From the IMG/VR virus record IMGVR_UViG_3300023179_000044, positions 1 to 64,000 of that record: a DNA stretch of 64,000 nucleotides. One strand, 5' to 3'. Shown here piece by piece: positions 1 through 64,000 of this stretch; within the stretch, counting starts at the first letter, position 1; every line of letters begins with the position of its first letter. The DNA comes from a virus. The notes under the pieces were generated by a model that was not told the origin of the DNA, did not search any database, and was given only the letters and a program-made list of their open reading frames with translations. The translations under genes were made by a program, and so were the position numbers.

Positions 1-1238
1 TGAAACTTGCCGCAATTACAGGAGCTTCCGGTATTGAAGAAACTATTGTTGACAACATATCTTCAACTGGCTCAACAGCTGGTGCCCAATTTGTTGGAGC
101 AGGTGGTGTTAACACTGCTGGAGCTATATCTACTTCATCTACCATAACTGCTGGTTCAGATATTTCTACCTCCGCATATTTAAAATCCAACTACTCATCT
201 GGAAATGAAGGTGGAGAGATATTTTTAGCAGCACCTGCTGCCGCTAACACCTCGATAACTAATGGTGTAACTATTGACGTCTACCAAAATAAATTAAGGT
301 TTTTTGAGCAAGGTGGCTCTGCCCGTGGTTTCTACATTGATATAACTACTGGAGGTGCTGGTGTAGGAACTAACTTAGTTGGCGGAGGTGGCGGTGGAAC
401 TACTACATATGGTTTAACTATTGGAACAACTGGTCTTACTGCTACATCTGGAACAAGCCCATTTAATGGTTCAGCTGCTGTAACTGTTGACATTGATACT
501 ACTAAAGTCCCGACACTTTCAGCAAATAACGTACTTACTGGCTCTTTGACTTTAAGACAAGGTAGCACCACTGCTAGTACCGCTCCATTGTATTTTAACG
601 CAACTGGAACTAGCATTTTGACCACACCAGTAAGCGGTGCATTGGAATATGATTCCATTGTTTTTTATAAAACAGCAAACACTACTCCTGGTAGGGCATT
701 AGATACACAAAGTTATTATTACATTCACAACTCCACATATAACCTTGATTTTTCCGGTGCTGCAACTGCGCAAAGTATTCTGGGTGGAACAACCACTGGT
801 ATTACATTAGCTGCCGGAACCACATATGAATTTGAGTTGTATGTAGCAGTTCAACATCAATATGTTAGCAGCACTTCAATGGCTTTAAGTCATGGTTGGA
901 CTGCAACTACTGTAAGTGGGGCACCTACAACATCATTTATTCAATATCTTGATTATTCAAATAATACAACAGGATTTACCACTGCGGCGACTAAATCCTC
1001 TGTTAGAACCACTACAACTACAGTCACTATTTCGACAGCAATAACTACGGGCTCTAGATACTCAATTTATATTGGCAAAGGAACTATCAGAGTTACTGGA
1101 ACCGGGACTGTCAAAGTGTATCCTCACATTGTTTCTTCGGCTATTGGAGACAACGCAGTGGCTATACAAACTGGAACTTATTTAAAACTCACCCCTATCG
1201 GCAATGGAACAGTTACAACTGTAGGAACTTGGGCATAA
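1..1238 (+). CDS. Tail fibre-like structural protein, 5' end outside window
   Basis: The reading frame beginning at base 3 is open from the window edge to the TAA at 1236-1238, so about 411 codons are visible and the true start lies to the left. A start near 546 would cut a continuous frame. The product is rich in Gly, Thr, Ser and Ala with almost no charge, has a poly-Gly hinge near codon 125, and consists of short beta-prone strands such as TYGLTIGTTGLTA. This composition is typical of phage tail fibres and receptor-binding appendages. I recognise no catalytic motif or defined domain. It is on the opposite strand from the main tail operon and is followed by a small overlapping ORF. The tail-appendage role is inference from composition. 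Confidence 0.6.
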   Translation, partial: KLAAITGASGIEETIVDNISSTGSTAGAQFVGAGGVNTAGAISTSSTITAGSDISTSAYLKSNYSSGNEGGEIFLAAPAAANTSITNGVTIDVYQNKLRFFEQGGSARGFYIDITTGGAGVGTNLVGGGGGGTTTYGLTIGTTGLTATSGTSPFNGSAAVTVDIDTTKVPTLSANNVLTGSLTLRQGSTTASTAPLYFNATGTSILTTPVSGALEYDSIVFYKTANTTPGRALDTQSYYYIHNSTYNLDFSGAATAQSILGGTTTGITLAAGTTYEFELYVAVQHQYVSSTSMALSHGWTATTVSGAPTTSFIQYLDYSNNTTGFTTAATKSSVRTTTTTVTISTAITTGSRYSIYIGKGTIRVTGTGTVKVYPHIVSSAIGDNAVAIQTGTYLKLTPIGNGTVTTVGTWA

Positions 1239-1378
1239 TGGATGAAATAAAAGAACTTTTAAATAAATGGAAAGAAGAAGGATTTGTTAATCCAGATTCT
1301 TTAGAAAAAGCACATGACGCTATAGTACTTCTTATAGCTAAAATAGAAGAATTAGAAAATAAAATAGATAATATTTAA
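1238..1378 (+). CDS. Small acidic coiled-coil protein (46 aa)
   Basis: The ATG at 1238 overlaps the last base of the upstream stop (TAATG), a typical arrangement for translational coupling. The product begins MDEIKELLNKWKEEG and ends IEELENKIDNI, two charged amphipathic helices with heptad spacing, so a short coiled coil is likely. It stops at 1376-1378, six bases before the convergent glycosyltransferase gene ends. Its tight coupling to a fibre-like gene suggests a fibre assembly partner or chaperone, but nothing in the sequence proves this. It is short, but the coupling and coding-like composition make it credible. Confidence 0.6.
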   Translation: MDEIKELLNKWKEEGFVNPDSLEKAHDAIVLLIAKIEELENKIDNI

Positions 1379-1383
1379 TTATT

Positions 1384-2145
1384 TTATTGTTTTTCTTCTT
1401 CTTTAGTTTCTTCTTTAACACCGTTTAATTCAAGATCAGAAGCAAATCTTCCAGTAAATATATATTCTCCAGCATGGTCTACTCTCACCCATGGTGCAGC
1501 ATATACTTTCCCGCCCATCGCTATCCATTTACGACAAAAATGGTAGTCCTCGGACAAAAGAATTCCTTCAGGAGTGATGCTTGTTGCAAAAAATTCAGTT
1601 ACCATATTGTCAAATTCAAATTCAGCATTTGAATTATTTAAAGCATATTTAGGACATTCTGGTGCCATTTTTTCAAATACAGAACGCTTAATTGCCATCA
1701 ATCCAGTACCAACAGCAGTGACTTCCATTGGTTCACCAAGTTTTATAAGTGTTTCACCTGGTAACATGTTCATTGCAAAAATTCCAGAATACTGAACTAG
1801 ATCTTCTTTATCATTTAATACAGCTTTTTTAATATTTCTCCAATTTATATTTTTCATTGGATAAATACCACCAATAATATCTTTATCAGCCTGAAGCATT
1901 AGAATGACATCCTCTGTGTTAAATCCTTCATCAGCATCAATAAATAAAAGAACATCAGCTGTGCTATTTAAAAATTCATAAACAAGATTATTTCTTGCTC
2001 TAGTAATTAAACTTTCATTATAAATTTTAGAAAACGAGACTTCATGTCCGAGTTTAACTAGACCAAAAGTAAGAGATAATACACTGTCGGCATAAATTCC
2101 CTTGCAGTTTCCACCATACATCGGAGTTGCAATTCTTACGTGCAT
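1384..2145 (-). CDS. Glycosyltransferase, GT-A type
   Basis: This 253-residue protein starts MHVRIATPMYGGNC and carries LLFIDADEGF, with the DAD at residues 70-72 as the metal/nucleotide-sugar binding DxD motif of GT-A glycosyltransferases. A later ILLSEDYHFCRKW segment matches the acceptor-side (E/D)D motif seen in phage-encoded members that act like processive or Anp1-like enzymes. It probably transfers a sugar to phage DNA bases, a virion protein or a host envelope glycan; the acceptor cannot be read from sequence. The last dozen residues are Glu/Lys-rich. The gene lies downstream of the primase-helicase gene, separated by a strong hairpin, and converges on the small ORF at 1238-1378. Confidence 0.75.
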   Translation of the reverse strand: MHVRIATPMYGGNCKGIYADSVLSLTFGLVKLGHEVSFSKIYNESLITRARNNLVYEFLNSTADVLLFIDADEGFNTEDVILMLQADKDIIGGIYPMKNINWRNIKKAVLNDKEDLVQYSGIFAMNMLPGETLIKLGEPMEVTAVGTGLMAIKRSVFEKMAPECPKYALNNSNAEFEFDNMVTEFFATSITPEGILLSEDYHFCRKWIAMGGKVYAAPWVRVDHAGEYIFTGRFASDLELNGVKEETKEEEKQ

Positions 2146-2175
2146 ATTTAGTATTCCTTTAGATTATTTTTAATC

Positions 2176-2208
2176 GGGGGTTGTTCTATTAAAAATAAAA
2201 CAACCCCC
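2176..2208. terminator. G-rich hairpin between primase-helicase and glycosyltransferase genes
   Basis: GGGGGTTGTT (2176-2185) pairs perfectly with AACAACCCCC (2199-2208). After one C-A mismatch the stem continues with TATT/AATA around a 3-base loop. It lies 50 bases beyond the primase stop on the minus strand. No run of U follows on either strand, so it is either a tailless terminator or a 3' end-protecting structure. Two similar G5-6/C5-6 hairpins occur at 9976-9998 and 35328-35354. Confidence 0.6.
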
Positions 2209-2257
2209 TAAGTTAATGCTTCCTCTCCGAAGCACTTGTACATACTATCATAATATT

Positions 2258-4849
2258 TTAAAAAGTACGTGCAAAACGCGTTGCTGTCATCCAGTCAACT
2301 TCGGTAGATTCAACAATTCTAGGATTTTGAGCCCTATTTTTAACCTCGGCTCTAGCTCCCTGCCCTACAATAGGAAGACCTCTATCTGTAAGTTTACGCT
2401 GGAAAGCAATCTGAGTCATAGGACGCTCGCCTCGTTCATCAGACCACATTCTATAAATAGAATATAACTGCTTAACAAGAACAGAAGCACCCTCAACTTC
2501 TCTAGTTTCTTCATCAAGAAATAGACCAATTCTATCTTCATTTTTACGATATATTTCAGCGGCTTCTTTTACTGCAGAACACCATCCAAGAGGATCACGC
2601 GCACTTGAACCAAGGTACTTAATAGCCCCTTCTACGGCCCAAGCAAGCACTGCAGGAAGACCGCCCTCAGGATCAGCTAAATAAGATTTAAGACCAGGAT
2701 CGGGGCTCTCAGCAACGTTTAACCATGGAATTGGACGAATACGACGCCACATAGCATCATCTGTAATCATTGGTCTGTGGTTGGTTGTAATCCACAATTT
2801 TCCTTGAGCGCGGAATGTAAATGGCTTTTCTCCCGGTGAACGTGCTTGAATAGTAGAAGAACCAGTTAATTGTTTAACTTTATTCTCTTTAAGTCTTTCT
2901 GTTTCTGGTAACTCATCTACCCAAATCATTCTTTTTCCACGAAGTTCAGCCAAATAGTACTGATCAGATGAATTAGATCTACCATCTCCAGCTGCTAAAA
3001 CTTCCGATGATAGGGCACCAGCGTACTGCTCGGTACCTAAAGCTTCAACAATAGTTTCAACAAAAGTATTTTTACCGGCTCCAGGTGGTCCATAAACCAA
3101 GAAAAGAACATCTTGATTGGATAATCCAGTAAGAGTGTATCCAACAGCTTTTTGAATCCAATCTTGAAGTTCTTTGTCTCCACCAGTTGCAAAATTTATA
3201 AATTCTTCCCATCGGACATTTCTAAGTCCAGGAGTGTAAGAAACTGGTGCCCGCTTTGTTATATATAAATCAGGTTTTCCTCGTAAAAGTTCTCCAGTTT
3301 TTAAATCAATTACTCCATTTAAAACACCAAGAAGGTTCTCATCTCCATCCCATCGTTCAACACCAACAACAACTCTAGGATCAGAATTTGCACTAGTTAT
3401 CATATTGTTAATACGGCTATTAGATTTTGCCTGATTAGCCCATTTAATTACATCTTGCTTTTTTTGTTGCTCATCTTCTCCGTAGTTTCCAACTTCACTA
3501 GCAATAACAGGTGCAATTCTTTTAGCAAGTTCTTGTAACTCTAGACTTTCTGCATCAGGACGCCAGTATGTTCCATCCCAATGAAACCAACCAAGTCCAG
3601 GAGTGTATCTAATTGCTGAACCATATGTGTCAACTAATCTACGACCGTTACCAACATCAGTTAAAGTACGATGCCCAGGAAGTCCACCATCTTCTTCAGA
3701 AATAGCATCTAGGTCTTTAGGTAGATCAAGATTTCCATTATTAGAAGCATCGGATACAGACATACCATCTTCAACTAATTTAGTAACAGAGATTCCAACA
3801 CTATTAGCTGTAGATCTAGTTTCTTCAGATGAATTTTCAGCCCAGTCTTTCCCCTGAGAAGCAACCCACGCGCTAAGCCCCGGCCATGATCTATCAATTT
3901 TTGGACTTGAAGCAACGAAATCGATTGCTCGATGAACATGCATTAACAGTGAGTTTGTGCCCTCTAGTTCCATAGGTGGACGAACCATTTCATGATTAAA
4001 TCTAATCATCATCGATTCAATTAATAATCTAGAGTCTTGAGTAGTTCCAAACTTATTTGCTAAAGCACATGCAAGTCGGTAAATCTCTACGGCACGATGG
4101 CCCTCATCAATTCCTTCTTCAAGCACTTTTTGAATATCAACACGTTCACCAGCAAACTCTAGTTCACTAACCCAATCCCAGTTACCATCTTTATATGAAG
4201 AAGATGAAGAAGATCTAAGAGATTTTGCTCTTAATACGGATAAAAGTTCTTCAGGAGCCTCGGCAATTTCAATTTCCCATGGCGCATGGCCCGGCTTCCA
4301 GTCATATGAAGTACCAGAAAAGTGCCTTGACGGAGCAATAAGAATATAACCATTGTGCTTGATATCAATGCCTTTAAGACCCTCTTTAGCTAAATTTCCC
4401 AAAAACTTTTCATTTGGATCACAACGATATATTAAGTGACGACCACGGACAACTCTACCTTTGACATTATATTCACCAGTAATTGCTTCTACTGTTGGTG
4501 GTAAATTACCCTCAGCACGAGATTCTAATATGTCAAATGACTCATCTCCGCCAGAACGAGGATCAATATCTATAGCAAAAAATCCAGATGGCTTACAAAA
4601 TACACCAATATTGTATTCAGGATTTTGTTGCCACCAAATACCAACCTGAGTTAAATCGGATGTTGCTTCCGTATTCCAGTTATATAAAGCTGGATGCTTT
4701 CCAACATCTTTAGAATCCCCGTGCGGTTTTCCACAAGTACATCTACCATCAGATATGCCATGAACAGGAAGTAAAATCCATCCTTGTTTTGCGTACCATT
4801 CGGCTCCCTTTGCTAAACGTCCACTATCAGCGTTGTTAGAATTGCTCAT
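2258..4849 (-). CDS. Primase-polymerase / D5-family helicase fusion
   Basis: This 863-residue protein is a replication initiation enzyme that should make primers and unwind DNA at the fork. The N-terminal prim-pol (AEP) domain spans roughly residues 15-205. It has the metal-binding D-I-D at 94-96 within FFAIDIDPRSGGD, and a Cys-rich patch (C37, C39, H43) followed by GKHP. The C-terminal half is a D5/P4-type SF3 helicase: a D5_N-like segment with FHWDGTYWRPD near 422-432, Walker A GPPGAGKN at 587-594, Walker B MIWVDE at 641-646, and a downstream WITTNHRP sensor segment. A Ser-rich linker (212-218) separates early subdomains. The ATG at 4849 has a GGAGAG Shine-Dalgarno and a candidate promoter upstream. 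It is first gene of a leftward unit ending at the hairpin at 2176-2208. Confidence 0.93.
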   Translation of the reverse strand: MSNSNNADSGRLAKGAEWYAKQGWILLPVHGISDGRCTCGKPHGDSKDVGKHPALYNWNTEATSDLTQVGIWWQQNPEYNIGVFCKPSGFFAIDIDPRSGGDESFDILESRAEGNLPPTVEAITGEYNVKGRVVRGRHLIYRCDPNEKFLGNLAKEGLKGIDIKHNGYILIAPSRHFSGTSYDWKPGHAPWEIEIAEAPEELLSVLRAKSLRSSSSSSYKDGNWDWVSELEFAGERVDIQKVLEEGIDEGHRAVEIYRLACALANKFGTTQDSRLLIESMMIRFNHEMVRPPMELEGTNSLLMHVHRAIDFVASSPKIDRSWPGLSAWVASQGKDWAENSSEETRSTANSVGISVTKLVEDGMSVSDASNNGNLDLPKDLDAISEEDGGLPGHRTLTDVGNGRRLVDTYGSAIRYTPGLGWFHWDGTYWRPDAESLELQELAKRIAPVIASEVGNYGEDEQQKKQDVIKWANQAKSNSRINNMITSANSDPRVVVGVERWDGDENLLGVLNGVIDLKTGELLRGKPDLYITKRAPVSYTPGLRNVRWEEFINFATGGDKELQDWIQKAVGYTLTGLSNQDVLFLVYGPPGAGKNTFVETIVEALGTEQYAGALSSEVLAAGDGRSNSSDQYYLAELRGKRMIWVDELPETERLKENKVKQLTGSSTIQARSPGEKPFTFRAQGKLWITTNHRPMITDDAMWRRIRPIPWLNVAESPDPGLKSYLADPEGGLPAVLAWAVEGAIKYLGSSARDPLGWCSAVKEAAEIYRKNEDRIGLFLDEETREVEGASVLVKQLYSIYRMWSDERGERPMTQIAFQRKLTDRGLPIVGQGARAEVKNRAQNPRIVESTEVDWMTATRFARTF

Positions 4850-4862
4850 ATATAAAGTCTCT

Positions 4863-4950
4863 CCAATAAGTCGGTGTCAAAAGTTTACACTCAAAAATAA
4901 ACGAGTGCAAGTTAAATTAATAAAATGGTAAAAATACCTAGACTTATTGG
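4863..4950. repeat. 10-bp inverted repeat framing the divergent control region
   Basis: CCAATAAGTC (4863-4872) and GACTTATTGG (4941-4950) are exact reverse complements 68 bases apart. One arm includes the GG of the primase ribosome binding site; the other lies about 100 bases before the rightward gene at 5049. Both sit in the only sizeable non-coding region of the replication side. They could be operator half-sites for a shared repressor or activator, or part of an origin. Confidence 0.45.
4882..4910 (-). promoter_or_regulatory. Candidate promoter for the primase-helicase gene
   Basis: On the minus strand TTGCAC (4905-4910) is followed after exactly 17 bases by TAAACT (4882-4887), a fair match to a sigma-70-like -35/-10 pair. 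The implied start would give a leader of about 25 bases before the ATG at 4849. It lies between the two arms of the 10-bp inverted repeat at 4863-4950. Confidence 0.4.
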
Positions 4951-4975
4951 CGTCTCAAACTAACAAGTTCGTCAA

Positions 4976-5002
4976 ATAAGGGCGACCCTTATAGGGTAAA
5001 AT
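4976..5002 (+). promoter_or_regulatory. Overlapping hairpins plus GGTAAAAT promoter-like element
   Basis: ATAAGGG (4976-4982) and CCCTTAT (4986-4992) form a perfect 7-bp stem with a 3-base loop. ACCCT (4985-4989) can instead pair with AGGGT (4993-4997), so two mutually exclusive hairpins share the CCCTT strand. GGTAAAAT follows at 4995-5002, 46 bases before the ATG at 5049. It matches the element seen before three minus-strand genes (30623, 37523, 51114). I read it as a -10-like promoter with an operator or attenuator fold; this is inference. Confidence 0.4.
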
Positions 5003-5048
5003 AAGAAAAGCAAATCTAATTGCTTCCTAGAGAGTTCCATTATAAACG

Positions 5049-5390
5049 ATGACAACAGAGCTTATTTTTACAATTGCCGCAGTTATAACAGCACTCGGAG
5101 TTATTTTTGGTGCAGTCTACTCAGTATATAGGGTAGTTAATAGAATTGGCGAAGCCCTGGGAACCGATTCTGCAGGGAGAAGTATTTCAGACCGACTAAA
5201 TAGGGTTGAACATCAATTATGGGAAAATGGTGGAACATCTCTTGCTGACAGAGTAAATAATATTGAAGCTCATGTTTTAAAAACTACCACAGAAATTGAA
5301 ATAATCAAGGCTTTTGTTATAGGAAATACAACAGTAAGTGTAGAAACATCACCAGTTACAAAATCCAGAAAAAAACCTTCATCTAAATAA
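5049..5390 (+). CDS. Small membrane protein with coiled coil, holin-like
   Basis: The 113-residue product has one hydrophobic segment at residues 5-27 (LIFTIAAVITALGVIFGAVY), an amphipathic middle with heptad-like spacing, and a basic Ser/Lys-rich tail ending KSRKKPSSK. A single N-terminal membrane helix followed by a charged soluble tail resembles the DUF2746-type and holin-like proteins of actinophages. No endolysin gene lies next to it in the window, so a lysis role is not supported by context. It heads a rightward unit with a DNA-binding protein and a phosphoesterase, so a membrane-anchoring role is an alternative. Shine-Dalgarno is weak (AGAGAG about 11 bases upstream). Confidence 0.5.
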   Translation: MTTELIFTIAAVITALGVIFGAVYSVYRVVNRIGEALGTDSAGRSISDRLNRVEHQLWENGGTSLADRVNNIEAHVLKTTTEIEIIKAFVIGNTTVSVETSPVTKSRKKPSSK

Positions 5391-5393
5391 AAA

Positions 5394-5432
5394 TAGTACT
5401 ATACTAAAAGACATAAAAGACATAAACGACCT
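5394..5432 (+). repeat. Palindrome and three 9-bp direct repeats before the small DNA-binding gene
   Basis: TAGTACTA (5394-5401) is an 8-bp palindrome overlapping TATACT, a -10-like hexamer. It is followed by AAAAGACAT twice in tandem (5406-5414, 5415-5423) and a diverged third copy AAACGACCT (5424-5432). The repeats end 11 bases before the ATG at 5444. They look like short iterons or operator subsites and may be bound by the gene's own product. Confidence 0.35.
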
Positions 5433-5443
5433 AAGGAAGAGTA

Positions 5444-5713
5444 ATGTCACTATCTGACAAATTATCTGCAGCCGCTACAGAAGTACCAATTCGATTTTGC
5501 AAAATAGGATCATTGTTAAATAGCGGAAGTCCACTTTTAGAACAAGATAGATTAAATTTAAAATCTGTACTTGAAGTAGATGAAAATGATCCATCAAGAA
5601 TAAATAATTCAACTATTGGCCGTATTCTTCGTGAAGAGGGGTATGATATCAGTAACAGTGCAGTTGATCGTCATCGTAGAAACGACTGCCCATGTAGTAG
5701 AACGGCAAAATAA
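5444..5713 (+). CDS. Small putative DNA-binding (HTH) protein
   Basis: The product is 89 residues. The C-terminal half, around residues 55-82 (STIGRILREEGYDISNSAVD), has the helix-turn-helix look of proteins that pick DNA targets, ending in DRHRR and a CPC motif. The N-terminus MSLSDKL resembles the MGLSEKL start of the next gene, which begins one base after this stop. A Shine-Dalgarno AAGGAAGAG lies 5 bases before the ATG. It may be a regulator, a small terminase-like adaptor or a partner of the phosphoesterase; I do not recognise a named family. Confidence 0.5.
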   Translation: MSLSDKLSAAATEVPIRFCKIGSLLNSGSPLLEQDRLNLKSVLEVDENDPSRINNSTIGRILREEGYDISNSAVDRHRRNDCPCSRTAK

Positions 5714-5714
5714 A

Positions 5715-6914
5715 ATGGGATTATCAGAAAAATTAGATAATTTATCAAGTCCTGGAAAATCAGGATCAGACATAAAATCATTAAATATTCCAGAAGACTG
5801 GCGTCCACGTATGGATATAGATACATCCAAAGGTGGATTTTTAATTTCACAGCCAAGATTGTCTTCGGAAATTCCAGATGCATCAAGCTTAATTAAAGAG
5901 TTTGGATTAGATCCAAATGATTGGATTATTTCCTCAATGAGACATGGAAAATGGCAAAGATATGACGGAGAATTTCTCGAGTCAATCAGAGTTAATTTAA
6001 TTCCAAGTGGGATTATTAAAAATGATCAATTAGATGTTGAAAAATTAGTTGATGAAATTAAAAAATGGAGACCAGCAGCTGGAATTAAACCAGCGACTGG
6101 AACAGGTGCTTATGGAGTATTCCCTAGTGATCAACAGATTGGTAAAAAAGCTGGAGGACAAGGAACTCAACAATCAATAGATAGACTTTTATATTTAACA
6201 GAATCAGCTGTTACTAAATTTAATGGTTATAAAAAAATGGGACTATCTTTTGGAACTATTGTTTTAGGATTACCAGGAGATCACGTAGAAGGAAATGTTT
6301 CTCAGGGTGGACGACTGCAAGGTCAAGCATCATCTGATTTAGGTCTTACTGAGCAAGTACGCGTTGCACGTCGCTTACTTATGGCACAAATTAAAGCACT
6401 AGCACCACTAGCTGAACGTATGATAGTTCCAGTAATTAATGGAAATCATGACGAGGTAACTCGTCAAGTTTCAGCCGACCCATCTGACGGCTGGAATGTT
6501 GAAATAGCTTCAGCAGTACAAGATGCATGCGCTGAAAATCCCTCATTACAGCATATTGAATTTAGATTTCCTTCATCAGGTCATCAAACTTTAACAACTG
6601 AAATTTGTGGAACCCATATTGGAATGTTTCATGGACATCAAGCAAATCAAAATAATGTTTTAAAATATTTATCTGGACAAGCTGCAGGTCAAACTGCTCT
6701 AGGTTTAGCTGATATATGGATTTCTGGTCATTTCCATAATTTTAGAAGCATGGATATAGGAGATAGATTATGGCTTCAATGTCCAACAACTGATCCAGGA
6801 TCAGAGTGGTTTAGAGATAGGCAAGGACTAGAATCAAAACCTGGACTTTTAACACTGGCATTCGGTGGAGATTTTGATCCAAGAGAATATATAAGTGTAA
6901 TACCAGTTAAATAA
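5715..6914 (+). CDS. Calcineurin-like metallophosphoesterase (Mre11/SbcD-like nuclease)
   Basis: The start is placed at the ATG at 5715, one base after the previous stop; a longer frame from 5616 would run through the preceding gene and is rejected. The 399-residue product has an N-terminal 175 residues of unknown function. The two-metal phosphoesterase core follows: GDHVEGN (188-194), GNHDE (243-247), FHGHQ (305-309) and SGHFHN (338-343). These are the D/H/N ligands of the calcineurin-like superfamily. A DNA exonuclease or endonuclease role like Mre11/SbcD is usual for phage members with this motif set, but no SbcC/Rad50-type ATPase is in the window. A different phosphodiester substrate is possible. 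Confidence 0.8.
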   Translation: MGLSEKLDNLSSPGKSGSDIKSLNIPEDWRPRMDIDTSKGGFLISQPRLSSEIPDASSLIKEFGLDPNDWIISSMRHGKWQRYDGEFLESIRVNLIPSGIIKNDQLDVEKLVDEIKKWRPAAGIKPATGTGAYGVFPSDQQIGKKAGGQGTQQSIDRLLYLTESAVTKFNGYKKMGLSFGTIVLGLPGDHVEGNVSQGGRLQGQASSDLGLTEQVRVARRLLMAQIKALAPLAERMIVPVINGNHDEVTRQVSADPSDGWNVEIASAVQDACAENPSLQHIEFRFPSSGHQTLTTEICGTHIGMFHGHQANQNNVLKYLSGQAAGQTALGLADIWISGHFHNFRSMDIGDRLWLQCPTTDPGSEWFRDRQGLESKPGLLTLAFGGDFDPREYISVIPVK

Positions 6915-6933
6915 AATTTTAATAATTTAAAAT

Positions 6934-7395
6934 TTATTTTTTATATTTTCTATTTTCCTGAGAATGGTATGCTTCAACAGCATTTGCACTAGTCCTACTT
7001 TGCCAACTAAATAAACAATTAGAGCATTCGACCATTTTCATAGTTGACCATCTTCCTCCCGATGGTCTAGAAATTGTTTTTGTAGCTAAGAATTTTGTTT
7101 TTGATTTACAAAAAGGACATAAAGGAAATCGATTATGCCTCATTTCTTGACCTTCCCAATTAACGGAAAGAGTTCTACGAATTTGTTTGTAGTTTAATCC
7201 CCCCCAAATTCCCCATAGTTGTTTGCTATCAAGTGCCCACCTTAGACATTCTTTTCTTACAGGGCATACATCGCATAATTTTAAAGCAGGATATTGCTGA
7301 GAGGGTTTATTTGCAAAAAAATTTTTTAAAAGATCTTTATTTTCTGGTTTTCCACATTCAGCATCTTGCTCCCAGTCTTGAAACTCATTTAACAT
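6934..7395 (-). CDS. WhiB-like iron-sulfur regulator with C-terminal zinc ribbon
   Basis: The start is set at the ATG at 7395, which has GGAG six bases upstream and overlaps the previous gene by 11 bases. A start at 7410 lacks such a site. Residues 8-75 have the complete WhiB signature: C14, C41-x2-C44-x5-C50 for the [4Fe-4S] cluster, then WGIWGGL (61-67). WhiB proteins bind the sigma factor region 4 and DNA to control transcription, and phage copies (for example WhiBTM4) interfere with host WhiB. Unusually, a second metal site follows: CPFC and, some 30 residues on, CSNC, a zinc-ribbon arrangement. The protein is therefore longer (153 aa) than standard WhiB. Expression is probably coupled to the gene at 7385-7735. 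Confidence 0.9.
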   Translation of the reverse strand: MLNEFQDWEQDAECGKPENKDLLKNFFANKPSQQYPALKLCDVCPVRKECLRWALDSKQLWGIWGGLNYKQIRRTLSVNWEGQEMRHNRFPLCPFCKSKTKFLATKTISRPSGGRWSTMKMVECSNCLFSWQSRTSANAVEAYHSQENRKYKK

Positions 7396-7735
7396 TAAAA
7401 ATCTCCACATAGGTTATTGGAGTAATATTTGTTAAATTATCTTCAATTTCTGATAAACCATCTTTATTACAAATATATTGTTTCTCAGATAAGGAAGAAT
7501 ATCCTATATATGATTGATTACAAACTCCAGAAGCAATTAAAAAGAATCCATCAGATAAAGATTGAGATATTCCTTCACGCTGAATAGAAGAAGCTAAAGC
7601 TTTTCTTACAATTTCATGCTCAATATCAACATGATCTTCGGTATAAAAAACTATAGACCCTTTATCAGATAATAGGGATTCTTCATCATCCCATATAAAC
7701 CAAAGGGATTCACCAATTCTTGAATCTTTACTCAT
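7385..7735 (-). CDS. Hypothetical protein, 116 aa, coupled to WhiB
   Basis: I do not recognise a family. The product is acidic, starts MSKDSRIGESLWFIWDDEES and has alternating hydrophobic strands in its second half (FFLIASGVCNQSYIGYSS). It lacks membrane segments and a signal peptide. Its final 11 bases overlap the start of the WhiB gene, so the two are almost certainly co-translated and may act together. It is first in a two-gene leftward unit preceded by the inverted repeat at 7769-7801. Confidence 0.6.
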   Translation of the reverse strand: MSKDSRIGESLWFIWDDEESLLSDKGSIVFYTEDHVDIEHEIVRKALASSIQREGISQSLSDGFFLIASGVCNQSYIGYSSLSEKQYICNKDGLSEIEDNLTNITPITYVEIFNVK

Positions 7736-7768
7736 GTAAAGATTTTACAATAAAGTTATATTTTAGTG

Positions 7769-7801
7769 CAGTATAGTTACCGTAAATTACAAATTATACT
7801 G
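7769..7801. promoter_or_regulatory. Inverted repeat and -10-like element before the WhiB unit
   Basis: CAGTATA (7769-7775) and TATACTG (7795-7801) are perfect inverted copies with a 19-base spacer. Read on the minus strand the first arm supplies TATACT, a five-of-six -10 match, about 35 bases ahead of the ATG at 7735. The second arm overlaps the stop of the upstream gene. It may be a promoter with an operator for the WhiB-containing unit. The -35 region is poor. Confidence 0.35.
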
Positions 7802-8285
7802 GCCAGATATATTCGTAAGTTTCTGGTCGATATCCAGGGTCTTCTTCCCAGCCAAACTGCGAATACCACTCGTAATCCTTATTAAGTAATGCAACCCTGT
7901 GGCTAGCAGCAATTTCTTTATATTGCGGTTTATAACTCATCCATGCAGGATTGAACATATTTGCATCGTCAATTAGACCTAGCTCAATCGCACGCATAAC
8001 TGTTGCTTTGGCTTTATCACCAATAGTTGATTTATAGCCACGTCGCTTCCATTCATCAACCATGCATTGAATATAGTAATACAAGGCCATTTCATGTCCA
8101 CGCCACATTTTAACTGCAGGATGGTTAACCCAGCCACGTGGAGCTCTGTGGTCACCATTAGGGTCAAGCTCTAGCAAAGTCATAAGAATTTGCCAGCCCT
8201 CAAGGGCTTGCTTGTTGAGGCGCTTGTTGTCAAGCACCCGTGCGATATCTTCAAAACTAGTAGTTATAGGTACAAATGTTTGCAT
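7794..8285 (-). CDS. Pyrimidine-dimer DNA glycosylase-like protein (MSMEG_6728 family)
   Basis: The 163-residue protein follows the MSMEG_6728/Pyr_excise pattern closely. It starts MQTFVPITTSFEDIARVLDNKRLNKQ, has WVNHPAVKMWRGHE in the centre, and the tail holds a PAWM segment and conserved Trp/Tyr residues. Related proteins include T4 endonuclease V-type enzymes, which cut at UV-induced cyclobutane dimers, though in this actinobacterial subfamily the activity is inferred from homology. A UV-repair role fits a phage of sunlit surface water. Neighbours are small hypothetical genes on the same strand. The ATG at 8285 has no strong Shine-Dalgarno. Confidence 0.8.
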   Translation of the reverse strand: MQTFVPITTSFEDIARVLDNKRLNKQALEGWQILMTLLELDPNGDHRAPRGWVNHPAVKMWRGHEMALYYYIQCMVDEWKRRGYKSTIGDKAKATVMRAIELGLIDDANMFNPAWMSYKPQYKEIAASHRVALLNKDYEWYSQFGWEEDPGYRPETYEYIWPV

Positions 8286-8309
8286 GTTTAAATATTATAG
8301 ATATAAATA

Positions 8310-8528
8310 CTATTTGTCAAGTCCAAAAGAGTTAAAATTTGATTTTAATTTTGTATATGCAGTAACTTCATACTTACCGTCAACTAGCTGTACTTTTACC
8401 TCTGTGTCAGTTTTTTCGTATACTTCAGACTGATCTATATTTAAAAATAATCCAACATGGTAAGCAATAGTTGCTTTAGCTGATTCGTAATTTGTAGTTT
8501 CAAACTTTAATTCAAATGATGTACGCAT
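8310..8528 (-). CDS. Hypothetical protein, 72 aa
   Basis: No family is recognised. The product starts MRTSFELKFETTNYESAKAT and has a beta-alpha-beta pattern (FELKFETT, then a helix through AYHVGLFLNI, then EVKVQLVDGKYEVTAYTKL), suggestive of a small ferredoxin-like fold. The ATG at 8528 shares its first base with the stop of the upstream gene (TAATG), so translation is coupled. No motif indicates function. Confidence 0.6.
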   Translation of the reverse strand: MRTSFELKFETTNYESAKATIAYHVGLFLNIDQSEVYEKTDTEVKVQLVDGKYEVTAYTKLKSNFNSFGLDK

Positions 8529-8950
8529 TATTTAATTCTCTTTTCAAGCTTATATGGTGAATAGTGAACTCCTTCTAAATATGGTTCTTTATTGTCAGTT
8601 GATTTAAAAATAATGTCACCATATCTAATCGCAACAATAACTCCTCTTCTTCCATTATGGGTAACACCAACTTTATCACTGAAAGCGTCAGACAGTACTC
8701 TAACTTCATCTCCAACTACTAATTGGCCTGGTTGCGCAGGAATCCAAATTTCATCTTCTTTTTTATCTTCATAAATATTTTTTCCAAGAGCTAAATTAGA
8801 AAAATATTCAATTGTTTCTTTCATTTGATTTTCTGAAAGATTTAATTTATTCCAAAGTTCAAGCAAGGAAAGTAGTGCAGTACCAGTTCCAATTTTTACT
8901 TTACTATCCTGCATTTGCTGACGAACCCAATTAAAATTTACTTCTGGCAT
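8528..8950 (-). CDS. Hypothetical protein with SH3/KOW-like C-terminus, 140 aa
   Basis: Residues 1-65 are helical (VRQQMQDSKVKIGTGTALLS, LSENQMKETIEYFSNLALG). Residues 70-130 form a beta-rich part with VGDEVRVLSDAF, HNGRRGVIVAIRYGDIIFK, the spacing of an SH3-barrel or KOW-like nucleic-acid-binding module. This N/C arrangement recurs in actinophage hypothetical proteins, as far as I recall, but no function is established. The ATG at 8950 follows AAAGGAGAAAAA, a good ribosome binding site. It is coupled to the 72-residue protein by a one-base overlap. Confidence 0.6.
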   Translation of the reverse strand: MPEVNFNWVRQQMQDSKVKIGTGTALLSLLELWNKLNLSENQMKETIEYFSNLALGKNIYEDKKEDEIWIPAQPGQLVVGDEVRVLSDAFSDKVGVTHNGRRGVIVAIRYGDIIFKSTDNKEPYLEGVHYSPYKLEKRIK

Positions 8951-8965
8951 TTTTTCTCCTTTATT

Positions 8966-9955
8966 TTATTTAAATATTAATTTTAGTTTATTAACCGAGT
9001 CTTCTTTGCTCGGAATATTATTTTTATATGATTCTTTTTGTAGTTTAGCAATTTTTGCTATGCTATCGTTATTTTTATTTTCCAAGTCATAGCTAAGCAA
9101 TGACCATTCAGGGCCTAGCAAATGCGTAACTTTCCAATCAGAAAGAATAGCAGTTTCCGTATTTAAGGCTTGAATTAATCTATATGACCACCAGGTGCCA
9201 ACTCCACGCTCCTGAGGCGTAAAAATAAAAGCAAATGAGTTTTTTATAGAATCTAAAGCGTCTTTATCATTTATTTTTTTATTGTTTGATACAGGATATA
9301 TTGGTTTAGTAAGAAATTTTGATATTGAACTAATCCATGTCGATTTTGGATTATCTACGATCCAATTATTTCCTACAAAAATTTCACTATCAGTATCATT
9401 TAATAAAAATGAATCAAGATTTACTGGAACCAAACTATCTACACCATAAGATCCAAAGAATTTTTTATAGTTTTTTCCATCTGACCATGGTAAAGACGGA
9501 TATATTGTAGTTGGCCATTTTTGAGTTAATAATTTATTAACTCCAGAAATTATAGACTCTACTGATTCTTTTTTACTCGCAATAGAAAATTCTCTTCTTT
9601 TAGAATAAAAAGTATTAAACATACTAGAAGAATTTAATTTAATTGAATTAAATCCATGCTTATATTGCCACAGCTGAGGGTGGTCAACTACCATAACTAA
9701 TTTTGGAGAATTATATAAGACATCTATTATTCTTAAAGCACCATACAAATTATTAGCACTCATACTAGTAGGTGGTGTTAGTCCAACTACAACATAATCA
9801 TAATTAGAAAAATCTTCCTGAGTACAGTTTATAGTTGGAGTTTTCCACTCAACCGATGCAAAAATAGATACAGATTCAGCTAATGTCTTAAAAAATGTTA
9901 CATTTTTAGATGGTTTTGTATGGTGAGAAGACATTCCAGTAAATAGTATTTTCAT
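8966..9955 (-). CDS. Putative glycosyltransferase-like protein (GT-B fold suspected)
   Basis: The start is taken at the ATG at 9955, preceded by AAGGAAAAT. An upstream GTG at 10000 lies inside the hairpin at 9976-9998 and is rejected. The 329-residue product opens MKILFTGMSSHH, a Rossmann-type first strand and loop, and contains DYVVVGLTPP and KLVMVVDHPQLWQYKHG. Near the end RGVGTWWSYRLIQALNTETAILSDW resembles the sugar-nucleotide binding region of GT-B enzymes. The assignment is by fold pattern only; no strict catalytic signature is present. With the enzyme at 1384-2145 it would make two sugar-modifying enzymes in this segment. Confidence 0.5.
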   Translation of the reverse strand: MKILFTGMSSHHTKPSKNVTFFKTLAESVSIFASVEWKTPTINCTQEDFSNYDYVVVGLTPPTSMSANNLYGALRIIDVLYNSPKLVMVVDHPQLWQYKHGFNSIKLNSSSMFNTFYSKRREFSIASKKESVESIISGVNKLLTQKWPTTIYPSLPWSDGKNYKKFFGSYGVDSLVPVNLDSFLLNDTDSEIFVGNNWIVDNPKSTWISSISKFLTKPIYPVSNNKKINDKDALDSIKNSFAFIFTPQERGVGTWWSYRLIQALNTETAILSDWKVTHLLGPEWSLLSYDLENKNNDSIAKIAKLQKESYKNNIPSKEDSVNKLKLIFK

Positions 9956-9975
9956 ATTTTCCTTATCGTAGAAGC

Positions 9976-9998
9976 GGGGGATGCAATTAGCATCCCCC
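9976..9998. terminator. G-rich hairpin after the SSB-like gene
   Basis: GGGGGATGC (9976-9984) pairs perfectly with GCATCCCCC (9990-9998) around the loop AATTA. It lies just downstream (minus strand) of the replication operon's last gene and 21 bases before the next start. No U-tract follows on either strand. It belongs to the same hairpin class as 2176-2208 and 35328-35354 and probably ends or protects the replication transcript. Confidence 0.65.
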
Positions 9999-10016
9999 AC
10001 ATTTCATACTTAAGTA

Positions 10017-10556
10017 TTAAAACGGAGCAGAATCCGAATTAATAGGAGAAGCAGGTGCTGGAGCAGGGGCTGGTGCTGGAGCAGGAGCCGGAGCAGGAGC
10101 AGGTGCTGCATCTACAGGTGAAGCAACTGAACTAGATACAGCATCAGTACGAATAATGTGATACTGCTTAATTTCATTACTACGGTTGCCGTTATAGGTC
10201 TTAGTTCCAAGAGTTGCACGGAATGTACGACCAAATAGTGCTTGCTCGATCTGAGCATTGGTTGGGTTCTGATCAAAGTATGACTTACCCAAACCTAGGG
10301 CTGTCATCTTCATAAAGAACATACCAAGAGCCTTGCCGTTCTCTGGAGAGACGACTAGGTTATCCCAGACACGACGCTTTGCGTAAGGACCACCCTGAAC
10401 TTCAGTTGTGATCTTAAACATAGTCTTTCCAGTCTGGGTGACTGTTGCCTTTGAGTCGATTACTTTTAGTTCATAATCTCCATCTGGCATGGGTTCGAAG
10501 TTGGTCGTTGTTTCGCCAGCTTCTTTAATTAGATCGGACCAGTTGACTGATGTCAT
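10017..10556 (-). CDS. Single-stranded DNA-binding protein-like (DUF669/SSB type)
   Basis: The 179-residue protein has an OB-fold-like N-terminal part (residues 20-130: MPDGDYELKVIDSKATVTQT, MFKITTEVQGGPYAKRRVWDN) resembling DUF669-type phage SSBs. A disordered linker of alternating Pro and Ala follows, and the last residues are DSAPF. An acidic tip ending in Phe is how SSBs recruit partner enzymes. It should coat single-stranded DNA during replication and annealing. It is the last gene of the replication unit, 8 bases after the Sak4-like ATPase, its usual functional partner, and is followed by a hairpin terminator. Confidence 0.8.
   Translation of the reverse strand: MTSVNWSDLIKEAGETTTNFEPMPDGDYELKVIDSKATVTQTGKTMFKITTEVQGGPYAKRRVWDNLVVSPENGKALGMFFMKMTALGLGKSYFDQNPTNAQIEQALFGRTFRATLGTKTYNGNRSNEIKQYHIIRTDAVSSSVASPVDAAPAPAPAPAPAPAPAPAPASPINSDSAPF
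10049..10111 (-). repeat. Short tandem repeat coding a (Pro-Ala)n linker
   Basis: Variants of GCWGGWGC on the plus strand, read as GCACCNGCN on the minus strand, repeat without interruption and encode about nine Pro-Ala pairs between the OB domain and the acidic tip of the SSB-like protein. Such runs change length easily by slippage, so linker length may vary among relatives. Confidence 0.75.
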
Positions 10557-10564
10557 AGTTGGTT

Positions 10565-11332
10565 CTAACCTTCTTTCTTTGTAGTTGATTGAGCCTTCTC
10601 TCCGAAGACCATGTCGAGCATACGTTCTACTCCTAAATCGCCCTGCTCAACAATTTTGCCGAGACGACCTTGGACACGCTCACCAGCTTCATATTCTGGA
10701 GTGCGTTCTACATACATACGACGAACCTTGTAAGGCGCTTGCATTGGATCAGGATTTGGAACCTGCTCCACTGTAATCGCTCCAAGAATGTCATAAAAGT
10801 ATGGAGCCTGAATTGCTAACTGACCCTGTAGATAAGGACGATATACACCATCCTGACCCTTACGAGCCATAGCAGTTAGTACTACAGCCTCAAGAGGCTG
10901 AGTAGGGTGCATCGTTAGGTCACGCAAGTCACGAAGAAGAGCACCCATGTGGCGAAGCAATTCTCCCCACTGTTGCATCTTCATCTGCTCGGTACCAGCG
11001 ATGTTGTCCATGCACTTAACCTGTAACTCAGAAATTGAGTCGATGATTAGTGATTTGAACTGGTGCTTTCCTGCTTGTAGCCACTGGAAAGCTTTAATAA
11101 CTACGTCATAATCATTTACCTTAACTACGACTGTGTCCCAAGTTCCGTCAGCCTTTGGAGGCTCTTCACGGATAGGGTCCCAATACTTTACATTAATAGG
11201 TAGAAAACGATGTCCACCTTCAACGTCGAGCATTAGGCGTGGATATGGTGCTGTGACAGCAAAGGTTGATTTACCAACCTTAGATTCGCCATAAACCATA
11301 ATGGTTAAACTGCGTTCTACGTCAGACATCAT
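10565..11332 (-). CDS. Sak4-like RecA-fold ATPase (single-strand annealing/recombination)
   Basis: The 255-residue protein is a compact RecA-core ATPase of the Sak4/AAA_24 type. Walker A is GESKVGKST at residues 15-23, and the Walker B strand is KSLIIDSISEL near 94-104. A later AVVLTAMARKG strand and GQLAIQAPYFYD fit the family. Sak4 proteins promote annealing or recombination of phage DNA with an SSB partner, here encoded immediately downstream. ATG codons at 11332 and 11329 are both acceptable after AAAGGAAG; the second overlaps the nuclease stop as ATGA. The gene is in the operon of SNF2 helicase, Cas4-like nuclease, ATPase and SSB. Confidence 0.85.
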   Translation of the reverse strand: MMSDVERSLTIMVYGESKVGKSTFAVTAPYPRLMLDVEGGHRFLPINVKYWDPIREEPPKADGTWDTVVVKVNDYDVVIKAFQWLQAGKHQFKSLIIDSISELQVKCMDNIAGTEQMKMQQWGELLRHMGALLRDLRDLTMHPTQPLEAVVLTAMARKGQDGVYRPYLQGQLAIQAPYFYDILGAITVEQVPNPDPMQAPYKVRRMYVERTPEYEAGERVQGRLGKIVEQGDLGVERMLDMVFGEKAQSTTKKEG

Positions 11333-12261
11333 TCACTTCCTTTTTTCTCTTCATTTGCGTAATAACCGTAAGGGTCGGCGACCTCAAACGCGTCGCTAAT
11401 CGCTGCTTCAGCTGCCGAACCATCGTCAACTAGCGGGCAAATAGCGAAGAATTGGCATTTCCATTTGCAGTCACGAGACGGCTTTGGATATGCAAGTTTA
11501 TAGTGACTTTCACCAGCATCAAGTCCATCACGAACTCTTAGCATGTCTTCAAGGGTTCCCTCTAAACGTTGCCAAAAAGAACGTAGTGCAAATGCATTAT
11601 GGCGAACTTCAATTTGACCATAAAAAGGTGGTTTAGCATATGCGCCACGCTTAACTTTTCTAAGCATGGTAAATACTCCACCCTCGGAACGCTCTCCATC
11701 TTTATTCTGAGCTTCTTCCAAAATCATATAGGTTAAAATTTGCTCATTCATATGTGCCGTAGAGCCAAAATCTGCAAATGATCCACCAACTGTTTTAAAA
11801 TCACGGAACATGCGAACTCCATCAATTTTACGACGGACTCGCATATCAATTTTTCCTTGAAGAATAACTTTTCCATCCATCATCGGTCTTTCAATAACTT
11901 CTTCAGTAGAAATCATTTCAAGTTCAGCATCAATACCTTCAATTTCAACCCATTCCAAGTAGCCCTCAAGCATTACTCGACCAAGTTCCGCTTCAGTTTC
12001 TAGTTCTGTGGTATCTCTATACTGGTCAGTTAAAGTTTTCATATCACGTTCAACAAGTTCAGTATGAGCATCAAGTAGTGGAATACCTTTTGAATAGTAC
12101 ATATCAAGTGCTTCATGGATACGAGATCCTAGTGCTAATGCACCAGTGTAATCTTTCATTTTTGGCTGTAGACGTCGATAGTAGGTAAACCACCAGCGAC
12201 GACGACAATCTTTGAATGTTTGAATTTCAGAGTTAGAAATTCTAATTGGTTCATTAGTCAT
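11329..12261 (-). CDS. Cas4/RecB-like PD-(D/E)XK exonuclease with Fe-S cysteines
   Basis: The 310-residue product has the ordered motifs of the PDDEXK_1 family: H49 in GSRIHEALD, D139 in LQGKIDMRV, D154-F-K156 in RDFKTVGG and Q174 in EQILTY. Four cysteines (C19, then C265, C269 and C275 in CKWKCQFFAIC) have the split spacing that holds a [4Fe-4S] cluster in Cas4 and AddB. It should resect DNA ends for recombination with the neighbouring annealing proteins. No Cas1/Cas2 or repeat array is present, so a CRISPR role is not suggested. ATG 12261 shares a base with the SNF2 stop. Confidence 0.9.
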   Translation of the reverse strand: MTNEPIRISNSEIQTFKDCRRRWWFTYYRRLQPKMKDYTGALALGSRIHEALDMYYSKGIPLLDAHTELVERDMKTLTDQYRDTTELETEAELGRVMLEGYLEWVEIEGIDAELEMISTEEVIERPMMDGKVILQGKIDMRVRRKIDGVRMFRDFKTVGGSFADFGSTAHMNEQILTYMILEEAQNKDGERSEGGVFTMLRKVKRGAYAKPPFYGQIEVRHNAFALRSFWQRLEGTLEDMLRVRDGLDAGESHYKLAYPKPSRDCKWKCQFFAICPLVDDGSAAEAAISDAFEVADPYGYYANEEKKGSE

Positions 12262-14057
12262 TATTTAATAACCTTACTTTCTTTTAGTATTTTTAGCAAT
12301 TGCTCTTTGTCACGAACAATTTGCTCAAAATTATCTGCTTTGGTATCAAGTGCCTGAATAACACGCTCTTCAATAGTGCCTTCCGTAACGTAGTCTGTAA
12401 TAATGACACAATCATGAATCTCAGATCCAATTCGGTGAACACGATCAAGTGCTTGCTTATAGTCAACAAGAGACCACGGTCTTTGTAGCATAACAAGTCT
12501 GCGAGCCGCTGTCAAAGTAACACCAACTCCACCCGCTTGTGCAGTAAAAAGAATCCACTTTGTACGCCCAGATTGAAAGTCATCAATTGCTTGTTGCCTT
12601 TCATCCTGGTCCTGAGCACCAGTAATTAAACCATGCTCTATTCCCTCTTTTGTTAGTCTTGCACTCAATAAATTGATTAATTGACGTGATACTGCGCAAA
12701 CTGCTACAGAATCATCTCCAAAATCACCATTTTTAATATCATCCATTAGAGCATCTACTTTACATGATGGGTCTGACAAAGTAACACTCTCTTGACCAGC
12801 ATCATCTATAGAGATTTCTGCATAAGAACTTGCAAATTGAAGAAGCCTTAGACTCTGAGTTAATGGATTTGCCGCAATGACAGAATCACCTGTTTCGAGC
12901 ATAGTAATCATATGTTCAAGCATTTGTTTATAAGCCTTTGCTTGTTTTATGCCCATTTCGACGTCACGACGTTCATTGATTACTTCAGGTAACCACGGCA
13001 AAACTCTAGACTTTAACATTCTACGCATACGTGGATTTATAGAAGCATAAAATTCTTGCTCCATATGAGGTTTTACACCAAGAACCATCATTCCACCAAA
13101 AGCGTTAATCATGGTATCAATCATTCGGTCAATCCACTTTGTTTTACTAGGCCATTCTTTTGGCTCTAACCAGTGAAGAATTGGCCATAAATCGATAACG
13201 TTATTAGCAATAGGAGTTCCAGTAAGAGCAAATCTAATATCTGCATTCCCGGTGGCGGACCATAAGGCTCTAGTTTGTTTAGATTTAGGATCTTTTGAAC
13301 GATGAATTTCATCGGCAACTACCGACTTAAACTCAATTTCATTTAACTCCCTTGGGTGAACTTCACACCTAGCGGGGGTAATTCTAGAATCGTGTCCCTT
13401 ACAATCTATACAACGAGCTAAAGCAATTGATCCATATGAAGAGAGCCTTGAGTGGGTACGAAGTGACTCCCAGTTAATTACAATTACATCTGACTGCTGA
13501 TCAAACTGAGCACGCCGCTGAGTAGCAGAGCCATTAATAACAGTTACATTAACTCCAGGCCACCACTTATCAAACTCGCGCTCCCAGTTCTTTTTAAGTG
13601 TATTTGGGCACACAATTAGTGCTGGAAAAACTTGTTCACCATTATCATGCAACCGCTTCAATGATCTAATTGCCTGAGCGGTTTTACCAAGCCCGGGTTC
13701 ATCAGCAAGCAAAGCACGACGGGCAGTAGCTAAAAAATCAACTCCAGCACGCTGATGCGGAAATAAATCGGAATCTCCAATATCTTGAACATCAATATCA
13801 CGAAGGGCGTTAGATGGATCAATTCTTGTGACTTTTTCATTAGATGCCCAGGCAGACAACCTAGGACCAATTTCTAAGTCAGATTTAAATGTTGACCGTA
13901 GAGCCAAGCAACCTCCCCAGGAAAGAGGAATACGCCATACTGATGTTTTAGTGTCCCAGGAAGCTCCTGGAAGGCTTTTACAGAGCTCTTTTAGACGCCA
14001 TTCAGCATTAATAACAATGCTGGTACCATCCAAATCGAGATCTACAAATACTGTCAT
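12261..14057 (-). CDS. SNF2-family DNA helicase/translocase with zinc-knuckle insertion
   Basis: The 598-residue SF2 ATPase has Walker A DEPGLGKT (119-126), DEIH box (249-252), motif III LTGTP near 278, and C-terminal motifs FTAQAGGVGVTLT and QALDRVHRIGS. It is a SWI2/SNF2 translocase probably used for fork remodelling or branch migration. The first 90 residues resemble the HARP-like domain that precedes the motor in annealing helicases such as SMARCAL1. Between motifs I and II sits a putative zinc knuckle (C216-x2-C219, C231-x2-H234), not part of the core. The ATG at 14057 has AAAGGA six bases upstream. It heads the recombination unit and overlaps the nuclease gene by one base. Confidence 0.92.
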   Translation of the reverse strand: MTVFVDLDLDGTSIVINAEWRLKELCKSLPGASWDTKTSVWRIPLSWGGCLALRSTFKSDLEIGPRLSAWASNEKVTRIDPSNALRDIDVQDIGDSDLFPHQRAGVDFLATARRALLADEPGLGKTAQAIRSLKRLHDNGEQVFPALIVCPNTLKKNWEREFDKWWPGVNVTVINGSATQRRAQFDQQSDVIVINWESLRTHSRLSSYGSIALARCIDCKGHDSRITPARCEVHPRELNEIEFKSVVADEIHRSKDPKSKQTRALWSATGNADIRFALTGTPIANNVIDLWPILHWLEPKEWPSKTKWIDRMIDTMINAFGGMMVLGVKPHMEQEFYASINPRMRRMLKSRVLPWLPEVINERRDVEMGIKQAKAYKQMLEHMITMLETGDSVIAANPLTQSLRLLQFASSYAEISIDDAGQESVTLSDPSCKVDALMDDIKNGDFGDDSVAVCAVSRQLINLLSARLTKEGIEHGLITGAQDQDERQQAIDDFQSGRTKWILFTAQAGGVGVTLTAARRLVMLQRPWSLVDYKQALDRVHRIGSEIHDCVIITDYVTEGTIEERVIQALDTKADNFEQIVRDKEQLLKILKESKVIK

Positions 14058-14084
14058 TTTATTCCTTTGTCATTTTGTATATAC

Positions 14085-14129
14085 ATATTAGCAGAAAAAA
14101 AGTCTGTTGTGTTAATTTTTTGCTAATAT
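14085..14129. promoter_or_regulatory. Inverted repeat ATATTAGCA / TGCTAATAT between RuvC and SNF2 genes
   Basis: ATATTAGCA (14085-14093) and TGCTAATAT (14121-14129) are perfect 9-bp inverted copies. Inside them an A-run (after the first arm) faces a T-run (before the second), so the fold could extend. The region lies between the RuvC-like stop at 14132 and the SNF2 start at 14057. TAATAT on the minus strand could serve as a -10 for the SNF2 unit. It could be an operator or a terminator. Confidence 0.4.
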
Positions 14130-14131
14130 TT

Positions 14132-14602
14132 TTATTCTTTTAATAAGTTTATCGGTTTCCAGCCAGTTTTGACAAATCTTAGCAGACCATGACGTATAGC
14201 GTCAAGTGCGTGACCTTCTCCGCCTTTATGCCAATATCCAAGAGATTTTAATGCTGGATTTGGAAATAAAGCTTTGGCATCAGCGGGCGACTGAAGATAT
14301 AAATCATCTGGTTTCATCCCTAAATCAATCATGCACTGTTTTAATATACCTATCTGCTCAAGAGAATATGGCGATTGAGAGTTTTTCACAGTTTGAGCAT
14401 TTATTGTAAATCTTTCACATACTATTTCAATTGGTATTCCTTGCATAACTGCATCAGCTAGAGCTTTTCTAATAGGAACAGCATATTCTTCTTGCTGATA
14501 TTCACCGGACCACAATAATTCTGGATCTTTACCGTTCTCTTTTATAAAAAAAGCAATTCCGCTTGCTTTTCCAGGATCAATAGATAAAACAAATTTAGAC
14601 AT
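14132..14602 (-). CDS. RuvC-like Holliday junction resolvase
   Basis: The start is the ATG at 14602, preceded by GGGGAG at seven bases and overlapping the polymerase gene by 8 bases; an in-frame start at 14638 is less likely. The 156-residue product has an RNase H fold: D9 in SIDPGKASG, E63 in IVCERF, and H131/D134/H138 in HALDAIRHGL. These match the acidic catalytic set of RuvC-family nucleases. It should resolve branched replication or recombination intermediates before packaging. Coupling to the polymerase gene supports a replication role. It could alternatively be a related RNase H-fold nuclease with another substrate. Confidence 0.85.
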   Translation of the reverse strand: MSKFVLSIDPGKASGIAFFIKENGKDPELLWSGEYQQEEYAVPIRKALADAVMQGIPIEIVCERFTINAQTVKNSQSPYSLEQIGILKQCMIDLGMKPDDLYLQSPADAKALFPNPALKSLGYWHKGGEGHALDAIRHGLLRFVKTGWKPINLLKE

Positions 14603-16412
14603 ATTTTGCTCCCCAGTTTTCAAGCGGGCCATCAACATCAGCAGTTAAAGGAACTGCCCACCCATCTCTAGTAGTCATACATTCCTTAACTAGTTGTTTA
14701 ATTTCTTCTGCATTTTTTCGTGGTGCATTTAACACAATTTCATCGTGTACAGGGACAATAAGAAGCTCGGTAAGGTCTGCTTGGTCAAGTTTAATTAGGT
14801 TTGATTTAAAGATTTCAGCCGCACCACCTTGAATTAGATAGTTAACCAAAGTATAGACACGGTCTTCATCACAAGGTAAGCGACGACCAGTCCAAGTGTT
14901 TACATACCCCTGACCCTCTCCACGAAGACGACGCATTCCAATATCTTCAACTTGTTTTTGAAATCCAATCATTCCAGGAAAACGTCTGTCAAACTCATTT
15001 GATACAGAGCGCATTTGATCTTCTGGTACACCTGCAGTAAGAGCCTGCTTAGCAACACCAGCACCATAGAGACGACCGTAAACCACACCCTTGATAAGAC
15101 CACGACGCTTGTCGGATTTCTGCATAGTCGGGTCCTGGTAAATCTCACGACCAATTTCGGTAAATGGGTCTGAGCCAGTTGCATCTGCAAGATTAAATAG
15201 ATTGATTAAGTTCGGATCTTGAGATAGGGACGCAAACATACGAAACTCAACTTGGTCTAAGTCAGAAGTAATAATCACATGGTCATCGTCTTTAGGTAAG
15301 AACGCACGACGAACTGTGTCATCACCCTTAGGTAAAGTCTGTAAAGCAGGATTTTGAATTGACATACGTCCAGTACGAGCACCAAGAGTCTTAACCGACG
15401 GATGAACAAAGCCATTAACATTGTCATTAATAAAATTAGAAAAGTAGGTAGATGCAAGTTTGTCTGCTTTACGCTGCTTTAAAGCAACATCAGCAAGTTG
15501 TTGTATTTCTGGAGTGCCATCACGAAGTAGAAGTTTTAATTGATCAGCAGATGCAGATTTAGCACCAGATGGTGTTGTCTCAGTAATTAAGGCACCTAAG
15601 GCTTCAAATTGACGAACCAGTTGAGCATTACTTGTAATAGCAATTCCATAAGTAGATTTTGCCCAGTCTTTTACTTGCTCGGTATAATCAACTAATTCTT
15701 GATATTTATGTTTAGAATAATCAAGATCCAAACGAGCACCGTTGAGTTCCATTCGAGTAACTATACGACGAGTGTTCATTTCCAGTTCATATGCTTTTGC
15801 ATATGGTTTTCCAGGACCACACTTATCCCAAAACATTTCCCATAATCTCATAGTTAATACAGGATCTAATGCACCATACGCCCAGTAAGGTTCAAATGTA
15901 ATTGGTACAGTTCCCCATGTCCAACCATTTTTTGCTAAACCTATATCTAAACTATCTTGCAATCTAGCTGCATTTGCATCAACATACTGAGATGTAAGTT
16001 TCTTTAAAGCTCCTGAACCGAGTGGATCAATTAAGTGAGCCATAATCATAGTGTCATGCGCTCTATGCCAGGGCATTCTCCAACGTGATTGAATTTCGAA
16101 CCAACGTGCTTCAAATGCTATGTTGTGGCAAACAATTGGACCATCAAATTTATCCATCGCTTCATAAAAAACGCCAGACCATTCGTTCCATGGAATAGAC
16201 CATCCGGTCATTCCGTCTCCAACTTGAACCAATCTAAGTTGTCCATGCCAAGGAGATAAAGCATCTTCACGCTTTCCGCCGGGCAACTCTCCGGTTTCAG
16301 TGTCTATTGCAATTGCATTATGTGGTCTACGTTCACCTAACCAAGAAATAAATTGGTTAGCTTTTTCAACGCTGTCAACTAATTCTAGTTTTACACCTTG
16401 TAAATTTGTCAT
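14595..16412 (-). CDS. DNA polymerase, family A, with 3'-5' exonuclease domain
   Basis: The 605-residue replicative polymerase has an N-terminal DnaQ-like proofreading domain: exo I D37-x-E39, exo II N97-IAF-E101 and exo III Y179-x3-D183. The polymerase domain has motif A SDLDQVEFR (383-391), motif B R437-x3-K441-x3-YG (445-446) and motif C VHDE (555-558). It lacks a 5'-3' exonuclease domain, as usual for phage PolA. In exo II the expected Asp is Glu, so proofreading may be altered. Motif A has DLDQ instead of the common DYSQ, removing the aromatic residue after the catalytic Asp. The gene overlaps the RuvC-like gene by 8 bases. Confidence 0.95.
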   Translation of the reverse strand: MTNLQGVKLELVDSVEKANQFISWLGERRPHNAIAIDTETGELPGGKREDALSPWHGQLRLVQVGDGMTGWSIPWNEWSGVFYEAMDKFDGPIVCHNIAFEARWFEIQSRWRMPWHRAHDTMIMAHLIDPLGSGALKKLTSQYVDANAARLQDSLDIGLAKNGWTWGTVPITFEPYWAYGALDPVLTMRLWEMFWDKCGPGKPYAKAYELEMNTRRIVTRMELNGARLDLDYSKHKYQELVDYTEQVKDWAKSTYGIAITSNAQLVRQFEALGALITETTPSGAKSASADQLKLLLRDGTPEIQQLADVALKQRKADKLASTYFSNFINDNVNGFVHPSVKTLGARTGRMSIQNPALQTLPKGDDTVRRAFLPKDDDHVIITSDLDQVEFRMFASLSQDPNLINLFNLADATGSDPFTEIGREIYQDPTMQKSDKRRGLIKGVVYGRLYGAGVAKQALTAGVPEDQMRSVSNEFDRRFPGMIGFQKQVEDIGMRRLRGEGQGYVNTWTGRRLPCDEDRVYTLVNYLIQGGAAEIFKSNLIKLDQADLTELLIVPVHDEIVLNAPRKNAEEIKQLVKECMTTRDGWAVPLTADVDGPLENWGAKYV

Positions 16413-16433
16413 TTTTGTCTTTCGTATTTATTA

Positions 16434-16448
16434 GTAGTATGGTACTAC
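16434..16448. repeat. Short hairpin GTAGTA-TGG-TACTAC
   Basis: Perfect 6-bp arms (16434-16439 and 16443-16448) with a 3-base loop sit in the 38-base gap upstream of the polymerase start. It may be an operator or a small structure in the polymerase leader; the stem is too weak to be called a terminator. Confidence 0.35.
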
Positions 16449-16450
16449 AA

Positions 16451-16921
16451 TTATTCAATTATTTCAAATTTATACACTTCTGCAATTTCTTTATCTTTTT
16501 TAGCAGACTCTTCCAGCAACCGCTGAGCTACATTAGTCAAATACCTAGCACCATTATTATCATATTTATATAAGGCGTCTAAAACAGCCGAAGCTTGGTC
16601 GCTAACCTGAGCCCAATATCTATTTTTTTCTGGAAATACTAAATCTATGCTAGTATCGGGTAAGCATCTTTCGCAAGGAATACTCTTTAAAGTAAGATCT
16701 TTTGTTGGCATATCTTGTAAATTGTAAGTTGAAACAAGCTCGCAAGCAGCTCCATGGTATATTACGGATACACCAACTCTTGATAGCACATACTGACCAC
16801 TAACTGTTTTATAGAGTTTAAACTCTATCCACCTAGTAGATCCAGATCTGTATGATGTCGAACTGCCTAGCAACTCGCCATCGACATATAAAGTGCGGTT
16901 GCCGTCTTTAACGGCTATCAT
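16451..16921 (-). CDS. Hypothetical protein, 156 aa
   Basis: I recognise no family. The product has a beta-rich first half (NRTLYVDGELLGSSTSY, RWIEFKLYKT, YVLSRVGVSVIYHG) and a CERC pair near residue 83-86. The C-terminal half is helical and charged. It could be a small metal-binding or nucleotide-processing accessory protein. It follows the 69-residue coiled-coil gene with its ATG immediately after that stop and precedes the DNA polymerase gene, so it may be co-transcribed with replication genes. Confidence 0.6.
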   Translation of the reverse strand: MIAVKDGNRTLYVDGELLGSSTSYRSGSTRWIEFKLYKTVSGQYVLSRVGVSVIYHGAACELVSTYNLQDMPTKDLTLKSIPCERCLPDTSIDLVFPEKNRYWAQVSDQASAVLDALYKYDNNGARYLTNVAQRLLEESAKKDKEIAEVYKFEIIE

Positions 16922-17131
16922 TTATTTCTTCTTTTCTTCTACCTGAGCGTCAGAATCATTTTTCTTTGTAAGAAGTTCTGCCACCTTGGCCTCTAATTGA
17001 GCAGTTTTATTTCTTTCCATAACCAAAAGAGCCTCTAGTTCAGTTGCTAGACTCATTGACTTTGAAAGTTGATCCCTTGTAATAGCAAGAACATTGTTAT
17101 AAATTTCTTGATTTTCATTGTTTTCAGACAT
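16922..17131 (-). CDS. Small coiled-coil protein, 69 aa
   Basis: The product is highly charged and helical throughout. Heptad-like leucines run through SMSLATELEALLVMERNKTA and QLEAKVAELLTKK, followed by a tail of Lys and Glu. A dimeric coiled coil is likely. AGGAGAAAATT precedes the ATG. It may be a scaffold or adaptor for the following gene; no function can be assigned. Confidence 0.6.
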   Translation of the reverse strand: MSENNENQEIYNNVLAITRDQLSKSMSLATELEALLVMERNKTAQLEAKVAELLTKKNDSDAQVEEKKK

Positions 17132-17159
17132 AATTTTCTCCTATGATGTTTGTCTTACG

Positions 17160-17170
17160 TGTAATTTTAT
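17160..17170 (-). promoter_or_regulatory. Possible -10 element TAAAATTAC before the 69-aa gene
   Basis: The minus strand reads AATAAAATTACACG about 35 bases ahead of the ATG at 17131. The core TAAAATTAC is shared with the conserved elements at 37518-37530 and 51109-51121, but the preceding GG is missing. This is a weak member of the set. Confidence 0.25.
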
Positions 17171-17177
17171 TTTAGCA

Positions 17178-17309
17178 TTAATTTCTACTAAGTAAGTCTT
17201 GAAGCGCTTCTTCATAAGTAAAATAACGAGCTATTTCTTTTTTAGTTAGCTTGTTAAATACCATAAATATGGTAGTATCACCATCTACAACGCTAATTAT
17301 TTTATACAT
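17178..17309 (-). CDS. Small protein, 43 aa, coupled to the tail fibre gene
   Basis: The ATG at 17307-17309 shares its first base with the TAA of the upstream tail fibre gene (TAATG). The frame runs 43 codons to TAA at 17178-17180. The product begins MYKIISVVDGDTTIFMVFNK and ends YFTYEEALQDLLSRN, a beta hairpin followed by a helix. The coupling and sensible composition suggest a real gene. It could be a fibre chaperone like many small ORFs after tail fibre genes; function is unproven. Confidence 0.55.
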   Translation of the reverse strand: MYKIISVVDGDTTIFMVFNKLTKKEIARYFTYEEALQDLLSRN

Positions 17310-20300
17310 TATTTACCTTCTAGTAAAGAAACTCTATTTTTTAGATCATTTATTTTTTGAGCTTGATCCCTTACAACGGCCTGCAAAGCAATTACATATC
17401 TAGAATATTGAATTGATTCTGGAACACCATTTTCATCATATCCGACAAAATTAGTTAATCCAGCTTCATCTAAATCTTCTGCAATAAATCCAACATGAAT
17501 TGAATCTTGATTTTCAGTTTCATGTAATATACCAGAATTATATTTAAAGATTACTGGCTGAATAGTTAGTATTTTTTCTACATCTAAATTTAATGGAGTA
17601 ATTTGATGCTTAAATCTTTTAGAAGACGCACTATTATACCCAATAACTCCGCTTGAATTGACAAAAACATCTCTACCAGATACGCTTGAGTTATACACAC
17701 CTAGACTAATAACGCTTGATGAAGTAGTATTTCCAATAATAATATTGGAGTTTGCTGTGTTTGCAATATTAACATCTCCACCAAGTCTATTTATATATAT
17801 ATCATTTCCATTATTAGCAGCAGTTACACCCTGAATATCATTAGTATCAATTCTTAAATGGACTTGACCAGTATTTCCAACTTGGAAAGCATGATTAGTA
17901 GAAGTTAAAGTCATTCCAGTATTAGACGTCACCCTGAGTATTGATGCACTAACAACAGATGTTGTATTTCCAATACTTACATTTGCTCCAGATGTATTTA
18001 AATATAAAGTAGATGCAGAGCCATTATTTATTGCCTGAATTTCATTTGAATCCATTCTTAAGTTATTAGAATCGCTAGAACCAATTTGAAATGCGTGAGC
18101 AGTGCTAATAGTGCTCACATCCGTTTGTGAAGTTAATCTAATTGTATTAGCAGTGACAGTGCCGTTTGAAGTATAAATATCACCCTTAAATGTATAAATG
18201 TCACCTTCAGAAGTTCTAATATTTCCTTTAGAAGTAAGAATAGAACTTGAAGAATATAAAGTTCCTTTTACTGAAATATTATTATAAAATCTAACTGGAA
18301 TATAAAACGATGCAGCACTAGAATTAAATAAAACAGAAGAAAATGCTTCATTTGTTGGATAAGAAGTACTACTATTCCAAGAAAAAGTATCACTTGATAG
18401 ATATAATTTTGTTTGATTGGCTAAACTGTCATAAACTCCACCTATAAATGCACCTTTTCTAGAACTTTCATTACCGCTAGAAATTGATATATTTCTACTC
18501 AAAGCAGAAATTTCAAAACTTGATGACCTCTCCCCAACTATTGTTTTATAAGCAGAACTTATGTTTTTATAATAAGAATTATCTAATGAATACTCATACT
18601 GTCCACCACTTAGCGTGGTGACTTCTGGAGTTTGCTCTGATAAAGTTATATAACGATTTACATCATCATATACGCCAATAGATGGTTTTTCTTTTAATGA
18701 TTTAGTGAAAGAAGCGGGTCTAAATTTTAAATAATCAAAATTATCTAAAAACGCTGATTGAGTAGTTAGATCTATAGATAGCCACTGTTTAGTGCCCTCT
18801 ACGGAAGCTTGAGCCGGATCATAGCTTATAGAATCGTTTGTTGTTGCAACCCATCTATATAAACTTCCGCTATTTCCATAAAAAAACATATTTGTAGTAG
18901 AAACATATAAATCATCTAAAATATATCCACTATTGTTTAATTTTGTTGTAGGACTGGAAACAACACCATTTCCATCATGTAAATTCAACCAGCCAGGAAA
19001 ATCAATATATACTGCAGCGGCATTTACATAATTTGAATTATCAGATAAAGAATAAGCAGTTGAGAGCTTATTTGCGCTAATTACTATTTCATTTGTCTGC
19101 GACATCGATGGAACTTTGACAGTTGTATCTAGTTTTCCAAGCATATAAGAGTTTGCTTTAGATATTAAATATTTATTTGTTCCAGAATCCCATTCAGCTT
19201 TAGTTATATCAGATAAAACATTGTATATAGGAGTTGTATTATTATTTGGATAACGAATACGAATAGATGATAAATCTAATGCTGTTTCATAAACTTTATA
19301 TACATTTTTATTTCTACCAGAATTAGAATTAAGAGTATACTGACCAACATCCACTGAAGAAAAATCAGATGGAACATAAAAAATACCAGAAGTTAGACCG
19401 TAAGATAAAACTTTATATGTATAACCTGATGTACCATCAGCAATAGTATGCGGTAAATAATAATTTAAAATTTCACCAAAATTTGAATCATAATACCATG
19501 CATCAAAATCTAAAAATACAACATCATTTGCACTTATTCCATGAGAAGAAGATGTTATTTTTAGTAAGCCAACTTCAGCATTATTTGCAGTACTAGAGGT
19601 TGCCGATACTCCACTAGTTCCATTAGACAAAACTGTTATTGATGTGCTATTTGCTGAAGTAATAAGGGAGTTTATTACATTGCATCTAGAGTCAGAAAAT
19701 CCAGTTACTGATATTACCTCTCCGGCTTCGAATGGCAATCCAGTGCCAGTATAAGTTACTGTAGTTGCATTAGATGTAGCTGATGTTAGATTTCCATAAA
19801 TTTTTTCCCCATCTACTCTAGTTACAGTAGTGTTTGGAGTACTAAAAGTTGGATAAACTTTAAAACCAAGATATAAGTTTTTATTATTTACATAAAGAGT
19901 ATAAGATTTACCAGCACTATAATCTAATGTTCCAGAAAAATATGTAGAAACATTTGAAGTCCATGTAATATTAGCTCCATATTTAGTTGAAGCATTGTAG
20001 TAAATATTGGAACTGGCTGTAAAATCATATTGATTAAATGCAAGTCCAGATCCGACAGACCATGAAACATTGCTGTATGTAATTACATTTGATGATGATT
20101 TATATTCAAAACTTGGATTTTGAATTATATTTATGTCTTCTGCAGAAACATAAGCAACTCCAGAATTTGAAAAATATCCATAATCAAATTCTTTTTTAGA
20201 GTAATCAGTTAAATACAATCCCGCTACATCAGAATTATACAGCTGGGCATACCCAACGGTTGATTCCAATATAACATTACTCCCTATATTGTCATAACTA

Positions 20301-20908
20301 AATGTATTATTAGTTGCAGCTGTAATTCTTACAGGAACCCCGCCATTATTAAAACTTGAATCATCATCTAAAGAAATAGTTACTAAATCTCCAACTATAA
20401 ATTCATGATTTTCAGAAGTTAAAATAGCAACATTTGTATCTCTTTCTTTTAATACAATAAGTACTGGCTCAGGAGAGTAAGATTTATATAATCCAACGTA
20501 ACTTCCAGATAATAAATCCTCGTCGTCTCCACCAAGATTACTACTTTCAATAAAAGTTCCAAGTAGAGCATGAGGTCCTATAACTCTAGAAACTGCTGGA
20601 GTGGAAATATTCCAATATCCAATTGTTCCAGAATATGCATTTATATCACCACGAACTACAACACTTGAAAATTCTGCACCACCATCTCCAGATATTCTCC
20701 AACCAGTGGCACCCTCAACATAGTTTTCTGTTTGAATGGTTCTATTAGATAAAATTAATTCTTCTGGCATAGAAGAATTAGTCACCGCCTGAGAAGCTAG
20801 CTCGGTTGTGATGTAATTCTGTCTAGCATTTAAATTACTAGCAGTTTGGTCCATTGAGCTTAATAATGAACCTAAATTATTATTTCTTCTAATTCTTGAA
20901 CTAGCCAC
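17309..20908 (-). CDS. Tail fibre/spike with C-terminal S74 intramolecular chaperone
   Basis: This 1199-residue protein ends in a peptidase S74 (endosialidase-type) intramolecular chaperone. The catalytic serine/lysine pair is likely S1095 and K1100 in SSKRFKHQI, with VGFIAEDLDEAGL and a C-terminal coiled coil as further family marks. The chaperone trimerises the fibre, then cuts itself off. The body is Ser/Thr/Asn-rich beta structure. It includes one HEFIVGDLVTISL module (about residues 155-205) shared with other tail proteins and two repeats around HAFQ(I/V)G before the chaperone. The start is GTG at 20908, overlapping the preceding gene by 8 bases. It is the last large gene of the tail operon, so it is probably a receptor-binding fibre. 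Confidence 0.85.
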   Translation of the reverse strand: MASSRIRRNNNLGSLLSSMDQTASNLNARQNYITTELASQAVTNSSMPEELILSNRTIQTENYVEGATGWRISGDGGAEFSSVVVRGDINAYSGTIGYWNISTPAVSRVIGPHALLGTFIESSNLGGDDEDLLSGSYVGLYKSYSPEPVLIVLKERDTNVAILTSENHEFIVGDLVTISLDDDSSFNNGGVPVRITAATNNTFSYDNIGSNVILESTVGYAQLYNSDVAGLYLTDYSKKEFDYGYFSNSGVAYVSAEDINIIQNPSFEYKSSSNVITYSNVSWSVGSGLAFNQYDFTASSNIYYNASTKYGANITWTSNVSTYFSGTLDYSAGKSYTLYVNNKNLYLGFKVYPTFSTPNTTVTRVDGEKIYGNLTSATSNATTVTYTGTGLPFEAGEVISVTGFSDSRCNVINSLITSANSTSITVLSNGTSGVSATSSTANNAEVGLLKITSSSHGISANDVVFLDFDAWYYDSNFGEILNYYLPHTIADGTSGYTYKVLSYGLTSGIFYVPSDFSSVDVGQYTLNSNSGRNKNVYKVYETALDLSSIRIRYPNNNTTPIYNVLSDITKAEWDSGTNKYLISKANSYMLGKLDTTVKVPSMSQTNEIVISANKLSTAYSLSDNSNYVNAAAVYIDFPGWLNLHDGNGVVSSPTTKLNNSGYILDDLYVSTTNMFFYGNSGSLYRWVATTNDSISYDPAQASVEGTKQWLSIDLTTQSAFLDNFDYLKFRPASFTKSLKEKPSIGVYDDVNRYITLSEQTPEVTTLSGGQYEYSLDNSYYKNISSAYKTIVGERSSSFEISALSRNISISSGNESSRKGAFIGGVYDSLANQTKLYLSSDTFSWNSSTSYPTNEAFSSVLFNSSAASFYIPVRFYNNISVKGTLYSSSSILTSKGNIRTSEGDIYTFKGDIYTSNGTVTANTIRLTSQTDVSTISTAHAFQIGSSDSNNLRMDSNEIQAINNGSASTLYLNTSGANVSIGNTTSVVSASILRVTSNTGMTLTSTNHAFQVGNTGQVHLRIDTNDIQGVTAANNGNDIYINRLGGDVNIANTANSNIIIGNTTSSSVISLGVYNSSVSGRDVFVNSSGVIGYNSASSKRFKHQITPLNLDVEKILTIQPVIFKYNSGILHETENQDSIHVGFIAEDLDEAGLTNFVGYDENGVPESIQYSRYVIALQAVVRDQAQKINDLKNRVSLLEGK

Positions 20909-23900
20909 TTTTATCTATTTGCCATTCTGGTACTAAATTGACAGTAATTTCTTCAGGAAAAGCCGGAGAATTAGGAACTTTTACGTTAATTGATTCTATT
21001 TTTCTTAAAATTACATTTTTACGTGGTTCTAAATTACTTGCTAGTCTTTCCTTAACGAAGTCATCATTAATAATTAATTGACACCAATCACCAGGATCAT
21101 AGCTACCAACTACTGGATCAAGCGAGCCATTTATGACAATGGAATATTCTCCCATAGGTGGTCTAGATTCTTTTAAGAATCTTTCAGCAGTATTGTGTAA
21201 ATCTTCTTCTATGTCATAATTTCCCCAGTTATCGACATTTATCTGGTCAGCAGTCGGTACGGCCCACTCAACTTTAGAACTTCCATCTAAAACAGGCCAC
21301 CCATCTAGAAGCAGTTCCGAGTCAAACGCTGCTGAGTACCTTGGAGCTGAACCAGAACCAGAACCTTTTGTATCGGCTTGAATAAAAATTCTTGTTGCAG
21401 CGTTTTCAGCGTTTTCTTGAAGAGTCACACTACTTATATTTCCAGGGTATTCAAAAATTAATTTATCTGCACCAAATGCACTTGGAGGAGCATATTCTCC
21501 TGGTGATAGGGGATTATTTTCTAAATATTCTGTTAGAGATTCAGGCTTTCTAGGAATAAAAACAAATGTTCTTTTAAACTGGCTAACTCCATTAACTGTT
21601 TGAATAGACGAATCTATTCTGTATTCAAACCCATTTAAACCATTTGAATATTTATCTATATGATCCCCAACATTCGTTAAATTTCCACCAAGAATTGAAT
21701 TATTTATAATTCTAAGATTGCTATAGTCTTCAGTAGAAAAACTAATTCCTCCTAAATTAGAGTATTTACTCAGTGGACCATAACTATTAATTATAGTCAC
21801 AGGGGGTCTAGTTATTGATGCAGATTTAGTTATAACTGATAAGCTGGGAAGATTTGAAAGACTTAAAGTAGCAGTAGCGGCAGTAGTTGAATATCTAAAC
21901 TTATTCGAATTTATAACCTCTGAAACTTGAACAGGAGTATTATCAGGAGAAAATTGTTCAGATTTTTTATTAATAAATACTGTAATCCAATCGCCTTCCA
22001 ATAATCCATGATTTGCGCAGGTAATTTCTCTAGTTTCAGATCCATTTGTGCAGTTAGCCATAGTTGGATAAAGTGCAGTTCCATAATTTGTGTAACTCAA
22101 ACAAACTTTTCCAGTAGTTGCAGTTTCATTTACAGGAGCTCCGTCACTTTCATAACTAAATTTAGTAGAAGACAGAACATCCGTAATTTTTACAGGTTCA
22201 TCATTATTATTAAAAGTACTATCACTTGAATCAATTAAAACATAATCATCTTCAAAAAAACCATGAGCTGAACTAGTAGTTATAGTTGCAGTCTTTTTTA
22301 CTCTTTTCCTACTAGTTATTGTTTTAAAATTCTTACTCACTGAACTACAAACAGACTTTGTTTTTGTAACAGTTCCAGAAATTTCTTGAAAAGTTATATT
22401 TTTATTCCCCTGAGTATCAGGAGTATAAGTAAATGTTTTTTCACTTATAATTGAATTTATTGTTGCAAATCCACCTAATTTACTATCTTTTATAGAAACA
22501 TTTATTGTGTCGCCAACACCCAGCTGATGAGCACCAGATGTTGTTATATAGACTTTATTAACTAGTACTCCGTCTTTATTCTTAAGAACATATTTATAAT
22601 AAGCAATTGCTATTTCACTACCCGGTTCAACGCTCATATCATATAGGGGTGCATATTGAACCCATGTTGGAGTATCCCCTTTTTCAACGTCAGTTAATGT
22701 ATGGTAGCCATCATATAGTGGTTCATTCCATCTTTTTTCATCTACTCCACTAACTCTAACGTAGTCAGTTGCAACAAAATCATGAGAGTATCCGGGATAG
22801 ATATCTAACTCTATCCTTCTTCTAGGAACAGAATAATTAACGGTAGAATTTTTTAAAGTAACTCCATTATTTGCTAAATCAGGAACAAACAATGAATAGC
22901 TAAATGTTGTTCTTGTTGGAGTGGCAGTAACCAATATCCCCGCGCCTTCAGCTCCTCCAGTTCCAATATTTAAAACATTAGATTTTACAACAGTACCATT
23001 TGCATATTTGTAAATTTGTTTTGCTTTTTCGGCTTTCATAATCACAACATCACCAACTTTTAAGTAGTGAGGTTTTTCAGTGACTACGGTTACTATGTCA
23101 TTTTTTGCAAAAACTTTAGTAACTTTTTTTGATTTAGTTTCGGAAATTCTTCTAGTTTTTATTGGATATGTTTTATTAGAAAGTGGTGTATCATTTATTG
23201 ATATCGATGCTAAAATTACTTTTCCATTTGTAGCTGCATTAGATAAATTTCCAGTATTATAACTATAAAGAAATACGTGGGTTACATTAGCACTATAAAC
23301 AAGTACATTTGACTCATTTAAGGTTTTTCTACCACTAGTAGTGACATTTGATACATTTACATAATCTCCAGCTGCAAACTTATGATCCGGCACTCTGAGA
23401 GTTACTAAAGCTACACCAGGTAAAGATACTAGATTTGCACGAGTTGAGTGAGTAATAGACGCATTTACTAAACTAGTATCAAAATTAAATCTATAAGTAG
23501 TATCACTCGGAATATCTGTTACATAATATGATTCATTTTCACTAATATCATTATTTAAAATATCACGAACACCAGAAAGCTGAACAGACTGTCCAACAAC
23601 CAATCCATGGGGCTCGACGGTGGTTACAGTTGCAATATTATTTGATATTTGATAATAAGATGTTTCAAAACCTTTTGTAATTCCTGGTTCAACTAAAGTA
23701 TCAGCAAATTCTATAGACGAAAAATCACTAAATGTTTCAGTTATTAATTTTCTAACGTATTCATATGTATCAACTTTAGAAGTCACCGTTACTTGAGAAT
23801 AATAACTTTTTGGTCTTGGAGGTAAGTTTGGAATATCTATGTAAAAAAATGCTTCAACTCCACCAGCTTTTACCTGCGTCCCCGGGGCTGGATAGGACAA

Positions 23901-24443
23901 TACATCATAATAATTATTATAATACCCGCCAATACCAATTTCACCAAATGATATTTTTAAAGATAATCTTTTTCCATTATTATCTAGTATTTTTTCAGGA
24001 AAAATAGTACTTCTATCTGGAATAACTATTTTAACTTTACTATCAATTGTTTCTTTGTATGCTACTGCACTTAAATCATAGTTAAAAGTTTTCCAAATAT
24101 ATCTATGATGTAAGTAGCTAGTAAACTCTGAAGCATTTATTTTTATACTTCTGTCAATTAATGTATAGTCTCTAGACCAAATTATCCCACCCCATATGCA
24201 AATATTATTTCTAGTTACATATATTGCGGTTTTTCCTGGCATCGTATTTTCATATAAATTTAAATTTTTTGTATCGGGAGCTACATATATTGTCCCTGAA
24301 AAAGAACCAGCGCTTTTTAATGCTCTTTCAAAACTTACATCAGAAAAAGGAATTTCAGCAAGAATTTGGTTAGTTACAATATTTACAGCAAAATACCTAT
24401 AGGTAGCAACCTTTGAAGAGAAATCATTAGTAATAATTGGCAT
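20901..24443 (-). CDS. Minor tail protein, tail-tip hub/Tal-like, with repeated beta modules
   Basis: The 1180-residue protein occupies the position after the Dit-like gene, where siphophages encode the tail-tip baseplate hub. The first 150 residues (FAVNIVTNQILAEIPFSDVS, then SGTIYVAP and IYVTRNNICIWGGIIWSR) match the start of actinophage minor tail proteins. The final 250 residues resume this core. The middle (about residues 260-860) is occupied by at least six copies of a roughly 50-residue beta module with the pattern T-x-x-x-H-x-h-x-x-G-D-x-(V/I). The insertion makes this protein much longer than usual hubs. The family assignment is by position and core pattern; the module may help attachment. 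Confidence 0.7.
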   Translation of the reverse strand: MPIITNDFSSKVATYRYFAVNIVTNQILAEIPFSDVSFERALKSAGSFSGTIYVAPDTKNLNLYENTMPGKTAIYVTRNNICIWGGIIWSRDYTLIDRSIKINASEFTSYLHHRYIWKTFNYDLSAVAYKETIDSKVKIVIPDRSTIFPEKILDNNGKRLSLKISFGEIGIGGYYNNYYDVLSYPAPGTQVKAGGVEAFFYIDIPNLPPRPKSYYSQVTVTSKVDTYEYVRKLITETFSDFSSIEFADTLVEPGITKGFETSYYQISNNIATVTTVEPHGLVVGQSVQLSGVRDILNNDISENESYYVTDIPSDTTYRFNFDTSLVNASITHSTRANLVSLPGVALVTLRVPDHKFAAGDYVNVSNVTTSGRKTLNESNVLVYSANVTHVFLYSYNTGNLSNAATNGKVILASISINDTPLSNKTYPIKTRRISETKSKKVTKVFAKNDIVTVVTEKPHYLKVGDVVIMKAEKAKQIYKYANGTVVKSNVLNIGTGGAEGAGILVTATPTRTTFSYSLFVPDLANNGVTLKNSTVNYSVPRRRIELDIYPGYSHDFVATDYVRVSGVDEKRWNEPLYDGYHTLTDVEKGDTPTWVQYAPLYDMSVEPGSEIAIAYYKYVLKNKDGVLVNKVYITTSGAHQLGVGDTINVSIKDSKLGGFATINSIISEKTFTYTPDTQGNKNITFQEISGTVTKTKSVCSSVSKNFKTITSRKRVKKTATITTSSAHGFFEDDYVLIDSSDSTFNNNDEPVKITDVLSSTKFSYESDGAPVNETATTGKVCLSYTNYGTALYPTMANCTNGSETREITCANHGLLEGDWITVFINKKSEQFSPDNTPVQVSEVINSNKFRYSTTAATATLSLSNLPSLSVITKSASITRPPVTIINSYGPLSKYSNLGGISFSTEDYSNLRIINNSILGGNLTNVGDHIDKYSNGLNGFEYRIDSSIQTVNGVSQFKRTFVFIPRKPESLTEYLENNPLSPGEYAPPSAFGADKLIFEYPGNISSVTLQENAENAATRIFIQADTKGSGSGSAPRYSAAFDSELLLDGWPVLDGSSKVEWAVPTADQINVDNWGNYDIEEDLHNTAERFLKESRPPMGEYSIVINGSLDPVVGSYDPGDWCQLIINDDFVKERLASNLEPRKNVILRKIESINVKVPNSPAFPEEITVNLVPEWQIDKSG

Positions 24444-24481
24444 TGTCTAACCTTATGTCCAAGCGTCTTTATATACCTATT

Positions 24482-26164
24482 TTAACCTATCCAGCCAGAA
24501 CGGTATTTGATTGTAATTACATTACTTCCAGACCCATTAACGCTAGAAAAAGATATTGTATTTTGACCAGAAGAAAGGGTTGTCCAATCAACCAGTGCAT
24601 CAATATATGATCTTGCATAGTTAGAAGAGCCATTTAAAAGAGCTGTTTTATTATATGTATCCACTTGTAATGTGTCAGGAGAGTTCAGTTTAATATCTCC
24701 ATTTGTAGTATCTGATGCCCAGGTGTTGCTGGTAGAGCTGGTATATGTAATAGTTGTACTAGTAGTGTCCGTAATTTTCACTTGATCATCATTATTTAAA
24801 GATGTTTTTCCACTTGTACTCACATTGGCAATGTTTATAATATCACCAACTAAAAAACTATGCTCAGCTACAGTAAGAACTACAGTGTAGTCAGTTTTAG
24901 CTGAATTTGTAATATTTACAGAGTAATTTAATCCTCTTAAATTTTTAATAATTTTTAAACTTTTAGTTTGACTAGTATTATTTACATATATAGGAGCAGT
25001 TAAATTTGCAGTATTATTGGCACTAATAGTAAAAACTATAGGAACATCAGTATCACCTTCATTATTTAACGATCCGCTAGATCCATTACTTATAGTTGTT
25101 ACTACATAACCATCAGAATTTTCCCAATTCCATTTATATTTAACCGGATTAGCTGCCCTTAATCCAATAGAAAAATCAATTCTTCCTCTTGCTTTAGTAT
25201 TAGAAATTTCCGGTTTACCGCTAAGTCTTACATAAGCTGCCTTTGTTGGTGATTCATCAACTAAGAGCCACCCGCCTTTATGAATTAAATTAATAGCTTT
25301 TATAAGTTTTGTTCTAGCAGCAACCGCAGCCTCTGGATTAGGAGCTAAAAGTGATCCAGTAAAAGATAAATTTCTATTAGTATATCTACCACGAACATCA
25401 TACGATCCATCATCTAATCCACGAGTTAAATTAGGAACTTCTGAATCCGGAAGTGTCCACCATCCATTTATATCAGTACAAACCCAAACAACATTATTTT
25501 CATCAATAGTATTAAAAACAATGTCATTTAGCATAATTCCAGCATTAAGCTGCATACCAGTAATACGAGGAATTGGTACAGGACTAAGGGATAAATTTAC
25601 TTTTTGATTTTCTTCAGCTTGAGTTAGTTCTTCAATATACTGAGTAACATAAGCAGAATTTTCTAATTTTACAGCGTCAACAAAATAATAATTTCCTATA
25701 GTTTTATTTCCGGAATTTTGAAAAACAACTACATCAGCATACACAGAGTTTGATGGTGCAGTTTTGTTTTCTAATTTTAACCTAACCCAGCCGTCGGAAG
25801 ACGAAATAGAAGTAATTGAACTAGAAGAGTCCGAACTTAATAAGGAACCAGAAGAATTATAATACCTAATTGAAAGTTTGGCTTCTACTGATTCTTGTCC
25901 AGTTGGAACTTTAATGTAAGCTGAGGCGCTATAGATATTAGACGCAACTACCGAAGCCCTGCGGCCAGAAGTAGTTGTAATTCCAGAATCAGTCGATGTA
26001 GAAGTTTTTGTTATTTTAGCGCAAGAACTGCCGATATATGCAGTTGAATTATCCCAAGTTACTGTACCAGAAAGATAGGACTCCCAACCGTCAATACTTG
26101 ATGTTCCACCAATTTTATAGATAAATGAAGAATTATAAGGAATTAAATTATTTCTAATTGACAT
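24482..26164 (-). CDS. Distal tail (Dit-like) protein with N-terminal carbohydrate-binding-like domain
   Basis: The 560-residue product directly follows the tape measure gene, the standard Dit position. Residues 1-175 form a jelly-roll-like domain (WESYLSGTVTWDNSTAYIGS, YSASAYIKVP, WVRLKLEN) resembling carbohydrate-binding modules of the CBM4/9 type. Residues 180-340 hold the Dit-like core (GLRAANPVKYKWNW at its end). A copy of the HSFLVGDIINIAN beta module follows, then a C-terminal galectin-like strand set. The glycan-binding extra domain suggests contact with host wall sugars during adsorption. No Walker or enzyme motifs are seen. The gene starts 3 bases after the tape measure stop. Confidence 0.7.
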   Translation of the reverse strand: MSIRNNLIPYNSSFIYKIGGTSSIDGWESYLSGTVTWDNSTAYIGSSCAKITKTSTSTDSGITTTSGRRASVVASNIYSASAYIKVPTGQESVEAKLSIRYYNSSGSLLSSDSSSSITSISSSDGWVRLKLENKTAPSNSVYADVVVFQNSGNKTIGNYYFVDAVKLENSAYVTQYIEELTQAEENQKVNLSLSPVPIPRITGMQLNAGIMLNDIVFNTIDENNVVWVCTDINGWWTLPDSEVPNLTRGLDDGSYDVRGRYTNRNLSFTGSLLAPNPEAAVAARTKLIKAINLIHKGGWLLVDESPTKAAYVRLSGKPEISNTKARGRIDFSIGLRAANPVKYKWNWENSDGYVVTTISNGSSGSLNNEGDTDVPIVFTISANNTANLTAPIYVNNTSQTKSLKIIKNLRGLNYSVNITNSAKTDYTVVLTVAEHSFLVGDIINIANVSTSGKTSLNNDDQVKITDTTSTTITYTSSTSNTWASDTTNGDIKLNSPDTLQVDTYNKTALLNGSSNYARSYIDALVDWTTLSSGQNTISFSSVNGSGSNVITIKYRSGWIG

Positions 26165-26167
26165 TTT

Positions 26168-29100
26168 TTATGCACCACGTCTCATAGAAAAAGCTAACCT
26201 ACGTGAAACTTCCTGAGCTATTTCAATTTCGTCCGCTTGAGGAGACGGGTTAACAATAATAGTTACTGGACTTCCCGAGATACTTGCTCCACTATTAATA
26301 GCTTCAAGTAGTCCCAAATTATTTCTAGTTGCACCGGCATTTACTACAAATTCTCCATTTGATAGCATGGCAGGAATTCTGTCACTTGTAGGTCCCCCCG
26401 GGCCATAAACCATACCACCAGGAGCAAATCTTTTTATAGAACCAACTAGCCCTCCCTGAGCCATCCCATCGGTATCTACAACAATATTTCCTTTTCCATC
26501 ACTCTTAAAAGTCAATTTAATATTGTCTAAATTATCAATTAATTGATCTCTTAATTCTTCAATATTTCCATCTTTCCATGCAGCTTCTATATTCACACCA
26601 GTAGCCAAATCTTTTTGAGTTCCAAGTCTTCTTGCTTCTGCAATTAGAGCATCAAAACTTACGCCAAACTGATTTGCAGCTAATCCAATATCCAAAGCAC
26701 CACTTTGTAAATCATTAACCGTTTTGGCACCAAAACTACCTAAGCTTGCAAGTTTTCCAGAACTGCTAAGAATATTTATCAATGCTTGCGGGTCTGTTAA
26801 AGCTGAAGCTAAAAATCCAGCATCCTTTTGAGCTTTTATAAGCTGAGATTGACTTTCAACATATTTCTTTACAGCTTCTTGATTTACTGTTGCTATTCCA
26901 TTTTTTGTAGTAACAAGAGATTTTACCAATGCCATTCCATCTTTACCCATAGAAACAAGATCTCTATATAAATGTCCAGATATGTTTCCAGATAAAGCTC
27001 GTAAATTTGTCATCCAATTTTTTAAGTCTTCGGTTTGATTTTTTAAATCTTCTTTATACTTAGTAAAACTGAATCCCACTGTTTTATTTGCATTATAGAC
27101 AGTGTCTTTATATTTTTTAATATCTTCAATATTTTGTTGAAGTGGACCTTTAACATCAATAAAAGATTTAATTGCATTTGTTAGAGTTTTATTAAACCTT
27201 TCTCTAGCTATAGCAGCTAATCTTACGCTGTAACTTCCTTGAGCAAGCGCGTAATCCAGAGCTTTCTGAGAATTTATAGATCCATCAGTATTTTTAATTG
27301 TATCGCCCATTGCTTTAGCATGTTTTTCTAAAACATCTGTATATTCTTTATTAGCTAAAATGCGATCCATTGTTGTTTCTTTATCTAGTCCACCAACGAG
27401 AACTAAATTTCTAGTTTCTCTTTGCAGAGTTTTAAGACTCTTAGACCCTAATTTAGATATAGAAGTAAGATATTCATCTAGAGCAAGTTTTGCTTCTTCC
27501 GCAGCTTTTGTTTGCATATTTATATACTTCGCCGGGTCATCAGCGCCAGTAGCAGCTGCAACTACTACACTTATCCAGTCCGTTTCAGTTTCTTTTAAAT
27601 TTTTATTAAGATTTTTAATATCTTTTATATGCTCTTTAAGATTAGGGTCAATATTAGCAATTGCAGCATCCCAGGCGCTTTGAGCAGTGGAAACTCCTAA
27701 AGTTGCTTTTTCATGCTCTTTTAGAGATTTAGTAATATTCTTTACAGCATCATCATACTTTGCTTTTTTATGAGCATCAATTGCACTAACAATAGCCCAT
27801 ATACCTAAAGCAACTGCTCCAAGTGCAAGAACAATTAGAGTTAAAGGCCATATTGCAGCATTTATTGTTGCGGCAAGTCCTCCCACTGCTGGTATTGCTG
27901 CAGTAGAACTCTCAGCAAGAAGAACGTTTCCTGCCGCATCAGCTGACTTTGCAGTAGCTGACATATATCCTCTAGCTACAGAAACCGCAAGCTCTTTATT
28001 TTGAGCAGCAGAAATAGGTATTCCGGCAGCCATAGCAAGATTTTTTTGCCTTTCTACGGCTATTTGAGCCATTTGCATTGCTGTGTAGACTTTTCCAACT
28101 ACAATCATCGCTACCCAAGCTTTTCGGAAAATCATAATTGTTCCCCAAGTTAGCATCATAACTTTTTTAAGAATCAACATTGATGCAATCAAACCACCAA
28201 AAGTACCTACTACTTGACCAATTATTTTAAGTAATGGCTTAATTTCCTCTATCATTGAAGCAATTTGTTTTAAAAGACCAGTTACTACAGACATATAAGC
28301 TGCCAGCTGACCTTCGTCTGCAAATGAAGCAACTACTTCAACAAATGCTACTATCATTTCTGCTAATTGCTGACTAGCAGACCCCATTGCAATAAATATT
28401 TCATTTAGTGGGCCATCTAATTGACTAAGAGTTGCCCAAAATTGAGCAATACCGGGATCCATTGCTAAATTTTTCATAAAGCTAAAAATACTGCCAATAG
28501 ACTGGCCTATAGCTATAAAGTTTTTAGAAGCCTCTAAAAAGTAATTTTTACGTGCAAAGTCTGCTGCAGCCCCGTCTAAACCTTTAAAACCTACAGTACC
28601 CTTATTCATCCAATCAAGAAGAAGCTGACCACCCGTTCCAGGACCAACGTTTGCCTGTATAAGTAATTGAAATCTTTTAAATAGATTTCCTAAAATATGC
28701 CCCCAGCCTGCCGCTGCATCTCCAGCATCTTTAAAAAATTCCATAACATTTGCAAAATTCTTTGAAAGACCATCTGCCCAGCCTGAACTTTTTTTATCTA
28801 AAAATGCTGTAAATCTTTTTATTAGCGGGTCTATTGCTTTCATTAATGTTAAAAAAGAAGCAAAAACATTTCCTAAAATTCTACCAAACATTCCAGTTGT
28901 TTGAGAAGTACTTTTAAATAGCTCACTTAAGTTTTGTTTATTTTTTGGATCAAATAAAGTTCCAATAAATGATTGACTTGCAGATGCTAAGCCTTTGCTT
29001 ACTTCTGCAAATCCATCAACAACAACTTTAAATACTCCACTGCTAATTAATTTTTGAATTTGTTGCTGTAGAACCGGCAAGAAACTGCTGGCAGCTGCTT

Positions 29101-29869
29101 CTTTTAGATCTTTTAGCTTAGGAACAACAGTTCTTAAGTACATAGCAAATTGCCGTTGAGTTTTAGTTAGTTCACTAAATGGATCTTTTTTAGCAAGCTT
29201 ATCCATCTCATTGCCCATATCTTCAGCTTTATCTTTAGCTTGACGATATGCTAAGTCTGCTTGACGATATGCTAATTCAGCTTCTCTTCTGGCCATGGAG
29301 TTTGGAGGCAACTGCTGAGCAGCCAATAAATTTTCTCTAGCTTTTTCTAGATTTAATCCAGCCTCAATTTCAGCTAAAGCTGCTGCTTCCATAGCAAATT
29401 TTAAATTTTCTACTTCTTCTCTTAAATTTTTAAAAGCATCAACACTTTTGCCTGTAGTTGCTTTAACTGCTTGTGCTATACCACTAAAAGCTTGCTTAGC
29501 AACTAAAGTAGCAATCTTTAGCTGGGCCATTACCCCAATTAAAACAACTCCAGACTCTGCAGCACCAGCCAAGTTTCCTATCATGGCAAAAAGACCATTC
29601 ACTAATGCAGATACGGATTGAATTAAAGATGAAATCGCGGCTTGAAATTTATAACTATTTCTAATACCTCGGTGAAATTCTCTAGCTAAAGCTTCCGATT
29701 CTTTACTAAATTTTCCTATAGCTCTAGAACCTTTACCAATTCCTTTTTCTATAGCTTCACCAACTAAATTTGCGTCAGTATCAACTCCATTAAAAGCTCT
29801 TTTAATATCATCTTTTACTTTTGTAGTTACAGCTCTAACTAAAATATGAGCTTCGCCGACTAGTGCCAC
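26168..29869 (-). CDS. Tape measure protein
   Basis: At 1233 residues this sets tail length; at the usual 1.5 angstrom per residue the tail would be about 185 nm. It is helical with coiled-coil stretches (residues 150-230 KAEDMGNEMDKLAKKDP) and hydrophobic segments around residues 560-585 and 680-705 that can insert into the host membrane during DNA entry. The C-terminus has the typical GGMVYGPGGPTSDRIPAML and GEFVVNAGATRNN signature of actinophage tape measures. The start is GTG at 29869 after GGAGGTGAAGA. It follows the frameshifted chaperone pair and precedes the Dit-like gene, the canonical order. Confidence 0.93.
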   Translation of the reverse strand: MALVGEAHILVRAVTTKVKDDIKRAFNGVDTDANLVGEAIEKGIGKGSRAIGKFSKESEALAREFHRGIRNSYKFQAAISSLIQSVSALVNGLFAMIGNLAGAAESGVVLIGVMAQLKIATLVAKQAFSGIAQAVKATTGKSVDAFKNLREEVENLKFAMEAAALAEIEAGLNLEKARENLLAAQQLPPNSMARREAELAYRQADLAYRQAKDKAEDMGNEMDKLAKKDPFSELTKTQRQFAMYLRTVVPKLKDLKEAAASSFLPVLQQQIQKLISSGVFKVVVDGFAEVSKGLASASQSFIGTLFDPKNKQNLSELFKSTSQTTGMFGRILGNVFASFLTLMKAIDPLIKRFTAFLDKKSSGWADGLSKNFANVMEFFKDAGDAAAGWGHILGNLFKRFQLLIQANVGPGTGGQLLLDWMNKGTVGFKGLDGAAADFARKNYFLEASKNFIAIGQSIGSIFSFMKNLAMDPGIAQFWATLSQLDGPLNEIFIAMGSASQQLAEMIVAFVEVVASFADEGQLAAYMSVVTGLLKQIASMIEEIKPLLKIIGQVVGTFGGLIASMLILKKVMMLTWGTIMIFRKAWVAMIVVGKVYTAMQMAQIAVERQKNLAMAAGIPISAAQNKELAVSVARGYMSATAKSADAAGNVLLAESSTAAIPAVGGLAATINAAIWPLTLIVLALGAVALGIWAIVSAIDAHKKAKYDDAVKNITKSLKEHEKATLGVSTAQSAWDAAIANIDPNLKEHIKDIKNLNKNLKETETDWISVVVAAATGADDPAKYINMQTKAAEEAKLALDEYLTSISKLGSKSLKTLQRETRNLVLVGGLDKETTMDRILANKEYTDVLEKHAKAMGDTIKNTDGSINSQKALDYALAQGSYSVRLAAIARERFNKTLTNAIKSFIDVKGPLQQNIEDIKKYKDTVYNANKTVGFSFTKYKEDLKNQTEDLKNWMTNLRALSGNISGHLYRDLVSMGKDGMALVKSLVTTKNGIATVNQEAVKKYVESQSQLIKAQKDAGFLASALTDPQALINILSSSGKLASLGSFGAKTVNDLQSGALDIGLAANQFGVSFDALIAEARRLGTQKDLATGVNIEAAWKDGNIEELRDQLIDNLDNIKLTFKSDGKGNIVVDTDGMAQGGLVGSIKRFAPGGMVYGPGGPTSDRIPAMLSNGEFVVNAGATRNNLGLLEAINSGASISGSPVTIIVNPSPQADEIEIAQEVSRRLAFSMRRGA

Positions 29870-29880
29870 TCTTCACCTCC

Positions 29881-30563
29881 TTAAGACAGCGGGGAATCTA
29901 AAATATCTCCAAATGGAAGAGAGCTACTCTCATCTATTGGAGTTGGCGGAATATATGGTTTTGAAATAGATCCATCTGAATTATCTGCACGAGAATTTGA
30001 ATGATCAAGCCTATAGTTATAAGTTTGATTATATAGTTGTTCAAAAATATGAATTCTACGAGCTTCTACCATTTGCATTTGTTCCATGGTGCTGTAGTTC
30101 ATATCTTCTTCATAGTAATAATGGATAACATCTAACATGTCTGGTAAATCCATCTCTGGTAGATGTATTCCATTTACTAGTGCCTTTCCATTTACATACG
30201 GCCAGAGGTCAACCGCCCAGACTGCTAAGCCTCTGGCTGCTGATTTGGGCGTTTACTGTATTCCTCAATGAGCCAACCAATGATTTCACTAAGAGTCTCA
30301 ACGCTAACAATTTTTTCTTTATCTTCTAGAAGAAGATCAAAACGCTTATAACTTTCATCATCTAGAACACGAGTAAAAAATGTTCTAGTTACTTTTGCAG
30401 AATCTCCTGCATTTTCAGAGTTTGCAAGTTCAACAAACTCAAGAAGAACTTTACCCTGCAGCTGAGGCAGACAGTTAAATTCTTCTCCATGTAGTTTAAA
30501 TGAAATAGGATCTTTACTAGCTTGTGATTGCTTACCAGTACCAAAATCTTTAAAACGTGTCAT
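29881..30563 (-). CDS. Tail assembly chaperone, -1 frameshift fusion product (227 aa)
   Basis: The second frame is open from 30255 to the stop at 29881. It has no good start of its own near the overlap, which points to fusion rather than separate translation. Slipping at 30243-30249 joins residues 1-107 of the short chaperone to 120 residues beginning SAARGLAVWAVDLWPY and continuing through MDLPDMLDVIHYYYEED. The two-product system is the equivalent of lambda G/GT: the long form binds the tape measure, the short form is more abundant. An ATG at 30153 could start a shorter version, but frameshifting is the expected mechanism at this conserved position. Confidence 0.82.
30225..30563 (-). CDS. 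Tail assembly chaperone, short form (112 aa)
   Basis: The gene starts ATG at 30563 with AAGGA upstream. The product (MTRFKDFGTGKQSQ to SKRPNQQPEA) is a lambda gpG-like chaperone, with VLLEFVELANSENAG and SLSEIIGWLIEEY-type helices. It should coat the tape measure protein while the tail tube polymerises. The slippery heptamer lies five codons before its stop. A candidate promoter (GGTATAAT) and a short hairpin precede it, suggesting that the tail genes from here have their own start of transcription. Confidence 0.85.
   Translation of the reverse strand: MTRFKDFGTGKQSQASKDPISFKLHGEEFNCLPQLQGKVLLEFVELANSENAGDSAKVTRTFFTRVLDDESYKRFDLLLEDKEKIVSVETLSEIIGWLIEEYSKRPNQQPEA
30243..30249 (-). other. Programmed -1 frameshift site, slippery heptamer CCCAAAT
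   Basis: On the minus strand, in the chaperone frame, the sequence reads C CCA AAT, a perfect X XXY YYZ heptamer. Slipping back one base re-pairs the tRNAs on CCC and AAA. The -1 frame is then open for 121 codons to the stop at 29881. The next codons after slipping are TCA GCA GCC. Downstream GC-rich sequence could fold to stimulate slippage, but I did not model it. Confidence 0.85.
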
Positions 30564-30622
30564 TTTTAGTTTTCCTTATTTTTCTATGAGTCATTTTTAA
30601 TAGCTTTTTGCTATCAAGTTAA

Positions 30623-30630
30623 ATTATACC
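30623..30630 (-). promoter_or_regulatory. Candidate extended -10 promoter (TTTGGTATAAT) for tail genes
   Basis: The minus strand carries a perfect TATAAT (30623-30628) preceded by TGG, an extended -10. It lies 60 bases before the chaperone ATG. No good -35 is present. The leader includes a small hairpin TAGC-AAAAA-GCTA. The GGTAWAAT core is shared with the sites at 37523, 51114 and 4995. Confidence 0.5.
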
Positions 30631-30651
30631 AAAGCAGTATATTAGTGAGTC

Positions 30652-31086
30652 TTAGGCACCACGCATAAGTGGTTTAAATACTCTTAATTGTGTAGATAAG
30701 TATTTATTTGGTTTAGTTCCAGGATGTCTAACCATTCTTGTAGCTATAACTCTAGAACCCTTAGCAAAAATTAAAACCCCGTTTTTTGGCCCTTCGTGTG
30801 GAAATATCATATGAGGTCTAGTTCCCTGATGCTGAATCAAAGCTAATTTATTATCTGATCCTATCCATAACTGTTGACCAGTAAGTGTTGGTGTATGACG
30901 CATATGTATGGACTGGGCTAGTTTTCCTGTTTTTTTACCAACTTGAGCTTTTGCTCCGGCTACTGCTAAATCTCCAGCCTTATGTAGAGCTTTCCATAAA
31001 CCACCTTTTGGAGTGTGTAGTTCAGCCAAAAGAACAGCATCATTTATTATTAATTTAGAATGACGCATATTAATAGTTGTACTCAT
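30652..31086 (-). CDS. HK97 gp10-like tail-completion/neck protein
   Basis: The 144-residue protein fits the HK97-gp10_like family. It has a helix and KAGDLAVAGAKAQVGKKTGK early on, then IHMRHTPTLTGQQLWIGSDN and ALIQHQGTRPHMIFP, the usual 'G(T/S)xxHxI.P' segment, and a basic C-terminus. These proteins join the head to the tail or finish the tail tube. Gene order (connector, this cluster, major tail products, chaperone) agrees. It starts one base after the preceding stop. Confidence 0.8.
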   Translation of the reverse strand: MSTTINMRHSKLIINDAVLLAELHTPKGGLWKALHKAGDLAVAGAKAQVGKKTGKLAQSIHMRHTPTLTGQQLWIGSDNKLALIQHQGTRPHMIFPHEGPKNGVLIFAKGSRVIATRMVRHPGTKPNKYLSTQLRVFKPLMRGA

Positions 31087-31087
31087 T

Positions 31088-31585
31088 TTATGGAACCGCC
31101 ATAGTTATAGTAAGAGTTGTTGTTTGAAATCCGCCTTCTGGAGCTCCGGCATCTAAAGTTGCAATAACACCAATTCCATATCCAGTAGAGTCCCACTGGT
31201 CAAGTAGATTAATGCTTTCCATTAAAACCCATGCATCAATAGCTTGAACAGATGAAGCTAGTTCAATTTTGTCAGAGCTAGGTGGCCTACCATTTTGGCC
31301 AACTATAGGAGTACTTCTTGAAATAGATACTTGAACAGTAGCACTTCTAGGTACATTACATCTTTGTGGTTGACTTATTTGAGCACCTGGAGCACCTAAA
31401 TATAATTGCAAAAATGAAACAACAAGCTGTTCGCAATCTACAGCTGGTTCTGACATAGTCCAGTAACATCTACTAGGAAGTTGAACGTTATACGACTGAA
31501 AAATAGATTGAACTCGTTCTAAAACGCCTTCCATCATATTTTTTAAATTGAGAGAATCTTCTGATACAGATCTTAAATCATACAT
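31088..31585 (-). CDS. Putative tail terminator/head-tail joining protein, 165 aa
   Basis: The position between the head-tail connector and the HK97 gp10-like gene is where the tail terminator is encoded. The sequence starts MYDLRSVSEDSLNLKNMMEGVLERVQ and includes SRCYWTMSEPAVDCEQLVVS and a beta-rich end (IGVIATLDAGAPEGG, TTTLTITMAVP), compatible with the alpha/beta fold of tail terminators. No motif is decisive. It follows the connector by 26 bases and is co-transcribed with the neighbours. Confidence 0.55.
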   Translation of the reverse strand: MYDLRSVSEDSLNLKNMMEGVLERVQSIFQSYNVQLPSRCYWTMSEPAVDCEQLVVSFLQLYLGAPGAQISQPQRCNVPRSATVQVSISRSTPIVGQNGRPPSSDKIELASSVQAIDAWVLMESINLLDQWDSTGYGIGVIATLDAGAPEGGFQTTTLTITMAVP

Positions 31586-31611
31586 AGCTTTTAATTACTC
31601 TTCCTTAATTA

Positions 31612-32721
31612 CTAACTATAAAGTTTTATTTGTAAGTTTCCGGATGCAACTTCAACCATGTTTTTTACATTATTTATAGTTTTTGTTGCAAAAAGTGACC
31701 AAGTACCCGGGTCTACCATACCAATTGCAGCCAATGCTTCGGAGTATGAAACAGTAAATGAAACAACATTTGAAGTAGTATTTACAGAAATACTTGATGA
31801 GTTTAAAGCTATAGTAGAGTTTCCACTGTAGCTATATAAAACTACCTCTGCTGCCCACCCTGATGCAGGAAAAAAGTTACTTAAATCAGCGTCAGTTCCA
31901 GCAGAAGTCCAAACTGCAGAAGTTGTTTTGACTACACTTAAATCGTAATCAGGATCAGCAGTCAATACTAAAGTTTTTGGAGTATAGCGACGTGCGCGAG
32001 GATTATCAACCGAAAACACTTTTGCCTTACGTTTGGCATTATCTGGATTAACTGTTTTTAAAAAAAGATCAACAGCGTAAAGACCAGTACGAAGTTCGGC
32101 AATAAACTCTTGATTATCAAGAATGGTATAAGAGACGCCCTGACGTGACACAGAAGTTACCCGCTGAGGAAGCATACATTCTTCATCACCAGACCAAAGT
32201 TTAGCAAATTCTGTAGCTAAAGTTTTAGCTGCCATTTTTCCAGCCATCGGAACTTCCGCACCATATTCATAAGTAATTTCTGTATTACAAGGTGTCCATG
32301 GAGTTCCAGCTTTAATATGAATGGTTGAATGGTCAACCAAATAATAATCAGATGGATCTAAAATTTTTCCATATCTATTTCTAATAGTGTGAATTTTTAA
32401 GACAGGTCTTCCACGAAGTTTAATACGAGCATCTGGGGACATACCATCTGCCATTAACTCAGAATACTCGTCATAATCATCAGTTGGAATATTATAAACA
32501 TCTCCACCAAAAAGTACTGGTGAAGTAGTCTTAATAGACGGGCCCATTCTATTATTTCTAAGAGTACAAGTATAACGTTCAGTAACTATAGTAGTTCCAG
32601 TATATTTACGTCCAGACATAGCCCATAATAAATAAGAAGCAGTTTTAGCCGCTTCATCCGCAAATTCGGTATTTGCGTAATCTCCAAGATCTTCTGGCTG
32701 GACCCAATAATTTACTGACAT
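31612..32721 (-). CDS. Head-tail connector with C-terminal Ig-like extension
   Basis: The first 215 residues resemble gp6-like head-tail adaptors: a helix pair (DEAAKTASYLLWAMSGRKYTG), then VTERYTCTLRNN and a helical end (MAAKTLATEFAKLWSG). A further 150 residues (from about TPKTLVLTADPDYDLS) form a beta-rich, Ig-like decoration domain, atypical for this small connector. It should bridge portal and tail in the virion. The ATG at 32721 has AGGAG. It lies downstream of the structured terminator at 32738-32792, so its transcription may be separated from the major tail gene. Confidence 0.65.
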   Translation of the reverse strand: MSVNYWVQPEDLGDYANTEFADEAAKTASYLLWAMSGRKYTGTTIVTERYTCTLRNNRMGPSIKTTSPVLFGGDVYNIPTDDYDEYSELMADGMSPDARIKLRGRPVLKIHTIRNRYGKILDPSDYYLVDHSTIHIKAGTPWTPCNTEITYEYGAEVPMAGKMAAKTLATEFAKLWSGDEECMLPQRVTSVSRQGVSYTILDNQEFIAELRTGLYAVDLFLKTVNPDNAKRKAKVFSVDNPRARRYTPKTLVLTADPDYDLSVVKTTSAVWTSAGTDADLSNFFPASGWAAEVVLYSYSGNSTIALNSSSISVNTTSNVVSFTVSYSEALAAIGMVDPGTWSLFATKTINNVKNMVEVASGNLQIKLYS

Positions 32722-32737
32722 GTCTTGACTCCTAATT

Positions 32738-32792
32738 AAGAATTAAGCGGCTGGCTGGCATGCTCGCACACCAACCATGCCGCTTCATTCTT
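32738..32792. terminator. Long stem-loop after the major tail protein gene
   Basis: AAGAATTAAGCGGC (32738-32751) and GCCGCTTCATTCTT (32779-32792) pair with one mismatch in 14. An alternative inner stem GGCATG/CATGCC lies inside. It starts 7 bases after the major tail stop and ends 17 bases before the next ATG, so it may limit read-through from the strongly expressed major tail gene or protect its mRNA end. No U-tract follows. Confidence 0.6.
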
Positions 32793-32798
32793 AGTTTA

Positions 32799-34139
32799 TT
32801 ACTCTTCGTTACTTCTGATAATAAAGTCGACGTTATTATCTGGGTTGTAAGAAGCGTTACCAGGAACGTTGTAACTTGATGTACCAGTTCCGTTAGCATA
32901 TGCACTATCAATTTGAGCTGATGTAACTGCAACGTAATTGCCTGTACCCTGGTTCTCCGTTAGACTGTCAATCAGTGATACTCTAGAGGCATCAACGAGG
33001 GTGGCAGTAATTACTGAAGTTCCAACGTTAGTTGTAATTGCATATGCAAATGCATTAGCTACAGACATTCCACTAGTTCCATTAGCGATAGCCGCAACGT
33101 TAGCAACATAAGCAGTAGCATTTGTAATACTTGCTACGGTGTGATTAACAATACTTGAAACATTTGATGAGGCAATAGTAGCTCCAACAAGCAAACCTGC
33201 TGTATTTACACCAGTTATAGTGGTGCTAGCGTTAATTGTTGTACCAGTACCAATATTAGATGCAAGATTAACAAGGTATGCTCCAACAGTTCCAGTATTA
33301 TATGGTTCACCAACGTTAGTTACAGAGACATAATCTCCATTAGCAACTTTGGCATTTGCTAGCGTATCACTAAGAGTTACAACAGCATAGGTACCCTGAG
33401 CTTCAATCTTAGAAATAGTTACTGTAGTTGCTCCCTGAATTCCACTCTTAGTAAAGAATACTTGGTCAGTTGAGTTATCAGACCAAGTGTAGAATCCTTG
33501 AAGACCCTTAGGTGCCCAAACAGACCTAGCGTAAGAGTATGGACGCTCCGCAGCAGTTGGGTACTCCCAACGGCCATCAACACCAGAACCAAAGTTTGGA
33601 TTACCTAGACCATACCCCTCAAATGTAGTTGCAAGCATACCATTTTCAATTACACGGTCACCAGACTGGCGCATCTTAGCAAATGGGAATACCCAGTGGA
33701 AGTAAGGAAGAACTGAAGACCTCTTACCGTCCTTTACTGCGTTAGACCATACTTCGATAGCTACACCATTTCCCGCTGGGTCATCTCCGACTCCAGGTGC
33801 TGCCCAACCGACAGCCTTTGAAACACCATCAATGGTTTTCTTTAGAAGAAGACCGCCCGATAGCAGCTGAGAAAGCTCGGTGTCTGGCTCACAAATAGCA
33901 AGCTCCATGGTAATACGCTTTAGTACGTCTGGAGACTTGTAAGTTACACAAACGATACCATTAGCATTCTTTTCGGTGATTTCGTCACCTTCTTCATATT
34001 CTGGGGTAAATGATACACGCATGAAAGCCGACGTAACGTAGCTATCACCTGCACCATTTAGTAAGTTGCCAGCTGCGTCCAAACGGGTGACACGGATTGA
34101 TACACCCTGGATGCTGGCTGCATATTCTTGAGTAGGCAT
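32799..34139 (-). CDS. Major tail protein with C-terminal beta extension
   Basis: The 446-residue protein starts MPTQEYAASIQGVSIRVTRL, the common opening of large actinophage major tail proteins. It contains TPEYEEGDEITEKNANGIVC and a long tube-forming region to about residue 215. The rest, starting near TTVTISKIEAQGTYAVVT, is a low-complexity Ser/Thr/Ala/Val-rich beta extension with Ig-like repeat character, probably exposed on the tail surface. Expression is expected to be high: AAAGGAGAATAG precedes the ATG and a large hairpin follows the stop. It precedes the connector gene, an order reversed from the common connector-first order. Confidence 0.8.
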   Translation of the reverse strand: MPTQEYAASIQGVSIRVTRLDAAGNLLNGAGDSYVTSAFMRVSFTPEYEEGDEITEKNANGIVCVTYKSPDVLKRITMELAICEPDTELSQLLSGGLLLKKTIDGVSKAVGWAAPGVGDDPAGNGVAIEVWSNAVKDGKRSSVLPYFHWVFPFAKMRQSGDRVIENGMLATTFEGYGLGNPNFGSGVDGRWEYPTAAERPYSYARSVWAPKGLQGFYTWSDNSTDQVFFTKSGIQGATTVTISKIEAQGTYAVVTLSDTLANAKVANGDYVSVTNVGEPYNTGTVGAYLVNLASNIGTGTTINASTTITGVNTAGLLVGATIASSNVSSIVNHTVASITNATAYVANVAAIANGTSGMSVANAFAYAITTNVGTSVITATLVDASRVSLIDSLTENQGTGNYVAVTSAQIDSAYANGTGTSSYNVPGNASYNPDNNVDFIIRSNEE

Positions 34140-34155
34140 TACCTATTCTCCTTTA

Positions 34156-35295
34156 TTAGTTAGTTAGGGTCAAGTCGACCTTGACGCCTAGGTGGATGGA
34201 TGTATCAAAGTAAACCGAAGCAGCCCGGGTAGCCTTGATCCTCATGTCATTTTTGTTGTCTGTGACACCGTAGCCCTGAGCTAAGTTGTCATTTACTACT
34301 TCAGGTTCTCCGAGATAAACTCGAACTTCACCAGAAGCATAAATCCATCTGTAGCGGCTGTTAGCCTGCATTTGTGCAGTTCCGCCTGTAGTAGGAGTTG
34401 ATGATACTGTAGCTACTTTAGCGTACTTAATTGTAGTACCAGTAGTTCCAGAAATAGTTGTGTAAGTACCATTGAAAGTTGAGTCAACACCAGTAATAAA
34501 TACAGTATCTCCAACAGCAAGGCCGTGGTTATTTGATGTAGTTAGAGTTGCATTAGCTCCATCAGCAGTTTTGTTAGTTACGTTTACAACAGGACCATTG
34601 CCTGAGTAACCAGATCCAACTACTATAGGAGTGCCACCAAAAGTTTGTAGGTGCTCTGTCCTCAAAGCACCAGGCTGGTGAAACACCATCTGATTATATG
34701 AGCTAAGAACTGCTGCAGTATCGCGAGTCATATGGATCCAGCCCTGCTCACCACCAGAAGAATACTGCCCGATGTTATATTCAAGAACAGATATACCATG
34801 CTTAACTGAAACTGCTGCACCATCAACACTTGGATTAGCTACTGATCCATCAGACTTACGTCCAGGAAGAATTGTTACGCTAGATCCTTTTGTAAGATAT
34901 GGATTAACTAAATCTGTACTTGAACCCTGAAGTGAAACTGTACCATCCCAAAGTTCAACTTCGCAGGCTTTTTGAGTGCAGCCTTCTAGCTGTCTTAAAA
35001 CTCTTTTAAATCTGTCTTGCCCCAAAAGACCAAAAGTTGAAGCAAAATCTTCTGCTTCAATAAAAAATGGAATATGTCTTGAATATCTTGCTGCGCCAGG
35101 ATTTGAATCTACAGTGTAAGAAGTAGAACTAGTTAAATCCCAGTTGCGAATGTAGTTAGGAGTTGTTTCCCATAACTGATCAAACCCTCTTACCCACTTA
35201 TCTTCAGAAACTGGATTTTCTGGTTTAAATACGGAAAATAGCCCAAATGCTGAAGGCACGATCTTAGGGGCATCAAAAGATCCGTCGAAAGACAT
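34156..35295 (-). CDS. Putative second head/structural protein, 379 aa
   Basis: Placed directly after the major capsid gene and its hairpin. It starts MSFDGSFDAPKIVPSAFGLF and contains HIPFFIEAEDFASTFGLLGQ and LEGCTQKACEVELWDG. The RYSRHIPFF and KACEVELWDG segments resemble capsid-like subunits or adaptors in some large actinophages, but I cannot place it firmly. A copy of the HGLAVGDTVFITGV beta module is inserted near residue 265. Possible roles are minor capsid, decoration or a capsid-tail interface protein. The ATG has AAGGA 9 bases upstream. Confidence 0.45.
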   Translation of the reverse strand: MSFDGSFDAPKIVPSAFGLFSVFKPENPVSEDKWVRGFDQLWETTPNYIRNWDLTSSTSYTVDSNPGAARYSRHIPFFIEAEDFASTFGLLGQDRFKRVLRQLEGCTQKACEVELWDGTVSLQGSSTDLVNPYLTKGSSVTILPGRKSDGSVANPSVDGAAVSVKHGISVLEYNIGQYSSGGEQGWIHMTRDTAAVLSSYNQMVFHQPGALRTEHLQTFGGTPIVVGSGYSGNGPVVNVTNKTADGANATLTTSNNHGLAVGDTVFITGVDSTFNGTYTTISGTTGTTIKYAKVATVSSTPTTGGTAQMQANSRYRWIYASGEVRVYLGEPEVVNDNLAQGYGVTDNKNDMRIKATRAASVYFDTSIHLGVKVDLTLTN

Positions 35296-35327
35296 ATTTT
35301 AAATCCTTAATTTAAAACTTTGTATTG

Positions 35328-35354
35328 GGGGGGTCTCTTTTATTGAGACCCCCC
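35328..35354. terminator. G-rich hairpin after the major capsid gene
   Basis: GGGGGGTCTC (35328-35337) pairs perfectly with GAGACCCCCC (35345-35354) around a 7-base loop, 24 bases beyond the capsid stop on the minus strand. It is the strongest of the three G-rich hairpins and probably ends or stabilises the abundant capsid mRNA. A U-tract is absent. Confidence 0.7.
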
Positions 35355-35377
35355 TCAACATTAGTTAATGGTTGTGA

Positions 35378-37459
35378 CTAGAAGTCAATTGAAGCAGAAG
35401 CTACGCCACCAAGCATGTCGCGTCCTAATGCATATGTACCATTGACCTTAATTGTCGATGTAACTGCAAGTGCTTCGATACCAACAAAGCCAACGCCCTC
35501 AAAGGTCTCAACGAACATCTTGTAGTCGTTGGTTCCAACTAGGCTGGAGTCACGGATGATACCTAGGTCCAGAGTTCCACCATCTAGGAACAAGAATGTT
35601 CCTTCGGCGAACAAGAACCACTTGAAACTGTCTGGGAACTGGTTAAGAGCACCACTAGAACCAGACTGAACAGTACCTAGCGAGCTAGTAAAGTTGGCAG
35701 CAGCAGTAGTCCAAGCGGTGTTGTCTAATGTTGAAACAACATCAACATTTAGAGATGCTAGATAGCCATCAATTTCTGACTGAGATACAGATAGATTTCC
35801 ATCACCAGGCATGTTCAGAGTCAAGTCTGCAGCCATAGCGTCGTAAACCCATACAGGAATGATAAGTTTCAATCTTGCATTAGGGTTCAAACGGTGACGT
35901 AGTCTATATGCAACTGCAGCACGACGAACGTTAACTAGGAAGTCACGGGCAACACCAATGACGCTGCTAGTGGTTACTGCAGTACAGTTAGAGTTGATAC
36001 CAGCAATTAGGTTCTCTTCTGCTCTACGAGCGTGCTGAACAAGAGCTAGTTCGTTGTGACGAGCAATCAACTCTGGGTAAGCACGAGTCATCAAGTTACC
36101 AAACTGTAGCTGTAGAGTTACAGCGTCGGTAGTTGCAGTCTTCTCGCTAGCTGCAGCGATGGTCATAGTTGCCTTTGAAGAAGGGCTAGGACTTGCTGCT
36201 GCGTCATTACTTGCTGTCCAAACATCAGCCGCTTTTGCATACGTTCCAGCATTTGAAACAGTAGTATCAGTAGTTGAAAGGTTTGCATAGGTAGGTGGAC
36301 TAATGAAACGGACACCACCGCGGTCAACCTGGAAGCGAGGCAAAGCATCGCGAATCGGGCGAACGTTGGTAGAGCCAATCGAGAAGATGTCATACTTTAC
36401 TTCGAATGGAGTAGAAAAACCACCAGCAGCAACAAGTGCTTCAGGGCCTGCTACAGCAGCAATCTTTTTTGCGTTTGACTCTGGATCGGCGTTGAGGATG
36501 CGCTCCTCAGGATATGAAGTGGTGAAGGATGCAACAATGTGCTGCTCTCCATCTCCACCATTTACACGACGAAGTGAGTGGAGGCGCTTCTCCATAGCAA
36601 CTGCTACTTCGCTCATGTCATTGATAGTTGAGCCAGCTGTGTATCCAGGAATGTCAGCTCCAGCGGTAATTGCTACCGGTGCTGGTTCTGAAACCTGAAC
36701 TACAGGCTGACGATCAGCTGGGGCCTCGAAAGGCTGTTCTGCTGCGGCGGTCACTGGGGCCTGCTCTTCCTGTGACTCTTCGGTCACGGTTGGGGTTGAT
36801 TCGGTTTGGGTTTCTTCGGTTGACAGTTCGGATCCATCTTCCTGAGCAATCGATGCGGTTTCAGTTGCTTCATTAGTTGTTGAAAGCTCTGCTTCTGGAG
36901 CAGCAACTTCCTCTACTACTTCTACAACTTCTGATGTGGTGGCTACTTCTTCAGAGTCAGAGCTGTATTCAGACATCTTCTTCTTTTCTTCCTCATCTTC
37001 AACTGGAGTTTCTTCAGCTGGAGTCTCCTCTACAGGAGTTTCCTCTGCTGGAACTTCTTCAGCCGGGACGGGTGCCTCTTCGGTTGGAGTTTCCTCTACA
37101 GGAACATCTTCTTCCATAGGCTTGTTTTCATCCATAGCCATTTCCTCTCCGGTACTTTCATCAGTACCCTTAACACGTGCGGTGGCTTCTGCAGCCTGAG
37201 CCGCTAGCTGTTCAGCTAGAGCCTCTCGGCGAGCTAGCTCACCACGCACAATGTCTAGCGAGTCTGCAAGACTCGTCATAGCATCAACTGTCTCAGGAGT
37301 AGGGTCTTCGCCTTCAACCTTGTCGAACTCGCTCATGATAGAGTTCTGAAGTTCAGCAACTTGTTCGTCGCTCATCTCCGATACTCCATCAAGCTGAGTT
37401 TTGATTTGGTCGTACACTGGACCTCCTAAGGTCAGTTTGGTTAGTGAATGTTTTACCAT
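35378..37459 (-). CDS. Major capsid protein with fused N-terminal acidic scaffold-like domain
   Basis: The 693-residue protein has two parts. Residues 1-260 are a scaffold-like helical region (DEQVAELQNSIMSEFDKVEG, RRELAEQ-type helices) followed by a long acidic, Pro-rich tract with repeats of EETP/EEAP. Residues about 270-693 are an HK97-type capsid domain (ALPRFQVDRGGVRFISPPTY, LARHNELA-like spine helix, NARLKLIIPVWVYDAMAADL, VGTNDYKMFVETFEGVG). The N-terminal part is likely removed by the maturation protease encoded next door, as with HK97's delta domain. The start at 37459 has a weak Shine-Dalgarno, and the GGAGGT inside the frame leaves room for another start. Confidence 0.85.
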   Translation of the reverse strand: MVKHSLTKLTLGGPVYDQIKTQLDGVSEMSDEQVAELQNSIMSEFDKVEGEDPTPETVDAMTSLADSLDIVRGELARREALAEQLAAQAAEATARVKGTDESTGEEMAMDENKPMEEDVPVEETPTEEAPVPAEEVPAEETPVEETPAEETPVEDEEEKKKMSEYSSDSEEVATTSEVVEVVEEVAAPEAELSTTNEATETASIAQEDGSELSTEETQTESTPTVTEESQEEQAPVTAAAEQPFEAPADRQPVVQVSEPAPVAITAGADIPGYTAGSTINDMSEVAVAMEKRLHSLRRVNGGDGEQHIVASFTTSYPEERILNADPESNAKKIAAVAGPEALVAAGGFSTPFEVKYDIFSIGSTNVRPIRDALPRFQVDRGGVRFISPPTYANLSTTDTTVSNAGTYAKAADVWTASNDAAASPSPSSKATMTIAAASEKTATTDAVTLQLQFGNLMTRAYPELIARHNELALVQHARRAEENLIAGINSNCTAVTTSSVIGVARDFLVNVRRAAVAYRLRHRLNPNARLKLIIPVWVYDAMAADLTLNMPGDGNLSVSQSEIDGYLASLNVDVVSTLDNTAWTTAAANFTSSLGTVQSGSSGALNQFPDSFKWFLFAEGTFLFLDGGTLDLGIIRDSSLVGTNDYKMFVETFEGVGFVGIEALAVTSTIKVNGTYALGRDMLGGVASASIDF
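36990..37125 (-). repeat. Repetitive acidic/proline tract in the capsid scaffold region
   Basis: Imperfect 12-15 bp repeats encode EETP, EEAP and EEVPAEETPVEETPAEETP-like units. Slippage-prone DNA and low complexity mark a disordered linker between the scaffold and capsid parts. Confidence 0.7.
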
Positions 37460-37517
37460 TCATGGTGAACAATCAAGGCCGAGGGACTCTGCAAAAGTTG
37501 CGAGGCGCTCTACCTAT

Positions 37518-37547
37518 TAGTAATTTTACCTTACTTTTTAGGTAAGG
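37518..37547 (-). promoter_or_regulatory. Candidate promoter (GGTAAAATTACTA) and hairpin before the capsid gene
   Basis: The minus strand reads GGTAAAATTACTA (37518-37530), identical over 13 bases to 51109-51121. The core lies about 64 bases before the ATG at 37459. CCTTAC (37529-37534) and GTAAGG (37542-37547) form a 6-bp stem that overlaps both the protease stop codon and this element. The element is a -10-like sequence with no clear -35; the stem may end the upstream transcript or act as an operator. Confidence 0.45.
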
Positions 37548-40500
37548 AGTCGGAGGAGCTTGCTCATCTCTGATTGGATTTCTCCTTGAGAATAAACATC
37601 TCCACCTGACATATAGGACTTTAGACTCTTTGTAGCAATGTCTGCATCCTCTTTACCGATCTTTGACTCGACTCTAGTGATCATTCCATCGATAAGATCC
37701 TTAAGTCCAGCTGGTAAATCGCTAAATCTTAGTTTGTCTGCCTCAACACCAAATGGTAGAGGGAGGTTTGATATAACTCGACCTAGTTCCCTAGCAGAGC
37801 TTTTAACATTTTCTAATGCCTGAGGATTTAAAGCTCCAGTATCTAATCTGTCAATAATACCTAAAAGCTCGGCACTAGCAGCAGCTGATTTTTCATAGTT
37901 CCCAGCAAAGTCTAGATTTTGTGCGGCTTCTGCTTGCTTTAAAGCCTCTTGTAGTCCAGCAACACCCAAATCCTGAGTTAATCTTGCAAGAACTTTACGA
38001 TACTTACCTTTAGCATCACGAGGTTGAGTTTTTGGAGTGTATTTAACTCTTCCTTGCTCGTCATACTTATCAGTTACGGTAGTCTTACCAGCTTTAATAT
38101 CTTCTGCTCTTTTAATTTCTTCTTCAGTTTGCTTTTCGGCTTCAGCCTTAGTTTCTTTTAATTCTTTTATATCTTCAGGAGAAATAAGATCAGGTTCAGC
38201 AAAAGTAGAAAGAGAAGCAATAACGGCTCTCATTCTTTCAATATTTTGAGAAGCTTGCATCGAGTGAGCATGCTTCCATTGATCTGGAATTAAATCAGCA
38301 GACTTAAGTTGACGAGCACGCTTCATTATATGGCGACGAACTACAGGACGATCTTCTTCTTTTGCACGACCAAATGCTTTAATGGCATTTTTTAAGTCAT
38401 CAGTATTACGAATTGGATATGATCCGTCTGGTAAAGCATGACCTTTTTTAGCTAAATCAGAACGTTCTTCTTCAGTAAACTTAGCTAATTCTGCAAGAGC
38501 AGATGCAACTATTGCTCTTTCACGTAGGTCTTCAACTTTTGCAGATGCAGCTATACTTTTTGACTTTTTCCATTCATCTGGAATAAGATTATACTTTCCT
38601 AGAGCTCGAGCACGCTTAATAATGTGCTTTTTAGCAGCAGCCACATCTTTTGCTCTACCATGAGCCTGAATTGCATTTTTAAGATCTTCGACATTTCGAA
38701 TAGGGAAAGAACCATCTTTCATGGCTTTTCCTTCTTTTGCAAGGCTATCTCTTTTTTCTCTAGAGATATATCCAAATTGAGTTTCAAATCTTGACATAAG
38801 ATCTGCAGAAGCAGCACTTAATTCATTAAGTTTGGAAGCTCTATCAACCAAACTTGAAACGTGCTGGCTCTTCATAATTGCAAAATAACTTGCACCAGCT
38901 GCAACCAAAGCCATAACTTTACCTGAAGCAAGCATTGCACGAGCAATAGGGAAGCCAGGAACATTCACCTGACATATAGCCACTAGTTCAAGAGAACCGT
39001 TAATTGGACGCCAGTCGCCAGAAGGAGCGGAAGCACGAAGTGCACGAATTTGCATTTCATTTGCATTAGGACGCAAAGAACCAGCTACCCAAATGCCATA
39101 TTCATCTTCTCCTGCGTGGACGTCTGCAATAGCCGATGCCGTATCATCATAATGTTTAGCTGCAGATACTGCATCTGCTTGGAGAGGAGCGTGGCCACCA
39201 GCCAATGTAAGCTGTCCAACTGGAATATCATTTCCATCAGCTGTTCTTACAACACCAGTATGAAAATAGGCATAGTTACTATTTGAACGAGGTGGTCTGG
39301 TTGAACGAGGCATACCGATGTGATTTACATGCCAAGCCGCAATATGCCCATATATTCTTCCGTTTGGCTCAACGGTAATCGGGGTTGGCTTAGTTAAAGC
39401 AGGATTAGTAAACCACTCGGTAGGAGGCGTCATTGGAATTTCTGCATCTAGAAATCCTGATGCTGTTAAAGCTTCAGCAGATACAAAAGAATCTAAAGAC
39501 TCTTCATATATTCCGTCTTCGGGGACCACTCTATCCTCCTGATTTTTAGTGGAATTGCTGTCAATAGAAATAGTGCATTCTTGAAATGCAGGCTTTGCTA
39601 CAATTGTAGCAGCCATTATACGTGCGTGATTTATAGTTAGTTTTTGCTTACCTAACTCATCTTCATTTGCATTTTCTGTTTTATGTTCTTTTGCTTCAAA
39701 TTGATCTAAATCCGCAGATACTCCACGAATAAACCCATTTTTAACTAATCTTTCGGCTTCACGACCATATGGTCCAGTATCAAATACCCCATAAGCATTT
39801 CCAATACCTTCAGGAGTTCTTTCCATGTAATCAATTCGACCAACAACTACAGAACCAGAGTGACCTTCAGCAGTTTTAATTTGCCAAAGAAGCGGGAGTG
39901 GAAGTTCTCTAATAGAAACTGCATCTTTTTTAAATTTTCTTCCGTCTCCAGATTCTATATCTTCTGGAATTAAAAGAGGAATAGAAAACTTTGCACCGTC
40001 AGTTTGAATAGATGCAGTAAGCCCTAAAATTCTTTCTTTTGCTGCATTTGCTGTAGCAATAAGATATGATTTTTCAATAATTTCATTGGTTATTGCATCA
40101 TTTACAGAAAAGAATTTTTTAAAACTATTTCCTCTACTACCTGAATTAAAACGACTTCCAGTGTAAACACCAGTCATTTCTTTATGACGAAGTTGACAAT
40201 ATCCCTTAGCACGGGGGCCAAGATACTTTGAGAGGTGACGAACACAGCGGGTCCAATCTCCAGGAACTCCCCACATAATTTTTGCTCCACCTACACCTCT
40301 AGTCCAGTAGTGCCTTAAATCTTCTGCATTTCCCCTATTTCTATCTAGACCCCCACCAGCAGTAAGAGCTTCATACTCTTTATCTCCACATTTTGCTAGC
40401 TCCTCTAGAGCATACTCAATCTCCATCTGAGGCTGCCAGTTAGATTCATATAATGGATCTTCTTCTTGCATAATTTCTTCATAGGACATAAGAAGATCTT

Positions 40501-40576
40501 CATTAGTGATATCAGTTGGATTTCCTATTTCCATCATGTATTCGTTATCTGCCACGGTTACGATCTCTCTTTGCAT
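37538..40576 (-). CDS. Capsid maturation protease fused to capsid-assembly domains
   Basis: This 1012-residue protein lies immediately upstream of the major capsid gene. Residues about 165-340 form a prohead-protease-like domain: LPLPLLWQIKTAEGHSGSVVVG with likely catalytic H239, and FIRGVSADLD with likely Ser287. Residues 395-560 are a second conserved block of actinophage maturation proteases (RIYGHIAAWHVNHIGMPRST, GQLTLAGGHAPL, HYDDTASAIADVHAGED). Residues 70-140 repeat a 70-residue domain also at the end of the upstream gene. Two tandem DUF6582-like copies lie at about 605-670 and 703-768. It would cut the capsid N-terminal part. The start at 40576 overlaps the upstream gene by 32 bases; GTG 40555 or ATG 40537 are alternatives. 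Confidence 0.8.
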   Translation of the reverse strand: MQREIVTVADNEYMMEIGNPTDITNEDLLMSYEEIMQEEDPLYESNWQPQMEIEYALEELAKCGDKEYEALTAGGGLDRNRGNAEDLRHYWTRGVGGAKIMWGVPGDWTRCVRHLSKYLGPRAKGYCQLRHKEMTGVYTGSRFNSGSRGNSFKKFFSVNDAITNEIIEKSYLIATANAAKERILGLTASIQTDGAKFSIPLLIPEDIESGDGRKFKKDAVSIRELPLPLLWQIKTAEGHSGSVVVGRIDYMERTPEGIGNAYGVFDTGPYGREAERLVKNGFIRGVSADLDQFEAKEHKTENANEDELGKQKLTINHARIMAATIVAKPAFQECTISIDSNSTKNQEDRVVPEDGIYEESLDSFVSAEALTASGFLDAEIPMTPPTEWFTNPALTKPTPITVEPNGRIYGHIAAWHVNHIGMPRSTRPPRSNSNYAYFHTGVVRTADGNDIPVGQLTLAGGHAPLQADAVSAAKHYDDTASAIADVHAGEDEYGIWVAGSLRPNANEMQIRALRASAPSGDWRPINGSLELVAICQVNVPGFPIARAMLASGKVMALVAAGASYFAIMKSQHVSSLVDRASKLNELSAASADLMSRFETQFGYISREKRDSLAKEGKAMKDGSFPIRNVEDLKNAIQAHGRAKDVAAAKKHIIKRARALGKYNLIPDEWKKSKSIAASAKVEDLRERAIVASALAELAKFTEEERSDLAKKGHALPDGSYPIRNTDDLKNAIKAFGRAKEEDRPVVRRHIMKRARQLKSADLIPDQWKHAHSMQASQNIERMRAVIASLSTFAEPDLISPEDIKELKETKAEAEKQTEEEIKRAEDIKAGKTTVTDKYDEQGRVKYTPKTQPRDAKGKYRKVLARLTQDLGVAGLQEALKQAEAAQNLDFAGNYEKSAAASAELLGIIDRLDTGALNPQALENVKSSARELGRVISNLPLPFGVEADKLRFSDLPAGLKDLIDGMITRVESKIGKEDADIATKSLKSYMSGGDVYSQGEIQSEMSKLLRLLT

Positions 40577-40793
40577 GAGTTGCGGTATAAAAACCTAGGG
40601 CTTCTTTGTGCCTAAGTTGACAATATCCTTTTGCTCTAGGTCCAAGATATTTAGCTAAATGTCTAACACATCTCTTCCAGTCCCCAGGGAGTCCCCATTT
40701 AATCTTTAATGCACCTTCTCCGCGAGTCCAGTATCTGCGTAGCTTTTCTGCATTACCTCGATTTCTATCTAGTCCACCACCGGCAACCATAGT
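40157..40793 (-). repeat. Duplicated 70-residue domain shared by adjacent genes
   Basis: The end of the 643-residue protein (40545-40793) and residues 71-140 of the protease (40157-40366) share GGGLDRNRGNAE, YWTRG, WG(L/V)PGDW, RCVRHL and KYLGPRAKGYCQLRHKE. The DNA is diverged but alignable, a local duplication across the gene border. The motif set suggests a small helical, Cys/His-containing DNA- or protein-binding unit. Confidence 0.8.
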
Positions 40794-42476
40794 CGAGTAG
40801 TGGTCACCCCAGAAATTAATTAGATGCTGATATGTAGATGACATCGCTGCTTGAGGAGCACCCATTGGTGCTTGTGTCGGAGCTGGCATAGGGGCTGGCA
40901 TAGGTCCAGCTGGTGCCGCTGGAGCCGGATTCTGCTCTTTTGGCGGCTGAGTAGACTCATCTACTTGCTTAAGGATATCTTTAACAAGTTCTGGAGTATC
41001 TAGTTTAACTACAGGTGGAGGAGTAGCTGATTGCAAGTCTCTTAGAATTTGCTCATCTAAAACCCATTTTTGATCTTTACGCTTGTATGTGAGAGGTTGA
41101 TTAGTAGTTGCTGTTTTTGGAACAATTGCAACTACATCCATTACGGCCTGCGGATCATCTGGTGAAACAATAGCAATATATTTTGGCTCTACATCACTAG
41201 TTTTAGGTGTCATATCTTCAGCCGAAGCACCATCTGAAGTTAGAGCAACTTTTCCTCTAAATTTAGTAACTGCATTTGACCAATCAGTAAGCATCTGATC
41301 TAATTCATATTTAGTCATTGGACTAGGACCACTTGATAGTAAAGCTACAGGACCATCTTTTTCAACAACCGGCTGAGCTAAAATTCCTTTTGTATTGATA
41401 GGAGTAATTGGAGCAACAATTTTGTAAGATTTTTCTTCTGTAGAGTCATCTATTTTTTCAAATCCAGAAGCCTGAATGATTCTATCAATCATGCCCATGT
41501 CGAGATCTTCTATCGAGTCAGAAAACATCTGAGATTCGTCTGGATTAATATCATCAATTTGAATCATTTTAAAGGGAGATTCTTGCATGAGAGCTGAAAT
41601 AATAATTGCAGAGTCAGAATCAACTAAAACATGTGTTTTTTCAGTTTTATCATATGGATCATCTAGTCCTGAATCGTAAGTATAAATATCACCATCAATA
41701 TAACCAAGATCATCCCAAGAGCAGTCGTCCCATACATAAACGTGACCATCGATTTCTATTTTGTAAAGACGATCAATCCCAGAGCCATCTAATCTAACTC
41801 TTACTAAAAACTCAGGGCCATATGACGAATCTAAATTATGAGCTTCTTTAAAAGCATTTATATCTGACTCATAGTCATCTTCATAGTAGCTGTCAAGATG
41901 ATCTTCATATTCTGGATCCGTATATCCAGTTGAAGTCATTGCTCGTTTTTCACGCTCTACAATTGCAGAAGCCCAACGCCAAGCAGCGTCACCGCCCCAC
42001 AGTGCCCAGGCGATTCGTCCATTACTAGGGAAGTTATCTTCACCCAAATCCCATCCTTTACCCTTTTTGTCGACTTCATGACGAGGGAAATATTTAGCGA
42101 TATGGCGGACCTTTGCTAGACCGATTTGACCACCTTTAGCAAGTGTACGAGCAGTATTAAGCCCAACTGGAGTTCCGCCTCGGTGGTGCTCTTTGTGCCA
42201 CTTAAGGGCTTTAATTGCTTCGGATTTAACACCATCAGGAATAGTGTACATTCTGCTAGTAGATGCAACTACTGGATTTAGAGTGCTATCTAGTGTTACA
42301 GATGCAAGCTCATAGGCGGTTTCCGGAGTCTCTGAATTAAAAGTCCAACCACTTTTTTGAATATTAGAAAGTGCACCCATCTCAGTGACGATGTTAAGTT
42401 CAGTGTCAATAATTACACTGTAGTCGCCAATAGCAAAAAGCGATAACTTTCCTATACTTCCTAAATATTCAAGCAT
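40545..42476 (-). CDS. Head-region protein with phage-specific helical domains, 643 aa
   Basis: Residues about 75-175 carry a domain I recall from phage structural regions: PDGVKSEAIKALKWHKEHHR, LNTARTLAKGGQIGLAKVRH, KYFPRHEVDKKGKGW and RIAWALWGGDAAWRW. The centre is acidic and has no clear motif. A Pro/Ala/Met-rich linker (about 520-550) precedes the C-terminal 70-residue domain duplicated in the protease. The last 32 bases overlap the protease start. The domains may bind DNA in the prohead or act as a scaffold partner. Function is unknown; position suggests a virion or assembly factor. Confidence 0.55.
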   Translation of the reverse strand: MLEYLGSIGKLSLFAIGDYSVIIDTELNIVTEMGALSNIQKSGWTFNSETPETAYELASVTLDSTLNPVVASTSRMYTIPDGVKSEAIKALKWHKEHHRGGTPVGLNTARTLAKGGQIGLAKVRHIAKYFPRHEVDKKGKGWDLGEDNFPSNGRIAWALWGGDAAWRWASAIVEREKRAMTSTGYTDPEYEDHLDSYYEDDYESDINAFKEAHNLDSSYGPEFLVRVRLDGSGIDRLYKIEIDGHVYVWDDCSWDDLGYIDGDIYTYDSGLDDPYDKTEKTHVLVDSDSAIIISALMQESPFKMIQIDDINPDESQMFSDSIEDLDMGMIDRIIQASGFEKIDDSTEEKSYKIVAPITPINTKGILAQPVVEKDGPVALLSSGPSPMTKYELDQMLTDWSNAVTKFRGKVALTSDGASAEDMTPKTSDVEPKYIAIVSPDDPQAVMDVVAIVPKTATTNQPLTYKRKDQKWVLDEQILRDLQSATPPPVVKLDTPELVKDILKQVDESTQPPKEQNPAPAAPAGPMPAPMPAPTQAPMGAPQAAMSSTYQHLINFWGDHYSTMVAGGGLDRNRGNAEKLRRYWTRGEGALKIKWGLPGDWKRCVRHLAKYLGPRAKGYCQLRHKEALGFYTATHAKRDRNRGR

Positions 42477-42478
42477 TT

Positions 42479-42880
42479 TTACTCTCTAGCTGGATTACTA
42501 CCGAACAGAGTGTATTCTTCTAACCACTCTTCATTTAAAGTGCCATCAACGTATTTAACAAGAGCAAGTGACTTGTTATTTTCATCAAAAGCTTCGTCAT
42601 TTTTCCAATCAACTACATAATTTACATAGTCATTAAATAAATCATGAACGCGCCAAGAATAGTTTCCTGGAGCTAAAACCCACTGATCTTTTTCTTTATT
42701 GTAGTAAGAAATACCAAAAGCACCATCAGCTAAAATATCTACAACTTTTCTAGTTTTAGGGTCTAAAAATATATAAATTTTTCTACCCAGAGTAGTCTTT
42801 TTAGAGACAGATTCATTTTCTGGTAGTTGAACTTTATAGTCCTCTACTTTTGTATCTTTACTAACTGAACTATTTACCAT
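42479..42880 (-). CDS. Hypothetical protein, 133 aa
   Basis: I recognise no family. The product starts MVNSSVSKDTKVEDYKVQLP and has a beta-rich centre (GRKIYIFLDPKTRKVVDILA, GISYYNKEKDQWVLAPGNYS) and helices around VHDLFNDYVNYVVDW. It is acidic and soluble. It is encoded two bases before the 643-residue protein gene and 18 bases after the 120-residue gene, so it is part of the head operon. Confidence 0.6.
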   Translation of the reverse strand: MVNSSVSKDTKVEDYKVQLPENESVSKKTTLGRKIYIFLDPKTRKVVDILADGAFGISYYNKEKDQWVLAPGNYSWRVHDLFNDYVNYVVDWKNDEAFDENNKSLALVKYVDGTLNEEWLEEYTLFGSNPARE

Positions 42881-42898
42881 AATATACTCTATTCTATT

Positions 42899-43261
42899 CT
42901 AATACAGTATTGTACCAGTGTCATTGGTAGGACCAAGTCCCATTGAACGCATTGTCGGAGCATTTCCTTCTATTTTAACTTCCCCTGGCTCATCATAAAG
43001 ACCATATGCAGCAGCGACTACAGCATATGGGTCCTCTAAAGATGCAGATAAGAATGGTCCAGTTGGAGTTACGGCCCAGTCTGGTCCATTCGCCATTGAA
43101 TAAATATAGTTTTCTATATCTTTAGAAATAGCATCGGCATCTTCGGTGTGAGTTATAAAGTAGCCATCTGGAACCCAGACTAGTTTTTCTCCAAGAACAT
43201 ATATATTAAATGGTTCATTGTACTTTTTTCTCCACGGCTGAGCGGCATAAAATTCTTCCAT
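42899..43261 (-). CDS. Hypothetical protein, 120 aa
   Basis: No family is recognised. It starts MEEFYAAQPWRKKYNEPFNI, has a VWVPDGYFITHTEDADAISK segment, and ends in a Gly/Met/Thr-rich tail. It sits directly downstream of the 2593-residue giant protein with AGGA seven bases before the ATG. It is likely co-transcribed and may be a small structural or assembly factor. Confidence 0.6.
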   Translation of the reverse strand: MEEFYAAQPWRKKYNEPFNIYVLGEKLVWVPDGYFITHTEDADAISKDIENYIYSMANGPDWAVTPTGPFLSASLEDPYAVVAAAYGLYDEPGEVKIEGNAPTMRSMGLGPTNDTGTILY

Positions 43262-43269
43262 AGTATATC

Positions 43270-46200
43270 CTACAATCCTGTAATTTTGCTTAGATAACTT
43301 CTAAGACTATTTAATTCTTTTTCAGTATACTTTGAAGCTTCTTCACCTTCAAGTTCATTTTGCAAGAAGTTGATTAACTGGCTATATTCAGATCTACTAA
43401 GAGTTCCATCACTACCAGAGAATTTATCAATTATAGAAGAAATAACTCCTTCATTATCTGATCCTATAGATCCTTTTTGCATGGCTTTCTGCGCAGATCC
43501 GGATGGCTTAGGAGTAGTAACTGAACTATTAGCTTTAGCCACTGCACCAGATCTATCTGCTAGTGCAAATAATGTACCGAAAGCAAGATTTCTTACATCG
43601 TTATCTACTCCATCAGACTTAGCTCTACCAAATACTTGAACTATATTATCTACAGGATTGCCTTTAGAATCAGTATAAGTATCAGTATTTGGATCGTAAT
43701 TTACATCAATTACTTTCTTTTTACCATCTTTATCTTTGATTTTTGCCTTTAGGCCTTTTCCTCTAGAAGCAATCCCAGGTAGAGATAAAGCATCTTCAAA
43801 AGCCATAGTCATAACTTCGCTATGAGATGATTCTGGAGTAATTCCTCTTTCATAGACCTTAGACATATATGGACTAGCAAGACCCTTAATCGCTAATGCT
43901 TTTTCTTTGTCGCTATACCCTGGACCAAGAAGCTCAGCTAGTCTCAAGACATTTGGAAGCATTTCTTCAGGTGTTCCTGCATTTTGCACGCCTTTATCAT
44001 AAATAAATGCATGCTGCAGTTGAGGCATATTAGGAATTAATTCTGCAATAACGTGAGTATTCTCGTGAATTGCAGTAGCAGTAGTTCCGCCATCACCTTT
44101 CTGAGACATCCCTGGTCTATTAGATAAGTGAATATGGAATCCCTTTATATCTTCACTAACAAAAGCCCTAGGTACGCCAGACATAATGAAAATGCTTTTA
44201 TTTTCATTTCTAGCCCTACTAATTAATCCACGAATCATAGATGATGGAAGTAGGCTTATTGCTTCTTCAAAACCAACCTTTGATAAGAATGTATCTTCAG
44301 GTCTTACGGGTAGATTTTTCTCTTCACTAAATAGCAAACCATTAAATTCACTCAATGACACGTTATCAAGTTCGATGCCTTCGTCATTCATGGTATCTAT
44401 GTAGCCTTGTCTTTGGGCAGCACCTATAGTTTGAATAGCACGTCTTTCAGAAACCTGAGCATCTTTATGATTTTTTGCAGCAAGCTTAAATTTACTTTGA
44501 AGTGTTTTATATGCAGCAGTTGCTGCTCTATCATTCATAACATCATAAGCATGGAAATGAATTGCATTAGAGCCAAGAACGCCAGTTTTGACAGAAGTAG
44601 CAAGATATGGAAGTCCAGCTGCATCTAAACGCTTCTTTAGTTCATCTCTATCAACTTCTGGACCATTAGGACCATTTTTAATTAATCCTTCGGCATTCAT
44701 TTTATCAAAAATAGCTTTTTGATTAGCATTAGATATCGTTGCTAGATTAGACGGAACTGACTTAAATTTAGACATTCCTTTAGCTCTTTCAAGATCTAAT
44801 GCATTTTTTGCAGAAACTTTTTCATTTTCTTTTTCAACTCTATTTGACTCTAAATCATTAAAGAAAGTATCCAAATCTGGAGCATTAGAAGTTGATATGC
44901 CCTGGGACTGAAGATTTTCTAAAGTTCTTTGATCAATCTTTTTTCTAAGTTCATCACCAATAGCCAATACTTCATCTTTAGCTTTTCTAGCCTCTTCGGT
45001 AGGTTTAACCGCTGTATCAGAACTATCCTTAATTGGAGTCCTTTGAGTAGTATCAATAGATAATGTTTTAGCAGTTTTTCCATCGCTACCCATTCCAATT
45101 CCAATATCAGCTGCTCTCTTTCCAAGTGTAGTTAGAGCAGATGGTTCTGGAGCCTTGAGAGGAGAAGAAGAAATTATTTCATCAGTATCATTAAAGGTTT
45201 TAGAATCACCATTGTCAAAAGTAAACTTAGTTACAGCCGACCCAGTCTTTTTATTTGTTCCAGACTTCTTAGATATAACTCTACCAAAACGACCCCCATT
45301 TGGATCGTACAGGGTATCTCCTACAGAAATATCAGATGCTTTGGTTGAAGTACCTTTTTGCGGGCTACCAATTATTTGATCTTCATACTTATTATAATCA
45401 ATATAAGAAAAATCAATTGCATCAGTATTAAACTTCATGATAGGAACAATGTCACCATTATCATCATAAGCTTTTTTATCAAAAATCAAACCTTTATCAA
45501 AATCAACAACATCTCCATTTTTAAGAGCACGCTCAACGTCAAGTTGATCATTTCTTACAGTTTTTCTTCCCTTTTCTAGAGGTGTATTATCAGGAACTCT
45601 TATGAGTTTTTCAGTTGTAATAACTCTAGGTTGCTCATCTGGGTCATCAGAGAACCTAACACTTACATAGTTAGAGTAAGCAAAGTTTCCTGCAGCATCA
45701 TGTTCAACTCTAAGTTTATGATCAATTACACCTACGGCATCGCCATTAGGATCGATATTATTTGGCCATCTCACTTTCATTCCAACCTGAGCAATTTCTC
45801 CACTCTTAAGCCTGTGAGGAGCTAATGCGATTCCAGCATCATCAAGAACTTTATTTTCTATAAAGTCAACAATTTCTTTAAACTGATCAGTAAACTCGCG
45901 CTCATCAAGATATGCAAATTTTTGTCTTAGAGTTTCAAGGATGACTCTTTTAGCTACATCTCTTGCTTCCTGAGTATCAGGAAGATCAGCAACATATGAT
46001 ACTAAAGCATTAACTGCAGCTAATTTATCTCCTTTATCAAGAGCATCCCAGAATGATGGAATACCTTTTCTCATTTGGTTATAGAGCTGGCTCGTATCTT
46101 TTGCTTTTGATTTATTTAATCTTTGCTCTCTACCCCCAAGAATTAGCAATGCTTCTTCGGTAGGAGTTCTTAAAGAAAGGCTTGTATCATCTGAAGACGG

Positions 46201-49200
46201 GTCTCTTAGGATATTTTCAAAACTTCCTGTCCGCTGAGCCTTAAATCCTCCACGAATTCCTCCGTAGTATCTTTCATTACGCATCTGATCCTTAGGTGTT
46301 TTTCCTTTAGGATTTGCTTTCCAGTCACGAAGGAAGTATTTTTCTAATAGAGCCTGAGGGCCACTAACACCTAGCAAACTTGTAAGACTCTTATGAGGAG
46401 CATAGTGATAGAAAGTTTCTGACATACCAGTGTTTAAATCAGTATAAGTTGCTACAACTCTAAAGTTATCATCCTGATTCTTTACAATACGAAGTTCAAA
46501 AAATGTTTTTTTACCAGCAAAATCTTTAGATGTTTTAGGCTCAGTAAAACTTAGTTCCCTGGCCCAAACTATGCTGCCATCTTGTTTAATAGTTGCATTA
46601 GGATTAATTGCTAACAATGCAGCAATAATATCTTCTCCTTTAGCAGTAGACACGCTAGCAAGGGCAGTTTTAGGAATACCGGATACATCAATTCCTTCTA
46701 CACGCTTTTTAGGATCGTCTTGTCTAGCTGGGTTATCAACCCAGAACCTAGACGGACCTCCAGGATGAGGAGTTGGAGTTATTACAGTAGAAGCATTCTT
46801 TGGCTTAGCGAATCTAGAAGAATTCTTAGATTGAATACTTCTTCCATTATTAAGTTTTTCTAATGCTGCAATTAAAGAAGAAACTCCACCCTTATTAGAC
46901 TGAACATCAGCTATAAAGTTAGGATCTTTAAATAGTTCTTCAATTACAGTATCGCCATCTGCACCTGAATCAATTAATTTAGCAATTTTTCCAGTAGGGT
47001 CATATTTAGATAGCTTAGACTTTGAAAGTTCTCTGTTATTTCTAACCCCGGCACTACGCTGTTGTCCAAAATTCTTAGCTAATTCGTCAATACTGTCATA
47101 TTTTTTAGATGGAACTGAAGAATCACTTCTATTACGAAGAAGTGCACTACCGTCTTTATTAACAGTTACTTCCCAGCGCACGCCATCAATTAACTTACTG
47201 TATTGCTGTCTACCTTTAGACCCAATTTGTTGCCAACCATCAAGGAAGTTTTTAGGCGGGGTAGTTGGACCAGAAACTCTTCCCTGAGAGATAAATGTTT
47301 CTTGATCATTTTGTTCAATAAATGGCTTTCCATTTCTTCCGGTAGATCCAAGAGACGAAGAAAGTTTTTCTGGTTTAGATCCTCCATCTTCTTCATTTCC
47401 AGGACCTCGAACTTCTTCGGCCATTTTATCTCTATAATCCCAGCCATCCATTCCGTAGTCCGCCGGGCGGTTATATTTAGTATTAAACTTCTCGAGGCCA
47501 TCTCGTCCAGAGTAATTCATTGCCCACTCAAGGCTACCTAAAAATAAACCTTTTTTAGCTCTAGTTGTAGAAACATAATGAATTCTTGTTTCTTCTTCAT
47601 CTAATGCTCTTTTAGCTATTTTTTTATCTTCAGAATTTGGATCAGCAAAATCATTACCGAGACTAACGTAATCCCACTCTAGACCTTTACCCCTATGCGC
47701 AGTACTAAGAGTTACATCAGCAATTACATCATTTGCTTCTAGTCTATTTGGAATGTAAGCAGCTATTGCATCTAATTCAGACTGACGATCATCATCATCA
47801 CGAGTTGAAAACTCCCAGTGTTGTTCTGTACCATTATATTTCCAGCCTCGATTTTTTAGGTAGTCTTTAAGCGGAGACCCATTTACATACTCTTTATATG
47901 TAGCTTCACCACTTAATGTTAGAACTCCAAAATCATCAACTTCATAATTTAATCCTCTACCAGCTTTAGATATCCATACGGTTCCAGATGACCCAATTGA
48001 AGCATCCAAATTAGAATCTACAGCACCTCCAGTATCAGACTTATCTACTAATAGATCCTCTATAACTTCACCAAGACGATCGTATCTTGTTTTACCTGTA
48101 TTATCTGCATATGTAGAAAATGTATACCAACGGCCAACTACAGATTTAGGATCTCTTTCTGCTCTTTTTTGAAACTCTTTTAAGGTTGTAATTCCTCTAA
48201 AATCAGAATCTTTTATGGGCTCTCCATTAGGCATTTGAGGGGTTTTAGTTCTATCTTTAAAATCTGCCCTAAGCCACTGTATATAGTAGTAATTATTAGT
48301 TAATTCTTTATAAAGCTGGCTTAAAGCCGCAACTTTTCTATTATCATCAATAAAACCAACAATAGCTTCGGCAGCAGCTAAATTAGTCCTAGTTAAGTGA
48401 GCTCTCTGTGGTCCAAATGGTAGTTCATCAATATCCCCTACAATTCCAGGGAAGTTAGAATCATCAACATTAGGATTTCCTACAAGACGCTTATTGTCTC
48501 CAAGTATATTTAGAAAAGCATTACCTGGTCCAGTTAAAGAATCAGGCATTCTATAGCTTGTAGTTAAGTTTACAACTGCACCAGCCGAGTTCTTTGCATC
48601 ATTTAATGCGTTAACTGCACCTCTCCAGGTAAAGATATTTTGATTTGTATCTCCAACGTGAGCGAGCTGAATATTTCCTTTATTATTTTTTAGAATATCA
48701 ACAACAGTCTCGTTTGTGTCCTGAGCTTCATCAATAATTACAAGTTTTGCTGGTAGTCTCTTCGTTCCAACTTTAATTTTAGATAAATCCGGATTACTAA
48801 GTTGCCAAAGTTTTAGCACATGGTCCTGGCTAATAGCTATTCTTCTATTACCAACAAATTTTTTCTTGTCTTTATCCCAGTAGCCAAGTTTAGGATTATC
48901 TTGACTAATGTCATCCCAGTATTTATTTGCCCAGCCAAGCCATTTATCAAAATCAATCTTGTACTTTTGACCGTCTCCTTCCATAAAATCTTCTGTAGGC
49001 ATGTCAAAAGCATCAGAAAATGCTTTAATTACGTTATCTTTTGATATCTCTCTACCAGGAGAATTACAGAAATTAGAAATGATTTTATCTACAAGAAAAG
49101 CTGCATCTTCACTATCAATATTTCTTCCAGGACCAGGAGTATCATCAGTACCTAAATGAAGAGCCAGATATTCTGGAGTATAGACAAGTTTAGAAAACTT

Positions 49201-51051
49201 TGGTGCTCTATTAATTTTTGTTGCAGCTTTTTGCTGAATAGTTAAAGATTTTCTAGCTAATTTGTGAGTTGTCATCGCATCTGAGTTATCACGTGGAAGC
49301 CTAGCTTTTGCATCAGCAGCATTTTTATTACCAAAAGTAAGTACTAATACACCATCATCTGGGCGTAGCCGACCCATGGCCCTAGCAATAGCTACCGATG
49401 TGGCAGTCTTTCCACAACCAGCTAATGCATCCATAACAGTATCTTGCTTAGCTAAAACAATCGCAGCAATTGCTCTTTTTTGTTCAGAGCTTGGTACAAA
49501 TCCTCCCGTATCTTGAGTAAAGTCCTGACCTGCCGCCAAAGCATCAAGTTCTTCGTTGCTCATCTTAGCTACTTCTTCAATAGCCTGTTTAACTTCTTCT
49601 ACAGTAGGTGGAGTTTCACCAGTAAGTTCTGGATCCTTCATTGGATCGCTTGTTGTTTCACTTGGAGGAATATTTAAATTCAAATCTCCGTCTTTTGCTG
49701 GAGGAGTGAATCCACCATCCCCCTCTGAAGTTTCTGGAGTCTGGATAGACGGAGTTTCTTCTTCTCCATCTTTAAAATCAACATCATCATCAGGAATATC
49801 TTCATATGAAGGACCGTAAGATCTTCCGCCTTTTCTACCCTTTGCTTTTTCAACAACTTCATCTACAGTTGGCGCGTTGCCATCCATCGCATCATCAATT
49901 GCTTCTTTAATGATGTCATCAGATGCTGGCTGAGATTCTTTATCTAATTTTGATGGTTCGTATTTTTCTGCCTCTGTAGTGTCAATAATTTCAGGTTCAG
50001 TAGTATCTGGAAGCGTGCCCGGCTCTTCATCGGTCAGTAGATTTTCAAAATATTCTTTATTTGGAATATCTTCTGTTGGAGACTCGGATCCATCTTTAAG
50101 TCCATCCATTACTTTAGAATTTAATAGTCTTCTAGCAGCTCTAAGTCTTTCAATTCTTTGTGTATCAGGATTTTCTTCAGCTTTTAAAGACTCAATTTTA
50201 TCTTTAAGAGCTTCATCTAATTTAAATATAGGAAACTTTGACTCAAGTTCTGATCTTAGTCGAGCAGCTTCCCCTTTTTTATTTTTTTCACCAGAAATTT
50301 TTCTATAGTTTGAATGTTCCTTACCAAAGTACTTCCAAGCATTACGATTAAAACTCTTTCGACCTGCCTCCCTAACAACATCCTCCACGCTCTGCTGTGG
50401 CTTCATTAGTGGTTCTTCTGGCTCTACTTGCTTAGATGGAACAACTTCTTCCGATGGCATGCTTTCGACTATGCGAGCAAGCTCTTCTTTTGACATCTTT
50501 CCTTCAGCACCAGGCTCAAGCTGAGCAAGAGGAGAGTTAGCTTTTTGCTCTTCAATTATTTGCTTTTCTTCATCTGTAGGAGTAGCATCAGCAAGTTCTA
50601 AGTCCTGAGGAGTAATTTCATCAATTAAAGTATTCTCATAGTCAAGAAAATCGTCCTGTGACCACTCTCTAGAAATAATAGGATTTCCCCTACTATCGAG
50701 TTTTTGACCTGGAGTAATGCCTTGACGCTTAAGAGCTTCTTCAGGAATAATACCTTCAATGGTTTCCATGGCATTTGTAGGAACGTGATAAACACCATCT
50801 CTAAAGCCTTTATCAGAAAAACCTTGAACTAAAATTCTAGCAAAACCCTTAATTTTATTAGAAGCTCCGATATACTTACCTCTAATAGGGATTGGTGGCA
50901 AACCATGCTTCAGCCTAGCTAGCATTAATTGTAGATGGCCCATTTCGGCCCACTGGCCGTGGCGATCACGAAGCTGGACCATCCAGAAACCCTTGTTAGC
51001 TCCTAAGCCAACTGCAATAATTACTTCTGGGTCTTTATTTTCTAATGACAT
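43270..51051 (-). CDS. Giant polyvalent-type protein: SF1 helicase plus zincin peptidase (2593 aa)
   Basis: The N-terminal 125 residues are a small domain (IIAVGLGANKGFWMVQLRDR, MLARLKHGLPPIPIRGKYIG). A disordered, acidic, Pro-rich stretch follows to about 510. Residues 515-1175 are a UvrD/Rep-type SF1 helicase: Walker A AGCGKT (544-549), DEAQD (774-778), GDTNQNIFTWRGA (800-812), STAHRGKGLEWD (1116-1127) and YVSTTRAKKG. A later KLSKYDPTGKIAKLIDSGA matches the 271-residue neighbour. About 1980-2080 has SH3-like basic segments. A gluzincin-like HENTH (2329-2333) follows, with a possible third ligand near E2412. The helicase-peptidase combination and position near head genes fit proteins packaged and injected with DNA. 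Which host target is cut is unknown. Confidence 0.8.
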   Translation of the reverse strand: MSLENKDPEVIIAVGLGANKGFWMVQLRDRHGQWAEMGHLQLMLARLKHGLPPIPIRGKYIGASNKIKGFARILVQGFSDKGFRDGVYHVPTNAMETIEGIIPEEALKRQGITPGQKLDSRGNPIISREWSQDDFLDYENTLIDEITPQDLELADATPTDEEKQIIEEQKANSPLAQLEPGAEGKMSKEELARIVESMPSEEVVPSKQVEPEEPLMKPQQSVEDVVREAGRKSFNRNAWKYFGKEHSNYRKISGEKNKKGEAARLRSELESKFPIFKLDEALKDKIESLKAEENPDTQRIERLRAARRLLNSKVMDGLKDGSESPTEDIPNKEYFENLLTDEEPGTLPDTTEPEIIDTTEAEKYEPSKLDKESQPASDDIIKEAIDDAMDGNAPTVDEVVEKAKGRKGGRSYGPSYEDIPDDDVDFKDGEEETPSIQTPETSEGDGGFTPPAKDGDLNLNIPPSETTSDPMKDPELTGETPPTVEEVKQAIEEVAKMSNEELDALAAGQDFTQDTGGFVPSSEQKRAIAAIVLAKQDTVMDALAGCGKTATSVAIARAMGRLRPDDGVLVLTFGNKNAADAKARLPRDNSDAMTTHKLARKSLTIQQKAATKINRAPKFSKLVYTPEYLALHLGTDDTPGPGRNIDSEDAAFLVDKIISNFCNSPGREISKDNVIKAFSDAFDMPTEDFMEGDGQKYKIDFDKWLGWANKYWDDISQDNPKLGYWDKDKKKFVGNRRIAISQDHVLKLWQLSNPDLSKIKVGTKRLPAKLVIIDEAQDTNETVVDILKNNKGNIQLAHVGDTNQNIFTWRGAVNALNDAKNSAGAVVNLTTSYRMPDSLTGPGNAFLNILGDNKRLVGNPNVDDSNFPGIVGDIDELPFGPQRAHLTRTNLAAAEAIVGFIDDNRKVAALSQLYKELTNNYYYIQWLRADFKDRTKTPQMPNGEPIKDSDFRGITTLKEFQKRAERDPKSVVGRWYTFSTYADNTGKTRYDRLGEVIEDLLVDKSDTGGAVDSNLDASIGSSGTVWISKAGRGLNYEVDDFGVLTLSGEATYKEYVNGSPLKDYLKNRGWKYNGTEQHWEFSTRDDDDRQSELDAIAAYIPNRLEANDVIADVTLSTAHRGKGLEWDYVSLGNDFADPNSEDKKIAKRALDEEETRIHYVSTTRAKKGLFLGSLEWAMNYSGRDGLEKFNTKYNRPADYGMDGWDYRDKMAEEVRGPGNEEDGGSKPEKLSSSLGSTGRNGKPFIEQNDQETFISQGRVSGPTTPPKNFLDGWQQIGSKGRQQYSKLIDGVRWEVTVNKDGSALLRNRSDSSVPSKKYDSIDELAKNFGQQRSAGVRNNRELSKSKLSKYDPTGKIAKLIDSGADGDTVIEELFKDPNFIADVQSNKGGVSSLIAALEKLNNGRSIQSKNSSRFAKPKNASTVITPTPHPGGPSRFWVDNPARQDDPKKRVEGIDVSGIPKTALASVSTAKGEDIIAALLAINPNATIKQDGSIVWARELSFTEPKTSKDFAGKKTFFELRIVKNQDDNFRVVATYTDLNTGMSETFYHYAPHKSLTSLLGVSGPQALLEKYFLRDWKANPKGKTPKDQMRNERYYGGIRGGFKAQRTGSFENILRDPSSDDTSLSLRTPTEEALLILGGREQRLNKSKAKDTSQLYNQMRKGIPSFWDALDKGDKLAAVNALVSYVADLPDTQEARDVAKRVILETLRQKFAYLDEREFTDQFKEIVDFIENKVLDDAGIALAPHRLKSGEIAQVGMKVRWPNNIDPNGDAVGVIDHKLRVEHDAAGNFAYSNYVSVRFSDDPDEQPRVITTEKLIRVPDNTPLEKGRKTVRNDQLDVERALKNGDVVDFDKGLIFDKKAYDDNGDIVPIMKFNTDAIDFSYIDYNKYEDQIIGSPQKGTSTKASDISVGDTLYDPNGGRFGRVISKKSGTNKKTGSAVTKFTFDNGDSKTFNDTDEIISSSPLKAPEPSALTTLGKRAADIGIGMGSDGKTAKTLSIDTTQRTPIKDSSDTAVKPTEEARKAKDEVLAIGDELRKKIDQRTLENLQSQGISTSNAPDLDTFFNDLESNRVEKENEKVSAKNALDLERAKGMSKFKSVPSNLATISNANQKAIFDKMNAEGLIKNGPNGPEVDRDELKKRLDAAGLPYLATSVKTGVLGSNAIHFHAYDVMNDRAATAAYKTLQSKFKLAAKNHKDAQVSERRAIQTIGAAQRQGYIDTMNDEGIELDNVSLSEFNGLLFSEEKNLPVRPEDTFLSKVGFEEAISLLPSSMIRGLISRARNENKSIFIMSGVPRAFVSEDIKGFHIHLSNRPGMSQKGDGGTTATAIHENTHVIAELIPNMPQLQHAFIYDKGVQNAGTPEEMLPNVLRLAELLGPGYSDKEKALAIKGLASPYMSKVYERGITPESSHSEVMTMAFEDALSLPGIASRGKGLKAKIKDKDGKKKVIDVNYDPNTDTYTDSKGNPVDNIVQVFGRAKSDGVDNDVRNLAFGTLFALADRSGAVAKANSSVTTPKPSGSAQKAMQKGSIGSDNEGVISSIIDKFSGSDGTLSRSEYSQLINFLQNELEGEEASKYTEKELNSLRSYLSKITGL

Positions 51052-51092
51052 CTAGATTTGGGTCCTTCTTCTAGGAGCAAAATAATTGTTTT

Positions 51093-51121
51093 CTAGTATG
51101 ATTTCTACTAGTAATTTTACC
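51093..51121 (-). promoter_or_regulatory. Candidate promoter GGTAAAATTACTA and leader hairpin before the giant helicase gene
   Basis: GGTAAAATTACTA (51109-51121, minus) is identical to the element before the capsid gene. It lies about 63 bases before the ATG at 51051. CTAGTA (51093-51098) and TACTAG (51106-51111) form a 6-bp stem in the leader just after it. The identical 13 bases in two non-coding sites make a functional element likely. Confidence 0.45.
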
Positions 51122-51147
51122 GTTATTTAGCTGGTATGATTTGGGAA

Positions 51148-51963
51148 TTATAGATTATCTAAATCTTTTATGGAATTTAAAGTACTTAGAAAAGTATTCC
51201 AATTTGCAATCTGAGCATACCTAGGGCTATCAACAAAATCTCTAGTTAAAAAATCATTAGAATCTTCTACCCAGTCAGGATGATCATTCAGTTCTTGTAG
51301 CACTTCGTTAGCACTAGCACCGCCATCAATCATTCGAGATAGCTGGCCAGATACATCATATTTAGCTAGTTTTTCTTTAGCTATTTCTTTAAAATCTACG
51401 GCCACTTCAGGGTCCTCCAATTTATTAAGAGAATCTATAAATTCATTTAGTTTAAATGCTGAAAGCCTATCTTCCATATCTGAGTCATCGCTCAATCCCC
51501 GAGATGCTTCAGAAAGACCATTATAAGCAGAAAGAGAATTTAAATATTCCATAATGCTATCTTTTGTATAGCCCTGATTAATTCTATATTCTAGCTCTCC
51601 ACTAGGATCTAGAAGATTACTTTCACCACTATTTAGACTAAATAAGTCAAGTTTAGACAAAAGATCAAGTCTAGACTTGTTATACGCATCCATAGCTACG
51701 TTTTTAAAGTTTTCTTCATTTCCAGTAGTTGCAGCATTATACATATCATCTGAAATAACACCAGCGGAAACTAACGCAGACAGACGAGTTTTTGTATGAG
51801 CATACTCAACGCTAGATGGATCGTAACGAAAAACTCTATAAATTAAATTAGATTCTCTAGGATCTAGTGACTCAAGTTCTGCTAATAGTTTTTCAGTGGC
51901 GGCTTTTCCATAAATATACTTAGATTTATTAAAAAACTCATCTTTAAATTCATTATCTGACAT
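51148..51963 (-). CDS. Head-operon protein with KYD repeat motif, 271 aa
   Basis: The product is acidic and helical (LLAELESLDPRESNLIYRVF, KSRLDLLSKLDLFSLNSGES). Residues 195-230 carry KLAKYDVSGQLSRMIDGGAS followed by VLQEL, which matches KLSKYDPTGKIAKLIDSGAD followed by VIEEL in the giant helicase protein encoded immediately downstream. The shared motif may be a docking element or a recent duplication. The ATG shares a base with the upstream stop (TAATG) and has AAGGAG. The function is unknown. Confidence 0.6.
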   Translation of the reverse strand: MSDNEFKDEFFNKSKYIYGKAATEKLLAELESLDPRESNLIYRVFRYDPSSVEYAHTKTRLSALVSAGVISDDMYNAATTGNEENFKNVAMDAYNKSRLDLLSKLDLFSLNSGESNLLDPSGELEYRINQGYTKDSIMEYLNSLSAYNGLSEASRGLSDDSDMEDRLSAFKLNEFIDSLNKLEDPEVAVDFKEIAKEKLAKYDVSGQLSRMIDGGASANEVLQELNDHPDWVEDSNDFLTRDFVDSPRYAQIANWNTFLSTLNSIKDLDNL

Positions 51964-53210
51964 TAAATCTCCTTAGGAAGAAGGTCTGCATCCTGGCTAT
52001 CGTCAAGATAAACAGCCAAACGCTTTGCTCTGTTGAATGGATTTTCTCCCATTGTTTCAGCTCTGAGCCAAGCAGCCTTTAGTGCCGGAATAATCTCATA
52101 ACTAGCATCTGAATATTCAGCTAAAGCAAAGATTGCTTGTTCTTTATTAGTATACTCTGTTTCCGATAATAGTGTTACCGTCAACTCTCCAGAGTAGTCG
52201 TATTCATAAACTGTAGTTTGATCTTCAGGAGTTAAAGTAGGTTGATCTCCGGAAGCTCTAACTGATTTCTTTGATGATTTTGGATGTGATGGTGGAAGTA
52301 AATCATTATCAGTAGTGTATTTACTATTCTTTGGTGAACCAGATTTGAGCAAGTGTAAAAACGCATTTACACGAGCCATAGCCCATGAGTTGCGGTTTTG
52401 ATCTGGACGATGGGAAGAAGAAAAGGCTCCAGCACCACGGCGATAAACAGCTTTAACCATGGAAAGAGAAGCTTTTCTGTTTGACGTTTTATTAAATTCT
52501 TCTACTTTAGATTTTAAAGACTCTTCTACTTTTTTAGAAAAAGTAATTGACTTTGAGCCAGAAGCCGATCCTTCAGAATTTTTATCAGAACCTTTTATTT
52601 GGTCTTTTTTTGGAGCTGGTTTAGAGCCTGCAGTTGCAGTTACAGCTTCTTCTTTTTCTTTTGTAATTGGGCCCCCAACAACCCAGGCATTACAAGTTCT
52701 TGAAGCTGCACACTTAAAGTCAAATGCTTCACAGTAGCCAAGCTCAGCTGTATCTATAGCATCCCATGCATTCTGCTCACCAGAATCTCCAGCTGCTAAG
52801 CCACCTTCAATACAGTTAAGCATTTTTGGAGTACGAATAAACATAACACAGTTGCCGCAAACACTTTTTCTGGCTTCATCGCTAGATACATCCCATCTTT
52901 GAGCTTTAGACGCCCAGAAATCATCGTTAGGTTCTTTAGGATTTAAAGGTCCGTATTCAGCAGTTTTAATGGCTTTTTCTCTATTTGCAAGATTTATAGC
53001 AATATCTTGAGTAGCAGGGGGGCAATTATCATCGGATTCAACAGCCGCTGTTACAGGGGTTTTAACTTCAGTTTCTTGCTTTTTAGTAATATCAGAAAGT
53101 CTAATCCACTTACCATCTCTGTATACCTTCATCCCCTCAATATCAGACATACGTTCGCCGATAGAACTTCTTTTATCGTCGTTAGTTTTTTCAGTAATTT
53201 CTTCAGCCAT
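51963..53210 (-). CDS. Structural-region protein with six-cysteine domain, 415 aa
   Basis: The start is placed at ATG 53210, after the stop of the upstream gene; an earlier one at 53267 would overlap it. Cysteines C118, C121, C133, C160, C167 and C173 (CGNCVMF, LNCIEGG, GYCEAF, FKCAASRTCNAW) form a compact metal or Fe-S binding domain of a kind seen in phage head-region proteins. A second domain from about 260 has YRRGAGAFSSSHRPDQNRNS and AMARVNAFLHLLK, another recurrent phage-protein motif. The C-terminal part is acidic. It may be a virion or assembly component; the metal site suggests stability or redox sensing, but this is inference. Confidence 0.6.
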   Translation of the reverse strand: MAEEITEKTNDDKRSSIGERMSDIEGMKVYRDGKWIRLSDITKKQETEVKTPVTAAVESDDNCPPATQDIAINLANREKAIKTAEYGPLNPKEPNDDFWASKAQRWDVSSDEARKSVCGNCVMFIRTPKMLNCIEGGLAAGDSGEQNAWDAIDTAELGYCEAFDFKCAASRTCNAWVVGGPITKEKEEAVTATAGSKPAPKKDQIKGSDKNSEGSASGSKSITFSKKVEESLKSKVEEFNKTSNRKASLSMVKAVYRRGAGAFSSSHRPDQNRNSWAMARVNAFLHLLKSGSPKNSKYTTDNDLLPPSHPKSSKKSVRASGDQPTLTPEDQTTVYEYDYSGELTVTLLSETEYTNKEQAIFALAEYSDASYEIIPALKAAWLRAETMGENPFNRAKRLAVYLDDSQDADLLPKEI

Positions 53211-53217
53211 TTTCTTA

Positions 53218-53424
53218 TTATACCTTATCGTCAGATTTTGGAATATAAACAGCTTCCCAATAGCCACGAGCTAGAATACTACCTAAAAACTGAGTATCAA
53301 ATTCTTCGCCATCAGCATTTTTAATATGAGCAAGATATTCTCCATTTTTATCTTTGCCATCATAAATCACTAATGAACCACTTTCTCTTTTATAGAGAAC
53401 AGTTCCTTTTTTAACTTCTTCCAT
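53218..53424 (-). CDS. Small hypothetical protein, 68 aa
   Basis: The start is the ATG at 53424, which has AAAGGA seven bases upstream; one at 53442 overlaps the previous gene and lacks this. The product begins MEEVKKGTVLYKRESGSLVI and is beta-rich with a DGKDKNGEYLAHIKNADGEE centre, compatible with a small SH3-like barrel. Function is unknown. It lies between the giant protein and the six-cysteine protein in one transcriptional unit. Confidence 0.55.
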   Translation of the reverse strand: MEEVKKGTVLYKRESGSLVIYDGKDKNGEYLAHIKNADGEEFDTQFLGSILARGYWEAVYIPKSDDKV

Positions 53425-53435
53425 ATTATTTTCCT

Positions 53436-53648
53436 TTACCATCTATATCCGTCAGCTAAACTTTTATAGAAATTATCCTCTAATTCTATGTATTTATCTC
53501 CCGTGTAGTCTTCTACTTCAGAAGCAGCACCATTAAGAAGAACATTTTTATAAATAGGCATTTTAGTTTCAGTTATCCACAAATCGGGTGTAACTTCTCC
53601 TAGTAGTAGACCGGACTCATGTTTTTTAGTCATTTTTATTTTAATCAA
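53436..53648 (-). CDS. Small hypothetical protein, 70 aa, probable TTG start
   Basis: The TTG at 53646-53648 follows GGAGGAGGG with a five-base spacer and overlaps the TGA of the giant protein as TTGA, so translation is probably coupled and starts there. The ATG at 53633 has no ribosome binding site. The product (MIKIKMTKKHESGLLLGEVT through KSLADGYRW) is a beta-rich small protein with no known family. Confidence 0.55.
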   Translation of the reverse strand: MIKIKMTKKHESGLLLGEVTPDLWITETKMPIYKNVLLNGAASEVEDYTGDKYIELEDNFYKSLADGYRW

Positions 53649-56600
53649 AATAGCCCTCCTCCAAAGGATCTAGGTTTAGAATATGGTTTTTTACTAGAGA
53701 ACTCCCATATTATACCCTTACTAGTCAACAAGTCAATCATTTCAACTGAAGGCATTTCATAAAATACAACTTTTTCAATGTCATCTAGTGTCACACCGCC
53801 ATGAATCTGGGCCTCAATTGAACCAAATTTAGCAAAATTTTCACTTTCAAAGAAGTTTTTCCCGGTAGCTTCTCTATAAATAGCAGCCATCTGAGTCAAA
53901 TAACTCAATTTAAATTCTGGATCAGTCAATGGAGTAGTTTCATCAAAGTTATTCAAAGAGTCTCTATCAGAAATGGTGGTTCTTTTCTTTACTTCTGGCT
54001 TCAGCACTACCTGGGCAGGCTCGGATCCTCCATAAATTTTTAAAGCATCTTCTGGTGGTGGTAGTGTAGCTGAAGCAAGCGATCCATATACTGGACGCCC
54101 TTCCAGTGGAGAGTCTCCCTCATAGCCAAAAGCCATGCTTTCATATAAAACACGTAAAGCACGATACTCCTCATTAGAGACTCCAGCCATAGAGCGTTTA
54201 GTCTCGTGTACTGTCTTTATTCGTCCTTCTTCTAGAACTTTTTCTAGAGCACGAGATGGCATAATAACTGATACAGCACCAGATTCAGAAAATTCTTTTA
54301 GATCTTTATTTGTAATTTCTACAGATTGTTCTGGATCAACCGTAACATCATAAACCTGACTATTTACTTCATCATCCGCATAGTCTGGAGTTGTTATGGC
54401 AAACTGATCTAGGTCTTCTTTACTTATTCTTGGACGTTGTCTAGTTAAACCTCGTTCTAAAAGTGCATAAGCTATAGTTGAACCATCAAAATTATTAGTT
54501 TTAGATGTCAATGCTTCCATTATGTCTCTGTAAAGTGGATTACTATGCGCTGCTATTAAAGCTTCAGTATATTTTTGATCGTTATCCATTTTGTCTTTAT
54601 AAAGATTTTTTATTCTTAACAATTCTTTTTCTTCATCTGTGTCGGGGCTATCTTTTTTAAATTGTATAGCTGACCTAATATATTCGTAAGTTTCTCTACC
54701 TTCTGGAGTTCTGTCAGTGTCCCAGGGGAGAGACAAATCCCTACCAAGTTCAGTTGCAATTTCTTTATAAGCTTTGTCGCTAGCATTGTGTTTTGCATCA
54801 TCAAGATTAGAAATAACCGAGCTTAGTTCTTGCCTAGCGTCGTCCGATAGTCGTGTTCCAGTTATATCTGTTCTATTTTTATTTTCTTGGTTCGGGTTTT
54901 TATTTTTATTTTTATATTCACTAGAAAACATGATAGGAATAGATATTCCAGCTTTATCTAACTCTTTTTGTATTCTTGCTTTTTCGGCTTCCATATCTGC
55001 TTTAGAACTATTTCTATCATCGAGAATAATAGTTTCTATTTCATCACTAGAAATTCCACCGTGAATCTGAGCTTCGGTGTAGCTGGGATGGTAAGCACCA
55101 TTTCCGTAATCAAGGTTATTTTCAACTTGCGGTAAATAGCCAATAATACCTGCAGCATATAAAGAATCAGGATCAATTTTTTCTCCAAGTGGGATAGCTT
55201 GGAAAGCCCTATCAAACGAATCGTTCATCGTGGCTGTAGATCTATCTCTGACTGATTTTTTAAGAATAAGCTTTACATCTCCGTAGCCAAAAGTTGGACT
55301 AGAGTCTATATCATTGAATCGATTACTAGTTCCAAATAGTCTTTTTGGAGCATCATCAGTTGGATAAACTAAATAGCCATAAATAGGTCTATTTTTTGGA
55401 TCTAAATCAATTGGAAGACCCATTAAAGCACGTTCGACCACCGTTCTTTTAGAATTGTCAAACAATCCATTAGAAAATTGAGTCTCAAACTGAGTTTTAA
55501 TTCTTTTATCTTCTAAAATTTTAGCAAAAGTTTTTTCATCTACCGCGACTACAATTTCGGCGTTATCTAATTTATCAGCAATTAAACTTAAATTACTGTC
55601 TATGAGATCAATACCCGAAACAATCTTAGGAAGATTATTTTCAGATACTTCATTTTTCATCTCTTTATACATCTCTAAAAGTAGCATGGTATTTTCATGC
55701 ATTGCATAATTATTAAGTTGCTCTTTTATTGCATCAAATTCAATAGGAGAAAGTTTATCTTTATATATTTTATTAAATTCTTTTATATCAAAATATATAA
55801 ATCTATCTTTATTTCTTTTAATCCAATCTTGAGCAAAATCTATGGCTTCTTGTGAATGACCATATGAAGTACGGTCAAGATAATCAACAGTCAAAACAGT
55901 GGACATTACTTGACCCGTAATATCTTCAGATTTATTTGGTATAGGGTCCCCATCAGAGTCTGGCTCAGTCAATTTCTTTATAAACTTTTTATCTGGATCT
56001 ATGTATTCTTTAATAGAATCCATTGCAGAATAGTTTTTAAGTAAAGATATAATTTCTTCTTGAGTAGATGGAATAGCTACTTTTGGTTTTTGTTGTTCTT
56101 CAAGTTCATCAAGGCTTGGCCTTTCGCGAGTGACCTGAACTACTTCTACAGGAATAGAAATTCCATAATTTTTCATAAGATCTTCAATATTTTTAGCAAC
56201 CTCTAGAAGAGCCTCTTTATCATTATCACTGTAAGCAGGTATAACAAATTTTTCAATATCATCTAAAGAAACACCACCATGAATCTGAGCCTCAAGATAG
56301 TTTGATCCAAAATCTCCAAGAGTACTTGGCGGTATTTCTAACACTCCAGATTTTAAAACAGAGTCTCTGTCAACTTTAGTCAAATCTGATGCCACGAACT
56401 CGGCTGAAAGACTATCCTTAGCTGTAAATCTTGTTCTATTTTTTATTGATGATTTAAGTACTACCCTAACATTTCCGTATTGATATAAATTAGGACTTTC
56501 TAGTCTATAGTCCGTTGAGAATGGATTTAGATTACGATACAATTCTGGAGTACTCTCTAGTCCTAGATATCCATAAATAGGTCTAAGACTGTCATCAATG

Positions 56601-59600
56601 TCTATAGGAACACCGTTTACACTGAATTCTGAAATTGCTCTTTTAATTGGATCATAAAGGCCCCTACTTTTAGCAGTTTCAAATTGAGATTTTATTCTTC
56701 CATCTTTAAATAAATTTTCAATAAACTTTTCATCGATAGCAATAGTAACAGAAGCATTTTTTATAGCATTAGATAAATCTTCAGCTGCATCCATCATTTT
56801 TCTTACAGATTTAGCATCTTCACTTTGTCCAGGAAAAGCTTTTTCATATTCAAGAAACATCTCATCAACGGCTTTTTTATTTACATAATCTTGATAAGTT
56901 GTTATTGCATTATAAATAGCATCTTTTTTCCACATAAAGTCATTAGAGGTTCTTTCATCAATACTTTCAGCGGCAGCAAATAGTTTTTCTTTTAATTTTT
57001 TTCTATTTATATATAAAAATTTTTCTTTATTTTTTTCAAACCACTCTTTAGCAAAATCAAATACCGTCTGATCTGGCTCTTTATATCCTTCATTTACTTT
57101 TAATGCTTCATCTCTGTCTTTTAATCTTTTTAATATGCTATATGGGTCATAATAAAATGTTGGATCATCTGGATCACTAGCATCATCATATGCTTTTTTA
57201 TCGGTAAAAATAATTGACTTATCCGACAGATATTTTTCTAGCTCGTCCTCTATGGAATAAGGAATGGCAGAAGCATTAATTTCATTAGAAGTAAAGTCTT
57301 CTTTTTTAACTGGTTCTTTAGGACGTTTATATATTTTGTCATACTCTTCAATATCGGCATTAATTTTGTCTGATAATTCTTTTATAGTATTAGAATCAAT
57401 TTTTTGATCTTCTCTATTAATGAGCTCATCTAAAAGATCCTCGGTAGGCTTGCTAAGTCTAGCATCCTTAAAATATTTGTATACATCATCACGTTCTTGT
57501 GGGCTAGCAAAGGTGACGTCAGTTACACCGTCCGACTTATACTGCTCTTCAGGCCACTCAGGTAAGAATTGCTTTTTTCCATACTTTACCCTGATTCTTA
57601 GGGTTCCGTCAGCATCTTCAAAAACTTCAGAAACTGTAAACTTGGCAGCTATAGGGAGAATAACTTCTTTTTCTCTGTCATAAACAGTTCCGTCTGGCTC
57701 GATAGGGGAGCCTGTAGCACCTTTTTCTGTTTTAATTTCAAAAATAACCGCTGAATTAGTATTTGAATCTTTATTATTTTGATCTAGAATTGCAAAGCCC
57801 TCGGCCACTTCAGGGTCTAGTGAGGTCGAAGTAAAAATATCACTAGATATAACTTCATCCCCTGGCTTTAGCTGCATCAACTGAGCACGTAATTCAGAGT
57901 CTCTTCGGGCTATAGTTCCTCTATAGAGTTTTGTTCCTTCTGGAATTTCTTCAGATTCAGTTAGCTTTTTTAAATTAGAAACTAATTTATTAACACTCTC
58001 GGAAGTATCGGAATCAAACTCTTCACCTTTTATAAAATCTTTTATTAATAAATACTGACCTTTTTGATAACCAGTGATTGCTTCTTTTTCTTCATTTGTT
58101 CTATCTGGAGTTGGAAGTTGATCTATGCCACCCATATCAGGAGATTCGGGCTGGATCTGCCATATAGGATCGCCATCAGGAGGGCCAAAACCAGCTGGAA
58201 TACGAGCAAATGATGTAAAGAATATAGGATTTAATACAGTATTTTCATCGTATCGACCACTCGACTCTGAGATTTTAATTCTAATAGGAGTTGGTCGGCC
58301 ACCGTTATCTCTTGCAGCAATAAGTTTTACTACGTCATCGCTATTATTTAAAGAATATTTTTCAGTATTTGGATTATAAAGTATTTCAATTGGCTCCCTA
58401 AATCCATTATCCTTAATATCTTTAGCGACTTCACTAGCTTTAGTTTTATTTTCCCCAGTGACAAGACCGAAATCAGCATTATCTACTTTAGAAAGCACAT
58501 CTCCTGGACGTACATATCCAACAGTGCCGAGGTTTCCTCCATTAAGAATTCCAAATGGAGCACGTTTTGTTCCTGGTTTTAAATCTATATTTAAGTTAGG
58601 ATCTTCTTGCTTAGAGTACTCGGATGTTTTTTGTCTTACTGCATCTAAGTATGGCTCATTAAGTGTTACTTTTCTGTATAAACCATATTTATGTAAAAGA
58701 CTTTGTAAAGTCTCTAACCCCTCATCAGAGTTACCATATTCATTAATTAAATTAATAGCTTGAGTGTCATATATTTCACCTCTAAGCGAAGCTTTTATAT
58801 CACGAAGTTTTTGTCTACCCCAAATACTTAGATTTGATAATTTTTCTGAAGAATTTTCTTTTTTAACTGTTGTATTTGTATTTTTATATTTTAGTTTGAT
58901 TGTTAAATTACTATTAGAATCCTTTTCTACACCGATAACTTCTAGCTGCGCTCCAATTGGTAAAACCACCTCTTTTTCTAAATCATACATATCCCCACTG
59001 GCTCCCACTACAGCACCAGTTGCACCATTTTCTGTTGTAATATCAAATACTATTCTTTTTGTTGGAGCAACTCTTTGATCACCAAGAGCAGCGAAATCTA
59101 TAGCAACACTTTTATCTCTTGTAGTAGAAGTAAATGTATTATCTGACGATACAATATCGCCAGGTTGTAGTTGGTTAAATTGAGCGTACTTATCACTAGA
59201 AAATACGGCAAAAGTTCCTCTATAGAGTTTTGTTCCTTCTGGAAGCTCTTCTGAAGTAGTTACTTTTTTTAGATGCGGTATTGCTTTATCAAATTTTGCT
59301 TTTTGTTCTTCAGTAATAGTCCCATTAGTTGGATCTGCCATATATTTTGCTAAACGATAATATGAAGGACTTTGATAAAGTTCTATACTTTCATTTTCTT
59401 CATCAGTTCTAGGTGGTATTGGTAAATCAAATTCGTCATTAGCTGTTTCTGGAGTTTTCTCTTCTGATTCTGGATATTTATTTAAAATAAACTCGCGACG
59501 AGCTTTTAGTTTTTCTTTAAGTTCTTTATTATCAGCTGGGTCAGAAATAAACTTATCAACAAGTTCATCTATTTTTTCTGGAGTAATAGCGCGAAGCTTT

Positions 59601-62600
59601 TCGACACTTTTTCTTTCAGCCTCGGGACTCATATTAGAAAAAAGTTGACCAGTAGTATTTTTCTTGTCTTTAAAAGTCTCTAATTCTCCTACTTCATTAC
59701 CAAAAGCCGATCCCTTACGCTCGCCTCTGGCACGATATAGAAGAGAACCTCCGGAGTCTATACGAACTGGATTTCCATCTTTGTCATAACTTAAATTGTC
59801 GTATCCAGTACCAACAACGTCCCAGTTGCCTAGCCATGCATCTATTGCAAACCCGTCGAATGCCGGATCGTTGGGGTCCACCCCATTATTTATTCTTTCT
59901 GCTACTGAAGTTAAAGGAGTGGTTTTCCAATCAGTGTAAGTTACTTGTTTACTACGCATTAGGCCTTTTTTAACTTCTAATGCGTCGATTCCGGCTTCTT
60001 TATATAATGCAGAAGCGAGTGCTTCATTATCTCCACGGTTTTTATCTTGGATCTTTACATAGAAAATATTTCCAGTATTTGGATCTTGATATTTTCCACC
60101 AGGATTAGAACCAAGAGGTCCAGAAATTTGTTTAAAGTTAGTAAAATCTAACTCGGGGGTTTCAGATTTTTTAAGCTCTTCACTTAACTCGGGTTTTAAC
60201 TTATTTTCTGCAGATTCTATAATAGGTTCTATTTTTTCTACATTTTTAAGACGAGAGTCATTTGGATCGTGGCCACGGCTGACAAAGAAAGGTTTACCTA
60301 TTAGCTCTTGCATAGAAGAGAGGACCTTAAGCGATCTGTCTACTTCATCTCCAGCTTCTGGATTATCAAAGTATTTTTCAGCTCCTCCTCCAATATAATG
60401 AAGTGATTCACCCTTTAAACGCCATTTTTGATTACCATTTTTATCTTTAAATGATTCAAATAATCTATAAAACCTATCAGAACGAGGTGTCTCCGAGCCC
60501 CAGTCGCGTTCCCATGCACCTTCACCATAAAGTTCGTCATATTTAGCTGGAAGAGCACCTTTTGTTAAACCATTTTCTTCATAAAAAGATGCCCAGTCGC
60601 GGCCATCACCAAAAGGACTGCTATCTAGTGCATAGTAATCGAACTGGCCTAGTGGTTTAAGATGTCTAAATGGGCTTCCTCCACCACTTCTATCAAACTT
60701 CTCATTTGGGCCAACCTTTAGATCCTTTAAATTAAACCACGGAGCATTTTCTGGGTTTGGAATCTCTAAATCACCAAGTCTAGTAACTCTACCTGGAATT
60801 GACGTAACTTCGGGGCTTATTACAGCACCAATTTCATCAGAAATACGGCTAAAACCAAGTAGACCAGTTATTTCATCGGGTCTAGCTTTAATTTCATAAC
60901 GACCAGTATTTTTCCCTTTATCTCCTTTTCCACGTTCAACGTTATAATCAAAAGCCATATACCTATCAAGTGAAGCGTAACCAGCGGCGGCATCGGCTTC
61001 TGTATCTTTATGGTGAATATTATTTCTATAAAAAGAAATAAATCCTCCAGGCTTAACTCCTAAAAATTTTTCAGCATAAAGTTGATTAACTTTTTTGGCT
61101 AAAGGTGAAATATCTTTTGGATCGCTATACTTAGTCATTAAATCTGTGGCAATATGATTACTTAGATAATCCCAGAAAAGATTTTTATCGGTAAGTTCGC
61201 CATATACCGTTTTTAAAAGTTCAGGGTTTTCTTCTTTAATCTGATCGAAGAGACTCCTATACTGAGCACCAACAACTTCTTCAATATCTTTTGGACTTCT
61301 AATTAAAGGGAAGCGACCCTTTTTTCTAAGATTGTTTGCGGCAACAGAACGAATATTCTTAAGCGCGTCATCCCCAGAAACTTCATCAACCAGCTGGTCT
61401 GGAGAGACCGGCTTTATAAAATTAAGCCCTTCGCTTGCTAAGTGTAAACGTATACGTTCATTCTGTTCTTCAGCAATAGCTGCCATTTTTGGAGATAACT
61501 CGGTAACAAATGGTCCTAGTTCTGGTCTTTCGGATTTTTGTTTTACAAGTTTATCTGCAATATCAGCTGGAGATTCTTTTGTAACTTCTGGAGATGGTGG
61601 CGAAGTTTCTTTTGGTGGTTCTCCTTCTGGTGCTTTAGGCGGATTTCCTTTAATACCAACTTCACCTTCTACTTCACGCTTAGGAGCAGGCTTAGGATTA
61701 GCGGAAGTAGCGCCTAGAGTCTGTCTAGGAACACCAACATAGTCATTATATTCATTTGCAAGTTTAAGAACATCCTCATGATCAAGATCAACAACGACAA
61801 CATTTAAATCAATTGGCTTATCCCCCATCTCCTGCGCAGCCAAAGCACCAGCCCAACGGTGGTGACCATCGATGACATACCCGTCACGGCTTACATATAG
61901 AACTGCTTGATCAAACTTTGCTCTACCTTCTGGAGTTAGGAATGCCTGAGCAATACCTCCAACATTTCCCATATCCATTTCTGACTGAACTGGTGTAAGT
62001 TGATCTGGTGTTTTTACATCTCTAGTGTGTTTGATATTAAGTTCATCAAGAATTTTTTCAAATTGTTTTTGATCAGCATCAGTACCAAGCTGCGGCATTA
62101 ATCCACGTTCAGCACCTAAATTGTTATTTGTATAGTTTTCTTTACCATACATCTTCATATTCGTAACATCTACACCATTGGTTCGATATTTACGAGTTAG
62201 ACTTTGCATTTCTTCACTACTTAAAGGACTTCCATTTTTAGATCTTAAAAATGAAAGTAATGAATTAGCTCTTTCCTCATTTAAAAGCCCAGAACTTATA
62301 GCTCTGCGGAGTCTGTTGTATTGCCTCGGCTCTAATTTCTTTAGTTCATCATCTAGTTCTCTAGCTAGTTCAGCTGCTCCTCCTATAGCATTCTCATCTG
62401 CACCAATATACTTTCTATCTGCAGCTGCAATTTTTAGAGCTTCTACCCAAGTATCTTTGTCTACTTCAATAAATCCGCCATCATAAAGAACTTCATACGC
62501 TTCCTGAGGATCAGTTATATCTGTTCTTACCTCTGATGGGTCAATTTCGTTTAGATCCCAGAAACCGCCCTCGTGTCTAGTTGGAGCTGTGGGGCTAGAC

Positions 62601-64000
62601 TCATCTTTAAATTCAGGCTTAAACTCTACTTTTCTTCCATAGCCGTCAAGTACTCGATTATTTTGAATATCACGAATACGTCGATTTGCCTTAGTTTTAT
62701 CAACGTGGGTGAGTTTATCAGCTGGAATTATATTTCCACTAGAGTCAACGTACCACTCTAAAGGCTTACCATCAGTATCGGTTTCACCCTCTACATCAGG
62801 TATCTCATATATAGGCTCTTTTTTCCTCGGCTCCGGAGGTGGTTTTATTGGCGGTGACTCGGATGGGTTTCCTTTGATACCAACTTCACCAGCAACTTCA
62901 CGGTCAGGAACTTCTTTTTCTTCAAATTTTTGGCTAAGGTCAGCCTTTTTAACACCAGCAAAATCAGTAAACTCGTTGGCTAAACGGATACCTTCGCCGT
63001 GATCCATATCAACTACAACAACATTTAGTTCAATGTCTTCCCCAAGCTCGTCCTGAGCAATAAGTGCAGCAGCCCAGCGGTGGTGACCATCAATAACATA
63101 CCCATCTCTAGTTACATAAATGGGGAGTTTTCTAAGTTTTTCTCTTGACTCCGGATTTAAGAAACCCTGAGCAATTCCACCAACCTTACCCATGTCCATT
63201 TCTGACTGAATAGGTGTCAACTGGTCAGGAGTCATCAGTCCATCGGTTATTTTAATACCATTGTCAGCGCAATATTTTCTAAATAACTTAGCGTCGTTGT
63301 CATCTCCAAGTTGTGGCATCAAACCACGAGGAGCACCTAGGTTGTTCTGGGTATAGTTAGTCGAATTACCCATCTGAAGATTTGTAAGGTCGACTCCGAG
63401 ATTACGGAACTTCCTATGTACTTGCCTCATTTCGTCTTTAGTTAAGGCTTCGCCGTTCTTACCGTTAACTAGGTCTATTAGGGCTCTGGCTTTTTCTTCA
63501 TTTAAGTCGGATGGCTTCACAGCACGAAGAATTTTTGCTTTTTGTTTTGTTGGAAGTTTATCTAAAGTATCTAGAACTTCCTGAGCAAGTGCAGATTTTC
63601 CGATCGCATTCTTGTCTTTTTTTATGTACTTGGAATCCGCTGCTGCAATTCTAAAAGCGTTCCAAGCAATTTCTGGAGCAGCTTGACAAACTTCTCCGTC
63701 ATACATAAGCTCATACAGTTCTTGAGCATCTTTTACGTCTCTAATTACATCGGCTTCAGTAATTTCATTTTTATCAATGAAGCCCCTCTCGTGTCTTACT
63801 TCTTGAACTCTAGGATCAGCTGATTCACGATTTTCAAATTTAAATTTTACTTCTCGACCATTTCCGTCAAGAATTCTATTATTTTCTATATCTCGAATAC
63901 GAAGATTTTCTGGAATTCTGCGAGATGGGTCTAGTTTATCTTCACTAATAACCATTCCATCTTCATCAACCCACCAAGCTAGAGATGGATTTTTAGAAAT
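53645..64000 (-). CDS. Giant polyvalent protein (ParB, kinase, ART, DUF3626-like domains), 5' end outside window
   Basis: At least 3451 codons are visible. The frame is open to base 64000, and the 15 codons before the ATG at 63955 match an internal repeat (LAWWVDEDG against LEWYVDSSG), so the true start lies outside. Counting from that ATG: ParB-like domains at 252-345 and 658-750 (YVIDGHHRW), a possible ART-like fold near 970-1050 (R977, S995, E1041), a HipA/PI3K-like kinase domain 1274-1495 (IDAWLGNWD, RIDSGG with D1400), ART 1 at 1570-1690 (R1579, S1610, E1660-K-E1662), a degenerate ParB-like fold 1815-1895, ART 2 at 1999-2125 (R2012, S2043, E2095-K-E2097), and three DUF3626-like modules (EAQIHGG at 2555, 2961, 3381). 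The architecture fits an injected effector; substrates are unknown. Confidence 0.85.
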   Translation of the reverse strand: MSKNPSLAWWVDEDGMVISEDKLDPSRRIPENLRIRDIENNRILDGNGREVKFKFENRESADPRVQEVRHERGFIDKNEITEADVIRDVKDAQELYELMYDGEVCQAAPEIAWNAFRIAAADSKYIKKDKNAIGKSALAQEVLDTLDKLPTKQKAKILRAVKPSDLNEEKARALIDLVNGKNGEALTKDEMRQVHRKFRNLGVDLTNLQMGNSTNYTQNNLGAPRGLMPQLGDDNDAKLFRKYCADNGIKITDGLMTPDQLTPIQSEMDMGKVGGIAQGFLNPESREKLRKLPIYVTRDGYVIDGHHRWAAALIAQDELGEDIELNVVVVDMDHGEGIRLANEFTDFAGVKKADLSQKFEEKEVPDREVAGEVGIKGNPSESPPIKPPPEPRKKEPIYEIPDVEGETDTDGKPLEWYVDSSGNIIPADKLTHVDKTKANRRIRDIQNNRVLDGYGRKVEFKPEFKDESSPTAPTRHEGGFWDLNEIDPSEVRTDITDPQEAYEVLYDGGFIEVDKDTWVEALKIAAADRKYIGADENAIGGAAELARELDDELKKLEPRQYNRLRRAISSGLLNEERANSLLSFLRSKNGSPLSSEEMQSLTRKYRTNGVDVTNMKMYGKENYTNNNLGAERGLMPQLGTDADQKQFEKILDELNIKHTRDVKTPDQLTPVQSEMDMGNVGGIAQAFLTPEGRAKFDQAVLYVSRDGYVIDGHHRWAGALAAQEMGDKPIDLNVVVVDLDHEDVLKLANEYNDYVGVPRQTLGATSANPKPAPKREVEGEVGIKGNPPKAPEGEPPKETSPPSPEVTKESPADIADKLVKQKSERPELGPFVTELSPKMAAIAEEQNERIRLHLASEGLNFIKPVSPDQLVDEVSGDDALKNIRSVAANNLRKKGRFPLIRSPKDIEEVVGAQYRSLFDQIKEENPELLKTVYGELTDKNLFWDYLSNHIATDLMTKYSDPKDISPLAKKVNQLYAEKFLGVKPGGFISFYRNNIHHKDTEADAAAGYASLDRYMAFDYNVERGKGDKGKNTGRYEIKARPDEITGLLGFSRISDEIGAVISPEVTSIPGRVTRLGDLEIPNPENAPWFNLKDLKVGPNEKFDRSGGGSPFRHLKPLGQFDYYALDSSPFGDGRDWASFYEENGLTKGALPAKYDELYGEGAWERDWGSETPRSDRFYRLFESFKDKNGNQKWRLKGESLHYIGGGAEKYFDNPEAGDEVDRSLKVLSSMQELIGKPFFVSRGHDPNDSRLKNVEKIEPIIESAENKLKPELSEELKKSETPELDFTNFKQISGPLGSNPGGKYQDPNTGNIFYVKIQDKNRGDNEALASALYKEAGIDALEVKKGLMRSKQVTYTDWKTTPLTSVAERINNGVDPNDPAFDGFAIDAWLGNWDVVGTGYDNLSYDKDGNPVRIDSGGSLLYRARGERKGSAFGNEVGELETFKDKKNTTGQLFSNMSPEAERKSVEKLRAITPEKIDELVDKFISDPADNKELKEKLKARREFILNKYPESEEKTPETANDEFDLPIPPRTDEENESIELYQSPSYYRLAKYMADPTNGTITEEQKAKFDKAIPHLKKVTTSEELPEGTKLYRGTFAVFSSDKYAQFNQLQPGDIVSSDNTFTSTTRDKSVAIDFAALGDQRVAPTKRIVFDITTENGATGAVVGASGDMYDLEKEVVLPIGAQLEVIGVEKDSNSNLTIKLKYKNTNTTVKKENSSEKLSNLSIWGRQKLRDIKASLRGEIYDTQAINLINEYGNSDEGLETLQSLLHKYGLYRKVTLNEPYLDAVRQKTSEYSKQEDPNLNIDLKPGTKRAPFGILNGGNLGTVGYVRPGDVLSKVDNADFGLVTGENKTKASEVAKDIKDNGFREPIEILYNPNTEKYSLNNSDDVVKLIAARDNGGRPTPIRIKISESSGRYDENTVLNPIFFTSFARIPAGFGPPDGDPIWQIQPESPDMGGIDQLPTPDRTNEEKEAITGYQKGQYLLIKDFIKGEEFDSDTSESVNKLVSNLKKLTESEEIPEGTKLYRGTIARRDSELRAQLMQLKPGDEVISSDIFTSTSLDPEVAEGFAILDQNNKDSNTNSAVIFEIKTEKGATGSPIEPDGTVYDREKEVILPIAAKFTVSEVFEDADGTLRIRVKYGKKQFLPEWPEEQYKSDGVTDVTFASPQERDDVYKYFKDARLSKPTEDLLDELINREDQKIDSNTIKELSDKINADIEEYDKIYKRPKEPVKKEDFTSNEINASAIPYSIEDELEKYLSDKSIIFTDKKAYDDASDPDDPTFYYDPYSILKRLKDRDEALKVNEGYKEPDQTVFDFAKEWFEKNKEKFLYINRKKLKEKLFAAAESIDERTSNDFMWKKDAIYNAITTYQDYVNKKAVDEMFLEYEKAFPGQSEDAKSVRKMMDAAEDLSNAIKNASVTIAIDEKFIENLFKDGRIKSQFETAKSRGLYDPIKRAISEFSVNGVPIDIDDSLRPIYGYLGLESTPELYRNLNPFSTDYRLESPNLYQYGNVRVVLKSSIKNRTRFTAKDSLSAEFVASDLTKVDRDSVLKSGVLEIPPSTLGDFGSNYLEAQIHGGVSLDDIEKFVIPAYSDNDKEALLEVAKNIEDLMKNYGISIPVEVVQVTRERPSLDELEEQQKPKVAIPSTQEEIISLLKNYSAMDSIKEYIDPDKKFIKKLTEPDSDGDPIPNKSEDITGQVMSTVLTVDYLDRTSYGHSQEAIDFAQDWIKRNKDRFIYFDIKEFNKIYKDKLSPIEFDAIKEQLNNYAMHENTMLLLEMYKEMKNEVSENNLPKIVSGIDLIDSNLSLIADKLDNAEIVVAVDEKTFAKILEDKRIKTQFETQFSNGLFDNSKRTVVERALMGLPIDLDPKNRPIYGYLVYPTDDAPKRLFGTSNRFNDIDSSPTFGYGDVKLILKKSVRDRSTATMNDSFDRAFQAIPLGEKIDPDSLYAAGIIGYLPQVENNLDYGNGAYHPSYTEAQIHGGISSDEIETIILDDRNSSKADMEAEKARIQKELDKAGISIPIMFSSEYKNKNKNPNQENKNRTDITGTRLSDDARQELSSVISNLDDAKHNASDKAYKEIATELGRDLSLPWDTDRTPEGRETYEYIRSAIQFKKDSPDTDEEKELLRIKNLYKDKMDNDQKYTEALIAAHSNPLYRDIMEALTSKTNNFDGSTIAYALLERGLTRQRPRISKEDLDQFAITTPDYADDEVNSQVYDVTVDPEQSVEITNKDLKEFSESGAVSVIMPSRALEKVLEEGRIKTVHETKRSMAGVSNEEYRALRVLYESMAFGYEGDSPLEGRPVYGSLASATLPPPEDALKIYGGSEPAQVVLKPEVKKRTTISDRDSLNNFDETTPLTDPEFKLSYLTQMAAIYREATGKNFFESENFAKFGSIEAQIHGGVTLDDIEKVVFYEMPSVEMIDLLTSKGIIWEFSSKKPYSKPRSFGGGLF
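53690..56755 (-). repeat. Three diverged DUF3626-like modules in tandem
   Basis: Each module (about 56141-56755, 54926-55561, 53696-54280) contains E-x-GR/KRIK-x-x-x-ET, RP(I/V)YG(Y/S)L, a Val-rich strand with a basic end (VVLKSS, LILKKS, VVLKPE), DS(L/F) and EAQIHGG(V/I)S/T. The order and spacing agree with DUF3626. The copies are diverged at the DNA level, an old internal triplication. Confidence 0.8.
61631..64000 (-). repeat. Tandem duplication of a roughly 380-residue ParB-containing block
   Basis: Block A (about 62846-64000, cut by the window edge) and block B (about 61631-62767) share IRDI(E/Q)NNR(I/V)LDG, IAAADxKYI, NNLGAxRGLMPQLG, QSEMDMGxVGGIAQ, GYVIDGHHRWA and NVVVVDxDH. Both end with EVGIKGNP and a Pro-rich linker. 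Confidence 0.9.

Follow-up and report, generated by a model that had tools for sequence, protein, structure and literature searches.

The window, by which we mean the whole stretch of DNA analysed, covers 64 kb of a virus record that is 103,878 bases long and carries on its minus strand, at positions 6934–7395 (stop codon included), a gene for a WhiB protein with an appended putative zinc ribbon (hereafter WhiB-ribbon), the sole WhiB found in that record. The gene was assigned from the list of open reading frames, from a match to Pfam Whib (1.5e-15) and from its conserved relatives; the match to this family (PF02467) scored 57.9 bits against a cut-off of 23.6, which places the protein in the Whib family. 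The product of 153 amino acids begins at an ATG at 7395, an earlier ATG at 7410 gives an alternative reading frame of 6934–7410, and frame 1 of the plus strand contains stops throughout 6934–7395. The WhiB core, delimited by the Pfam match and by alignment of the predicted model to WhiB1 of 6ono, extends over residues 8–71 (7183–7374, minus strand) and contains the cluster cysteines C14 and C41-x2-C44-x5-C50 in the order C...CxxCx5C, followed by the turn GIWGG at residues 62–66, which conforms to G[VI]WGG. A conserved basic linker (residues 72–90; 7126–7182, minus strand) leads into the ribbon and its C-terminal helix (residues 91–152; 6940–7125, minus strand), where the cysteine pairs C93-x2-C96 and C124-x2-C127 lie 31 residues apart from first cysteine to first cysteine, that is, with the spacing CX2C-X27-CX2C, and where a W-x-SRTSAN motif at residues 131–138 falls in the conserved helix that closes the ribbon. 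From residue 72 to the end the protein is basic, with a net charge of +11 in the window and a median of +9 (range +1 to +22) among 100 proteins. The first-pass annotation, made from the letters alone, had described a complete WhiB core with an added C-terminal four-cysteine metal domain at these coordinates, and it was right in both respects, the strand being the minus one.

Directly upstream of whiB, and overlapping its start by 11 nt, lies a reading frame of 116 amino acids (7385–7735, minus strand), a homologue of which is found upstream of WhiB-ribbon in the relatives and which we refer to as the partner gene. The partner gene is preceded by a pyrimidine-dimer glycosylase gene, and a phage exonuclease gene lies downstream of the WhiB-ribbon gene in convergent orientation. 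A putative -10 hexamer, TAAAAT (7742–7747, minus strand), ends 6 nt before the partner ATG, as expected of a leaderless promoter, and a conserved box, TTGTAATTTACGGTA (7778–7792, minus strand), is located 30 nt upstream of this hexamer. Elsewhere in the window, at 61614–63232, three blocks are repeated at a spacing of 1221–1224 nt with 74–78% identity and resemble a duplicated gene.

Relatives of WhiB-ribbon were collected from IMG/VR by a protein scan, which gave 77 loci, and by a profile scan, which gave at least 364 relatives, the best 80 of which were taken. After removal of duplicates and incomplete copies, the set of 100 proteins consisted of the window protein, 94 distinct complete IMG/VR proteins, and the proteins of DSL-LC01 and of the phages Pumpernickel, Zooman, Cece, and A3Wally. 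All four core cysteines and all four ribbon cysteines were identical in 100 of the 100 distinct proteins, as were G114, R115, V122, F129, W131, S133, R134, S136, and N138, and this conservation ruled out a chance pairing of CxxC motifs. The core aromatic residues were slightly less constant (F26 in 97, F27 in 98, and W64 in 96 proteins), the tryptophan at position 64 being replaced by arginine in four Microbacterium phage proteins. Mean column identity was highest in the linker (0.80), followed by the ribbon with its helix (0.73), the WhiB core (0.69), and the tail (0.45). Ranking by whole-protein similarity favours relatives that bear the ribbon, and a sample drawn through the partner gene (the best 80 of 559 matches) provided a less biased check. 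A WhiB gene was located downstream of the partner in 78 of these 80 loci, the other two reaching contig ends, and both core and ribbon were present in 76 of the 78 downstream WhiBs; the two exceptions are one that extends beyond its contig and one that stops 19 nt before the contig end. The first-pass annotation had let its reading depend on whether close relatives conserve the CxxC pairs, and its refutation test fails because the ribbon cysteines were kept in both samples.

The fold was predicted with AlphaFold2 from 44 sequences (pLDDT 83.6), and the ribbon fold was read from this whole-protein model. Residues 7–77 of the model matched WhiB1 in its complex with sigma-A4 (6ono) with a Z score of 11.7 and an rmsd of 1.0 over 67 aligned residues, and WhiB3 bound to sigma-A4 (8cwt) with a Z score of 11.5; the structures of WhiB7 (7kim, 7kuf, and 7kug) and of WhiB3 (8cwt and 8cyf) share the same predicted fold (Z 7.1–11.5). 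The window protein is thus predicted to have a Wbl fold, and the likeness to the Wbl family extends to the four-cysteine core, the CxxCx5C spacing, and the G[IV]WGG turn. Whereas WhiB7 and WhiB3 carry an AT-hook or a short basic tail, however, the window protein carries a four-cysteine ribbon and a helix. In the model, the ribbon part consists of strands at residues 103–109, 118–124, and 130–132 followed by the helix, and residues 90–135 matched zinc ribbons of RNA polymerase subunits, TFIIS, and NrdR at Z scores of about 3. Because unrelated chemokine entries matched the same residues equally well (Z 3.5), the fold search alone did not settle the identity of the ribbon, and we call the predicted C-terminal domain a zinc ribbon from its cysteine pattern and its predicted strands.

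By sequence, the nearest ribbon families were Lar and VdcD. The Lar restriction alleviation family (PF14354), which resembles the window domain in having a CPxC...CxxC ribbon but differs from it in that the window ribbon is fused to WhiB, was rejected for the window protein at 20.5 bits against a cut-off of 28.6; it exceeded its cut-off in none of 18 phage records and gave a weak match (E-value up to 0.05) in 27 of 56 members. The VdcD decarboxylase subunit (NF041205) was likewise rejected, at 16.1 bits against a cut-off of 30. The Ogr/Delta late activators have the cysteine spacing CX2CX22CX4C, as against CX2C-X27-CX2C here, and were set aside; they were also absent from the 25 Pfam families listed of 31 matched. 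Neither WhiB-ribbon nor the partner matched a defence family.

Among 50,697 phage records, 570 matched WhiB-ribbon, and in 17 the match covered at least 80% of the protein. The full, end-to-end fusion, together with an upstream partner of the same family, was present in DSL-LC01, a metagenome assembly from Dishui Lake, and in the Microbacterium phages Pumpernickel, Zooman, Cece, and A3Wally. The search for the same fusion in freshwater phages that the first-pass annotation had proposed was therefore successful, in many virus contigs as well as in the lake genome DSL-LC01. Its statement that known phage WhiB proteins are short, on the other hand, did not hold: viral models named WhiB span 81–216 amino acids (50 models listed), and isolated Microbacterium phages already carry the fusion, as do Arthrobacter phages in a more distant form. 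The fusion is common in actinobacterial viruses from lake and soil, and its sequences are already deposited and public, labelled merely as WhiB.

The four Microbacterium proteins keep the ribbon cysteines and the W-x-SR-x-S-x-N landmarks, whereas their WhiB turn (loci L081, L082, L083, and L087) is GTRGG or GTRAG rather than G[IV]WGG, which shows that the tryptophan of the sigma contact is not universal in the family. Judged from these sequences, the loss of G[IV]WGG argues that the ribbon, rather than sigma docking, may be the more constrained part in Microbacterium phages. The Arthrobacter phages Atuin and Racecar encode a WhiB with a four-cysteine ribbon that keeps W-x2-R and N but is shorter and lacks GGRW, and their WhiB was related to the WhiB-ribbon family by hhalign with an E-value of 6e-24 spanning both domains. 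The WhiB of Thermobifida phage P1312 (L085, 1992–2432) has two CxxC pairs after the core in a different surrounding sequence. In bacteria, a first genome scan for the ribbon gave no match, a second gave none in the 80 WhiB loci fetched out of 129 related stretches, and a scan of 296 genomes of one class, run without a positive control, gave none.

At least one further WhiB was found in each of the nine related IMG/VR records (G001–G009) and in DSL-LC01 (W01), the total reaching three in G009 and W01, and seven other named phage records tested had a single WhiB each. These ten records contained 12 extra WhiB frames, 11 of 87–123 amino acids and one of 178 amino acids, and a cysteine after the WGG turn was found in none of the 12. 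As judged by sequence, G001–G009 and DSL-LC01 pair a ribbon-less WhiB with the ribbon-bearing one. Frames resembling Sigma70 region 4 were found in 13 of 17 phage records and exceeded the curated cut-off in three alone; the match in the record of the window lies outside the window, in a 206-amino-acid frame (G000, 69112–69180, minus strand), at 21.5 bits against a cut-off of 24.1.

A profile search within 300 nt placed a homologue of the partner directly upstream of WhiB-ribbon in all 101 distinct loci that could be tested, with two contig-edge loci and one locus with too little WhiB set aside, and a plain search for reading frames found a fitting upstream frame within 60 nt in 92 of 98 loci. 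The upstream gene of the Microbacterium phages was related to the partner by hhalign (E-value 2e-18), and that of DSL-LC01 was assigned to the family by eye, whereas the upstream gene of the Arthrobacter phages showed no detectable relation (hhalign probability 0.2%). The partner family had no match in PHROG (45 members) or in Pfam (three members tried). Its predicted structure (pLDDT 84) gave nothing convincing against solved structures, the best matches being 50S ribosomal chains (VIA Z 4.7), which we take to be uL23; a match at this level may reflect just a common arrangement. Against the sequences of the PDB, the partner gave a single match, to a designed protein, with an E-value of 0.19.

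In 70 of 137 distinct regions upstream of the partner, a TANNNT hexamer starts 12 or 13 nt ahead of the coding sequence; therefore, the operon transcript is probably leaderless. The box TTGTAATTTACGGTA, which has no other copy with fewer than 3 mismatches in the window, was present at 3 or fewer mismatches in 63 of the 137 regions as against 0.6% of mononucleotide shuffles, starting at -58 to -56 in 32, at -48 to -46 in 26, and elsewhere in 5. The gap from the box, TTGTAATYTACGGTA, to the -10 hexamer was 19–20 nt in 29 and 29–32 nt in 33 of 62 regions, with none between, and these two classes differ by one helical turn. In 18 sequences with diverged flanks, the mean identity was 93% in the box and 47 and 43% in the flanks. 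Copies were counted in 17 records of 6.8 to 154 kb from the clade around the window: 15 sites lay at the cassette, as placed by the WhiB coordinates, and six lay elsewhere, each with 2 mismatches, compared with seven sites for the reversed-pattern control. The box, being essentially single-copy in these records, is ruled out as a phage-wide promoter element, and from the sequences it looks like an operator-like element, essentially one per genome and helix-phased. The box carries the inverted symmetry GTA-N3-TAC, which is more in keeping with a dimer than with a Wbl protein that binds as a monomer. The first-pass annotation had linked the second metal domain to unusual promoter elements; a conserved, unusual promoter does exist, but it belongs to the WhiB-ribbon operon itself, its box being essentially single-copy.

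At 3 or fewer mismatches, the box was not found in 74 of the 137 upstream regions, including those of DSL-LC01 and the four Microbacterium phages, which differ from it at 5 to 8 positions, and because it is absent upstream of these 74 homologues it cannot be a general site for WhiB-ribbon. In a candidate host family (that of a Nanopelagicaceae bacterium), 10 of 61 genomes had a match; the 11 sites were rarer than the 38 of the reversed-pattern control, so the box is unsupported as a host element, and a 2.6-kb stretch around the single exact host copy gave no match to the partner or WhiB profile. A scan of viral contigs for the box gave at least 120 stretches, and a partner was located downstream in 21 of the 80 loci listed, while the remaining loci look like chance 15-mers. 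A second element, GGGACTTGTCAAG, was found before the -10 hexamer of some relatives; in the window, it gave 3-mismatch matches alone, 11 as against 11.8 expected. A further conserved string, about GGGACTTRTCAA, stands directly before the -10 hexamer in some of the regions with the gap of 29–32 nt, L010, L013, L032, and L175 among them.

The arrangement of the locus is best explained by a two-gene operon whose second gene encodes WhiB-ribbon, a product built of two metal domains. Wbl proteins are described as having a common interface with sigma-A4 and a DNA-contact motif that varies, an AT-hook in WhiB7 and an Arg-rich motif in WhiB3, and the AT-hook of WhiB7 as binding AT-rich DNA upstream of the -35 element (PMC10245118). 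Compared with WhiB7, the ribbon of the window protein occupies the sequence position of the AT-hook, on a basic stretch. We consider the chances about even that WhiB-ribbon is a phage regulator that docks on sigma-A4, with the ribbon as a contact to DNA or polymerase, and that it is encoded in an operon with the partner under a box of its own. The WhiB core, with its predicted fold, would hold a [4Fe-4S] cluster and would dock on region 4 of the host main sigma factor through the aromatic residues and G[IV]WGG, as do WhiB1, WhiB3, and WhiB7. The basic linker and ribbon would take the place of the AT-hook tail of WhiB7, and R115, W116, S133, R134, S136, and N138, which lie outside the metal site and are invariant or nearly so, may touch upstream DNA or another surface of RNA polymerase. 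The host polymerase would thereby be redirected to particular promoters during infection. In the simplest view, the operon box on its fixed helix face would be an autoregulatory operator with WhiB-ribbon as the candidate binder, and the partner, made in step with WhiB-ribbon, would probably bind or modulate it.

The role of the ribbon could also be different. It might serve to shape or stabilise the protein, or offer the partner a place to dock, without contact to DNA or polymerase; zinc ribbons often mediate protein-protein contacts, the partner gene adjoins in all 101 loci, and no DNA-binding relative can be named from fold matches this weak. This proposal nevertheless leaves aside the net positive charge and the invariant polar residues R115, S133, R134, S136, and N138 beyond the metal site, and the Arthrobacter phages keep a related ribbon although their upstream gene has no detectable relation to the partner, so that we regard it as quite improbable. 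A take-over of the host, in which the core occupies region 4 of sigma-A and the ribbon covers DNA or polymerase, shutting host promoters rather than activating phage ones, would agree with the presence of polymerase-bound ribbons among the weak ribbon matches and with the WhiB of TM4, which is cited as a transcriptional inhibitor of host WhiB2 (PMC10202952). The fixed helical phase of the box, however, suggests promoter-specific positive control, at least at the operon, and the second, short WhiB in all nine related IMG/VR records could do the blocking; we consider a take-over unlikely.

The box, in turn, may belong to another regulator, such as a phage sigma-70-like protein, the partner, or a host factor, with WhiB-ribbon acting elsewhere. 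The Sigma70 region-4-like frames described above, of which that in the record of the window is below the cut-off, and the inverted symmetry of the box speak for such a regulator, but an element of the sigma type would be expected at several promoters, whereas the box is essentially single-copy and is rarer than its control in the genomes of the candidate host family. We find this assignment possible, if on balance doubtful; it touches solely the proposed autoregulation of the operon and is compatible with the preferred reading of WhiB-ribbon as a sigma-A4-docking regulator. A more far-reaching version of the preferred reading, which we think distinctly unlikely in its entirety, is that the partner and WhiB-ribbon would together form a widespread actinophage promoter switch, autoregulated at the phased box, with the [4Fe-4S] domain gripping sigma-A4 of the host and the zinc ribbon recognising DNA; in the Microbacterium phages, the sigma-contact turn would have been lost, with the ribbon and partner acting alone.

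WhiB serves as a marker gene for calling freshwater actinophages (PMC6802176, PMC10202952), and the phage WhiB function as cited in PMC10202952 rests on one mycobacteriophage. The TM4 WhiB and the phages surveyed in PMC8612146 have the phage-encoded WhiB core in common with WhiB-ribbon, and the word zinc has no occurrence in the main text of that survey. In the openly licensed literature, we found no report of a fusion of WhiB and a zinc ribbon in a phage. Part of what is filed as WhiB has a second, invariant domain and is always accompanied by the partner gene in the loci tested, and in the clade around the window the WhiB-ribbon cassette also has a promoter element of its own. The size of the system (sigma-A4, WhiB-ribbon, the partner, and a 60-bp promoter) suits direct tests, and isolated Microbacterium phages with the fusion already exist.
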